A DNA stretch of 38,467 nt from the IMG/VR virus record IMGVR_UViG_3300050821_000425, positions 1-38,467 of that record; one strand, given 5' to 3'. Of the stretch, positions 1 to 38,467 are shown piece by piece (position 1 is the first letter of the stretch; each line of letters starts with the position of its first letter). The DNA comes from a virus. The notes below the pieces were generated by a model. It saw only the letters and a list, made by a program, of their open reading frames with translations. It was not told the DNA's origin and did no database searches. A program made the position numbers and the translations under genes.

Positions 1-852
1 GACTTCCCAGATGGTGTTACGTTAAACATCCCGTCGATTGGCGAAGCAGAAACTGCCGACTTCACTGAAGGACAGGCAATTAAGTACAATACGATGGATA
101 CAGGTAATTTTACCTTTTCTTTCGATAACTATAAGTACTCTGCAAACGCGATCTCCGAGAAGTTCAAGCGTGACTCTTTCTATAGTGCTGATGTCGTTGC
201 GGCCTTCGTGCCTCGTCAACATCGTGCTCTTATGGAGTCGGTTGAGAGTAACATCTTGGCTAAAGGTAATGCTGGTCAAACGGCATCTAACGTCAATTCG
301 ATAAATGGTGCAGACCACCGATGGGTGGGTTCGGGTACTAGTAGCGCTATTGCTTATCAAGACTTCGCACGTGCACATTACGCGTTAACCCGCGCTAACG
401 TGCCGCTTACGAACCTGATTGCAATTGTTGACCCGTCTGTTGCTTATACGCTTCAGACCCAGGCCAACATCGTATCCCTCTTGACTCCAGATCGCATGTG
501 GCAATCTGTGGTTCACGATGGTGCGGTTACTGGATTTAAGTTCCGTTTCAATATCTATGGCTTCGACGTCTATGTGTCGAACTACTTGCCTAGTATTACT
601 TCGGAAACGATTACAAGCGGAGGCGTTGCTGGCACCGTAACTAACGGTGTTGCCAACTACTTCTTCTCGGCAGCTCCCGGCGATACTATGCCTTTCGTCG
701 GTGCTTTCCGTCAGATGCCTACTGTCTACTCGGAGTTCAATAAAGATCTCCAGCAAGAGGAATACCTGACAATTGCTGAGTGGGGCTTCAAGCTTTATCG
801 GCCTGAAAACTTCATCTCCATTCTCACGAACACTTCAGTTGTTCCGAGCTAA
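1..852 (+). CDS. Major capsid protein, 5' partial
   Basis: The reading frame is open from base 1, so the gene starts left of the window; 283 residues are visible. The sequence has the character of a phage HK97-fold capsid subunit: an extended N-arm, a helical segment with PRQHRALMES, and a C-terminal domain ending in an EEYLTIAEWGFKLYRPEN stretch of the kind common in podovirus coat proteins. It would form the icosahedral shell. Its position directly upstream of decoration, fibre and tail genes fits. Codons are richer in C-ending forms (ttc, aac, atc) than in the AT-rich genes that follow, as expected for the most highly expressed virion protein. The family call is by pattern recognition, not a database search. 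Confidence 0.85.
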   Translation, partial: DFPDGVTLNIPSIGEAETADFTEGQAIKYNTMDTGNFTFSFDNYKYSANAISEKFKRDSFYSADVVAAFVPRQHRALMESVESNILAKGNAGQTASNVNSINGADHRWVGSGTSSAIAYQDFARAHYALTRANVPLTNLIAIVDPSVAYTLQTQANIVSLLTPDRMWQSVVHDGAVTGFKFRFNIYGFDVYVSNYLPSITSETITSGGVAGTVTNGVANYFFSAAPGDTMPFVGAFRQMPTVYSEFNKDLQQEEYLTIAEWGFKLYRPENFISILTNTSVVPS

Positions 853-869
853 TATAGGAGAATAGAAAT

Positions 870-1589
870 ATGGTTTCAGGAACTTGGTTTAATCAAGACG
901 GTCTTTATCTGCAGTACGGTACGCAGAAAGCTGTCCCAGAAGTGGGTGGGGATTACCTCATCTACGGCGAAACACGAGAGATTGAGCAACTCATTCCTCT
1001 GGTGCCTTATCAGCTTACGACTAGCGGACAAGCTGTCCCTGGTCCTGCACAGACGACCTTCTCTGGAAGTACGACTGCTGCGGCTGCAGGTATCCAGTCG
1101 TTGACTACGCTTGTACCTCTCCAACAGACGGCTCCAGTTACTACTACGACTTCAGGTACTCTGCTTCTCAGTAATCCCCAAATCTTTATCGAAGAGGTGA
1201 CTATTGAAGGCTTGGTATCCGCAGCTGGTGGAACGAGTATCTCGGTAGGTCTGGTTACAGACTCCCCCGGTACTCCTAACTCGACCTTCGTTCAAGTGTC
1301 TCCTAACGCAGGTGTACAGATCGTTAATGGTCTGCTCACTGCGAATATGGTGGCAGGACAGCGCGTATCATTCACTCAACCAGGAACTACTGGTTTGGTG
1401 TGGAGCGTAGGTGCTACCCCTGTTGCTGGTGGTGGTACTTGGGTTGGTATTAATATGCCTCTAGTGACTAATGCAATTGTGCCACTCCCTGCGAGTGCGT
1501 GGTTGTCTACGGTTGCTACGGGTACGTTTACCAACGGACTTATTAAGCTTCGTATGCGTTATACGATGTACGGAAACATACCCTACTAA
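870..1589 (+). CDS. Probable capsid decoration or head-fibre protein
   Basis: This 239-residue protein starts 17 bases after the capsid stop, behind a TAGGAG ribosome site. The first 60 residues are mixed (tryptophan, tyrosine, acidic). The rest is low in charge and rich in Thr, Gly, Val and Ala, with alternating patterns typical of beta-sandwich virion surface proteins. No catalytic motif is visible. Its place between the capsid gene and a strong terminator suggests an abundant virion component produced with the capsid, such as a decoration protein. I do not recognise the family from sequence, and a head fibre or minor capsid protein is equally possible. Confidence 0.6.
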   Translation: MVSGTWFNQDGLYLQYGTQKAVPEVGGDYLIYGETREIEQLIPLVPYQLTTSGQAVPGPAQTTFSGSTTAAAAGIQSLTTLVPLQQTAPVTTTTSGTLLLSNPQIFIEEVTIEGLVSAAGGTSISVGLVTDSPGTPNSTFVQVSPNAGVQIVNGLLTANMVAGQRVSFTQPGTTGLVWSVGATPVAGGGTWVGINMPLVTNAIVPLPASAWLSTVATGTFTNGLIKLRMRYTMYGNIPY

Positions 1590-1602
1590 GGGTATATCTT
1601 GA

Positions 1603-1632
1603 GGTGGCCCCCGTAAGGGGGCTGCCCCTTTT
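1603..1632 (+). terminator. Rho-independent terminator after the capsid genes
   Basis: GGTGGCCCCC pairs with GGGGGCTGCC around a GTAA tetraloop (ten pairs, two of them G-U on the + strand transcript), followed by CC and TTTT. It begins 13 bases after the stop of the 239-residue gene and ends before the ribosome site of the next gene. It may be a partial attenuator that keeps capsid-level transcription from flowing undiminished into the fibre and tail genes. Confidence 0.8.
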
Positions 1633-1646
1633 AGAAGGAAACATAA

Positions 1647-2132
1647 ATGAGCATACAAGCAAACGTCGGTGGGCAAGACGTGATATGCAACGATATTGTA
1701 GTTGGAGTAACCCAATCGATGGGTGCTGACCCTGCCGCAAAAGGCGGCGGGCAAAATGGCGCTAAATATACTGCAAGAGGCGTCAACTTTAATGCTGGAA
1801 CTACAGATACTGCACTTCTTCTTCCTCTTCCCACAGGAGCTAAGAATTATGTAGTGAGTGCTATCTACATCACCAATGCTAGTCATACCTTAGTTACTGC
1901 AACTTTAGGTGTATTTAGCGGGGCTGGTGGAACAGGGACTACCATTGCTGCAGATCAAGCTATTACGGTAACTAACGGAACTGCAAATACAGCGCTTAAT
2001 ACTCAAGCTCTGACACTGTCCCCTGCAGCTACAATCTGCTTTAATTACGGCACTCTTTACATTCGCGTAGGTACTGCAGAAGGTGCAGCGGCTACTGCGG
2101 ATGTCACGATCTGTCTTACTTACTTAGGCTAA
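1647..2132 (+). CDS. Small beta-rich virion protein
   Basis: The protein has 161 residues and an AGAAGGAA ribosome site six bases before the ATG. Composition is dominated by Ala, Thr, Gly and Asn with very few charged residues, and it reads as an all-beta fold ending in VTICLTYLG. No enzyme motif is visible. It lies between the capsid terminator and the fibre genes, so a decoration, fibre-adaptor or head-fibre role is inferred from position and composition only. Its composition resembles the C-terminal part of the upstream 239-residue protein, but I see no clear residue-level repeat. Confidence 0.6.
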   Translation: MSIQANVGGQDVICNDIVVGVTQSMGADPAAKGGGQNGAKYTARGVNFNAGTTDTALLLPLPTGAKNYVVSAIYITNASHTLVTATLGVFSGAGGTGTTIAADQAITVTNGTANTALNTQALTLSPAATICFNYGTLYIRVGTAEGAAATADVTICLTYLG

Positions 2133-2133
2133 C

Positions 2134-3714
2134 ATGAGCAAAATAACTCTCAATAGTGTTGCTGATTTAACGCAAACTACTACTGCGCAGACCACTATTA
2201 ATGCGAACTCGGGTACGGTTCAAACAGCCTTCGATAATACCTTATCTAGAGATGGTACTCAGCCCAATCAAATGGGCTCAGCTCTAGATATGAATTCTAA
2301 TCCTATTATAAATCTACCTGCTCCAGCATCTCTAAACTCCCCATTACGTCTACAAGACTTAACTTCTTTCATAGGAGGGAGTCTTGTTATACCTGCTGTG
2401 CCCCCAGCGCCTACCCCTTCTACACTAGGAGGCGTATTCTCTGACTCAGCAGTAACTAACCAGTTTGTAACTAACATAGACAATACCGGGACTATTCATC
2501 AAGCACAACCTTCTTTCTCTAATCTTTCAGGTACTGCTACTATAGCTCAACTTCCTGTAGCTACTTCGTCTACAGAAGGTATTGTACAGCCGGATAACAA
2601 TACTATAACCATTAGCGGTGGAGTTATCTCTGCTGCAAATGCGTCTACACTGTTGTCAAGTATCCAAGGTAACTTTGAATTCTATAATGACGGCACTGTT
2701 AACGGTATGGTCCTGTCTTCTTATAATGGCAATAATGCTGTTGTTTGGAATACTGTTACCAATTCCTGGGTTAACTTCCAACTACCGCCTAGTGTTGCCG
2801 TTACCAATGCAGCTAATAACGGAAGCGGTTTAATCCGGATCACCCACGCTATAACTACACGTCCATTTGTCACAGGGCAGACTGTTTACATAAGTGGTGT
2901 AGTTGGCGTGTCAAATGCAAATACAGTACCGCCGGTTTCAGGGCCTTATTTGATTACAGTAATAGACAGCACTCATTTTGATTTACAAGGCTCTACATTT
3001 AGCGGCAGCTATGTAAGCGGGGGGAGTATCCTCGGGTCTGTGAATGCTAACGTAGGCAACATAACTATAAATGGGACTGCAAATCAGGGAGTTACCCCAG
3101 GGACTACCTATTTAGTAGGCTTAGCTTTCTTGGATGCCGCCTGCACTGTATGTCAGTTAGTTCTGTCTACCAACTTAACTGTACCTAATCATGATCCAGT
3201 AATGGGCTTTAATACTCTTGCTGGGTATACGAATGTTCCTCTAGTTGGAATGATCTATTATGATCCTGCACTAGGAGTACAGGGCAATGGACAGTGTCAG
3301 CTTTTAATTTCTTGGTATTCTAGAAATATGGTAGGTCTTCAACAGACGTATGCAGGTACTACAGGCGGGGCTATTAACACCTATGTTCAGATGGCTGAAC
3401 AGGGAACAGGTACACAGATGAAGTGGCTTAACTGGAGCGATTTAAGTCCAAATGTACAGGCCACTATGTCTATTACTGCGTCTTCAGCTTGCTCAGCTAC
3501 AGTTAAGATTGTTCTTACTGGAGCCATTAATTCAACGTCTACTCAACAAGTATTGTTTACTGCAGCGGGAACATGCCCTGTAAGTATATCAATTCCTATT
3601 GAAGCTCAAGAAGCTGGGTTTACTTCTCTGAGAGTATACTTGCAGACGACAGCTAGTACCGTAACGATGGGAACTAATTCAAATGCTATTGTTGGCGTAT
3701 ACACGAACTTCTGA
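2134..3714 (+). CDS. Fibre protein A with shared N-terminal virion-anchor module
   Basis: This 526-residue protein starts one base after the previous stop. Residues about 30-75 contain LSRDGTQPNQM, LDMNSNPIINLPAP and RLQDL, a module that recurs in phage fibre proteins and in the next gene here, and that probably fixes the fibre to the particle. The rest is Thr/Ser/Gly/Asn-rich beta sequence with a middle segment (VYISGVVGV and LITVIDSTHFDLQG) typical of beta-helical or knitted fibre shafts, then a C-terminal domain that probably binds receptor. No depolymerase catalytic signature is evident. Tail fibre is the likeliest role; head fibre cannot be excluded because the gene sits next to capsid genes. 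Confidence 0.75.
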   Translation: MSKITLNSVADLTQTTTAQTTINANSGTVQTAFDNTLSRDGTQPNQMGSALDMNSNPIINLPAPASLNSPLRLQDLTSFIGGSLVIPAVPPAPTPSTLGGVFSDSAVTNQFVTNIDNTGTIHQAQPSFSNLSGTATIAQLPVATSSTEGIVQPDNNTITISGGVISAANASTLLSSIQGNFEFYNDGTVNGMVLSSYNGNNAVVWNTVTNSWVNFQLPPSVAVTNAANNGSGLIRITHAITTRPFVTGQTVYISGVVGVSNANTVPPVSGPYLITVIDSTHFDLQGSTFSGSYVSGGSILGSVNANVGNITINGTANQGVTPGTTYLVGLAFLDAACTVCQLVLSTNLTVPNHDPVMGFNTLAGYTNVPLVGMIYYDPALGVQGNGQCQLLISWYSRNMVGLQQTYAGTTGGAINTYVQMAEQGTGTQMKWLNWSDLSPNVQATMSITASSACSATVKIVLTGAINSTSTQQVLFTAAGTCPVSISIPIEAQEAGFTSLRVYLQTTASTVTMGTNSNAIVGVYTNF

Positions 3715-3724
3715 GGACATATAG

Positions 3725-4876
3725 ATGACTGATAAAGTAACGCTTGGAAGTATAGCTAGTTTTCAGAACGATAGTACAGCTACAGTCCAATATAACTTAA
3801 ATAATATACTACTTACTGGGGCGATAGATAATACCTTATCTAGAGACGGGACTACGCCTAATCAGATGAATGCTAATCTGGATATGAACAGTAACCAGAT
3901 TGTAAATCTTCCTGCACCTATTGCTCCTACAGCTCCTGTACGTCTCGAAGACTTAACTACCTTTCAAGGAGGAGGGACTATTAATGCGATACCTACTGGA
4001 GGGAATACAGGTCAAGCCTTAACTAAGACTAGTAATACAAACTATCAAGTAGGTTGGTCTAATGTTCCAACAGGGCCAGTAACATCTGTATCTGGGGATC
4101 TAGCTACTTGGAACAGCACTACTGGATCTGCAATGGCAGACAGTGGAATTCTAGCTACTAACGTAGTTACCCTTGCAGGCTCTCAAACATTAACTAATAA
4201 GTCTATCGCAGGCTCACAGATTACAGGAACAGTTGCTGGGGCTAATATGGCAGCTGCTAATTTAGCTGCAGGTAATGTTAACGGAGGAGTTAACGGAACT
4301 CTGCCTATTGCTAATGGTGGCACTGGGGCTACAAGCAATACAGGTACAGGTTCTTTAGTCTTAGCTACTTCACCTACTTTAGTCACCCCTACCCTGGGTG
4401 CAGCTACAGCTACTTCTGTTACTTTCAGTCCGACTACAGGCGGTATTATAGGAACTACTACAAATGATAATGCTTCTGCAGGTACTGTAGGGGAGTATAT
4501 AAGTTCAAATGTTCTAACAGCTTCTGCGGTTTCATTAATTACTGCCACAGCTAAAACAGTTACATCAATATCTTTAACAGCAGGAGATTGGGATGTAAAC
4601 GGATCCGTGTATTATGATAATATTGCAGGATCAACGGTAATAACACAGGCAGTTGCAGCCATTAATACTACAACCAATGCTTTGCCTTCAACACCATCAG
4701 GAGGCGGTTCAAACTACTGGATCGGAAGTATAACTGGGAATGGGCCTTATATACCAACGGCAACTCTTCGTTTAAGTTTAGCAACTACAACTACTATATA
4801 TTTAATAGCATACGCCGCATTTACAACTTCAACAGCAAATGCATATGGTCTAATAAGAGCTAGGAGAATTAGGTGA
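3725..4876 (+). CDS. Fibre protein B, paralogue of fibre A
   Basis: The protein has 383 residues. Its N-terminus repeats the fibre A module: LSRDGTTPNQM, LDMNSNQIVNLPAP and RLEDL at about residues 35-80. The centre has the phage fibre repeat vocabulary (LAGSQTLTNKSI, ANGGTGATS, LATSPTLVTPTLG), which is usually trimeric shaft sequence. The C-terminus is a distinct beta domain that may bind the host surface. Two fibres with a shared anchor and different tips suggest either two receptor specificities on one particle or hetero-assembly. The stop overlaps the GTG start of the endolysin gene (GTGA), so translation is likely coupled. Confidence 0.8.
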   Translation: MTDKVTLGSIASFQNDSTATVQYNLNNILLTGAIDNTLSRDGTTPNQMNANLDMNSNQIVNLPAPIAPTAPVRLEDLTTFQGGGTINAIPTGGNTGQALTKTSNTNYQVGWSNVPTGPVTSVSGDLATWNSTTGSAMADSGILATNVVTLAGSQTLTNKSIAGSQITGTVAGANMAAANLAAGNVNGGVNGTLPIANGGTGATSNTGTGSLVLATSPTLVTPTLGAATATSVTFSPTTGGIIGTTTNDNASAGTVGEYISSNVLTASAVSLITATAKTVTSISLTAGDWDVNGSVYYDNIAGSTVITQAVAAINTTTNALPSTPSGGGSNYWIGSITGNGPYIPTATLRLSLATTTTIYLIAYAAFTTSTANAYGLIRARRIR

Positions 4877-5523
4877 AAACAAGTGCTAACGGAAGAAAGT
4901 TTATAGAAGGCTTTGAAGGTCTTATCCTTGGGGCCTATGATGATCATAACGATCATGTTGTTCCTGAAGGTGGAAGTGTCGTAGGAACCCTTACAATTGG
5001 ATACGGACATACGGATGCTGCAGGTCCTCCTAAAGTCTATATAGGACAAAAGATTACTCAGGCAGAAGCAGATAGCATCTTAGCTGCAGACTTAGCTTCA
5101 GTGGAGATCGAAGTTAACCACTTAGTAAGTGTACCTCTTACACAGAATCAGTTCGATGCGTTAGTAAGTTTCCAGTTCAATACCGGAGCCTTAGGTAAGT
5201 CTACATTACTTAAAGAACTCAATGCAAAGAATTATACAGGTGCAGCAGATCAGTTCTTACTCTGGAACCACGCCGGCGGAGTAGTCCTTGCAGGACTTAC
5301 TCGTAGACGGGAAGCAGAGAAAGAAATGTTCCTGACTATGGCTAAACCTGTAGTTAGCGGTCCTGTGGCTACTACTGTGGCAGCAGGAGCTACAGCTACT
5401 GCAGTTGCAGTACATTCTTCACCAGATCACTTTTGGTACATTGTGGGCGGGGTAATTATTCTAGGAGTTCTTATTGATCTCTTAGTACACTATTTCAACA
5501 AAGGAAATACAAATGTTAAGTAA
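4873..5523 (+). CDS. Endolysin, GH24 (T4-type) lysozyme with C-terminal membrane helix
   Basis: The 216-residue protein starts at GTG. Residues 1-160 are a glycoside hydrolase family 24 muramidase. The catalytic triad can be placed as Glu15 (GFEGL), Asp24 (AYDD) and Thr41 (LTIGYGHT), and the family RRR motif lies in LTRRREAE. It would cut the glycan strand of peptidoglycan at lysis. After an Ala/Thr/Val linker, residues about 188-208 form a hydrophobic helix (WYIVGGVIILGVLIDLLVHYF), followed by a basic tail. Signal-arrest endolysins carry the helix at the N-terminus, so this arrangement is unusual. The 3' end overlaps the next gene by 11 bases. Confidence 0.9.
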   Translation: MKTSANGRKFIEGFEGLILGAYDDHNDHVVPEGGSVVGTLTIGYGHTDAAGPPKVYIGQKITQAEADSILAADLASVEIEVNHLVSVPLTQNQFDALVSFQFNTGALGKSTLLKELNAKNYTGAADQFLLWNHAGGVVLAGLTRRREAEKEMFLTMAKPVVSGPVATTVAAGATATAVAVHSSPDHFWYIVGGVIILGVLIDLLVHYFNKGNTNVK

Positions 5524-5785
5524 CATATGGACCGATATCAAGACTGCTTGGAATTGGTTCGAAGCTCAAGTAGCTAAGATTATGCCTGGGCTTAAGACCT
5601 ATATAGTCTCAGGCTTAGGAGCCATTGGTTCCCTAGCTGCTGTCTTACAGGAATACATTACAGGTCTTCCTCTTAATGAATTTATGACTGGAACACAGGT
5701 AGCTGTAGCAACTACAGTTCTATTTACTTTAGCCTTCTGGTTTCATAACATGAGTGATCGGACTAACACTCCTACGATTACCTGA
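5513..5785 (+). CDS. Small membrane protein, holin candidate
   Basis: The 90-residue protein overlaps the endolysin 3' end. An amphipathic N-terminus (WTDIKTAWNWFEAQVAKIM) is followed by a hydrophobic stretch near residues 31-45 and a clear membrane helix near 63-78 (VAVATTVLFTLAFWF), then a short hydrophilic tail. Size, topology and position between the endolysin and another membrane protein suit a holin or antiholin, which would set lysis timing in the inner membrane. There is no diagnostic motif, so the role is inferred. Confidence 0.6.
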   Translation: MLSNIWTDIKTAWNWFEAQVAKIMPGLKTYIVSGLGAIGSLAAVLQEYITGLPLNEFMTGTQVAVATTVLFTLAFWFHNMSDRTNTPTIT

Positions 5786-6162
5786 TGTTATCTTTCTTAC
5801 TAGGTCTTATCCCAGGCGCATTCACCACTATCAATGGTATTACAAATGCCATTGCTAATGAGAAGATTGCTGCTCTATCTGCCACCACTCAGCAGGCTCA
5901 AATAGCTTCTGCAGAGAGGGTGGCAGCCTTAGAAGCGCAGAGAGATGCTTTAATATCTGAAAGCAATAAGTCTAGTTTACCCATAATCATACAATCTCTT
6001 ATAGCCTCTGGTCCTACCTTTATCTTATGTAAGATATTCTTCTACGATGAAACTGGATTTGGAACTACAAATATTCCTAACGATAGTGCTCTTTGGAATG
6101 TTATTATGGTTGTGGTCGGCTTCTATTTCCTCCACTCAGTAGCAAGTATGTTTAAATCATGA
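5785..6162 (+). CDS. Three-segment membrane protein, holin (GTA/3TM-type) candidate
   Basis: The protein has 125 residues, and its start overlaps the previous TGA by one base (TGATG). It has an N-terminal hydrophobic segment (LSFLLGLIPGAF), an Ala/Gln/Glu-rich coiled section (residues about 25-60), then two hydrophobic segments (PIIIQSLIASGPTFILCKIFF and WNVIMVVVGFYFL). This helix, coiled coil, two-helix layout matches the 3TM holin group seen in gene transfer agents and many proteobacterial phages. Of the two small membrane proteins in the cassette it looks the better holin. An inner-membrane spanin role is possible, but no lipoprotein partner is seen. Confidence 0.65.
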   Translation: MLSFLLGLIPGAFTTINGITNAIANEKIAALSATTQQAQIASAERVAALEAQRDALISESNKSSLPIIIQSLIASGPTFILCKIFFYDETGFGTTNIPNDSALWNVIMVVVGFYFLHSVASMFKS

Positions 6163-7034
6163 AACGGACGTTACTAGATTATACCCAAAGTATTCTAAGC
6201 TCCCTTAACTCTGCTGAAGTAAACTCCATAGGAGATACTACAGAGAGTCTTCAGGTCGCTGAGATACTTAGGACTACATACTATAACATCTTAGGTAGAG
6301 CAGAGCTCCCTGAGCATGAGAAGCTATTTCAGCTTACTTCTTCAGGCGATCCTACTAAACCTACTTTGATGTTCAGACCTAATGAGGGCGTAGCCAAGTT
6401 AAACTATATACAGTACTTCGATACCAATGTACTAGGTGCTCAGACGGGGGAGAACCAGACAGACCATGATCTGAACTTAGACCTAGCAGCTCAGTTAGGA
6501 TTAGGCTCTACATCTCCGCCTTCTTTCTCTGACGTACAAATACTTCCTAGTGATCAGTTCTTAGCTATGGTTAATAGCCTAGACACTACTCAGTCTAATG
6601 TAGGGACCTTTACCTTTAACGATCAACTGTATCCTAATACAGAACTACTCGACTCATTCAAGATTAACTATAGGAACGATAAACAACCTCAGTACTGCTG
6701 TGTAATACAGAATTACTACTTCATATTTGACTCCTTTGATAATACACAGGACTCTACTCTTCAAACTAGTAAGACCTTATGTTCAGGTTTCATTACACCT
6801 ACGTGGCAAGCAGTAGATAGCTTCATCCCAGACCTGGATGATTGGGCTGTCCCGCTATTATTAAACGAAGCCAAAGCAGCTGCCTTCTATGAGCTTAAAC
6901 AGACCATACACCCACACGCAGAGCGTGAGATTGACAGACAATGGGTAGCTCTGCAGAAGACTAAAGCTGTTGTAAATAAACCAAGTTGGTTTGACCAACT
7001 ACCTAACTTTGGGAGACGGAAATGGTGGCCCTAG
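6159..7034 (+). CDS. Probable head-tail adaptor (tail tubular A position)
   Basis: This 291-residue protein starts at an ATGA overlap with the holin candidate. The N-terminal 60 residues (SAEVNSIGDTTESLQVAEIL and TTYYNILGRAELPEHE) are helical and resemble the first part of T7 gp11-type gatekeeper proteins, where a DTxES segment precedes a helix. A beta-rich middle and a helical C-terminus (LLLNEAKAAAFYELKQTIHPHAEREIDRQWVAL) follow. It lies one gene before the tail-tube-B-like protein, the same relative order as T7 gp11 and gp12. The role as adaptor between portal and nozzle is inferred from order and general pattern. Confidence 0.6.
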   Translation: MKRTLLDYTQSILSSLNSAEVNSIGDTTESLQVAEILRTTYYNILGRAELPEHEKLFQLTSSGDPTKPTLMFRPNEGVAKLNYIQYFDTNVLGAQTGENQTDHDLNLDLAAQLGLGSTSPPSFSDVQILPSDQFLAMVNSLDTTQSNVGTFTFNDQLYPNTELLDSFKINYRNDKQPQYCCVIQNYYFIFDSFDNTQDSTLQTSKTLCSGFITPTWQAVDSFIPDLDDWAVPLLLNEAKAAAFYELKQTIHPHAEREIDRQWVALQKTKAVVNKPSWFDQLPNFGRRKWWP

Positions 7035-7357
7035 GCTATTATAAAGAATCATTCATTGACCCTAACAAGAACACTAAGATGCGTGGCAATGACCGTGCAT
7101 TCGCTCTAGAACTAATTGACGATAAGGCTCCTATCAGCAGCACAGGATTAGTTGATAAAAGGCTCTTTACAGGAGACAATAAGATCCATGCAGTGCGAGA
7201 TGAGACGTCCTTTAACCTCTGGTATTTCAGATATGACAAAGGAGATCTACCTGGCGCATTGAAGGAGGTTAAGTTCACTAAGTTTGATCAAGCACAGAAG
7301 TACTTAGAGAAGTATTTCAACACACGTAATATAAAGATCCGAGAAGTAATCGATTAA
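7022..7357 (+). CDS. Hypothetical virion-module protein
   Basis: The protein has 111 residues and overlaps the previous gene by 13 bases. It is a soluble, charged alpha/beta protein with no membrane segment. The C-terminal half (FNLWYFRYDKGDLP to FDQAQKYLEKYFNTRNIKI) suggests a small compact domain. It is sandwiched between the tail adaptor candidate and the nozzle-like protein. A minor tail protein or assembly factor is a guess from position. The family is not recognised. Confidence 0.6.
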   Translation: MVALGYYKESFIDPNKNTKMRGNDRAFALELIDDKAPISSTGLVDKRLFTGDNKIHAVRDETSFNLWYFRYDKGDLPGALKEVKFTKFDQAQKYLEKYFNTRNIKIREVID

Positions 7358-7358
7358 T

Positions 7359-9758
7359 ATGGCTAAGCCTTCTGGTCGTAGGACCAGTCAGTTTTCATTA
7401 CCCCAAGGCCAGCCTCAGCCTCAAATCCCTTCGTTAGAGAATAACTTTACCGGGGGGTTAAAGACTGAGTACACTGGTCTTAATTTTCCTGAGAATGCCT
7501 GTACTGTAACTAACAACGTTACATTTACGCGTACAGGGAATATTGAACGACGTAATGGATTTGATCTAGAAGCTAACTATACTTCAAGAGCTACTACAGT
7601 AGCTAACAACTCTTTGTCTTCATTTCTCTGGGAAAACGCAGGAGGGGACGGGGAAACTCAGATACTTGTTGAACAAGTAGGTGAAACTTTAAACTTCTAC
7701 TTATCTACTAATGCTACAACTTCTAAACCCTTATCAACTACTTGGTTCTCTGCAATTGGGTTAGCTACTTTCATTGCCCAAGGAGGAAGTTTCACTTCTT
7801 CTTTAGAGTGCCAGTATACTTCTGGTAATGGTTATTTGTTTGTCTTCCATCCAGACTTGGACCCTTTCTATTGTACTTACAGTGCAGGAGTTGTGACGGC
7901 AAGTCCTATAACTTTACAACAGAGAGACTTTGCAGGTATTCCAGAATCTATTGCAGATACCTTCCGGGGGGTTGCAGCAACTGAGTCTACAGAGCATGTC
8001 TACAATTTACAGAACCAAGGATGGACTAATGCTGGAGGTTTTAATGCAATATCTAATACTGTTAATAATTCTCAGACAGGCATAAAAACCTTTACAGTAC
8101 AATCTGGACTTACTGTTTCATTAGGTTCGCAATTAGCCATAACAGCTAACTTTACTTTTCCTGGATTTACAAGTGTAATTTTATCTGGGAATGCCATAAG
8201 CTATTCAGGAACAACTTTAGTTGTTGATGTTGTTTCAAGTTCAAATGCCCAAAATTATAATTTTAACTACTGGACATTCGGGACTATTAACCAATCAAAT
8301 ATGTTAACTTGGATTGGCGCTACAGGAGCTTACCCATCTAATTCAGATGTCTGGTGGCAGTTCAAGAACTCTAGTGGAGTGTTTGATCCTGCGACTACCA
8401 TAGGAAACGTAACTTTAAGTTCTCCTGCGCCTAAGGGCTCCTACATACTCAATGTATTTAATCAAGACAGAGGGAATGTCTCTGGGATTGCTGCAGGTCT
8501 TCTTACAGTAATAAATACAACAGTAAGGCCGAGAACAGGAGCTTGGTTTGCAGGGCGTGTATGGTATGCAGGGGTCGACGCTTCCTTCGCAATCTCTGGT
8601 GATGCTCCCTTTACTACTTGGACAGAGAATATCTATTTCTCTCAAGTTGTAGACGGTGTTAATAAGTTTGGTAGATGTTACCAAGTTAATGATCCTACTT
8701 CAGAAGATCTATTTGATCTGCTTCCTACTGATGGCGGAGTTATAACCATCCAAGGATCAGGGGCTATATACAAATTATTTCCTGTATTAAATGGAGTACT
8801 TGTATTTGCAGCCAATGGTATCTGGTTCATCACTGGAAGCCAAGGTATCGGCTTCTCAGCTACAGACTTTACAGTATCTAAACTCTCAGGGGAACATTCT
8901 ATATCTGGGACATCCTTTGTCTCTGTATTAGGTTACCCAATGTTCTGGAACAACGACGGCATCTACGCAGTCATGCCTGGTCAGTCGCTTACTTCCGGAC
9001 AGAAATCTCTAGAGGTAAAGAACCTTACACTTACTACTATAAAACAGTTCTATCAAGCTATCCCTATATCTAGTAAGAAGAATGCGAGAGGTGCTTATAA
9101 TCATCTGACTGGCGTTATCCAGTGGTTGTACAAGAGTACTGAGGCTACGTCTACAACAGATGCGTATAGCTTTGACTCTATCTTAAACTTCTTAACATAT
9201 ACAGAAGCTTTCTATACCTGGACATTACCTAACTTAGGAACTTCTAATACCCCGTATCTACATACAATAATATATATAGAGGGTCCCGGAGGACTAAACG
9301 TTCCATTGCCTACCTTCAAGTATAGTACTTCTTATTATGATTCGTCAGGGTCTGCATATATAACCTTCTCAGAGGAAAGAGACAGTATTAATTGGGTAGA
9401 CTTTATATCTAGTGTTCCTCCAGGTATTTCTTATACAAGTACCTTTGTAACAGGGTATAAACTTAAAGGCCAAGGTCAAAGGAAGTTTCAACCTCAGTAC
9501 ATCTATATGTATTCTGAGTTACCTGCGTACGCCTTTAAGATACAAGGGGTATGGGGTTATGCAGCCACTTTAGCTTCTAATCAATTCTCAACAGAGCAAG
9601 TTATCACAGTTAATAAACCTACGTCATTTAACAAAGACATACGAAGAGTCCGTATACGCGGCAATGGGTATGTCCTTCAATATAAAATAGATTCAGTTGC
9701 AGGTAAACCTTTTAACTTTGCAGGTTGGTCTGTTCTTGATGTTATTGGTATAAGTTAA
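7359..9758 (+). CDS. Tail tubular protein B-like (tail nozzle)
   Basis: The 799-residue protein begins one base after the previous stop. The N-terminus has the pattern of T7 gp12-type nozzle proteins: NNFTGGLKTEYTGLNFPENA, then a conserved N-x-x-F-x-R-x-G and IERRNGFDLE, close to the usual NxxxxxxGxxxRRPG. The remainder is long and beta-rich, with scattered aromatic residues and a C-terminal segment RKFQPQYIYMYSEL, as expected for propeller-like nozzle subunits. It would close the short tail and open on receptor contact. Length matches the family (about 750-900 residues). It is followed directly (TAATG) by internal virion proteins, as in T7. Confidence 0.8.
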   Translation: MAKPSGRRTSQFSLPQGQPQPQIPSLENNFTGGLKTEYTGLNFPENACTVTNNVTFTRTGNIERRNGFDLEANYTSRATTVANNSLSSFLWENAGGDGETQILVEQVGETLNFYLSTNATTSKPLSTTWFSAIGLATFIAQGGSFTSSLECQYTSGNGYLFVFHPDLDPFYCTYSAGVVTASPITLQQRDFAGIPESIADTFRGVAATESTEHVYNLQNQGWTNAGGFNAISNTVNNSQTGIKTFTVQSGLTVSLGSQLAITANFTFPGFTSVILSGNAISYSGTTLVVDVVSSSNAQNYNFNYWTFGTINQSNMLTWIGATGAYPSNSDVWWQFKNSSGVFDPATTIGNVTLSSPAPKGSYILNVFNQDRGNVSGIAAGLLTVINTTVRPRTGAWFAGRVWYAGVDASFAISGDAPFTTWTENIYFSQVVDGVNKFGRCYQVNDPTSEDLFDLLPTDGGVITIQGSGAIYKLFPVLNGVLVFAANGIWFITGSQGIGFSATDFTVSKLSGEHSISGTSFVSVLGYPMFWNNDGIYAVMPGQSLTSGQKSLEVKNLTLTTIKQFYQAIPISSKKNARGAYNHLTGVIQWLYKSTEATSTTDAYSFDSILNFLTYTEAFYTWTLPNLGTSNTPYLHTIIYIEGPGGLNVPLPTFKYSTSYYDSSGSAYITFSEERDSINWVDFISSVPPGISYTSTFVTGYKLKGQGQRKFQPQYIYMYSELPAYAFKIQGVWGYAATLASNQFSTEQVITVNKPTSFNKDIRRVRIRGNGYVLQYKIDSVAGKPFNFAGWSVLDVIGIS

Positions 9759-10375
9759 TGGATCCTATTACAGCAGCGATCTCTATTGCAGGCTTAGGAA
9801 TGAAGCTCTTCGGAGCTGGAGGTGCATTAGGTGCAGGAATGTCTGCATCCGGGTTCGCTAGTCAAGAAACTGCAGTGTCTCAAAATACTACACAGTTACA
9901 GATACAAGAGAACCAGCAGAGACAATTAGCTATGCAAATATCTGCACGTAGACAGAACATGCAGAATGTAAGAGCAACGCAATTAGCTCAGTCACAAGGC
10001 CAGGAAGCTGCAGTAAATCAAGGGGCACAGTTTACCTCTGGTGCTGCAGGAGGTTATGCACAGGCTGCTGGACAAGGTGGTGTTAATCTCTTAGGCACTA
10101 ACCAGAACTTACAGATTGGAAATGCACTGTTCGGTATACAGAACCAGATTAGTCAGAACCAGATAACAATGGCTGGTCTACAAGGTCAACAATCTTCTGC
10201 TCAAGGTACAGCTGCTATGTTCGGAGGGATTGCATCTATTGGCGGTGCTTTAGCAGGATCTGCAGGACCAATGGGTAGCATACTCGGCAACTTCTTCGGT
10301 AATAAGAATGATCCTTCACTAGGAACAGGTGGTCAAGGCCTCCCGCAAGGAGCAGCAACAGGTGGACTATACTAA
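9758..10375 (+). CDS. Internal virion (ejection) protein, T7 gp14-like
   Basis: The 205-residue protein starts within TAATG. The N-terminus (AISIAGLGMKLFGAGGALGAGMSASGF) is a Gly/Ala-rich hydrophobic segment. It is followed by a Gln-rich coiled coil (residues 35-90) and more Gly/Ala/Gln sequence ending GLPQGAATGGLY. This composition and the position just before the giant internal protein match T7 gp14-type proteins, which are ejected first and form the outer-membrane part of the DNA conduit. The role rests on position and composition, since this group diverges quickly. Confidence 0.75.
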   Translation: MDPITAAISIAGLGMKLFGAGGALGAGMSASGFASQETAVSQNTTQLQIQENQQRQLAMQISARRQNMQNVRATQLAQSQGQEAAVNQGAQFTSGAAGGYAQAAGQGGVNLLGTNQNLQIGNALFGIQNQISQNQITMAGLQGQQSSAQGTAAMFGGIASIGGALAGSAGPMGSILGNFFGNKNDPSLGTGGQGLPQGAATGGLY

Positions 10376-13300
10376 TGCCGCCTCTTAATATTAATCCAAT
10401 CTCAATGGCAAGTCCAGAACCTCAAGCTCCTGAACCTATTAGCATGCCTACTGAAGGACAGGGGAATGTTCTTCCACAGACTGCAGAAAGTAGAGCTACT
10501 AGAGTTGCTGTAGGACTATCTGCTATTACTGGCAAAGCTCAACCTGAAATCAAAGATACTATTGAGAAGGGAAAGGAGAATGACTTCCGTGCGGAAGCAG
10601 CTTTTCGTCTTGATGTGTATAATCAGAATTTAAGAATACAAGGCATTACAGATACTATTCGTAAGGGTCAAGAACTTCCTCCTGAGATGTTACAGAATCC
10701 CAAGCCTACGGATCCATCCACTGTCTTCGAGAAGTCTTTTGCTAATGCTTTCGCAGCACCGAGTTTCTCAGATAATAACTCTGCTTGGATTAAGTATTCT
10801 TCTTTAGGTCAAGCTAAGAAAGAAATACCTCAAGATGTAGATAACTTACATTACTTCACTAAAGAAGTAATGGCGAAGGATCAATACATCCGTCAGAAAC
10901 TAGAAGAAGTCCACGATCAAGTCGAAGGACAGTCTTGGATTGGTTGGGGATGGGATCAGATCAAAGAAGCTTTTCAGCCTTACAATGAATATAAACTTCG
11001 GGGTAATGTCGAAGGAGTATCTAAGTTTGCAGGCGGTCTATTAGGTAATAACCTTAAAGCTCAAGCAGATGCTCTCTTAGCTGAACCTACTCTAGATAGC
11101 TTTAAGCCTAAGCTCGATGCAATACTTCAAAGTCTAGAAGGTAACCCTACATTAAAAGCACACTTCATGCAATATATACAGCAAGAAGAAGGTCCTGGTT
11201 GGGATAACTTCTGGACTGGTGTAATGCTTGCAGGAGCTGCAGGTACTTCTCTTAAGTACGTTAAATTAGCTAAAGAGATTACTGAACAAGCTAGAGATTT
11301 AGCCGAGGTATCCAAAGAAGTAGGAGGCACTGGTAAGTTCTTACCCGATGTTAATATTTCTGATGACGAAGCTCGTTGGGGAGATGAAGGCCCATTAGTT
11401 GAAAGACTTCCTAATGAGACACAGCCAGCTGCTCAAGGAGACTTAGCAGAAGCCGCTGTACAGAGTACTGTCAACGACATGAAGGTTGATACAGGCACTG
11501 TCAAGAATAACCCTACTAAACGTGCTGTAGAGCCTATTGCTTCAGCCTTTAGAAGGCTACAGCAGATAGACTCTGGACTACACGGACAAGACTTAAAGAA
11601 CCGTATCAATGAGTTGTTATACTCTAAGTATGCGAAGTTTATGGGGCTACTTAAGAGTCAGCGACGCATTGACCGTATTCCAGATATCTCTCAAGATGAG
11701 AATGCAGTCCGCGAAGTATTAGAAGTATCTAAGCGCCTATATCCTGAGTTATCAGCACACGTTGCAGATGTAAGGGGTTTCCTCCGGGACATGACATCTA
11801 ACAACTGGTATGCCCAGATGATCCTTACAAGGGCTGATGGACAACAGTTTCAAGATGTCCAAGAAGCAATGGCCTGGGCTAAAGAAGCTAACGTCTCTTT
11901 AAATATCCCTGGCTGGGAAGGGCTCTCTAAGACTAAGACTCCTAAAGGTATAGCTCGTTGGGTACCTGCGTTTGGGAAACGATACCCAAATACTGAATGG
12001 GGCGGTTCGTATATTGAGCAACAAGGCGGAGGCTTCCATATTGTCAAAGATATTCCTATAGATGAGACTAAGCCTATTATCCGCCAGTTCTACGGAAAGA
12101 CTAAAGCAGGCCAAGCACCCTGGGGACCTATACGTGCGTTTACCTCATGGATATCCACGCCAGAGGCATCTATGTCTGCAGACCAACGTGCTGCAAGACT
12201 TATCGCTACCGAAGGACCTTCTGCATTCTATAAACTAGCTGCGGATAGTACTGAGAAGATGCAGAAGTTGTCTAGGTCTGAAGCAGACGATCTTAATCGT
12301 ATGCTTAAGGCTGGGCAGGATATGTATAACAAAGACTTACAGAAGCCTGGGTATTACTTTCGCAGTATCGGAGAGTATGACGACCAGTTTCAAAGGGTCA
12401 TCGGACGTATCCCTGCAGATCATGAGACTGAAGCCTACTTCGAGTTCAGAGCTAATATGGAGATGGATTATTGGCTTCGTGAAGCTTCCATCATTCGTAA
12501 TCAAGCTAGGTGGGGAGCACAGGAATGGCAAGCACAGATTAAAGGAGCTGATGGGTCTCTTAAAGGATCTCCTTGGTTTAATGCTCGGCGTGTTGTAGAT
12601 AAGTTCCCGCGTAATAAAGCTACGTCTGTTGCCAGAATAGGTAGCGCCGAGAGTAAGAATACTATGGCAGTCTCTGTGCACCAAGCTAATGACTTCTCTA
12701 AGAAAGAAGTAGAAGAGATCGAACAGGATATGAAGACTGGTAAAGCCAAGCTTCTTCAGATCTGGGATACTGATCTCCATCAACTTAAGGGCTTTGGAGA
12801 TATCTCTGAAAAGGACCGTGTTGAGTATGTCTTGAGCTATAATGCAAAAGACCGCCCACTGTCCTGGGGTAAGCAATTAGGCAGGACAGAAGGCGGCCAT
12901 TTAGAGAAAGAATACAACGGTTATCTTTCGCAAGCTAGAGTTAATAAGTTAAAGAATGGGTTTGCCTATACAGGAGACACGAATCTCTTTGGTATTCACA
13001 ATGCAGAAGAAGGACGTAGACTCGCTAAGATCGCAGATCAGATGCGAGAGTATAAGCTTACTAACGATGAAGCAGGAGCTAAGGCGCTCTTCGATAGAGA
13101 AGGTTTCCCTTCTGGTTTCAAGGATATGTGGGAAGCATTCGATGAGTCTAAAGCACCTGACGGTACTAAGATCCCTCCTCGTCTGAGCACTCTGGAACCT
13201 ATTCAATACCGTCCTAAAGATAAGATGATTATGGACCTCGGGAGGTCTGCATTAGAAGATAGATATAAGGAGCGCGGGGGTCTAATTGATGGTACTAAAC

Positions 13301-15438
13301 AAGGGAACCCTGCTAGGTCTAATGCTATTCAGTATACAGGCGAAAGAGATGCTTATGACTTCTTCGGAGCTAGAGACGTAGGTACTAAATATAATCCGCT
13401 ATTTACCTTAGAGAAAGACGATTATATAGATGCTATTCCTATGATGAACAGAGGCTTAGGCCGAATCATAAATAGTATCTTTATGGATGACTACAAGACT
13501 TCAGCAGTTAACCATTGGCTCTTCGGAGCAAGTGTTCCTTCTGCTGCAGATGCAAGTAAACTTGTAGGTGCTATCGAGTATCTAGACGTACCATCAGCTA
13601 AGAACTCTGAACAAGCCTTAAGGATAATTGCACAAGCTCCGTTTGCTTTCTTTAATAATCCTAAGTTTAAAATAGGAACTCCACTTGCTGTCAAGTCTGC
13701 ACTAGAGGCAGATGCTATGAAGATTAAAGCATTCATTGGTGTCCCTTCTAAGATTGATACATTTCTCAGCAACATGGAGCAACAGATCTCTGACTCTCTC
13801 TATGGGAAGTTAGGACCTAAGGCTCTCAAGTTAGAACCTTTATGGAAACTATCTGCACTATCCGATGCACCTAGGTTCTTACGAAGTATCATATTTAATA
13901 CGAAGATGGGGTTCTTCTCCCCTCGTCAATTCTTCATCCACGCCTTTACCTTCATCAATGGCGCTCTTATAGCGCCTAGATACGCAGGTTCAGGCGCCTT
14001 TGGGGCGATGCTTCATGGATGGAGTTCACTAAGTCGAGACGAGAATATTCTTCGAGCACTAGATGAGAAAGCCTCTAAGTTTAGGTTTCCTGGACAATCA
14101 GGATGGAAGCCTGGTGAATGGCGAGAAGCTAATGAAGAGTTACTTCGTTCTGGATTTAACCATGTAGACTTAAATCAATTAGCCTTAAAGGATAATCCCA
14201 TGGCTAATAACATCATTGAGAATAAGTCAGGTAAGTTCTTAGACGCAGGTATGTCTCCTTTCCGAGCTGGTGTTAAATCCTTGAAGACTGCTTCTTGGTA
14301 TACTGCCTTTAAAGAGTTCAGAGACTTACACCCTACTGGACCTCTTAAGGATGCGGACTTAGATCAGATACTTCTCAGAGCTAACGACTTATCTCATAAC
14401 ATGAGCAGAGCTTCTACGTCTTCTATCCAAAAAGGTATGATGACTTTTGGAGCTATGTTCTCTTCCTATAACCTCAGATTAGCGGAGTTGCTGATTGGCA
14501 AAAGACTCTCTGGACCTGAAAAGGCAAGGCTCTTCTTTGGATATATGGGTATCTTTGGTGTGCCTACTGCTGGCGGCATATTTGGCCTCTCTACTGTATT
14601 ACGATCACAAGTTGATAAAGGAAACGTGCCAGGGCTCACAGAGTATGTGCCAGGTTATGACTTCGCATCAACAGCAGTAATGGAAGGTCTACTTCCAATC
14701 CTTGAACATAGTGTTACGGGATTACCTCTTCATAATTGGGGAGAGTCTTTCGGAGCTAAAGACTTAGATGTAGTGGACTCAGCCTTAGTAGGTGATAAGA
14801 CTATGATGTCTATTCTAGGCGGTGCAGCCTATTCAGAAATGGGGAATACCTTGGAGAACAGTAAACCTCTCTGGCATGCTTTAGGTTCTATGCTTCGTGG
14901 TGATGGGCAGTTTACCCTAACTCCTTCAGATGCAGTCCAATTCCTCTCTGAGATATCTACGGTGAGTTATGCTCGTAGAGCATATATGGGGGCTACTACA
15001 GGTAAGTGGATGTCTCGTAATGGAGCGTACCTAGAACCTACTTCACCGGAGAATGCAATCTTCTCAAGTATCCTTGGTTTGTCAAGTGAGACTGCGGCGA
15101 GGGTATATGATACTTCTTCATTGATTAAAGATCGTAGGGCACAAGAAGCAGAGTCCTTTAAAGAATACGCAGGTGAAATGCAGAAGTACTTCCAAGCTCT
15201 AGCAGATAATAATCCTACACAAGCTCAACAGTTTGGTAAGAGAGCCGCGTGGTTATTGGACTCTATACCAGTAACAGATAAGGCTAGAGCGATGTCTCAG
15301 GCAGTTAGAAACAATCAACCAATGGTAGATCGTATTAATTGGTCTGCGACTAATGATCGAAGCATCCCTGATGCAGATAAACAACGTACTCAGAATATCT
15401 ATAATAAGGTACAAGAAATGAAACAGAGAAATCAGTAA
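10375..15438 (+). CDS. Giant internal virion protein (T7 gp16-like position)
   Basis: At 1687 residues this is the largest protein in the window. It starts at TAATG. The first 40 residues are Pro-rich. Long helical segments follow, with Ala/Gly hydrophobic patches near residues 280-295 and 1200-1215 and another near 1380-1410 (FFGYMGIFGVPTAGGIFGL), consistent with a protein that inserts in or crosses the host envelope during DNA ejection. I do not see the lytic transglycosylase domain that opens T7 gp16, so wall opening may rest with another virion part. It belongs with the following two proteins as the ejectosome set. Confidence 0.75.
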   Translation: MPPLNINPISMASPEPQAPEPISMPTEGQGNVLPQTAESRATRVAVGLSAITGKAQPEIKDTIEKGKENDFRAEAAFRLDVYNQNLRIQGITDTIRKGQELPPEMLQNPKPTDPSTVFEKSFANAFAAPSFSDNNSAWIKYSSLGQAKKEIPQDVDNLHYFTKEVMAKDQYIRQKLEEVHDQVEGQSWIGWGWDQIKEAFQPYNEYKLRGNVEGVSKFAGGLLGNNLKAQADALLAEPTLDSFKPKLDAILQSLEGNPTLKAHFMQYIQQEEGPGWDNFWTGVMLAGAAGTSLKYVKLAKEITEQARDLAEVSKEVGGTGKFLPDVNISDDEARWGDEGPLVERLPNETQPAAQGDLAEAAVQSTVNDMKVDTGTVKNNPTKRAVEPIASAFRRLQQIDSGLHGQDLKNRINELLYSKYAKFMGLLKSQRRIDRIPDISQDENAVREVLEVSKRLYPELSAHVADVRGFLRDMTSNNWYAQMILTRADGQQFQDVQEAMAWAKEANVSLNIPGWEGLSKTKTPKGIARWVPAFGKRYPNTEWGGSYIEQQGGGFHIVKDIPIDETKPIIRQFYGKTKAGQAPWGPIRAFTSWISTPEASMSADQRAARLIATEGPSAFYKLAADSTEKMQKLSRSEADDLNRMLKAGQDMYNKDLQKPGYYFRSIGEYDDQFQRVIGRIPADHETEAYFEFRANMEMDYWLREASIIRNQARWGAQEWQAQIKGADGSLKGSPWFNARRVVDKFPRNKATSVARIGSAESKNTMAVSVHQANDFSKKEVEEIEQDMKTGKAKLLQIWDTDLHQLKGFGDISEKDRVEYVLSYNAKDRPLSWGKQLGRTEGGHLEKEYNGYLSQARVNKLKNGFAYTGDTNLFGIHNAEEGRRLAKIADQMREYKLTNDEAGAKALFDREGFPSGFKDMWEAFDESKAPDGTKIPPRLSTLEPIQYRPKDKMIMDLGRSALEDRYKERGGLIDGTKQGNPARSNAIQYTGERDAYDFFGARDVGTKYNPLFTLEKDDYIDAIPMMNRGLGRIINSIFMDDYKTSAVNHWLFGASVPSAADASKLVGAIEYLDVPSAKNSEQALRIIAQAPFAFFNNPKFKIGTPLAVKSALEADAMKIKAFIGVPSKIDTFLSNMEQQISDSLYGKLGPKALKLEPLWKLSALSDAPRFLRSIIFNTKMGFFSPRQFFIHAFTFINGALIAPRYAGSGAFGAMLHGWSSLSRDENILRALDEKASKFRFPGQSGWKPGEWREANEELLRSGFNHVDLNQLALKDNPMANNIIENKSGKFLDAGMSPFRAGVKSLKTASWYTAFKEFRDLHPTGPLKDADLDQILLRANDLSHNMSRASTSSIQKGMMTFGAMFSSYNLRLAELLIGKRLSGPEKARLFFGYMGIFGVPTAGGIFGLSTVLRSQVDKGNVPGLTEYVPGYDFASTAVMEGLLPILEHSVTGLPLHNWGESFGAKDLDVVDSALVGDKTMMSILGGAAYSEMGNTLENSKPLWHALGSMLRGDGQFTLTPSDAVQFLSEISTVSYARRAYMGATTGKWMSRNGAYLEPTSPENAIFSSILGLSSETAARVYDTSSLIKDRRAQEAESFKEYAGEMQKYFQALADNNPTQAQQFGKRAAWLLDSIPVTDKARAMSQAVRNNQPMVDRINWSATNDRSIPDADKQRTQNIYNKVQEMKQRNQ

Positions 15439-17480
15439 TGGCTCCTCTTAATCCTAGTCCGCAACCTACTCAAGACTACCCTTACTTCTGGTCTAAGCCT
15501 ACTCAAGAACCTAAGCCTGATATCTCTGGAGAGATCAAAGGAAAGGCTATTGGAACGGCACTAGATGAAGGCGGTTCGGCTATACGTGAAGGTGCTCAAG
15601 GTATTAACGCAGCCTATGAGAAGGGTATTCAGAATACTATTTATGCTGCGGTAGATCCTTTACGTGACCAGTATATGGAACGTCTACATTCTACCGATCA
15701 AGCGTTACAGGGAAGAGATACTCCTGATCCGCTAGGCCGAGATGCGCCTAGAGACGTCAAGGGCTTACCCAATACACTAAACACACTAGATAGCGCCCGC
15801 GCCAATGGCAAGCTGTCACAGACAGACTATGACGCGCGTCTTAATGCCTTGGCAAAAGAAGTAAGGGCTAAGTACCCTGGTTATAGGTCTTATGTAGACG
15901 AAGAGTTTAAGCGTATTACTGGCAGAGACTCAGCTAATCAGTATATACGTTCTGTCATTCAAGATGTAGACAGTTACCAAGCTAATAAGAAGAGTGAAGG
16001 CTCTAAATTAGAGAATAGAATATTAGAAGCTGGTGGTAAGTATCCTGGCGCTAACTTCTATTATCAGAAGGTACAGCAGGACCCAGATAAGTGGGGGCCT
16101 AAAGCTATTGAATGGTTATTCCATAATCAAGCTGAAGATCATGCCTTAGAGATGGCCGAGAAGAAGGTTAACTTCTTAAAGGCTACTGATCAATATGATA
16201 AAGAGAAACAAGGAAGAGCCCAAGATCAGGGAGTTAATGAATCTGCAGCCCATTACTATACTAACAGATTAGATATGATCTCTGGGCACCTAGATATAGA
16301 TCCTGATACTAATACACGTATGGGAGATGTTCTCGGCAAGATGAGACGTGGTGAAGCCGTAGGCGATGTTAAACCTGAAGATGCTGTAAAGCTAAGAACA
16401 TTCTTACAACAGCAGATACCAGGAATGATGTCTGAACGTGCTGCTGATTTACAACATGCATTCCCAGATATGAAAGAAGAAGATATTCAGAAGACTATTA
16501 AAGCAGAGATTGAGACTCAATATCAACCTTATATGGATGCTTTAGGTAAAGGAGATTTCTCCACTGCAGAGTCTTTGAAGAACCTAATTAAAGCACGTAA
16601 TCTTCAGGCAGGTTCACAAGCCTATAACGATCCTAAGTGGGGGCATACCATTAGTTTTGTCTCTGGACTTAGGGAAATAGATCCTAGTTTAGCCAATACA
16701 TTTGATATTCAACTCGGAGGTCAAGCAACTCCCGAGTTAATGGCCCATTACGCCACATCTACTGCTGCAATTGCAAGTCCTCCTGAAAAAGGAGGTAAGT
16801 CTTTTGCACAGACTTTACAAGACCTGCACGTACAGAACGTAACTGACGGTAAACTTCATAAGTCTTTAATAGAAACATATGCAACTGTAGCGACTAAAGG
16901 GCCTCAAGCAATCTCCAATGAGAGTGCAGATGCATTAATCAACTCAGCCTTTGGACCTGAGAGTGCTAATGTTCTACAGGCATTTGCTAAAGAAGGTACA
17001 GGCAGAGGAAAGAACCTAGGCGCAGAGTATGTTTATAACACCTTTACATCAGAAGGAATGGTAGACCGTATTGCTAAAAGAGCTAAAGAGAATCCTGCAT
17101 TATATGAGAACTATCGTAATTGGGTGGGTTCTAATGTCAGATATCTCTTAACAGATCATGCTTTGAAAGAAGCACCTCCTGAACCCTCCGACAGGATTAG
17201 TACTGCAGCACAAGCATTAGGTCAACGTCCAGAGATTAAGTCCAGTTATAACGACTCTACTCAAACATTCTCTTTTACTGCCAATGGCAAGTCTGTAAAT
17301 AGACCAGACTTGAATACTTTATCTCAAGTACTCAAGAGAGCTGCAGAGGTGGCTAAGGGTGATCCTAATCACGATATAGACCCTACACGATCTGTATACG
17401 ATATCCTTCAGAGTATGCGTGCTCCTGAAGGCTCTACGATCTATAATATGATTAAGGCGATGGAAGCTACTAGACAATGA
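15438..17480 (+). CDS. Internal virion protein, large helical ejection protein
   Basis: The 680-residue protein starts at TAATG after the giant protein. The N-terminal 35 residues are Pro-rich (LNPSPQPTQDYPYFWSKPTQ). The rest is mostly charged helix with no membrane segment, and no enzyme motif is visible. T7 gp15, also large and helical, precedes gp16; here the comparable protein follows the giant one. The C-terminus overlaps the next start by four bases (ATGA). A soluble middle segment of the ejection conduit is a reasonable inference. Confidence 0.65.
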   Translation: MAPLNPSPQPTQDYPYFWSKPTQEPKPDISGEIKGKAIGTALDEGGSAIREGAQGINAAYEKGIQNTIYAAVDPLRDQYMERLHSTDQALQGRDTPDPLGRDAPRDVKGLPNTLNTLDSARANGKLSQTDYDARLNALAKEVRAKYPGYRSYVDEEFKRITGRDSANQYIRSVIQDVDSYQANKKSEGSKLENRILEAGGKYPGANFYYQKVQQDPDKWGPKAIEWLFHNQAEDHALEMAEKKVNFLKATDQYDKEKQGRAQDQGVNESAAHYYTNRLDMISGHLDIDPDTNTRMGDVLGKMRRGEAVGDVKPEDAVKLRTFLQQQIPGMMSERAADLQHAFPDMKEEDIQKTIKAEIETQYQPYMDALGKGDFSTAESLKNLIKARNLQAGSQAYNDPKWGHTISFVSGLREIDPSLANTFDIQLGGQATPELMAHYATSTAAIASPPEKGGKSFAQTLQDLHVQNVTDGKLHKSLIETYATVATKGPQAISNESADALINSAFGPESANVLQAFAKEGTGRGKNLGAEYVYNTFTSEGMVDRIAKRAKENPALYENYRNWVGSNVRYLLTDHALKEAPPEPSDRISTAAQALGQRPEIKSSYNDSTQTFSFTANGKSVNRPDLNTLSQVLKRAAEVAKGDPNHDIDPTRSVYDILQSMRAPEGSTIYNMIKAMEATRQ

Positions 17481-18583
17481 TTGGCGCTTCTGACGGTAAG
17501 CAATATGAGACGCCATTTGATGTGTCTCTAGGAAGACCGATACCTCCTGAAGACAGTGCCGTAGGAGCCCCTAGGAAGCCCGCTGGTGCGTCAAAACAAC
17601 AAGCCCCTAGTACACCTAGCCCAGCACCTGTAATAGACAGAGAACATGATGTCCCTCTAGCTGCTTCTGCACTACATAAAGATGGGGATATGTATGGTAT
17701 TGCAATTGATAAAGATGCTCCTATCAGACCTGAGTATGATCAGTATATATACAAGCATGAGGCTGATGAATTTGCTTATATGAAAGACTTAATTAAGAAT
17801 GGGATGCAGCCTGGTGAAGCTTACCATAAGGCCCATGACCATATAACTCCTATGGAGTCTGCGAGAGTACAGGCAGACTTAGGAGAGAAGGGTTTAGAGG
17901 ACTATAAGCAGTATTGGAGAGACGTAGCTTCTCATTCAACAATGAAAGCTAAGTTAGCGTCTAATGACAATAGTATGCCTATTCTTAAACCTTTACAGCC
18001 AGGTGAATGGGGGACTCCGGCGGAGGTAACTGAGAGTGCTAAAGCACATAAACTAGATCCTAAAAATACATTCAGAGACTCGATAAAGCTTAAGCATCCT
18101 GATATGAATGAGCAAGAGATAGATAACTACTTAGAGAGTATTCCTCAGTCCAGATTAGACAGACATCCTGATGCTCATACCACTACTTATGGATTAGACG
18201 AGAAAGAATTAGGCAAGAAGTTTGCTTCTAATAAATATGGAGAGGGCGGGAAAGAGTCTGGGCCCTATACGCCAGATCCTAGTAAACCTGGTTGGATATT
18301 AAATGATCCTAATCTTAGAATGCCGGACGATTGGGATCAAATAGAAACAAGAGATCCTAATAAGAGTGATCTTAGATTACACTATCCTAAAGGAGACGAT
18401 GAACCTCTGGTAGGTGGTTTACAGAGTAATACGCAATTAGCGATGAACACTCCTTACCCTGCTAATGATAATCTGCCTCCACATAATCCTATGCGACAGT
18501 TCGATGAGTCTCAAGAACTCTTGAAAAGACTATTTAGTCAAGAGAAAGGTAAGGGTGACGTATTACCCTTTAAACCTAAATAA
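17477..18583 (+). CDS. Last gene of the virion operon, Pro- and Asp-rich protein
   Basis: The 368-residue protein overlaps the previous stop (ATGA). It is hydrophilic and low in predicted order, rich in Pro, Asp and Lys (GAPRKPAGASKQQAPSTPSPAP near residue 30; LNDPNLRMPDDWDQIETRDP near residue 285), with no membrane segment or catalytic motif. Its place at the end of the ejection-protein run, 27 bases before a strong terminator, suggests an internal head protein or an accessory of the ejectosome. The family is not recognised. Confidence 0.6.
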   Translation: MIGASDGKQYETPFDVSLGRPIPPEDSAVGAPRKPAGASKQQAPSTPSPAPVIDREHDVPLAASALHKDGDMYGIAIDKDAPIRPEYDQYIYKHEADEFAYMKDLIKNGMQPGEAYHKAHDHITPMESARVQADLGEKGLEDYKQYWRDVASHSTMKAKLASNDNSMPILKPLQPGEWGTPAEVTESAKAHKLDPKNTFRDSIKLKHPDMNEQEIDNYLESIPQSRLDRHPDAHTTTYGLDEKELGKKFASNKYGEGGKESGPYTPDPSKPGWILNDPNLRMPDDWDQIETRDPNKSDLRLHYPKGDDEPLVGGLQSNTQLAMNTPYPANDNLPPHNPMRQFDESQELLKRLFSQEKGKGDVLPFKPK

Positions 18584-18610
18584 TCTACTTAAATAGTATT
18601 TAGACAATAA

Positions 18611-18651
18611 AAAACCCCCGACATCCGCAAGGACATCGGGGGTTCTCTTTT
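18611..18651. terminator. Bidirectional terminator between convergent gene blocks
   Basis: AACCCCCGA (18613-18621) pairs with TCGGGGGTT (18636-18644), extended inward by TCC/GGA after two mismatches, with a GCAA loop. On the + strand the stem is followed by CTCTTTT. On the - strand it is followed by six T (complement of the AAAAAA before it). It therefore stops the rightward virion operon and the leftward replication operon at the same point. Confidence 0.9.
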
Positions 18652-18745
18652 GTCTCGGAAGGACTTTAACCTTCACCTCCCACGCTTTCGCGTCGAATCA
18701 CGTCGATCCATCAATGTGGGACTCTTGCTGTTGAGCTACGAGACA
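18651..18745 (-). ncRNA. tRNA-like element with oversized anticodon arm
   Basis: On the - strand a 7-bp closing stem TGTCTCG/CGAGACA is followed by TA, a D-arm-like hairpin (GCTC, loop AACAGCAA, GAGT) and, near the 3' end, a 5-bp arm GAAGG/CCTTC with loop TTAAAGT where a tRNA has TTCRANT. The central stem CCCAC/GTGGG encloses 32 bases instead of seven, including a small ACGC-GAAA-GCGT hairpin, so no anticodon can be read. Total length is 95. The 3' end runs straight into the terminator. It could be a decayed tRNA, a tRNA with an insertion, or a tRNA mimic. Confidence 0.5.
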
Positions 18746-18752
18746 AGGGGTA

Positions 18753-19406
18753 TTAGTGGAGTTTGCTCTTCTCGAACTTCTCCAGGATCTTGATGAAGTT
18801 CGCCGGGTCGACTTCAGCCCAGATCTCGTTGACGAACTTGCTCTGTTCGTCACAAAGGATCTCACGAGCCTTGTCATAGCCCTTGCGGTCTTCCTTCACC
18901 TTGGTCCAACGGATACCGTAGATGGGGGCCTCGTAGATGTTCCACTCATCCTCGTCATCAGACGAAGGATCATAGCCCTTGACGTAGGACCATTCACCAG
19001 CCTTGATCCACTCGACCAGCTCCTTCGGGGTCTTCGGACTCTTCGGACGATCCAGACCAAACTTCTCACGAAGCTCACGGTCCTTCTTGGAGAAGATTGA
19101 ACGGATCTCGTTGAGGAAGTGAGTACGCCGGCTATCCTCGGCGGTCTTCTCAGTCACAGTCATGTTCTGTTCGACATACATGTTGTCGTTTCCTTTTCTT
19201 GGTGCAACCTTTGGGCTACACGGCATGCAACCCTGCTCAGGGCAAGGGTCAAAAGAAATACACTTCAAGTCTCCGAAATTCATTTCACGATATTCCTTCT
19301 TTAGTTTCTTCTTGTTTCTTCGATCAGCTTCCTGGTATCCAGGAATAAGAGAAGCCCACATTTGACTGCGGGCTCTTCCATCTTCATTAGAAAGATAACA
19401 AAGCAT
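18753..19406 (-). CDS. Hypothetical protein, cysteine-containing N-terminus
   Basis: The 217-residue protein has GAAGGAG six bases before the ATG at 19406. The N-terminal third is basic and has a CISFDPCPEQGCMPC stretch that could bind metal. The C-terminal two thirds (from MYVEQNMTVTEK, an internal ATG at 19181 with its own AAAGGAA) are helical, charged and Trp-containing (ELVEWIKAGEWSYVKGYD). It may be a fusion, or the internal start may yield a second, shorter product. This is the last gene of the leftward operon. Function is not recognised. Confidence 0.7.
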   Translation of the reverse strand: MLCYLSNEDGRARSQMWASLIPGYQEADRRNKKKLKKEYREMNFGDLKCISFDPCPEQGCMPCSPKVAPRKGNDNMYVEQNMTVTEKTAEDSRRTHFLNEIRSIFSKKDRELREKFGLDRPKSPKTPKELVEWIKAGEWSYVKGYDPSSDDEDEWNIYEAPIYGIRWTKVKEDRKGYDKAREILCDEQSKFVNEIWAEVDPANFIKILEKFEKSKLH

Positions 19407-19409
19407 CAA

Positions 19410-19562
19410 TCACTCCTTCACGGGAACAGGATTACCTCCCTCTTCCTCGATAGTCACGAACTGCCTCTCGATCTCAACTGGGATATCGGGGATGAGCTCT
19501 ACTTCATGAGGAGCACGTTTCAGTGAAGCAGGAATCTCTGGAAGTTCAAAAGGGTTTTCCAT
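19410..19562 (-). CDS. Small acidic protein, 50 residues
   Basis: This short gene has CAAGGAGAAATA before its ATG. The start overlaps the previous stop (TAATG), and its own stop lies four bases before the next start. The product begins MENPFELPEIPASLKRAP and ends EEEGGNPVPVKE; it is Pro- and Glu-rich and probably unfolded alone. The overlaps at both ends and the good ribosome site are the support. Function is unknown. Confidence 0.65.
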   Translation of the reverse strand: MENPFELPEIPASLKRAPHEVELIPDIPVEIERQFVTIEEEGGNPVPVKE

Positions 19563-19780
19563 TATTTCTCCTTGAGGTGTTTGAGTTCTATTCTGGCTTG
19601 GCGTCTAGCGTTTCTGCGTAGATGCCAGATCCAATTCCCAAATTCGTATGGGTCTTCTCGGTATGCGTAACAGGACTGTGGACCGATCTTAGAGGTGCGC
19701 ATCAAGTAGTGCGCATCCCCGATCTCTCGGGTGACGCGTCTCTTTGTCTCACAGAACTCGCAGTCACACGCTACATTCAT
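19562..19780 (-). CDS. Small basic protein with CxC/CxxC cysteines
   Basis: The product has 72 residues from the ATG at 19780, 20 bases after the previous stop. A longer frame from the ATG at 19888 (108 residues) would overlap the previous gene by 89 bases. It contains CDCEFC near the N-terminus and a single later Cys, an aromatic middle (YREDPYEFGNWIWHL) and an Arg/Lys-rich C-terminus. This may be a small metal-binding nucleic-acid protein. The start choice is uncertain, because the site before 19780 (GACGGGGG) is only moderate. Confidence 0.55.
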   Translation of the reverse strand: MNVACDCEFCETKRRVTREIGDAHYLMRTSKIGPQSCYAYREDPYEFGNWIWHLRRNARRQARIELKHLKEK

Positions 19781-19799
19781 CCCCCGTCCGGTATGTCGA

Positions 19800-20204
19800 T
19801 CAATCGCTTTCTTCAGGAGCAGAGGTATCAGTTCCGCCCTTACCCTTGTCTCCACCGCCGCTCTTATCCTGCGCAATATTGTAGGCATCGCCGCAATCTC
19901 CCTTCAGTGCCTTTTCGACAGCCCGTTCAATCTTCTCCGCTTTCTCACGAAGAGTCTTTAAGGCTTCGAATGCTTTCTTGGAGAATGTTTCAGAGACAAC
20001 CTTGCCTTCTTTGTCCGTTGCAACTTGGTCGGGTCTCTCAGCCTTCCGAATCTCTCCCCGGAGCTTCTGCCACTTATCGTAGCAGATGACCAAGGCATCA
20101 ACACGCTTGACCTTTTCCCTGTCGACCAAGGCATTGACCAATTCAGTCTCGACATCAGGGTTCATTGTCTTGATGTCTTCGGCGACTTGATCTGCAACTT
20201 TCAT
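19800..20204 (-). CDS. Coiled-coil protein, unknown function
   Basis: The 134-residue protein has ACGGAGG eight bases before the ATG. Residues 1-95 are Glu/Lys/Ala helix with heptad character (ETELVNALVDREKVKRVDAL, LKTLREKAEKIERAVEKAL). The C-terminus is a Gly/Lys/Ser/Asp tail. There is no membrane segment or catalytic motif. It lies in a run of small leftward genes between the nuclease genes and the terminator. Confidence 0.7.
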   Translation of the reverse strand: MKVADQVAEDIKTMNPDVETELVNALVDREKVKRVDALVICYDKWQKLRGEIRKAERPDQVATDKEGKVVSETFSKKAFEALKTLREKAEKIERAVEKALKGDCGDAYNIAQDKSGGGDKGKGGTDTSAPEESD

Positions 20205-20242
20205 AGTTCCGTCCTCCGTTAGAAATTAACTAATGAAAGAAA

Positions 20243-20500
20243 CTAACTCCGCTTAGGCTGCCGAGATCTATTTTGCTCACGGCTAACAACACGAGTTGGC
20301 ACGTTCGCCAAGGAACCTCTTCGGTGAGAACCTTGGTGATCCACTTCTTTTCCATCGCCCTTGTGCACAGCCCCACTCTTAAGTGCTTTATTCCTCGCTG
20401 CGTTACGCTCAGCGCGTCTTTTCTTTTGGAGGGGTTTTCCGTGATATGCGTCATATTCGCTACCTTTGGCCCCCTTTTTATATACTCTCTTTTTCGCCAT
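20243..20500 (-). CDS. Small basic HNH-like protein
   Basis: The 85-residue protein is strongly basic. The first half (KKRRAERNAARNKALKSG) and the second half (GDGKEVDHQGSH followed by LANVPTRVVSREQNRSRQ) have the spacing of a recurrent small phage protein whose VDH, N/L and VVSxxxNRS motifs resemble a minimal HNH fold without zinc cysteines. It may nick DNA or only bind it. It overlaps the upstream gene by 23 bases, which suggests coupled translation. The resemblance is from memory of the family pattern. Confidence 0.65.
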   Translation of the reverse strand: MAKKRVYKKGAKGSEYDAYHGKPLQKKRRAERNAARNKALKSGAVHKGDGKEVDHQGSHRRGSLANVPTRVVSREQNRSRQPKRS

Positions 20501-20711
20501 TCAATACACGATACCGAGTCCGTATCTGCTTTCCTTTCTTTACTATTATAGTTACAGGGATGATCTTCGGAAGGTTTACAATGACCTCGTCATCGTCGCC
20601 AACGACATTCATTGCATTCCAGTAAGTGAACAAAGCATCTTGCAATGCCTCAGGAGTAACAAAAGTAGGATATTGTTCCTTAACCTTCAATACCTTCCGG
20701 ATCGGTTTCAT
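20478..20711 (-). CDS. Hypothetical small protein
   Basis: The product has 77 residues from the ATG at 20711, preceded by AGGAA. An in-frame ATG at 20768 would add 19 residues but overlap the preceding small gene much further. The protein is mixed alpha/beta: a helical YPTFVTPEALQDALFTYWNAM, then beta strands (EVIVNLPKIIPVTIIVKKGK). No motif is recognised. It overlaps genes at both ends, as is common in this block. Confidence 0.6.
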   Translation of the reverse strand: MKPIRKVLKVKEQYPTFVTPEALQDALFTYWNAMNVVGDDDEVIVNLPKIIPVTIIVKKGKQIRTRYRVLNGEKESI

Positions 20712-20826
20712 TTCCTGCGCGCCTCTGTTTTGAGAGTCTGCGGCTTTCTTCGAGTACCTTCTTTTCATGTATGAGTTTTAACCTAATGCGTTCTGCACGA
20801 GATTGTGGGTGGTGCTTCTTCACCAT
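20680..20826 (-). CDS. Small basic helical protein, 48 residues
   Basis: This short gene begins seven bases after the previous stop. The product starts MVKKHHPQSRAERIRLKLIH and ends RRAGNETDPEGIEG. It is a single, very basic amphipathic helix with an acidic tail. Similar KKHHPxSRAERLRLK openings occur in small phage proteins. The ribosome site is weak (GGTAAAG), so translation may depend on coupling to the upstream gene. It overlaps the next gene by 32 bases. Confidence 0.55.
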   Translation of the reverse strand: MVKKHHPQSRAERIRLKLIHEKKVLEESRRLSKQRRAGNETDPEGIEG

Positions 20827-20832
20827 AACACT

Positions 20833-20955
20833 TTACCAGACACACCACAGTTTATCGTTATACATATGAAGGTGTCCAGTAAGGTCAAGGATACCTAAGT
20901 ATCCACCTACCCCAAAAAGGATACCGAGTCCAAAACAAGCTAACTTTGTAGTCAT
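20833..20955 (-). CDS. Single-helix membrane peptide, 40 residues
   Basis: AAGGAATGTAAT precedes the ATG, one base after the resolvase stop. Residues 4-25 form a glycine-rich membrane helix (LACFGLGILFGVGGYLGIL), and a short polar tail ends in LWCVW. It could be a phage membrane-perturbing or exclusion peptide; nothing in the sequence defines the role. Confidence 0.6.
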   Translation of the reverse strand: MTTKLACFGLGILFGVGGYLGILDLTGHLHMYNDKLWCVW

Positions 20956-20956
20956 A

Positions 20957-21307
20957 TTACATTCCTTCTAGCCATTCACGAGGTATTGTCCCTACGGCGT
21001 ATCTGAACCCATTACGCTCTGCCCACTTAATGTATTTCTTATTAAGCGAGTAGAATACGATCCGGATATCCAATCGGGGGTTATATTTTTTAACAGCAAT
21101 CATCTTACACTTGTCTTCAGGTCTAAGGTATCCCTTACATTCTATGTACACTTTGCCCGTACACGTAGTAACGATGAAATCAGGGACATAGTGCCGTGCT
21201 AGTATGTAAGGGATACGCTCGGACTCGTAAGAGAATACTCTTCTCGAACGCTTTAACTGTCTTTCAATCTTAGCTTCAAATCTATTGCGTGTCTTCTTTT
21301 TCTTCAA
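20957..21307 (-). CDS. T7 endonuclease I-like Holliday-junction resolvase
   Basis: The 116-residue protein has the PD-(D/E)XK layout of T7 gp3: Glu11 in an N-terminal helix, Asp43 in VPDFIV, and Glu56-x-Lys58 in VYIECKG. These correspond to T7 E20, D55, E65 and K67. The LDIRIVF strand and the terminal IPREWL also match the family. It would cut branched replication and recombination intermediates before packaging and help degrade host DNA. Length is slightly below T7's 149 residues, mainly through a shorter C-terminus. It is the 3' neighbour of the exonuclease gene and overlaps the intervening small gene. Confidence 0.9.
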   Translation of the reverse strand: MKKKKTRNRFEAKIERQLKRSRRVFSYESERIPYILARHYVPDFIVTTCTGKVYIECKGYLRPEDKCKMIAVKKYNPRLDIRIVFYSLNKKYIKWAERNGFRYAVGTIPREWLEGM

Positions 21308-21494
21308 CTAACTCAAACTTCCTATTATCATGTACTGAAATTGTCAAACTAGTAACCTGTACTATCTTCTGCCACTCTTCTAAGAGTTCCTTCATATCGT
21401 CAATGAACCCGGACACCAAACACTCATTGTTGGTACGCATTGTACCTGCGAAGTTAATAGATAGTGTTTCCTTCTCTGTCGATCTCTCTGACAT
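21282..21494 (-). CDS. Small acidic protein between exonuclease and resolvase
   Basis: The product has 70 residues and overlaps the exonuclease 3' end by 41 bases and the resolvase 5' end by 26 bases. It is helical and acidic (FIDDMKELLEEWQKIVQV, VHDNRKFELVEEKED). The only purine-rich site (TAAGG) abuts the ATG, so the true start may be a later ATG (MRTNNECLV). It bridges the two nuclease genes and may couple their translation. Function is unknown. Confidence 0.55.
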   Translation of the reverse strand: MSERSTEKETLSINFAGTMRTNNECLVSGFIDDMKELLEEWQKIVQVTSLTISVHDNRKFELVEEKEDTQ

Positions 21495-22326
21495 CCTTAG
21501 GCTCCCGCTTGACTTGAGTTAAGTATCTTGGTCCATTTGAATACAAGAAAGTCCGTAGGTGAGGGAAGCACGCGTACTTGAAGTCAGAGTATGAAGCTTT
21601 TGTATCGAGTTTATAATTTCCTGACTCTCCATCTTTAATAACTCCGCACGTGCAGTCAGGAGGTGTATCTCGGGCAACGATTTCTCTAAAGAGTTTAATG
21701 CGTTTTCGAATTGAGTCTTCACGTAATCGGTGTTCATATAAGCACATATGTCCTAATGTTTTATCAATGGCAAATAAGTACCCTTTGTCCTTTACTGTGA
21801 CCAAAGGGTCATTAAGTGATCCCACCAGATACCCGTCCATTTGATCCAGATACCCAAAAAGATCATCATGAGCAAGAGATTTGTTCTTGAACTTCTCAAA
21901 AGAACGACTGCTACAAGACTTGAAATCCACAACACAGCCATCCACCACACAGTCTCTATGGCCGGCCACACCGTCCACCCAGAGTTCATCTTGTTCTCCT
22001 GTGACTGTGTGTCCCGCTGCTTTACAGAGCGCTATCCCAAACGCCTCCAAGATATGTCCAAACGAGAATTTAGCGTGGACCCACGGAGGTAAACGCTCCG
22101 CAAGTTCTGGCTTGTTAATGGAGTACCAGAGAGCGCAAGGACATTTAGGACCCATTCCTGACAATCGGAGTGTAGCTCTTCGTCCTTCAGGTCCCTCACC
22201 CAATTGATGCAGTAGGCGCTGAGCAATACTCGTGGATAAAACATCAACAGTCTCTCCACAGAAGGTTCCATCCCGTACCTCCAGTACCTTGTAGACGTCG
22301 CGTATAAGCGTAGATATGTCCTTCAA
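21454..22326 (-). CDS. RecB/Cas4-like PD-(D/E)XK exonuclease
   Basis: This 290-residue protein has the nuclease core at about residues 88-140: His91-x-x-Glu94 (GHILE), Asp125 in GHRDCVVDG, and Asp134-x-Lys136 (VVDFKS). This is the HxxE, GHxD, (D/E)xK order of phage RecB-type exonucleases. Cys62, Cys64 and a late CTCG pair with other cysteines could form the iron-sulphur cluster seen in Cas4-like members, though this is not certain. It probably plays the T7 gp6 role: resecting DNA ends for recombination and recycling host DNA. It lies with the resolvase, SSB and polymerase. Confidence 0.8.
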   Translation of the reverse strand: MKDISTLIRDVYKVLEVRDGTFCGETVDVLSTSIAQRLLHQLGEGPEGRRATLRLSGMGPKCPCALWYSINKPELAERLPPWVHAKFSFGHILEAFGIALCKAAGHTVTGEQDELWVDGVAGHRDCVVDGCVVDFKSCSSRSFEKFKNKSLAHDDLFGYLDQMDGYLVGSLNDPLVTVKDKGYLFAIDKTLGHMCLYEHRLREDSIRKRIKLFREIVARDTPPDCTCGVIKDGESGNYKLDTKASYSDFKYACFPHLRTFLYSNGPRYLTQVKREPKDVREIDREGNTIY

Positions 22327-22330
22327 GTGT

Positions 22331-22615
22331 TTATTTTAATACCTGTGTTATTATATGCTGTAACGCAGCGATGGGAGTGCTTAAGAAGTATAATACAGTA
22401 GCTGCCTGAAAATACCAAATGATATCTTTCCAGCGATCAGTCTTCTTTTCTTCTGGCTTCTTCTCTTTTTCCTTTGCTTTCTGTGCCCTGCGCTGTACTC
22501 GATCCATAAACTCCATTACTTTAATGGGATCAACACCAGGAGGACAAGGTATCTGCGGCTGAGGCCCCCAATACGAAGGAGGCGGAGGGTTATAAGGAGT
22601 CTGCCACCAGTTCAT
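22331..22615 (-). CDS. Pro-rich membrane-anchored protein
   Basis: The 94-residue protein has GGAGAGAAACC before the ATG. Residues 1-30 are Pro/Trp/Tyr-rich (WWQTPYNPPPPSYWGPQP), 31-62 are a basic-acidic coiled segment (RRAQKAKEKEKKPEEKK), and 66-90 contain a membrane helix (IIWYFQAATVLYFLSTPIAAL). It may tether something to the inner membrane. It is the first gene after the 1-kb non-coding region. The family is not recognised. Confidence 0.65.
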   Translation of the reverse strand: MNWWQTPYNPPPPSYWGPQPQIPCPPGVDPIKVMEFMDRVQRRAQKAKEKEKKPEEKKTDRWKDIIWYFQAATVLYFLSTPIAALQHIITQVLK

Positions 22616-23674
22616 GGTTTCTCTCCATTGTTGTTTGGCAGCGTGACGGAGGTCCCATCCCCGAGTTCAACTTAAGGAGGTCTGATGGGGCGAAGAAGGT
22701 TCCTGATCATGTCTGGTCACCTCTCTGTGTCGTTGTTTCGACTCACAGCTTCGCGTCCCTGATAATCCATTCTGTCTAGCATCCTAGACTAGACGGATCA
22801 GAAATAACGATAACCTTAGTGCGAGGACCCAATGCCGGTCAGGTATGCCACCTAGTTCCCAAGGTGTTAGCGTCCGGTCTTACGCGGCAGCCCTGTATAG
22901 AGCTTCTTTATCACTCGGGGTGGCAGTGATGACAGAGACTTATTTACCACCTCTACTTCTCTAGACGATCAGATCAAGAGTAGAGTGAATACACACTCAA
23001 TGCCAGCTTTTCACACTGGCCAGTTAACCCACATCCCTACTAGTCATGGCTCAGTACCATCTGCAAGGTGGACAACTGAGACCTACCTTCTATGCACCGC
23101 CGGTGTCCTTTGGGGACTGAGGAGTCGAACCTCCTGTGCACTCGTACTTTCAGGAATCCGTTCCCCTTGCTTCCTTCGGAAGCTTCGACGGTTGCGAAGC
23201 AACCTAGGAATCAGGAACTACTTAGGTTATACCTAGTCCTCGTCATCGAGGTACCAGCCCTAGTCCTAGACAGTATCGTGCCTCTTGGCCTTAATCTGTA
23301 CCGACTATAAGGCTCATCGTATGAGTTACACCTCTGTTAACCGGAGTCGAACCGGACGTCATACGGTCTGTTTGCTGCTTCCACATCGATTTGTACAGCA
23401 TCAATATGGCGGACACGTCATTCATCTTTGCATCTGTCTAGATCGCTGTATGGACCAGCAATGTCGATATGCCGTAAGAACCACTTAAGGAGACGGCTAC
23501 CCTCGACTGGGACTTTCTATTACAGAAGCGACTGATCACGTCTGTCACCGGAGACTCATTCATAGTGCCCATTCTATCTCACTTGGTATTGCTACCTTAG
23601 ATACTCCGCATAGCGAGTCGTGCGGTCCGCTTTCCCTCGCATCTGGTAGACAGCCAGACAGGTACTTGGCGGGA
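22616..23674 (-). ncRNA. 1.06-kb non-coding region dense in hairpins, with T-arm-like motifs
   Basis: No convincing - strand frame exists here and the short + frames look accidental. Compact hairpins follow one another: 22774-22789, 22910-22930, 22951-22985, 23169-23183 (GCTTCC-TTC-GGAAGC), 23190-23204 (GGTTGC-GAA-GCAACC), 23223-23235, 23238-23251, 23313-23325, 23606-23625 and 23642-23658. Two segments read as tRNA T-arms on the - strand: GAGG-TTCGACT-CCTC (23119-23133) and CCGG-TTCGACT-CCGG (23341-23355). No full cloverleaf could be fitted around them. At 23442-23462 a 7-bp stem with 7-base loop pairs only on the - strand (G-U), supporting that orientation. A large structured RNA or a decayed tRNA cluster is likely. 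Confidence 0.55.
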
Positions 23675-24022
23675 TCAGAGAGCCTCCTTACCATCAGTTT
23701 GGACAGAAGGCTGTGACTTGAGGAAATCTAGCCTTTTTTCGAGAACAGCAATCTCGCTGTTCCGCTCCGCTTCGCGTAGGAGGGCCGACTTCCTCTTCTT
23801 CCTCTTCACCGAGATTTGACTCACGGCGTTATCGGTATTAACGAAATGTTCATCCAGCCAATCCAAGATCTCCTGTTTGGCTGAGAGGGCAGGACTTGCC
23901 TTGCCGTTGTCCATGGTGACTACGAAGAAGGCTTCGTCAGCCCCCACGACCAGTGAATTCTTAACTCGGTTCTTCCTGCCCATAACAAAGTCCTCTCTGT
24001 GGGATTTCTTCTTCTTTTTCAT
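23675..24022 (-). CDS. Basic protein with C-terminal coiled coil
   Basis: The 115-residue protein has AGGAGG 12 bases before the ATG at 24022, and an internal ATG (MGRKNRVKNS) has GAGAGG eight bases upstream, so the shorter form may be the real one. It has a basic N-terminus, a short beta segment (SLVVGADEAFFVVTMDNG), then charged helix (LLREAERNSEIAVLEKRLDFL). Function is not recognised. It is the last gene before the hairpin-rich region when read leftwards. Confidence 0.6.
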   Translation of the reverse strand: MKKKKKSHREDFVMGRKNRVKNSLVVGADEAFFVVTMDNGKASPALSAKQEILDWLDEHFVNTDNAVSQISVKRKKRKSALLREAERNSEIAVLEKRLDFLKSQPSVQTDGKEAL

Positions 24023-24054
24023 GATGGAAGAAGTCCTCCTAGATGTTAATGAAA

Positions 24055-24112
24055 AGCCCCTTTATGTAGGCCACTGCCCTACTTGTCTGCGGGTTACCAG
24101 ATTAAAGGGGCT
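24055..24112 (-). other. 58-base three-way-junction element
   Basis: A perfect 10-bp stem, AGCCCCTTTA (24055-24064) with TAAAGGGGCT (24103-24112), encloses two hairpins: GTAGG/CCTAC with a 7-base loop and TCTG/CAGA with an 8-base loop. On the - strand it is followed by TTTTC and then the ribosome site of the next gene. It could be a terminator/attenuator or a small structured RNA between the SSB gene and the 115-residue gene. Confidence 0.5.
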
Positions 24113-24138
24113 AATCAAATCAGGTCCCCGAAGGGATG

Positions 24139-24600
24139 TTAAGCATAAGTAACAGGCATTGGCTTCTCCCCCCAATCTGGTCGAGAATTAAGTTCTTGAT
24201 CAGGATTGTAGGCAGGAGCTAAGTTTAATATCTTTAACGAAGTCCACTTAATGGCGTTTCCTCTACGCATACTTCCTTTAATAGGATGGTCGTAGAAGTC
24301 GGCACCCAACTCAACATCAGATCCATCTCCGATAAATCCGTTGAGGTCTGTGTAGTAAGGCTTGTCGTCCTTGTCGGTGAGAGTGATCCGGTTAATGATC
24401 TTTCTCCCACGGTATTCACGGGACTCTGGGCAAGAGATATTGGTAAAATCTCCATCTTCATCTGATTTCCATTCGTTCTTAACCGGAAGCTTCTTCATGC
24501 GTTCCAGGTCTTCGGCTACCGGGTAAAAACGAGTGGAGAACTTGCCCCACTCGTTCGTCTGGTCTGGGCGACACCACTTGACCTTACCCTTAAACGTCAT
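24139..24600 (-). CDS. Phage single-stranded DNA-binding protein (OB-fold, T7 gp2.5-type role)
   Basis: The product has 153 residues from the ATG at 24600; a TTG at 24615 would add five. The order of motifs matches phage ssDNA-binding proteins: an opening GKVKWCRPD strand, PVAEDLERMKKLPVKN helix, REYRGRKI, then LNGFIGDGSDVELGADFYDH and AIKWTSLKILNLAP. It would coat ssDNA at the fork and in recombination. Unlike T7 gp2.5 it does not end in a strongly acidic tail with a terminal Phe; it ends KPMPVTYA. It lies among exonuclease and polymerase genes. A TTG start would overlap the previous TAA. Confidence 0.75.
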   Translation of the reverse strand: MTFKGKVKWCRPDQTNEWGKFSTRFYPVAEDLERMKKLPVKNEWKSDEDGDFTNISCPESREYRGRKIINRITLTDKDDKPYYTDLNGFIGDGSDVELGADFYDHPIKGSMRRGNAIKWTSLKILNLAPAYNPDQELNSRPDWGEKPMPVTYA

Positions 24601-24615
24601 CTTCTCGCTAGGCAA

Positions 24616-24783
24616 TTAATCAATCTCCTTAACATCATCAACATTAAATTCAATATCAGCATTAGTCTCTGCCCAGGTGGAAATATCACCGTGGATCAGG
24701 TTCATAGCCAGGTCTTCAGCATCTACCTCAGTCGGTGCGTCAACCACTACAGAACCAGACAACTCAACTTCATATTTAGACAT
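24616..24783 (-). CDS. Small acidic protein, 55 residues
   Basis: An excellent ribosome site (CGGAGG, five bases from the ATG) precedes MSKYEVELSGSVVVDAPTEV. The product ends in the acidic FNVDDVKEID. It has a short beta hairpin and a helix, and resembles small phage proteins with an ExDAxDxExA pattern of unknown function. It directly precedes the SSB gene, and their stop and start nearly touch, so it is probably co-translated with SSB. Confidence 0.65.
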   Translation of the reverse strand: MSKYEVELSGSVVVDAPTEVDAEDLAMNLIHGDISTWAETNADIEFNVDDVKEID

Positions 24784-24910
24784 AATAACCTCCGAGTATA
24801 ATCATTGGCGGAATACGTTCGATCATGAATAGATCAGGTTCATCAATCTTCGTACAGAATGCGTGCCCATAAATGCACAGGTCTTCACTCAACTGGTCTG
24901 CAATCTTCAT
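24776..24910 (-). CDS. Small protein, 44 residues
   Basis: AAGGAAG sits six bases before the ATG. The product begins MKIADQLSEDLCIYGHAFCT and ends in hydrophobic MIILGGYYV. Its 3' end overlaps the next start by eight bases and its start follows the previous stop by two bases, so it is embedded in a coupled run. It has two Cys and one His but no clear metal site. Function is unknown. Confidence 0.6.
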   Translation of the reverse strand: MKIADQLSEDLCIYGHAFCTKIDEPDLFMIERIPPMIILGGYYV

Positions 24911-24912
24911 TC

Positions 24913-25134
24913 TTACTTCCTTCTTGTTACGTGATAACCCTCACAGTTAGCACAACGGTAGACGTAGATGTTTATTCCTGCTGAAGCGTACAGATGCTTT
25001 GATACTGCTGCAGCTTGCTTAAAACTCTTATACCTCCGTTTTCTGAGACAAGAGAACTTGAAGTACTGCCTACGGACAGACTCAATGTGTGAGATACCAG
25101 TTCGCGCCCATTGTATAGTCTTGACGATCATCAT
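24913..25134 (-). CDS. Small zinc-finger-like protein
   Basis: The 73-residue protein starts inside the polymerase 3' end (53-base overlap), with GGAG nine bases before the ATG. Cysteines at FSCLRK and in YVYRCANCEGYHVTRR, with the final Cys-x2-Cys-x3-His, give a common small phage/bacterial zinc-ribbon pattern; the middle is helical (SFKQAAAVSKHLYASAGI). It is probably a nucleic-acid-binding accessory protein. Confidence 0.65.
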   Translation of the reverse strand: MMIVKTIQWARTGISHIESVRRQYFKFSCLRKRRYKSFKQAAAVSKHLYASAGINIYVYRCANCEGYHVTRRK

Positions 25135-27439
25135 TCCAGTAGCTCCCTGCCATCGGACAGTTGAGTTTCAATTCCTCACCTGCCCACTTGATTGAGTCTG
25201 CGACTATCTGTGCAACTTCCAAACCAATCTCTTTATTTGGTACTTCTATCTGGTACTCATCATGAATAATATCAACTAAAAAGCTTTGTAGTTTATCGAG
25301 TCGGGGTGCGAAGTGGGTAGCAGCAAGTTTGATGATGATTGCCTCTCCACATTGGAGGTATCCGCTGGGGGCAAGGTGCTTTCGTTCGTCAATTGTATTT
25401 CCTGGAATTGGAACTCGTCGTCCGTCGAGGCCGATAAAATATCCTTGCTTAGCGTCACTTGGAGCGACCTTTCGCTTAACGTAATCAATCCCAGGATATT
25501 CCCGGAGCAAGAGAGCGAGAGCCTTCTCTGCTTCGTATCTTGAGCTATCCAGAATTTCCGCAAGCTTGCCAATGCCTGCACCAAGGAATGTAGAGAAGAG
25601 GAATTGCTTGGCTGCTTGTCTGGTCTTGCAGACAGGTCCAAAGAGGGTTTTATTAAAGGAATGTGTGTCGGTCTTATCGGCTTTTCGTCCATTAACAATT
25701 CTTTCAGTTAACTTAGGGTCGTTGATATAATGCGCAGCCACTCTGAATTGAATACTATCTGCGTCTACACCTAAAAGTAATCTTCCCTTTCCTGCAACCC
25801 ATAGAGATCGTAATTCTTTACCTAAATATTTAACTTGTCCTGTAGCGTTATCAAACTCTAAAGGAATGTTAGCTAGGTTAGGAGCCCTATGCGCCATCCT
25901 CATGGTCCAAGCGCCGATACCAGCAAACTCTGCATGGATACGACCGTCTGGGGAAAGGAGAGAAAGCCATTCGGTCAGTGTACGACGCCTGGACTCACGG
26001 AGGATACGCTTGGCAATCAAGCGGGCAGGAGGAGGGGCTTCGTAAAAGGTATTCTTTAGCTGATCCTTCAAATCTTTCAAACCATCCAAGGTATCCATTA
26101 CATAACTTGCAGAGAAGTCCACGAACATTGCCTGTGGCGTGACAATGATCAACCACAAGTTCTTTTCGTTCTCCACAAATCTTGCAACATCCTTGTTGTT
26201 CAGAAGACATCTGTTCAAAATCTTCAATAGAAATTCTATAATTTTTCCTGAGCTGTCGGTCTTTAGATGCTCTTGGATTTTTATAGTGTGCAGCAAGTGC
26301 TGCGGATTTAAGCTTATTACGGAACTCTTCGTTTGTTCTGTAACGTTCTCTACGGTACGCATTCTTTTGTAAACGACGTTCAGGTCTTTTATCGTATTTA
26401 CGATAATATTCTCTTCGTCGTTCTGAAGTTTTAAAAGGCATCTGTTCTTATCAATCAAACTCGCGAGATTATTTTCGTTGACTTTCCAACCGTACTTCTG
26501 AAACTTGATTAGTTTAGCAGATAATTCTGCTATGTCAAGATCTTTTTCTTCAGTTCGTGATCTCTTACACTTCGCCAATTCGCGTAGTGTCTTGATGTGT
26601 GTGTCAGTCTTGTCTGTCGGAGACCAGCCTGCTTGATTGAGTACTTCAATAACCTGCTTAGGAGATGCAGGATTAAACGGTTCGTAAACGAGTCGGGTAA
26701 AAGGACCACCGTTGTATTCTGATAAATCACCATCTTTAACGAACCTGAAATCACTTCGATTAAGAGTGCCGTATTTGGTAAGTTTTGGATGTACTTCTCG
26801 TATAGGCTTCGGTTTCGGTCTGAAGACCTCTTTAATCTCTGTGTCCAACCCATCTAACTCTCCTTTGACCTGGTTCAGAAGAACAGTAGCCTCAGAAGAA
26901 TTAAAAGCAAAGCCATGGTCGTGTACACTATTAAGAATAACCTGGAATTTATTCTCCAGTGTAATGCTTGGAAGCCAAGCAGGATCCATAATGTAATCCA
27001 GAAAATGTAGATAAACTTTATGGCCCAGATCAACGTCCCGTACACAGTAGTCCTCCATCTCTTGAGACCAGTGTGTGAAGTCGCTAAACCAGATCTTAGC
27101 TAGTTCAAACTCTACCCCATAAGATGCTAAGGAGTGTCCGTACTCACGAGAGTAATTAACTAAACGAGAGATAACCAGAGTATCAATTGTCCAGTCAATT
27201 CTAGGTAAAGACCAACCCAAAAGATTAACGAGGACAGGAAAATCAAACTCAAGAATGTTATGACCAATCCAAAGAGTGACACCGTCACTAAATTCGATAA
27301 AGCGTTTCTTAGCTTCTGCATCTGTAGTTAGGTTCCTAAATATATGGTACTGGCCTGTATCAATATCTTTACAGACGACAACCCAAATCTGTGTTGGGTC
27401 GTGTAATTTATCTGTCTCAATGTCAATTACACACTTCAA
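25082..27439 (-). CDS. Family A DNA polymerase with 3'-5' exonuclease and a 138-residue insert
   Basis: The 785-residue replicative polymerase begins at TTG, overlapping the previous TGA; upstream the frame is closed. Exonuclease motifs are DIETD near residue 6 and GHNILEFDFP near 59. Polymerase motif A is VDADSIQFR (Asp559), motif B R607-x3-K611-x3-F615 with LGAG, and motif C HDE (726-728). Motif A has Gln564 where most family A enzymes have Glu, and motif B has Phe where T7 has Tyr. Residues about 329-466 interrupt the usual join between NENNLASL and EAPPPARL in the thumb and correspond to an HNH gene read out of frame. Without them the length is about 647, near the usual size for related phage enzymes. 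Confidence 0.92.
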   Translation of the reverse strand: MKCVIDIETDKLHDPTQIWVVVCKDIDTGQYHIFRNLTTDAEAKKRFIEFSDGVTLWIGHNILEFDFPVLVNLLGWSLPRIDWTIDTLVISRLVNYSREYGHSLASYGVEFELAKIWFSDFTHWSQEMEDYCVRDVDLGHKVYLHFLDYIMDPAWLPSITLENKFQVILNSVHDHGFAFNSSEATVLLNQVKGELDGLDTEIKEVFRPKPKPIREVHPKLTKYGTLNRSDFRFVKDGDLSEYNGGPFTRLVYEPFNPASPKQVIEVLNQAGWSPTDKTDTHIKTLRELAKCKRSRTEEKDLDIAELSAKLIKFQKYGWKVNENNLASLIDKNRCLLKLQNDEENIIVNTIKDLNVVYKRMRTVENVTEQTKSSVISLNPQHLLHTIKIQEHLKTDSSGKIIEFLLKILNRCLLNNKDVARFVENEKNLWLIIVTPQAMFVDFSASYVMDTLDGLKDLKDQLKNTFYEAPPPARLIAKRILRESRRRTLTEWLSLLSPDGRIHAEFAGIGAWTMRMAHRAPNLANIPLEFDNATGQVKYLGKELRSLWVAGKGRLLLGVDADSIQFRVAAHYINDPKLTERIVNGRKADKTDTHSFNKTLFGPVCKTRQAAKQFLFSTFLGAGIGKLAEILDSSRYEAEKALALLLREYPGIDYVKRKVAPSDAKQGYFIGLDGRRVPIPGNTIDERKHLAPSGYLQCGEAIIIKLAATHFAPRLDKLQSFLVDIIHDEYQIEVPNKEIGLEVAQIVADSIKWAGEELKLNCPMAGSYWNDDRQDYTMGANWYLTH
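25995..26441 (-). CDS. Endonuclease VII-type HNH homing endonuclease nested in the polymerase gene
   Basis: The 148-residue frame lies wholly inside the DNA polymerase gene, shifted relative to it. The C-terminal half has the full family signature: Cys86-x2-Cys89, Asp98-His99, the HATGNVRGLL segment, Cys111-x2-Cys114 and Asn115. The N-terminal half is basic and helical (DNA binding). The last about 16 residues (from LRSPSSC) are an out-of-frame reading of polymerase sequence, so the insert brought no stop of its own. The ribosome site is weak (AAGA). Such enzymes spread by cutting uninserted alleles; here the target would be the polymerase thumb region. No room is left for an intron ribozyme. 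Confidence 0.85.
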   Translation of the reverse strand: MPFKTSERRREYYRKYDKRPERRLQKNAYRRERYRTNEEFRNKLKSAALAAHYKNPRASKDRQLRKNYRISIEDFEQMSSEQQGCCKICGERKELVVDHCHATGNVRGLLCKLCNGYLGWFERFEGSAKEYLLRSPSSCPLDCQAYPP

Positions 27440-27669
27440 TCAATAGGCCGATCTAATCCGTAATAGTGTTCATAAGGGTTGAAGCAATCCTTGTGGAAAT
27501 ACCAACTAGTACTGCCAAAGTCTAATTCTGCAGGAGGACCAAAGGTGAACAAGTCTTTCTCTTGAATAAACCCATTACACTTATGACAAGTAACCTTACC
27601 TCCGTGACTTGGATCGCTTACGTACGCGCTTAGCCTCAGCTCTTGCAAGTCTCTCTCGGTCTCGTTCAT
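27436..27669 (-). CDS. Zinc-ribbon-like small protein upstream of polymerase
   Basis: The 77-residue protein has GGAG seven bases before the ATG. CHKC at about residue 28 and a later His-x-x-Cys (YFHKDCF) could bind one zinc, with Phe/Trp-rich sequence between. The stop overlaps the TTG start of the polymerase, so polymerase translation probably depends on this gene. Its first 74 bases overlap another short gene in a different frame; the N-terminal 25 residues could be spurious if translation begins later. Confidence 0.6.
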   Translation of the reverse strand: MNETERDLQELRLSAYVSDPSHGGKVTCHKCNGFIQEKDLFTFGPPAELDFGSTSWYFHKDCFNPYEHYYGLDRPID

Positions 27670-27721
27670 CCATCAACTCCGGGTTAGCTCTACGATCAAG
27701 GACGTACTGGGATACGTTCAT
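27596..27721 (-). CDS. Small very basic protein, 41 residues
   Basis: GAGGAG lies eight bases before the ATG, one of the better sites in this block. The product opens MNVSQYVLDRRANPELMDER and ends in a run of Arg/Lys (KRVRKRSKSRR). It is an amphipathic helix with a cationic tail, probably binding nucleic acid or another protein. It overlaps the zinc-ribbon-like gene by 74 bases in another frame. Both frames have usable starts, so either or both may be translated. Confidence 0.55.
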   Translation of the reverse strand: MNVSQYVLDRRANPELMDERDRERLARAEAKRVRKRSKSRR

Positions 27722-27724
27722 GGT

Positions 27725-28399
27725 TCACTCCTCAAAGTTATCTATCGGCGCTTGGGTTTGTTGAATTCGAAGACTTTGTCTGATGACTGGGGTCGTCTGA
27801 AACTCAACGTAACGGGCGATAAGGTTATTCGGATGCTTCCATCCGATGTTGGATCCATCATCGACATGGCCGCAGTCAGGTCGTCTGAAACTACAACCAT
27901 CTCTAAGTCCCCACTTCTCCGCCAACGCAGAGACATGGTACATTGTCGGACTAGTTCGTCCCCATCCCGTTTGATCAAAGTCACAGGCGCCTCCATGGTA
28001 GTGGTTAGAGTTCGAGACGTGAGTTCCTACAGGAGCCCAACAACCGATGTGTTTAGGAGTATAACCTATTTTCACTAAGTCGTCAACAAATCCTTGGAAG
28101 TTCGGTACTAATTTTCTTTCCACGGTGATTGGTATTCCAGCGGCTGTGGGGACAGTAACCAAGTCTCCCGACCCTGCGGTAAGAACGGGAACGGTCGTTC
28201 GTCGAGTAGATAACTGTCTGCGACGGGACAATCTTCTATTACGGGCGGTTGAGTTGCTATGTCGTATAGTTGGTTGTACAGACCAATTGAAGCCAGTAGA
28301 CCAACTATTGCTAGTAACGTTATCTCGTGGTCGGTTATGCGCATTGCCTTCCCCCATTGTCAAGAGTAAAAGAACTCCTATTACAAGTCCCTTCAACAT
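27725..28399 (-). CDS. Secreted M15-type peptidase (D-Ala-D-Ala carboxypeptidase/endopeptidase fold)
   Basis: The 224-residue protein has GGGAGG five bases before the ATG. Residues 1-20 are a signal peptide (MLKGLVIGVLLLLTMGEGNA). Residues 21-95 are Ser/Thr/Arg-rich and poorly ordered. The catalytic domain (about 98-195) carries the M15 zinc signature SxHxxGxAxD as Ser131, His133 and Asp140, and a second His178 in CGHVDDG. It would cut peptide cross-links of the wall from the periplasm. It lies in the replication block, away from the lysis cassette, suggesting early action. Its disordered stretch overlaps a nested frame encoding a membrane protein. Confidence 0.8.
   Translation of the reverse strand: MLKGLVIGVLLLLTMGEGNAHNRPRDNVTSNSWSTGFNWSVQPTIRHSNSTARNRRLSRRRQLSTRRTTVPVLTAGSGDLVTVPTAAGIPITVERKLVPNFQGFVDDLVKIGYTPKHIGCWAPVGTHVSNSNHYHGGACDFDQTGWGRTSPTMYHVSALAEKWGLRDGCSFRRPDCGHVDDGSNIGWKHPNNLIARYVEFQTTPVIRQSLRIQQTQAPIDNFEE
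28108..28344 (-). CDS. Possible membrane protein nested in the M15 peptidase gene
   Basis: A 78-residue frame lies entirely within the peptidase gene, over its low-complexity linker. It opens MRITDHEITLLAIVGLLASI with a membrane helix at about residues 8-25, followed by a Pro-rich soluble tail (QPPVIEDCPVADSYLLDERP). Purine-rich GGGGGAAGG lies just before the ATG. The organisation recalls nested spanin genes, but there is no lipobox and the partner is not a spanin. The unusual Ser/Thr/Arg bias of the peptidase linker is what overprinting would produce. Translation is unproven. Confidence 0.4.
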   Translation of the reverse strand: MRITDHEITLLAIVGLLASIGLYNQLYDIATQPPVIEDCPVADSYLLDERPFPFLPQGRETWLLSPQPLEYQSPWKEN

Positions 28400-28411
28400 A
28401 CCAACCTCCCG

Positions 28412-28570
28412 TCATTGTCTGGCGGCCCTCAGATACTCTTGGTAAGCTCCTTCTTCAACCTTAATGGCAGGATCAAACATCCCGTCTTTGTTGTGTTCCT
28501 TAAACCACTTAACTGAATTTCTCAATAAAGACAAAGTGTTAAAAGTATTAAAATCAACTACGCTTCCCAT
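28412..28570 (-). CDS. Small protein, 52 residues
   Basis: GGAG sits six bases before the ATG. The product opens MGSVVDFNTFNTLSLLRNSV and continues WFKEHNKDGMFDP to EEGAYQEYLRAARQ. It is soluble and helical. It starts three bases after the previous stop and ends 13 bases before the peptidase start, so it is part of the same coupled run. Function is not recognised. Confidence 0.6.
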   Translation of the reverse strand: MGSVVDFNTFNTLSLLRNSVKWFKEHNKDGMFDPAIKVEEGAYQEYLRAARQ

Positions 28571-28573
28571 GCA

Positions 28574-28831
28574 CTACTCCAATAGGTCTAAGAAAGTCTT
28601 CTGAAAACAGAAGAGGTCGGGTATATGCCAGCAAACACTGTTATCCCCGTGATCAATAAGCTTCACGTATTTGCCAGTACTCCTCGCTAATACTTCTAAC
28701 TCCAATACATTCTTTGTGATGTTGTCCATACACAAGAACCTTGTACCGACAGGTAAAGGCGTTATCCAGTCCTTTACATGGTTAGGAGGACCAGGCCCTT
28801 GATCGTTATTTATCGCGAGTCTTGGTTCCAT
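28574..28831 (-). CDS. Small beta-barrel-like protein
   Basis: The 85-residue protein overlaps the previous gene by 26 bases. The middle (PLPVGTRFLCMDNITKNVLELEVL and YVKLIDHGDNSVCWHI) reads as an SH3- or Tudor-like small beta barrel of the sort common in phage regulatory proteins, and the C-terminus is helical. No enzyme motif is visible. The inference of fold is from strand pattern only. Confidence 0.6.
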   Translation of the reverse strand: MEPRLAINNDQGPGPPNHVKDWITPLPVGTRFLCMDNITKNVLELEVLARSTGKYVKLIDHGDNSVCWHIPDLFCFQKTFLDLLE

Positions 28832-29027
28832 TTGGCCACCTCAATCTTGCTCTGAATTTAGGAAAAGAAAGATGCTGTGATCTTCTTGCCCAAAGACCCG
28901 CGATAACTTTTAAATGAGCCCATCTTGTGCTTATTCCTGATTTATCTTCAGACCAGCTAACAATGTGCAAAGGCCATACACAAGGGAATCTATTCCAAAT
29001 GTCCTCCATCTTCTGTTTAAGGTTCAT
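28806..29027 (-). CDS. Small basic Trp-rich protein
   Basis: The 73-residue protein has GGAAG five bases before the ATG. It has seven Trp and many Arg/Lys (WNRFPCVWPLHIVSW, LWARRSQHLSFPKF), and the C-terminus ends TKTRDK. It overlaps both neighbours slightly. It probably binds nucleic acid or inhibits a host protein, but nothing in the sequence decides this. Confidence 0.55.
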   Translation of the reverse strand: MNLKQKMEDIWNRFPCVWPLHIVSWSEDKSGISTRWAHLKVIAGLWARRSQHLSFPKFRARLRWPNGTKTRDK

Positions 29028-29211
29028 GTCGACTTCCTTTAATAGGGTGCGGATGTCCTTTCCCTAACCGATTAAACATACCAATTACTGAACCTACATT
29101 TCTTTCTAGTTCTTCTGCAATATCTTTGGCAGTGTAGCCCAAACGCCTTAATTCAAGGACTTCATCAATTTCCTTTGTGGTCCAGGATTTACATTTGGTT
29201 CCCTCTTTCAT
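29017..29211 (-). CDS. GcrA-like helix-turn-helix protein
   Basis: The 64-residue protein has GGAGG eight bases before the ATG. WTTKEIDEVLELRRLGYTAKDIAEEL followed by VGSVIGMFNRLG closely follows the N-terminal helix-turn-helix of GcrA (W-T-x-E, then S-x-x-x-I-A-x-x-L, then N-A-V-I-G-K-V-H-R-L-G). GcrA is an alphaproteobacterial regulator that binds sigma70 and methylated DNA. This short form has only the DNA-binding part and could redirect host promoters or act as a generic SANT/HTH regulator. Confidence 0.65.
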   Translation of the reverse strand: MKEGTKCKSWTTKEIDEVLELRRLGYTAKDIAEELERNVGSVIGMFNRLGKGHPHPIKGSRHEP

Positions 29212-29224
29212 GGTAATCTCCTCC

Positions 29225-29266
29225 GCGTCTTGTGAACGCTCTCTGCGTTCGCGTTAAGGAAGACGC
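29225..29266 (-). other. Intercistronic two-part hairpin at the UDG 3' end
   Basis: GCGTCTT (29225-29231) pairs with AAGACGC (29260-29266). Inside it GAACGC (29234-29239) pairs with GCGTTC (29245-29250) around a 5-base loop. The structure covers the UDG stop codon and has no T-run, so it may stabilise or process the mRNA between the glycosylase and the GcrA-like gene. Confidence 0.45.
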
Positions 29267-29916
29267 CAATCAATCGGGTCTTGGCCTAACTCTACCAGCT
29301 TAGCATTCACTTGGGAGAAGAGTCTGGAACCCAAGAACGGTCGTGATCCTTTAAGTGCAGCTAATGGAGAAGGGTGAGAAAACGTGAATAAGCGATCAGA
29401 AGGATAATTGTTGACGAAAGTCCTAGCGAAAGAGCCAAGACAAACAACCACAGCTCCTTGCTCATTACATTTCTCCACTATTTCCTGAGTTAAGAAGTAC
29501 CATTCCCACCAGTCTCTGTGCGACGCGGGGAGTCCTGCTTGACATGTAGGAATTACATTCCAAAGCAAGACTCCTCGCGCAGCCCATGGCTTAAGACTTC
29601 CGGAGGAGGGGAACGGAAGCCCTAAGTCCTGAGAGTATTCTTTGAAGATGTTAAGGAGCGTCGGCGGATAGTTAACCGCATTACCCGGAATGCTAAACGC
29701 AATGCCCGTAGCCATATCTTGTGATGGATACGGGTCTTGTCCGAGAATAACCACATTAACCTTCTCAGGAGAAACAGCTTCAAGCGCAGCAAATAGATTT
29801 CCACGGTCAGGATTGTCCACAATGCCCTGTTCCAAGCGGTCACGGAGTCTCTCCTCTATTACTTGCCATTCCCCGGAGTCAAAGAACTTTAAGTTCCATT
29901 TAGAGAGACACATCAT
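29254..29916 (-). CDS. ung: Family 1 uracil-DNA glycosylase
   Basis: The 220-residue protein has all family 1 landmarks: the water-activating GQDPYP (Asp61), the PPTLLNIFKE segment, GVLLWNVIPT in place of GVLLLNTxLT, a VCLGSFA strand and the DNA-intercalating HPSPLAA loop (His181). It removes uracil from DNA and so starts base-excision repair. Phage copies are uncommon; it may protect phage DNA from deaminated cytosine or remove dUTP misincorporated during rapid synthesis. The start ATG overlaps the previous TGA. It sits between helicase and polymerase genes. Confidence 0.93.
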   Translation of the reverse strand: MMCLSKWNLKFFDSGEWQVIEERLRDRLEQGIVDNPDRGNLFAALEAVSPEKVNVVILGQDPYPSQDMATGIAFSIPGNAVNYPPTLLNIFKEYSQDLGLPFPSSGSLKPWAARGVLLWNVIPTCQAGLPASHRDWWEWYFLTQEIVEKCNEQGAVVVCLGSFARTFVNNYPSDRLFTFSHPSPLAALKGSRPFLGSRLFSQVNAKLVELGQDPIDWRLP

Positions 29917-30116
29917 TCCTCCTTGACACTTAGCCCCATCTCGATGAACTTCTTCTTCAAGTCATCTGTAGCCCCAAGAGGACGAAGGATGAACTTCTCT
30001 CCATTGTCTCTCTTGTAGATATCCATAAAAGAAATCTCAAACTCAATCTGAGCCCTCTTAGAGAGAGCAAAGAGTAGCGCAGACTTCTTGTTTCTCATGA
30101 TGATGACATCAACCAT
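29913..30116 (-). CDS. Small protein between helicase and UDG
   Basis: The 67-residue protein overlaps the helicase stop by eight bases and the UDG start by four. It is a mixed alpha/beta protein: AQIEFEISFMDIYKRDNGEK, then ILRPLGATDDLKKKFIEMGL. There are no catalytic or metal motifs. Position suggests a replication accessory co-translated with the helicase. The family is not recognised. Confidence 0.6.
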   Translation of the reverse strand: MVDVIIMRNKKSALLFALSKRAQIEFEISFMDIYKRDNGEKFILRPLGATDDLKKKFIEMGLSVKEE

Positions 30117-31518
30117 TTGCTACTCCCTTCCATTCAGCGTTATCGTTAGCTACTTCCGTAAACTTACGAGTAGAAGAATTGAAAGTGATGCTGCCAGCGA
30201 AGCCACTACGACCTGTAAAACGGCAAGGTTTCGATATGGTTTGAGTGATCGTAGACTGAATAATAGGGTCAGCGTTAAGTACATCACGAGAAAGATCAAT
30301 GCGAATGTCAGCCAGCTTTCCGGGAGCACGACTTCCACGAGTCTGTCCAAAGTCATTGACGTGGCTCACCACTATGAGTGCGAAGCCCAGCTCTTTGACC
30401 ATCATCTCCAAGCGGGACATGAGGTAGTCTAAGGCTCGTCTTTCATCCTCCCCGGCAAGACCTGTAACAGCCATGGTGATATGATCCAACAGGATATACC
30501 GACAAAGACAGGCAGACACGAGAAAGCGAATTGTGTCCAGAAGAGCATCTGGATCAATGCTCCCAAAGTGAGAGTACAGAAAAAGACGCTCATCTCTCTT
30601 GAGAAGTTTCTTGAGGGTATCAACTTGCTCAGGTACGCTAATGGTTTGGTCTGGAAGATGAACGGGTGCTCCTTTTTCAATACCGACAAGCGAGCGGAGG
30701 TGCCACTCTTTAGGTTCCTCAATGTAGATCGCGCCGACATTGTCATCTGTCTCCCTTAAGAGTTGAACTTCAACAGCCTTCATCCACTCTGTCTTACCTA
30801 CTCCTTCCGGAGCAGTGACGAGGATAGTCTCGTACTGACGTATCCCGCCAGTCATCTCGGTTAAGGTGGGCCATGGATAAGGGACCCCTTTAGACGTGTC
30901 CTTGGATAGTGCATCCTCGAACTCCCCGAAGGTGGAGATAATATTATCTGGCTTATAACGCTTGGCGTTAGTCCAGACGTTCAGGAGTTCGTTTACTTCA
31001 CCATGTTGAAGGTGGTCGTTAGCGTCCTTTCGGGCGAGATTAACGACGTAGACGCGGTTGACATCGAACAGCTTGGCAACTGATGCGAGAGCCTCTCGAC
31101 CAGGTCCGTCGTTGTCGAAGCATATGTAGACGCGGTCGAACCCAGATAACCATTCGAAGCTAGCCACACAGTCCCTCCGAGCAGTACTACTAGACTGCAC
31201 AGAAACTGCAGGAATGCGAAGAACTTGCCAAAGCGAGTGCGCATCTTCTTCTCCCTCCGTGACGACACAGTATTTGTTTGATCCTGAAGCGAATATGTCT
31301 GTGCCGTATAGCCCGGGGACCGGGGAACCAAACCAATGGAATGACTTCCCTTCTAAATCTCTAATTTTAACCGCCCCGTTTGGATAATGATACCCAACGG
31401 AGATAGGTTTTCCTTCTCTATTAATTTTAGTCTGGCAGCCATAATGCCTAAAACACTCTGACGTAATGCCTCGTCGTCCGTAAAATTCATAAGTGAACTC
31501 TGGTCCATCGTCTACCAC
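30109..31518 (-). CDS. Primase-helicase, T7 gp4-like, lacking the zinc domain
   Basis: This 469-residue protein starts at GTG within the end of the zinc-finger gene. The TOPRIM primase part carries Glu88 (VVTEGEEDAHSL) and Asp135-x-Asp137 (CFDNDGPG). The DnaB-like helicase part has Walker A APEGVGKT (236-243), Walker B YILLDH and a VVSHVNDFGQTRGS segment for motifs 3-4. It would unwind the fork as a hexamer and lay down primers for the polymerase. In T7 the zinc-binding domain is the N-terminus of the same chain; here the chain begins just after it, and the domain is a separate overlapping gene. Confidence 0.92.
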   Translation of the reverse strand: MVDDGPEFTYEFYGRRGITSECFRHYGCQTKINREGKPISVGYHYPNGAVKIRDLEGKSFHWFGSPVPGLYGTDIFASGSNKYCVVTEGEEDAHSLWQVLRIPAVSVQSSSTARRDCVASFEWLSGFDRVYICFDNDGPGREALASVAKLFDVNRVYVVNLARKDANDHLQHGEVNELLNVWTNAKRYKPDNIISTFGEFEDALSKDTSKGVPYPWPTLTEMTGGIRQYETILVTAPEGVGKTEWMKAVEVQLLRETDDNVGAIYIEEPKEWHLRSLVGIEKGAPVHLPDQTISVPEQVDTLKKLLKRDERLFLYSHFGSIDPDALLDTIRFLVSACLCRYILLDHITMAVTGLAGEDERRALDYLMSRLEMMVKELGFALIVVSHVNDFGQTRGSRAPGKLADIRIDLSRDVLNADPIIQSTITQTISKPCRFTGRSGFAGSITFNSSTRKFTEVANDNAEWKGVANG

Positions 31519-31679
31519 TTAGGCTCCTTGTTATTATTTAATATAATAGGTTCTTCTATATTAGCATACTTCCTACGTCTACGGCAAGAGAAACAATAGC
31601 CGTGACCATCCGAATAGATACAATAAGCATCGGAACTAGAACACATGGGACAAGGAATATGTTGTTCAAGTATCTTCAT
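31512..31679 (-). CDS. Primase zinc-binding domain as a separate protein
   Basis: The product has 55 residues from the ATG at 31679, with AAGGAG seven bases upstream. Four cysteines, Cys10-x2-Cys13 and Cys29-x2-Cys32, have the same spacing as T7 gp4 (17/20 and 36/39), with DGHGYCFSC matching the conserved core. In T7 this domain reads the template primase site. The gene overlaps the primase-helicase by seven bases, shifted one base back, so the two parts are made as separate chains unless ribosomes slip. The promoter at 31765-31792 would drive both. Confidence 0.85.
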   Translation of the reverse strand: MKILEQHIPCPMCSSSDAYCIYSDGHGYCFSCRRRRKYANIEEPIILNNNKEPKW

Positions 31680-31750
31680 CGCGGGACTCCTTATAACTAC
31701 CACTAAACTACCATCCGGTTAACCTAGTGGTTAATAGACTATAGTATATA

Positions 31751-31765
31751 TGGTCTGTCCGACCA
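31751..31765. promoter_or_regulatory. Operator-like palindrome over the transcription start
   Basis: TGGTC-TGTCC-GACCA is a perfect 5-bp inverted repeat with a 5-base centre. It abuts the -10 box of the leftward promoter and covers the expected start point, where a repressor would block initiation. Confidence 0.55.
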
Positions 31766-31792
31766 TTATACCTACATTTTCTAGAATGTCAA
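31765..31792 (-). promoter_or_regulatory. Consensus sigma70 promoter for the primase operon
   Basis: On the - strand TTGACA (31787-31792) is separated by 16 bases from TATAAT (31765-31770); both boxes match consensus perfectly. It lies about 90 bases upstream of the zinc-domain start and points at the primase-helicase, UDG and polymerase genes. Host RNA polymerase would use it. Confidence 0.85.
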
Positions 31793-31795
31793 GTA

Positions 31796-31963
31796 CTAAT
31801 TTCCAAACCACTTAGAAGTAACCCCGTAATCAATATACGCATACCAAGATATAAGCTTACCCTCCTTATATCTTGCTTGGATACGGACCTGGCCTACTAA
31901 CTTACGCCAGGTCTTTGCAGTGAGACTGTTAGGTGCATGAAGAGTAGGACCAGGATGGCTCAT
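31796..31963 (-). CDS. Small basic protein, 55 residues
   Basis: The start overlaps the preceding TGA (TGATG). The product opens MSHPGPTLHAPNSLTAKTWR and continues LVGQVRIQARYKEGKLISWY, ending TSKWFGN. It is soluble and basic, with a beta-rich second half. Its 3' end adjoins the -35 box of the primase promoter. Function is unknown; coupling to the cyclotransferase-like gene is likely. Confidence 0.6.
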   Translation of the reverse strand: MSHPGPTLHAPNSLTAKTWRKLVGQVRIQARYKEGKLISWYAYIDYGVTSKWFGN

Positions 31964-32658
31964 CACTCATACTCCTTAGGGGTGAAGGCATAGTATTCTC
32001 GCAGCCACTGTTCATTAGGCGAGGTGAACATACGAACAGGGAAGAATAGACTAGACAGTAAACCTCCCCAGTATTCCTGCCTGCCTAAGTACATCCATGC
32101 ATCCATAGTAGCACAACCACGCATGGAGTGCACTATACCTCTAGCCTTGAAAGACTCTAATATCTGTCCATTGAGAGGGAAACCATCCTTGGCTCTAATC
32201 ATGTCGCGGTACGGACGAAGTATCCTGACCCTTCTCCGTTCGAATTCTACGGTGTTTTGATGGTACGTATCCAATACAGAAATGTGACTGGAACACACCA
32301 CATACAATTCCCCCTGTATCCTAGCCCTATCTGCAGTAGCGCCACCAGGATGCGGCCAGAGGTCTGAGTCGGTTGCTACCGCCTGGCTAGCTTTACCTAG
32401 ACGCTTATTGTGCATGACGAAGTAATTGTCCGTATAGCACGTAGCATCTCTTTCAGCCAACGTCTCAGGCAGAAAGCAATGGGAACGGTGCGCATACTTC
32501 ATTTCGTTGTAGATGAAGACACGTTGGAACTCTGATCGCTCTAAGTCTGCAATGTCTGGCGTGAACTTATTACGCTCAGCAGCAGACATGATCATATCGC
32601 GTATCAGAGCTTCTTGAGCGAGTTGGGGGATTGTCTTCTTGTGGGTGATGCCGAACAT
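31963..32658 (-). CDS. Gamma-glutamylcyclotransferase-fold (GGCT/AIG2-like) protein
   Basis: The product has 231 residues from the ATG at 32658, where GCGGAG lies nine bases upstream. An earlier ATG (32706) lacks a ribosome site and lies in a hairpin loop. VFIYNEMKY takes the place of the family's VFVYGTLK. GELYVV, then ISVLDTY and FERRRVRIL, match the strand-turn-strand around the active site. The family normally has LDxxE with a catalytic Glu; here the position reads LDTYH, so the Glu seems absent. The protein may bind rather than cyclise a gamma-glutamyl group. The C-terminal 80 residues are Trp/Tyr-rich and not recognised. Confidence 0.6.
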   Translation of the reverse strand: MFGITHKKTIPQLAQEALIRDMIMSAAERNKFTPDIADLERSEFQRVFIYNEMKYAHRSHCFLPETLAERDATCYTDNYFVMHNKRLGKASQAVATDSDLWPHPGGATADRARIQGELYVVCSSHISVLDTYHQNTVEFERRRVRILRPYRDMIRAKDGFPLNGQILESFKARGIVHSMRGCATMDAWMYLGRQEYWGGLLSSLFFPVRMFTSPNEQWLREYYAFTPKEYE

Positions 32659-32690
32659 GGAAGTAGGCTCCGCATTAACGGTTAGAACAA

Positions 32691-32727
32691 CCCCGGTGGG
32701 TCCCATTTAAGGGGTCGTCCACCGGGG
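32691..32727 (-). terminator. Strong hairpin between two leftward genes, attenuator or terminator
   Basis: CCCCGGTGG pairs with CCACCGGGG (nine pairs), with a further CCC/GGG inside the loop, and is followed on the - strand by TTGTTCT. It lies after the 527-residue gene and before the cyclotransferase-like gene. The T-run is imperfect, so it may attenuate rather than stop transcription. Confidence 0.55.
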
Positions 32728-32754
32728 ATTTACTAACGCTACTCTACAGTACCG

Positions 32755-34338
32755 TTATGCGGCAGCCGCCTTTCTAGCGGCACGCTTCTGAGCCAGAGTG
32801 AGCTCCGGCTGGACTTGGGCAGGTTCTGTTCCTGCTTCTTTCTTAGGTTCCTCGGCGGTCTTCCAGTTCTGTATCTGGTAGTTCCGCAGGGAGAATAACC
32901 AAACGCTACCGAAATCGGGGAATGTACGATTGAGCCTATCGATTTCATCATGGGACATACGCCAGAGATGTTCGACAGGCATATTCTTCAATTGAGCGAA
33001 GAGCGTAGAATGCTTCTCTTCAGCTTTCTTGGCATCATCATTGGACATGATGGGGCGAGACTTGAGATCGAGTTTCTCTAACTCCGTGATTATCTTGTCC
33101 CTCACAGCCGTAGGCATTACAGGAATCTTAGACGAGGGCGGGGCGGATCGAGCGGCGTCAGGATCAGGACCCTTGGCTGTGGGTACAGAAGGTTCCTTAC
33201 CTGTGGCAACAGCATCCAGTGCAGCGAAGCCCTTACTACCAGACTTAAGGCTCCCATCCGGATTGAACTTCTCACGGATAATGGAACCTTTCGCAGCCTT
33301 TTCGTATGGAAACCCCGCAGAATAACTCGGGACCCAATTCCCTTTGTCATCCTTACGCTTGTACATGTCTGGACAAGTTCCGAAGTTGGTCTGCCAATAC
33401 TTCTTGGCTTCGTCAACGTCGGTAATAGTCTTCGGGAGAGTGAATAACATTGGCAGCTTAGGCGGCGCTGCCGTAGAAGTATTCAACGACTCTTTAATGC
33501 CTTGCTCAGCTAGTGTAGTATCTTTCTTCTGGATCACAGGACGCGGCGATGCTGTTGTAGCGTGTACGCCTTCGATAGTCTTGACGGCAGCCTTATCTGC
33601 ATTCTGCTGACGAAGTCTACGTTTCTCCGCCAGAGATAGTTCAGGCTTCTCGGCCGGTGCAGGAATCTCTTCCTCGACGGTGGTATCCGTATGTACCTGA
33701 ATGTCAGGCACCTCATTGGACAGACCACCCCAATCTTCGTCCTTCCTCTTGTCGTTGCCCCCTTCGATCATATAGTTCGCGCCGGTGTTGGCGAGGAAGT
33801 ACATGACGCCGCGGTTCTCGTACGTCCCTTGCAGGATATCCGTCCACGCAGGGTCTTGAAGTTCCTTGACGATGGCAGAGACATCGCCACCACAAAGCTT
33901 GCTCACCTTTTCGATGAGCGGACAAATCTTGTCGCGGTAACAGCGATACTCACCAGTCAAATTGGGCTCGGCTTCATCTGCCCAAATGTCGTAATCACCT
34001 TCCATGAACAGGCATAAAGTCACGTTCCCTCCGTCGTCTTCCAACACTGGGAACGGCTGCAGACAGACTTCATCCACGTTATCCGGGAATTTCTGGAATA
34101 TTTCCATCATCTCCGGCATACCACCAGCCTGAGCCTTCATGTCGTGAATGTCTTTGGCAGACCATCCTTCAGGCAGCCGAGTAGCAGCTATCTTCAGGCT
34201 TGTTTGCCCAGTCTTGCCACTCTTCAGTGGCGCTGCATATCCCCAGGCTGAAGGATACGCAGTCATGATTGCTTCGAGCTGTTTGCCAGGTATCTCGGCA
34301 TTGGCGTTTAGCTCGGCAATCAATCCAAGTGTCTTCAT
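32755..34338 (-). CDS. Large hypothetical protein with repeated (S/T)LAxKRxxR motif
   Basis: The 527-residue protein has GAGGAGAGGG before the ATG. Residues 1-215 look globular (AYPSAWGYAAPLKSG, VCLQPFPVLEDDGGN, LFMEGDYDIW). I noted a faint likeness to class II glutamine amidotransferases but no N-terminal catalytic Cys, so I do not call it. Residues 215-330 are a Pro/Glu/Lys linker with PELSLAEKRRLRQQNADK, echoed at the very C-terminus as PELTLAQKRAARKAAAA. Residues 330-520 form a second helical domain. GC content is higher than in the virion genes. Function is unknown. Confidence 0.65.
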   Translation of the reverse strand: MKTLGLIAELNANAEIPGKQLEAIMTAYPSAWGYAAPLKSGKTGQTSLKIAATRLPEGWSAKDIHDMKAQAGGMPEMMEIFQKFPDNVDEVCLQPFPVLEDDGGNVTLCLFMEGDYDIWADEAEPNLTGEYRCYRDKICPLIEKVSKLCGGDVSAIVKELQDPAWTDILQGTYENRGVMYFLANTGANYMIEGGNDKRKDEDWGGLSNEVPDIQVHTDTTVEEEIPAPAEKPELSLAEKRRLRQQNADKAAVKTIEGVHATTASPRPVIQKKDTTLAEQGIKESLNTSTAAPPKLPMLFTLPKTITDVDEAKKYWQTNFGTCPDMYKRKDDKGNWVPSYSAGFPYEKAAKGSIIREKFNPDGSLKSGSKGFAALDAVATGKEPSVPTAKGPDPDAARSAPPSSKIPVMPTAVRDKIITELEKLDLKSRPIMSNDDAKKAEEKHSTLFAQLKNMPVEHLWRMSHDEIDRLNRTFPDFGSVWLFSLRNYQIQNWKTAEEPKKEAGTEPAQVQPELTLAQKRAARKAAAA

Positions 34339-34376
34339 AGTCCCTCTCCTCTTTGCGCTATGCGCGGTTGAATAGT

Positions 34377-34808
34377 TCAGGCAGCTTGACGGAACGTACG
34401 CAAGAAAGTATATCGAATGTGCTTGGCAGACAGACGCTTGGTCTTGTCTGCTTTCTTCTCTTTCAAAGCCTGTCTAGCCTCAGGACCGATGCGCTTAGCA
34501 ATAGCGGCTTTCAAGTCCCGTTGGTCTCTGCGTGTCAGAGCAAGCTTCTTGGGAAGGAGGCCAACTAGTCCGGCCGCATTCCCAAATACGAGATACCAAT
34601 TGTCCACTTGCTTACGAGAGAACTCGCCTGCATGGACAGCATTCTCACCAGCCTGACAGAGCACATCAGTCCAGAACTGAATCTCAGCCTTGCGTTCGGC
34701 CTTCAGCTTATCACGTTGCCGTTTCCAGCGCCGGTACATCTTGAGGGGGATGAAGTGCTTACCCCACATCTCTCGTAGCCAGGCATACAACAATACAACG
34801 TCCCTCAT
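34377..34808 (-). CDS. Hypothetical basic helical protein
   Basis: The product has 143 residues from the ATG at 34808, with GGAGAGGAGC immediately upstream; the longer frame from 34853 reads into the tRNA and is unlikely. The protein is helical and basic: MYRRWKRQRDKLKAERKAEI, a hydrophobic middle (NAAGLVGLLPKKLAL), then RRDQRDLKAAIAKRIG and a basic C-terminus. No domain is recognised. It lies downstream of the tRNA-Leu gene in the same direction. Confidence 0.65.
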   Translation of the reverse strand: MRDVVLLYAWLREMWGKHFIPLKMYRRWKRQRDKLKAERKAEIQFWTDVLCQAGENAVHAGEFSRKQVDNWYLVFGNAAGLVGLLPKKLALTRRDQRDLKAAIAKRIGPEARQALKEKKADKTKRLSAKHIRYTFLRTFRQAA

Positions 34809-34825
34809 GCTCCTCTCCTCTCTCT

Positions 34826-34901
34826 TGGTGCTCGCGGTGGGACTCGAACCCACAGAAAAGGGATTTTAAGTCCCTCGCGTTTACCTTTTCGCCACGCGAG
34901 C
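34826..34901 (-). tRNA. tRNA-Leu(UAA), short variable loop, CCA encoded
   Basis: A full cloverleaf: acceptor GCTCGCG/CGCGAGC, discriminator A and encoded CCA; D-arm GCG/CGC with a GG in the loop; anticodon arm AGGGA-CTTAAAA-TCCCT with anticodon TAA; variable loop TTTCT; T-arm GTGGG-TTCGAGT-CCCAC. Anticodon UAA reads the codon UUA, which is frequent in the phage's AT-rich virion genes. Bacterial tRNA-Leu normally has a long variable arm; this one has only five bases, giving a 76-base class I body. Its 5' end overlaps the 3' end of the next small gene by 21 bases. Confidence 0.9.
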
Positions 34902-35078
34902 TAGCTTTCCTTTACCTACATGCCGTAATATCGGCGCAAATACAGTCGGGTATCTGCGAGATAAATACATAATCCGGGCTAACTTCTCAGCCCTGCATCT
35001 ATGGCACAATCCTTTAATACGATGACTAGAAGTATCGTGCCTACTTTCTAAACGTCCACAGGCACATTCAATGATCAT
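34881..35078 (-). CDS. Small zinc-binding-like protein overlapping tRNA-Leu
   Basis: The 65-residue protein has AAGGAG five bases before the ATG. Cys-x-Cys (ECACGRLESRH) and Cys-x2-Cys (KGLCHRCRAEK), with His residues between, suggest a zinc site; the rest is basic helix. Its last seven codons lie inside the tRNA gene. The start overlaps the previous TGA (ATGA). Confidence 0.6.
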   Translation of the reverse strand: MIIECACGRLESRHDTSSHRIKGLCHRCRAEKLARIMYLSRRYPTVFAPILRHVGKGKLARVAKR

Positions 35079-35284
35079 GCCAACTCCTTGTTGTTTACGA
35101 GTAACAGACGTAAAAGCCTTTCTTCTTCTTTGTCAAATGTAAAGGCGATTACGAAAGTGTCGTCGTCTTTGTAGTAAATGTTCAACTTAAGAGAGTTATC
35201 TTTGGGATCAAAACCCCACTTGTAGCGGAGTTCTCTTTCTTCTGGAAAGAGAGCTTGTGCGGCAGGTAGAGCGGTTCTACTCAT
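35075..35284 (-). CDS. Small protein, 69 residues
   Basis: AAGGAGAACTGCA precedes the ATG. Middle residues form beta strands (LKLNIYYKDDDTFVIAFTFD), followed by an acidic-leucine helix (KEEERLLRLLLVNNKELA). It is the first gene after the 35.3-35.8 kb RNA-element region when read leftwards. No function is recognised. Confidence 0.6.
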   Translation of the reverse strand: MSRTALPAAQALFPEERELRYKWGFDPKDNSLKLNIYYKDDDTFVIAFTFDKEEERLLRLLLVNNKELA

Positions 35285-35309
35285 TGCAGTTCTCCTTTTC
35301 TTTAAGTAC

Positions 35310-35428
35310 TGGTGATTGCAGAAAGCATGCCCTTACTTATCCAATGGAATATTTTCGGGGCCTCGTGCACTATTACCGCGTATGCTTTGTCATACTAGGA
35401 ATGACCTCAGTACTATCTGCAATCACCA
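35310..35428 (-). ncRNA. Structured RNA element 1 (13-bp closing stem)
   Basis: TGGTGATTGCAGA (35310-35322) pairs perfectly with TCTGCAATCACCA (35416-35428), enclosing 93 bases. Inside are GTCAT/ATGAC around a 7-base loop (35390-35406), and AAGCAT/ATGCTT, which would form a second branch. Such a long perfect stem at this distance is unlikely by chance. Strand is assumed from the leftward genes on both sides. Confidence 0.6.
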
Positions 35429-35443
35429 AATGAAACTAGGGGC

Positions 35444-35496
35444 GCTGCCTCTGCGCTTCGGGGTGCATGCGGCCCGTTGGCCTGACCAGAGGCAGC
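35444..35496 (-). ncRNA. Structured RNA element 2 (10-bp closing stem)
   Basis: GCTGCCTCTG (35444-35453) pairs with CAGAGGCAGC (35487-35496). The 33-base interior contains GGCC-CGTT-GGCC (35471-35482) and a CTTCGG-containing turn. The element begins 15 bases after element 1. Confidence 0.55.
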
Positions 35497-35500
35497 TAGG

Positions 35501-35537
35501 CTACTGCTGTTTAAGCGCGAAGCTTAGCAGCCAGTAG
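35501..35537 (-). ncRNA. Structured RNA element 3 (long hairpin)
   Basis: CTACTG (35501-35506) pairs with CAGTAG (35532-35537); then CTG with CAG past one bulged base; then TAAGC with GCTTA around a GCGAA loop. Together they make a 14-pair hairpin with small bulges, four bases after element 2. Confidence 0.55.
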
Positions 35538-35552
35538 CTGTCTGAATAGAGA

Positions 35553-35588
35553 GAGGCCAGGCACCCAAACTAATGGATACCTGGCCTC
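35553..35588 (-). ncRNA. Structured RNA element 4 (9-bp stem)
   Basis: GAGGCCAGG (35553-35561) pairs with CCTGGCCTC (35580-35588) around an 18-base loop. On the - strand the stem is followed by TCTCTATTC, a weak T-run, so a terminator is possible. Confidence 0.55.
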
Positions 35589-35595
35589 CACTTCA

Positions 35596-35634
35596 CAGCT
35601 AGGTTGGGGATGGGGAGGGGGAACTACCTAGCTG
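35596..35634 (-). ncRNA. Structured RNA element 5 (9-bp stem, G/C-tract loop)
   Basis: CAGCTAGGT (35596-35604) pairs with ACCTAGCTG (35626-35634). The 21-base loop contains three runs of four or five G on the + strand, so the - strand RNA would present three C-runs. Confidence 0.55.
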
Positions 35635-35643
35635 GAACTGAAT

Positions 35644-35696
35644 ATAACGAATGGGGGCAGACGTAACGGCCAGGAAACATCCGCCCCCACCGTTAT
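35644..35696 (-). ncRNA. Structured RNA element 6 (6+7 bp stem)
   Basis: ATAACG (35644-35649) pairs with CGTTAT (35691-35696) and TGGGGGC (35652-35658) with GCCCCCA (35683-35689), separated by a small asymmetric internal loop. Its outer strand is shared with element 7, so the two cannot both be fully paired. Confidence 0.55.
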
Positions 35697-35777
35697 CTGA
35701 GGCTGCCTAGCACCGGAGAGTGGGATGTCGAGGGGTCCCTCCGGTGCAGCGCGTCGAAAGGCTTCTCCTCAGATAAC
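35692..35777 (-). ncRNA. Structured RNA element 7 (11-bp closing stem, 86 bases)
   Basis: GTTATCTGAGG (35692-35702) pairs with CCTCAGATAAC (35767-35777), enclosing a second stem GCACCGGAG (35710-35718) with CTCCGGTGC (35739-35747). Size and closing stem are tRNA-like, but there are no T- or anticodon-arm signatures. The upstream strand (read leftwards) contains the TGA of the 185-residue gene. Confidence 0.6.
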
Positions 35778-36326
35778 CTTTATTCTTTCAAGATGGAGCT
35801 TAGGCGCAGGGCTCTGTTCACAGAGTTGGGAGCCTACATGCTTTTTCTCAATCCAGCATATGGAAGCATGGTAGTACTTCTTCATCGCAATCTCCCTGTC
35901 CGGGTAGATTATAGATCGTTTAACCTCCAAAATAGCAGGGTTGTTATTCCTACGCCTTTCAGAGGTCTCCTGCACCCAGAACCATCTAGGCCCAGAGAAG
36001 AACAAAAACAATTTCCGATCAGGCGTATTAATGTGACAGATACGATTGAATGTATCGTACCCTTGCCAGAAATCAGTAACCCATAATTCCTTTAACTTGC
36101 CCAAGACAACATCCATGGGCTTAAGCTCCAATATCCTCCGCTCACGATAATACTCCTCGTTATCGGAGTAGTTTGCCTTATCAGGCGGGGTGGTCAATGT
36201 CCTAGCTCGGGCATTGTACTCACCTAAGATCAGCTTGTTAGCTGCTTTGCCTGCATTGACCATATTCGCCGAGAACCGTTTCATATGGCCATTACGAGCT
36301 GCCTTCTGTCTGTTTCTCTTTCCCAT
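35769..36326 (-). CDS. Hypothetical protein, 185 residues
   Basis: GGAG lies seven bases before the ATG at 36326; a longer frame from 36395 runs through the likely promoter and is rejected. The N-terminus is basic (MGKRNRQKAARNGHMKRFSA). The middle has aromatic-rich strands (LKELWVTDFWQGYDTFNRI, KLFLFFSGPRWFWVQET), and the C-terminus contains ICWIEKKHVGSQLCEQ. No enzyme motif is visible. The stop codon lies within the closing stem of RNA element 7. Confidence 0.65.
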   Translation of the reverse strand: MGKRNRQKAARNGHMKRFSANMVNAGKAANKLILGEYNARARTLTTPPDKANYSDNEEYYRERRILELKPMDVVLGKLKELWVTDFWQGYDTFNRICHINTPDRKLFLFFSGPRWFWVQETSERRRNNNPAILEVKRSIIYPDREIAMKKYYHASICWIEKKHVGSQLCEQSPAPKLHLERIKVI

Positions 36327-36360
36327 TCCCAATCTCCATTGCTTGCTTTGCCCTATTAAG

Positions 36361-36389
36361 ATGATACCACGTACAACTCGGTACACCAA
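36361..36389 (-). promoter_or_regulatory. Possible sigma70 promoter
   Basis: On the - strand TTGGTG (36384-36389) lies 17 bases from TATCAT (36361-36366), which matches the -10 consensus at five of six. The -35 is weak (three of six). It would transcribe the 185-residue gene and the RNA elements beyond. Confidence 0.35.
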
Positions 36390-36410
36390 CCGCAAACAAC
36401 CCAGACTTAC

Positions 36411-36647
36411 TTAGTGGAGTTCCGAAACTCTTTCATAGATGAAATAGCCCCCACCAAACGATGCACCGTCATAGTAGTTTTCTATCTCATCAAATGAATA
36501 GTGTTTCCATGACTTATTCTCATCATGGAACTGCACCGTCACTTCCTTTTCTTCCCAATCAATATCCAGGATAAATCCGTTGGGTTGATCGGGCATACGT
36601 GTCTGATCGTAGAACTTATCTCCGCGTCTAGGCTTGTGTTCACTCAT
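36411..36647 (-). CDS. Small acidic protein, 78 residues
   Basis: The start ATG overlaps the previous TGA. DKFYDQTRMPDQPNGFILDI, then WEEKEVTVQFHDENKSWKHY and an acidic YSFDEIENYYDG, read as a small beta-barrel of the kind seen in many phage early proteins. The ribosome site is weak (AGGGAATG), consistent with coupling. Function is unknown. Confidence 0.6.
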   Translation of the reverse strand: MSEHKPRRGDKFYDQTRMPDQPNGFILDIDWEEKEVTVQFHDENKSWKHYSFDEIENYYDGASFGGGYFIYERVSELH

Positions 36648-36820
36648 TGTATTTCATTCCCTTCGATAAATTCGAAGATAATCTTTTCCTCGGTCCTGAA
36701 CCAAAAGCTAGAGCCATCTGTAAATTCAAACAAAGCGCAATAAAATCTTGTGTTGCGCTCTATCCCTGATTGAATTTTCGAGATAGTTTTTCCGATGAAA
36801 TAGTCTGGTGCATCTTTCAT
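36644..36820 (-). CDS. Small protein, 58 residues, first gene of the leftward block
   Basis: GGAG lies seven bases before the ATG. The product opens MKDAPDYFIGKTISKIQSGI and continues with strands FYCALFEFTDGSSFWFRTEE and an acidic end EFIEGNEIQ. It is a small beta-rich protein, overlapping the next start by four bases. As the gene nearest the divergent control region it is probably expressed early. Confidence 0.65.
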   Translation of the reverse strand: MKDAPDYFIGKTISKIQSGIERNTRFYCALFEFTDGSSFWFRTEEKIIFEFIEGNEIQ

Positions 36821-37019
36821 TTCCCATCTCCACTGTTAAATTCCCTACCCCTTAATACTAGCATGTCTGTTTGAGAGAACAAAGCGGGAACTACTGTTTA
36901 TTAACACTTCGTCTCCTTGAAGTCTAAATAACCTGTCAAGACATATATTTATTTATATTTATTTGTGTATACCTTGATTGTGCGAAGCTATATGGCAAAA
37001 CACCAGGTTTTAGTTCTTG

Positions 37020-37043
37020 TTTGGTGCGTAAACACTAACCAAA
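37020..37043. repeat. Inverted repeat TTTGGT-N12-ACCAAA
   Basis: Two 6-bp arms are separated by 12 bases inside the divergent control region, a spacing suitable for a dimeric regulator. Confidence 0.45.
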
Positions 37044-37049
37044 TAAATG

Positions 37050-37063
37050 CACGTATTTACGTG
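37050..37063. repeat. Perfect palindrome CACGTA-TT-TACGTG
   Basis: A 14-base perfect palindrome seven bases from the preceding inverted repeat, in the AT-rich part of the divergent region. It is likely a protein-binding site. Confidence 0.5.
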
Positions 37064-37066
37064 AAT

Positions 37067-37099
37067 TTTATACCACATTTATACCGATTTTATATTTGT
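37067..37099. repeat. Three tandem 11-bp AT-rich repeats
   Basis: TTTATACC at 37067, TTTATACC at 37078 and TTTATATT at 37089 recur with an exact 11-base period, about one helical turn. Such phased AT repeats are typical of initiator-binding iterons or an unwinding element, but could also be overlapping -10-like boxes. Confidence 0.5.
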
Positions 37100-37278
37100 A
37101 TGTTGTAAATTTCGTATAAACATGCATATCACGCTTTCGTGATCGCCTTAATGCTGCCATAATCATAATGCAAGATACGCATTGGTTAAAAAGAGACTGT
37201 CTAAACGGTCCTGTTGTTTGACAACGGTTAGCGGACATAGCCGGCCATGGGGCCAGCGGCCGCGAAGCCTACAACCTT

Positions 37279-37301
37279 CCGATAGTCCTTCCCTAGGGCA
37301 C
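37279..37301. repeat. Left copy of 23-bp inverted repeat
   Basis: CCGATAGTCC-N4-CTAGGGCAC lies 20 bases before the ATG of the 72-residue gene. The reverse complement of the same sequence, differing only in the central bases, recurs at 37550-37572. Confidence 0.75.
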
Positions 37302-37321
37302 ACTTGGGAAAGGATACACAT

Positions 37322-37540
37322 ATGCTTAAGTCTTGGCCTACCGTCACTATAACAATCGAGTTAAGCCCAAAAGAGGTTGAATACATATCTACATGCTGCA
37401 TTGGTCGAGTAGCATCTAGTGCAATGGACGCAGTTCCACCGGACTATGAGTATATGGACGATCTAGAGGAATTGCGGGATACGGTTGAAACTTTGCGTTA
37501 TCGCATGGCTAGTAAAATCTTCGAAGCGCGAAACAAATAA
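37322..37540 (+). CDS. First rightward gene, small acidic protein
   Basis: The product has 72 residues from the ATG at 37322, with AAAGGA eight bases upstream. MLKSWPTVTITIELSPKEVE is a short strand region; the rest is acidic helix (YEYMDDLEELRDTVETLRYRMASKIFEARNK). The gene is exactly framed by inverted 23-bp repeats that sit just upstream of its own start and of the next gene's start. It is probably an early regulator or host-takeover protein. The family is not recognised. Confidence 0.65.
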   Translation: MLKSWPTVTITIELSPKEVEYISTCCIGRVASSAMDAVPPDYEYMDDLEELRDTVETLRYRMASKIFEARNK

Positions 37541-37549
37541 ACTCTAACC

Positions 37550-37572
37550 GTGCCCTAGCGATGGACTATCGG
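37550..37572. repeat. Right copy of 23-bp inverted repeat
   Basis: GTGCCCTAG-N4-GGACTATCGG is the reverse complement of the left copy except in the four central bases. It lies 21 bases before the ATG of the next rightward gene, almost the same offset as the left copy, though in opposite orientation. Confidence 0.75.
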
Positions 37573-37593
37573 AAAACAGGAAAGGACTACGCT

Positions 37594-38467
37594 ATGTCTA
37601 CAAAGACCAATATGGAAATCGGGTTCAATGCCTCTGCTGACTTTCCCGATATCGATGTGGAAGAAGGCACGACACTAACCCGCGTTCCGGTACTCGCCGC
37701 CTACTTCAATCTGACTTACAAGGATTGGGCAGACGAGGAATTGGGCCTATCCACTGACGAGATTGTTGCGACAATCAATGGTCTTGAGTTGGTCGGTATG
37801 GATGACGAGCAGAAAGAGCAAGCCGTGTTGGATGCTCTGAAGGCTCGCAAGGGTGGCGAGGTAGGCGAAGACGTGACACCGCTCATGGATATTGAAGCGG
37901 CACACCGCGTCAAAGCCGATGCTACCAACTACGGCGCCAAACTTCCTAAAGTGTTCAGTGAACACGTCAATGTTTTCTTGGATGCTATCGATGACGTCAA
38001 ACTGGCTTGTTTGATATGCTTGGATGACGTTGCCGGCCGCGTGTTCATGAATACGGATACGCGGAACTGGAAAGGTGGTGCATGGTCTAAAGACGAGATC
38101 ATTCGTCTGCCCGTTCCCGGAACCAAAGCTCCGAAAGGTACTGTCATCGATGACGGCAATCGCCAGCATTGGGATAGCTACAGCTACAAGGAAGGCAAGA
38201 CGGTCATCAATTCGTCCTTCTATCTTGACGCTGCGATGGCGACGGATGTTGGTTCGATGCTTTCAGACAAACTCGAAGTCTTGAAGGCAAAGACCGATCC
38301 CAATGACGAAGATAAGAAACAGAAAGAAATGATCCGTAAGAGACTGAACAACGTTGCCAAGTTTCTGCGGGATGGCGTGACCGTAGCCAAAGCACTGATC
38401 GAGTTTGAGCGGTTCAATGGTGCGATCACGTATCAGGTACAACGCGAAGAGGATGGTTCACCACAAC
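37594..38467 (+). CDS. Early-type rightward protein, 3' partial
   Basis: The frame runs from the ATG at 37594 (AGGAAAGGA upstream) to the right edge without a stop; 291 residues are visible. It is acidic and soluble. The first 60 residues (SADFPDIDVEEGTTLTRVPV to DWADEELGLSTDEIVAT) are followed by helical and mixed segments, DDVAGRVFMNTDTRNWKGGA, and a Lys/Glu-rich helix near 245-265. No catalytic motif is visible. Codon use is GC-richer than in the virion genes. Function is unknown. Confidence 0.7.
   Translation, partial: MSTKTNMEIGFNASADFPDIDVEEGTTLTRVPVLAAYFNLTYKDWADEELGLSTDEIVATINGLELVGMDDEQKEQAVLDALKARKGGEVGEDVTPLMDIEAAHRVKADATNYGAKLPKVFSEHVNVFLDAIDDVKLACLICLDDVAGRVFMNTDTRNWKGGAWSKDEIIRLPVPGTKAPKGTVIDDGNRQHWDSYSYKEGKTVINSSFYLDAAMATDVGSMLSDKLEVLKAKTDPNDEDKKQKEMIRKRLNNVAKFLRDGVTVAKALIEFERFNGAITYQVQREEDGSPQ

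Follow-up and report, generated by a model that had tools for sequence, protein, structure and literature searches.

A probable unspliced homing element, carrying an Endonuclease VII-type HNH gene out of frame, in the T7-like DNA polymerase gene of a virus

How can a replicative DNA polymerase gene hold an intact endonuclease gene in another reading frame and still be open from end to end? Homing endonucleases in essential genes are usually thought to survive only via splicing, as introns or inteins, or via gene splitting. In the window, by which we mean the whole stretch of DNA analyzed, a virus record of 38,467 bases, an Endonuclease VII-type HNH gene lies intact and out of frame within a polymerase frame open for 785 codons, and both ORFs are as the original prediction described them. 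The features of the locus are as follows.

25082..27439, minus strand: family-A (T7-like) DNA polymerase gene, 785 codons, TTG start, frame open across the insert (ORF listing)
26456..27439, minus strand: polymerase residues 1-328, 3'-5' exonuclease domain up to the thumb, ending in KVNENNLASL (alignment with uninserted relatives)
26042..26455, minus strand: element inserted at site S1, 414 nt, polymerase frame without stops (empty sites in L052, L060, L053, L338, and others)
25995..26441, minus strand: HNH endonuclease ORF (Endonuclease VII type), 148 aa, frame -1 relative to the polymerase (ORF listing)
26073..26258, minus strand: Endonuclease VII core, HNH residues 62-123, with CxxC, VDHCH, and CxxCN (Pfam match span)
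25995..26041, minus strand: C-terminal tail and stop of the HNH ORF, from resumed polymerase sequence read out of frame (junction codons)
25082..26041, minus strand: polymerase residues 467-785, rest of the thumb, palm, and fingers, with motif C (HDE) (sequence, alignment, and model)

The polymerase ORF matches Pfam DNA_pol_A (4.7e-33) and the PHROG family phrog_17, DNA polymerase (7e-85), and it keeps the exonuclease carboxylates and motif C (HDE). The HNH ORF matches Pfam Endonuclease_7 (PF02945; E value of 2.6e-18, 66 bits versus a cut-off of 23.6) and phrog_2914, endonuclease VII (5e-25), and carries the zinc cysteines and the D-H...N core (VDHCH...CxxCN) of Endonuclease VII HNH proteins. 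A contig of another metagenome (L002) matches the window over 10,018 bp with a single mismatch at 30607, outside the polymerase gene; the structure is therefore not an assembly error.

Alignment with uninserted polymerases bears out the claim that residues 329 to 466 or so are foreign and that polymerase sequence resumes at EAPPPARL. Where relatives read NLxTLP-x-x-AP, the window reads NLASL, then the 138 residues of the insert (329-466), then EAPPPARL. The exact 138-residue gap that had been expected stands as to the number of inserted codons but not as to the net difference, which is 136 codons (408 nt), since relatives keep two residues (P-x) at the insert position. The HNH ORF opens with an ATG 14 nt into the insert, fills 400 of the 414 nt of the insert, and then extends 47 nt into resumed polymerase sequence, the source of its last residues and stop; in L051, by comparison, the HNH stop is near the end of the insert itself. 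The GC content of the insert is 0.37, versus 0.41 and 0.47 in the flanks. A 7-base repeat, CCTTTTA, near both ends of the insert was considered as a target-site duplication and rejected, since the copies are 389 nt apart, which is not a multiple of three, and excision between them would break the frame.

In-frame insertion into an essential gene is typical of inteins, so that an insert splicing itself out of the protein has to be weighed. However, the splice positions (Ile329...Tyr466, followed by Glu467) offer no Cys, Ser, or Thr and no terminal Asn, in keeping with the predicted lack of intein boundary residues; no Pfam intein family is found, and the segment is an HNH gene in a shifted frame. 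We regard an intein-like insert as virtually out of the question.

Relatives were collected with a polymerase alignment as the first query and single inserted polymerases as later ones; these scans together yielded about 200 related polymerase loci. Most of these have an empty site, and the polymerase without an insert that was to be sought is thus represented by L052, L060, L053, L338, and others. Five further, divergent polymerases carry a nested out-of-frame HNH gene in an unbroken polymerase frame, making six with the window. Besides the window, S1 is occupied in L051 (762 codons), of which L223 is a near-identical contig, and in L227 (750 codons). An HNH element related to that of S1 occupies a second site, S2, in L054 (728 codons), L229 (757 codons), and L277 (811 codons); S2 lies about 25 codons downstream of S1, between the thumb helix ending in TEW and the strand RIHG. 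In all six genes the nested HNH has the same phase relative to the polymerase, the polymerase frame is preserved across the insert, and the insertion length is a multiple of three. The nested HNHs of the five other carriers all belong to Pfam Endonuclease_7, and the Endonuclease VII core residues are found in every nested copy, L229 having DHDH instead of DHCH. L227 and the empty L338, for example, share 76% identity over 624 residues and differ by a net insert of 360 nt. A homologous domain read in the same frame, which had been named as the finding that would speak against overprinting, is not what the relatives carry: the element in L051 and L227 encodes an HNH protein, and does so in a frame other than that of the polymerase.

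In a tree of 86 polymerases, every inserted gene is a single tip beside empty-site genes, so that the six tips are scattered. The S1 HNHs are 53-54% identical to one another and their host polymerases 40-43%; that the HNHs are closer than their hosts would fit lateral spread of site-specific lineages between hosts, as far as sequence comparison can tell. Among the listed records of cultured phages there is no inserted member. Longer polymerases occur in Vibrio phage CHOED and Aeromonas phage 1233, where no nested HNH is annotated, and a scan of genome contigs gave no convincing nested case.

Is the second frame open by chance or by selection? In the nested HNH genes the polymerase frame has no stop in six of six, whereas the third frame has 6-19 stops. 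Two null models were used: in the first, the HNH protein was fixed and its codons were redrawn from host polymerase usage; in the second, each HNH gene's own synonymous codons were permuted. With host codon usage, the probability of a stop-free frame is 0.0094 for the window, 0.011 for L051, 0.14 for L227, 0.012 for L054, 0.015 for L229, and 0.0055 for L277. The joint probability for the six copies is 10^-10.9 under the host-usage model and 10^-5.5 (about 3e-6) under codon permutation, the latter test being overconservative because the permuted codons already carry any selection. Among 63 free-standing Endonuclease VII HNH genes with a GC content below 0.55, none is open in the corresponding comparison, each having 1-13 stops over the last 100-110 codons. 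The nested copies came from a search for length gaps in polymerases. Because introns and split genes, whose gaps contain stops, turned up in it too, the sample was not preselected for openness.

These numbers bear on the reading that the second frame of the HNH gene happens to be open and that the polymerase is unharmed or decaying. For the window alone, the probability is about 0.003-0.009 with host codon usage and 0.08-0.25 with its own codons permuted, the frame thus staying open in 8-25% of synonymous-codon permutations. The window case by itself is only suggestive, and the original argument that so long a stop-free frame is unlikely by chance holds for the six copies against the controls rather than for the single gene. 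The six cases jointly are decisive: with 6/6 open against 0/63, a joint probability of at most about 3e-6, and conserved polymerase sequence downstream, coincidence is scarcely credible. The six cases, the control set, and the empty-site relatives support, from sequence, the proposal that selection keeps the second frame readable as polymerase; to our knowledge, this is the first quantitative evidence of such second-frame selection. The hydrophobicity of the overprinted peptide falls below expectation in L054 and L277 only.

Is the polymerase itself still in use? For the region downstream of the insert, dN to an outgroup was compared in trios of an inserted gene, an empty gene, and the outgroup. 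The values were 0.176 for L227 (inserted) and 0.177 for L338 (empty) with L325 as the outgroup, at a pairwise omega of about 0.1; 0.188 for L277 (inserted) and 0.177 for L315 (empty), 0.207 for L229 (inserted) and 0.178 for L274 (empty), and 0.375 for L054 (inserted) and 0.343 for L233 (empty). The window polymerase is somewhat faster than L052 (downstream dN of 0.379 versus 0.300). The downstream omega is about 0.1-0.2 where computable, dS being mostly saturated. Since downstream dN is similar in inserted and empty lineages, the downstream half must still be made.

The AlphaFold model of the window polymerase matches T7 DNA polymerase in the PDB (E value of 4e-31). Confident polymerase domains flank the insert, residues 1-328 having pLDDT values mostly above 80, whereas the S1 insert has values of 34-58. 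In the model of L277 the S2 insert likewise has pLDDT values mostly of 36-68, and the polymerase fold is intact. Both sites are on the thumb side and distant in sequence from the catalytic motifs. An insert of 138 residues could nevertheless reduce polymerase activity. It may also be that in some lineages the polymerase has put the out-of-frame segment to use, for instance in DNA grip or processivity; we think this improbable, but it would mean, if true, that overprinting on a mobile element gave rise to a protein domain within a replicative enzyme.

A rival reading is a split polymerase: the exonuclease and polymerase domains would be made as two proteins from genes flanking the HNH, and the frame would be open only incidentally. 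There is precedent in this family. In CRP-5 (L047) and ICBM2 (L050) the polymerase is encoded by two genes that overlap, the split falling just upstream of S1, and in L068, L073, and L077 the two halves flank a third ORF. The frames of these split relatives are, however, broken by stops, whereas they are open in all six nested cases, which a split gene does not need. The window has no host-frame stop with a separate second start, as in L073 and CRP-5, but a single open frame of 785 codons, and a split at S2 would separate the thumb helices from the palm. We therefore consider a split gene unlikely.

Alternatively, the insert might be removed from the RNA by an unrecognized or highly reduced intron. 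A related polymerase, L269, does have a group I intron (Rfam, 57 bits) with an HNH remnant at 4333-4692, at the fingers motif between AKTF and IYAFLLGAG, and the RNA of the window insert is very stably folded (z score of -4.63). Compared with shuffled sequence, the stability of the fold at 26042-26455 (minus strand) comes mainly from one long hairpin over the HNH core. This structure is not common to the copies, z being near 0 in L054, L229, and L277; the set of six nested copies is similar in RNA structure to free-standing HNH genes, and the fold was thus not taken as a ribozyme. With Rfam, curated thresholds give no intron for any of the six, and E values up to 10 give none in the window region; in particular, no nested copy matches RF00028, whereas L269, as a positive control, does. 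With 400 of 414 nt occupied by the HNH ORF, no room is left for a group I or II intron, as the original prediction held. Moreover, introns need no stop-free frame, and the insert of L269 has stops in all three frames. An intron is accordingly very unlikely.

Another way around the insert would be translational bypassing, with ribosomes hopping over it as in T4 gene 60. A hop of 414 nt would be far longer than the gene 60 bypass, which spans about 50 nt; no matching take-off and landing codons were seen where the insert joins the polymerase, and bypassing does not depend on an open frame. Although the mobA homing endonuclease gene is inserted in T4 gene 60 (PMC2988022) and the window insert contains a long hairpin, we judge bypassing highly improbable.

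Of the readings weighed here, only read-through with retention predicts an open frame (ALTERNATIVES). We therefore favor, with good though incomplete confidence, an unspliced dual-frame homing element whose out-of-frame peptide is retained by the polymerase as a thumb-side loop. The mobile element would consist of little beyond an Endonuclease VII-family HNH gene, placed in a thumb-side surface loop of the replicative polymerase. Since the insert length is a multiple of three and the second frame is stop-free, ribosomes could translate straight across the insert without splicing, and the polymerase would keep the segment of about 138 residues as a loosely folded loop. Initiation inside the insert, on the same mRNA, would yield the HNH protein, probably at a low level, as the window has no clear ribosome-binding site. 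Alleles lacking the element would then be cut by the HNH protein at this site, and repair of the break would insert a copy.

How the HNH might be initiated seems to vary among the copies. Its start codon is ATG in the window and L051, GTG in L227, and TTG in L054, and in L229 and L277 the start possibly lies within the host codons for TEW; ribosome-binding sites are weak or absent in the nested copies. Expression by frameshifting was rejected as a general mechanism, the slippery heptamer being missing in L051, L054, and L227. In the window, a perfect -1 slippery heptamer, T TTA AAA, is present in the polymerase frame at about 26430-26437 (minus strand), at the very start of the HNH, where a -1 slip would fuse the exonuclease domain to the HNH.

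The out-of-frame HNH architecture is not unprecedented: a 2025 paper described ShiLan-type insertions in phage methylases (PMC11855218). The ShiLan domain is an in-frame insertion of 202 residues in a mycobacteriophage methylase, with an HNH hidden in the third frame that starts 18 nt inside the insertion; it bears no sign of an intron or intein, and homing was inferred from its disjunct distribution (PMC11855218). Pacc40 gp60, a helicase-methylase, is the second case in that study, and Applejack gp54/gp55 is a later one (PMC12613952). Matches to HNH/I-HmuI-like proteins for ShiLan and to AP2/HNH for Pacc40 were described, endonuclease VII not being mentioned, and the question of how the HNH is started was also raised there (PMC11855218).

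The window shares with ShiLan the in-frame insert, the stop-free host frame, the HNH in another frame with a start just inside the insert (14 versus 18 nt), the missing intron and intein signatures, the scattered distribution, and a low-confidence loop in the model. Given the same phase and layout, this kind of element is already known. Mycobacteriophage genomes are high in GC, so that an open second frame is less surprising there. Here, by contrast, the GC content is lower, the virus is not a mycobacteriophage, two sites in one gene are occupied, selection on the second frame is quantified, and the host is a replicative DNA polymerase, presumably essential, rather than a dispensable methylase. 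The HNH, too, is of the Endonuclease VII type (PF02945), unlike those of ShiLan and Pacc40. No description of a DNA polymerase host for such an element was found in open-access papers. What is new, then, is the replicative (and probably essential) polymerase host, the other endonuclease family, and the recurrence at two sites.

Dual coding as a third way for homing endonucleases to persist, beside splicing and gene splitting, was proposed in 2025 from a dispensable mycobacteriophage methylase. Its recurrence at least six times in a replicative polymerase, in two loops and mostly at about 40% GC, makes it look like a general strategy. Nested elements of this kind explain odd long insertions in phage polymerases, and gene callers may hide the nucleases that they encode.

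A further locus, L135, from a 63-kb virus record, has a helicase-methylase ORF at 1348-4521 (1057 codons open) with an out-of-frame Endonuclease VII HNH at 2393-2953. Homologues from Pseudomonas phages align to about 82% of it in two segments, as would be expected of an empty site. Its host frame is in the other phase than in the polymerase cases, the probability of openness being 0.011. L135 is likely another ShiLan-type case.

Homing endonucleases have been found in essential phage genes in other forms, including Aeh1 nrdA/mobE, T4 gene 60/mobA, and the split gene 43 (reviewed in PMC2988022). These systems, like Veravirus CRP-5 and ICBM2, resemble the window in having an endonuclease, or its possible footprint, without an intron, but their hosts are split into separate polypeptides, whereas the host frame of the window is unbroken. 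The split in CRP-5 and ICBM2 may be the scar of a lost endonuclease. In the Veravirus-like L068, L073, and L077, the ORF between the polymerase halves is cysteine-rich (HNH-like).

The finding of HNH genes within group I introns of T7-like DNA polymerase genes is attributed to Bonocora and Shub (2004), as cited in PMC11855218. The expectation that homing endonucleases occur in such genes within introns is thus met in part: introns exist, but they are not the only arrangement, given the split polymerases with an intervening ORF. The intron-bearing polymerases, including L269, have an HNH in the same polymerase family as the window; the L269 insert differs in its catalytic fingers site, its match to the group I model, and its host-frame stops. 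Another polymerase, L210, has an HNH at the same fingers motif (2100-2900), with polymerase-frame stops and no Rfam match. The polymerase family hence shows three accommodations of homing endonucleases, namely, unspliced nested genes, introns, and split genes. The contrast between unspliced elements in surface loops and an intron at the catalytic fingers site suggests that the splicing element is found where an insert probably could not be carried.

In two further loci, about 350 bp with no recognized HNH interrupt the polymerase gene upstream of S1 (L252, 3852-4204, and L259, 3852-4203). Elsewhere in the window, Rfam identifies two tRNAs, at 18650-18745 and 34826-34901 (both minus strand). 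ARAGORN misses the 96-nt candidate at 18650-18745 and reports only that at 34826-34901, as tRNA-Leu(TAA).
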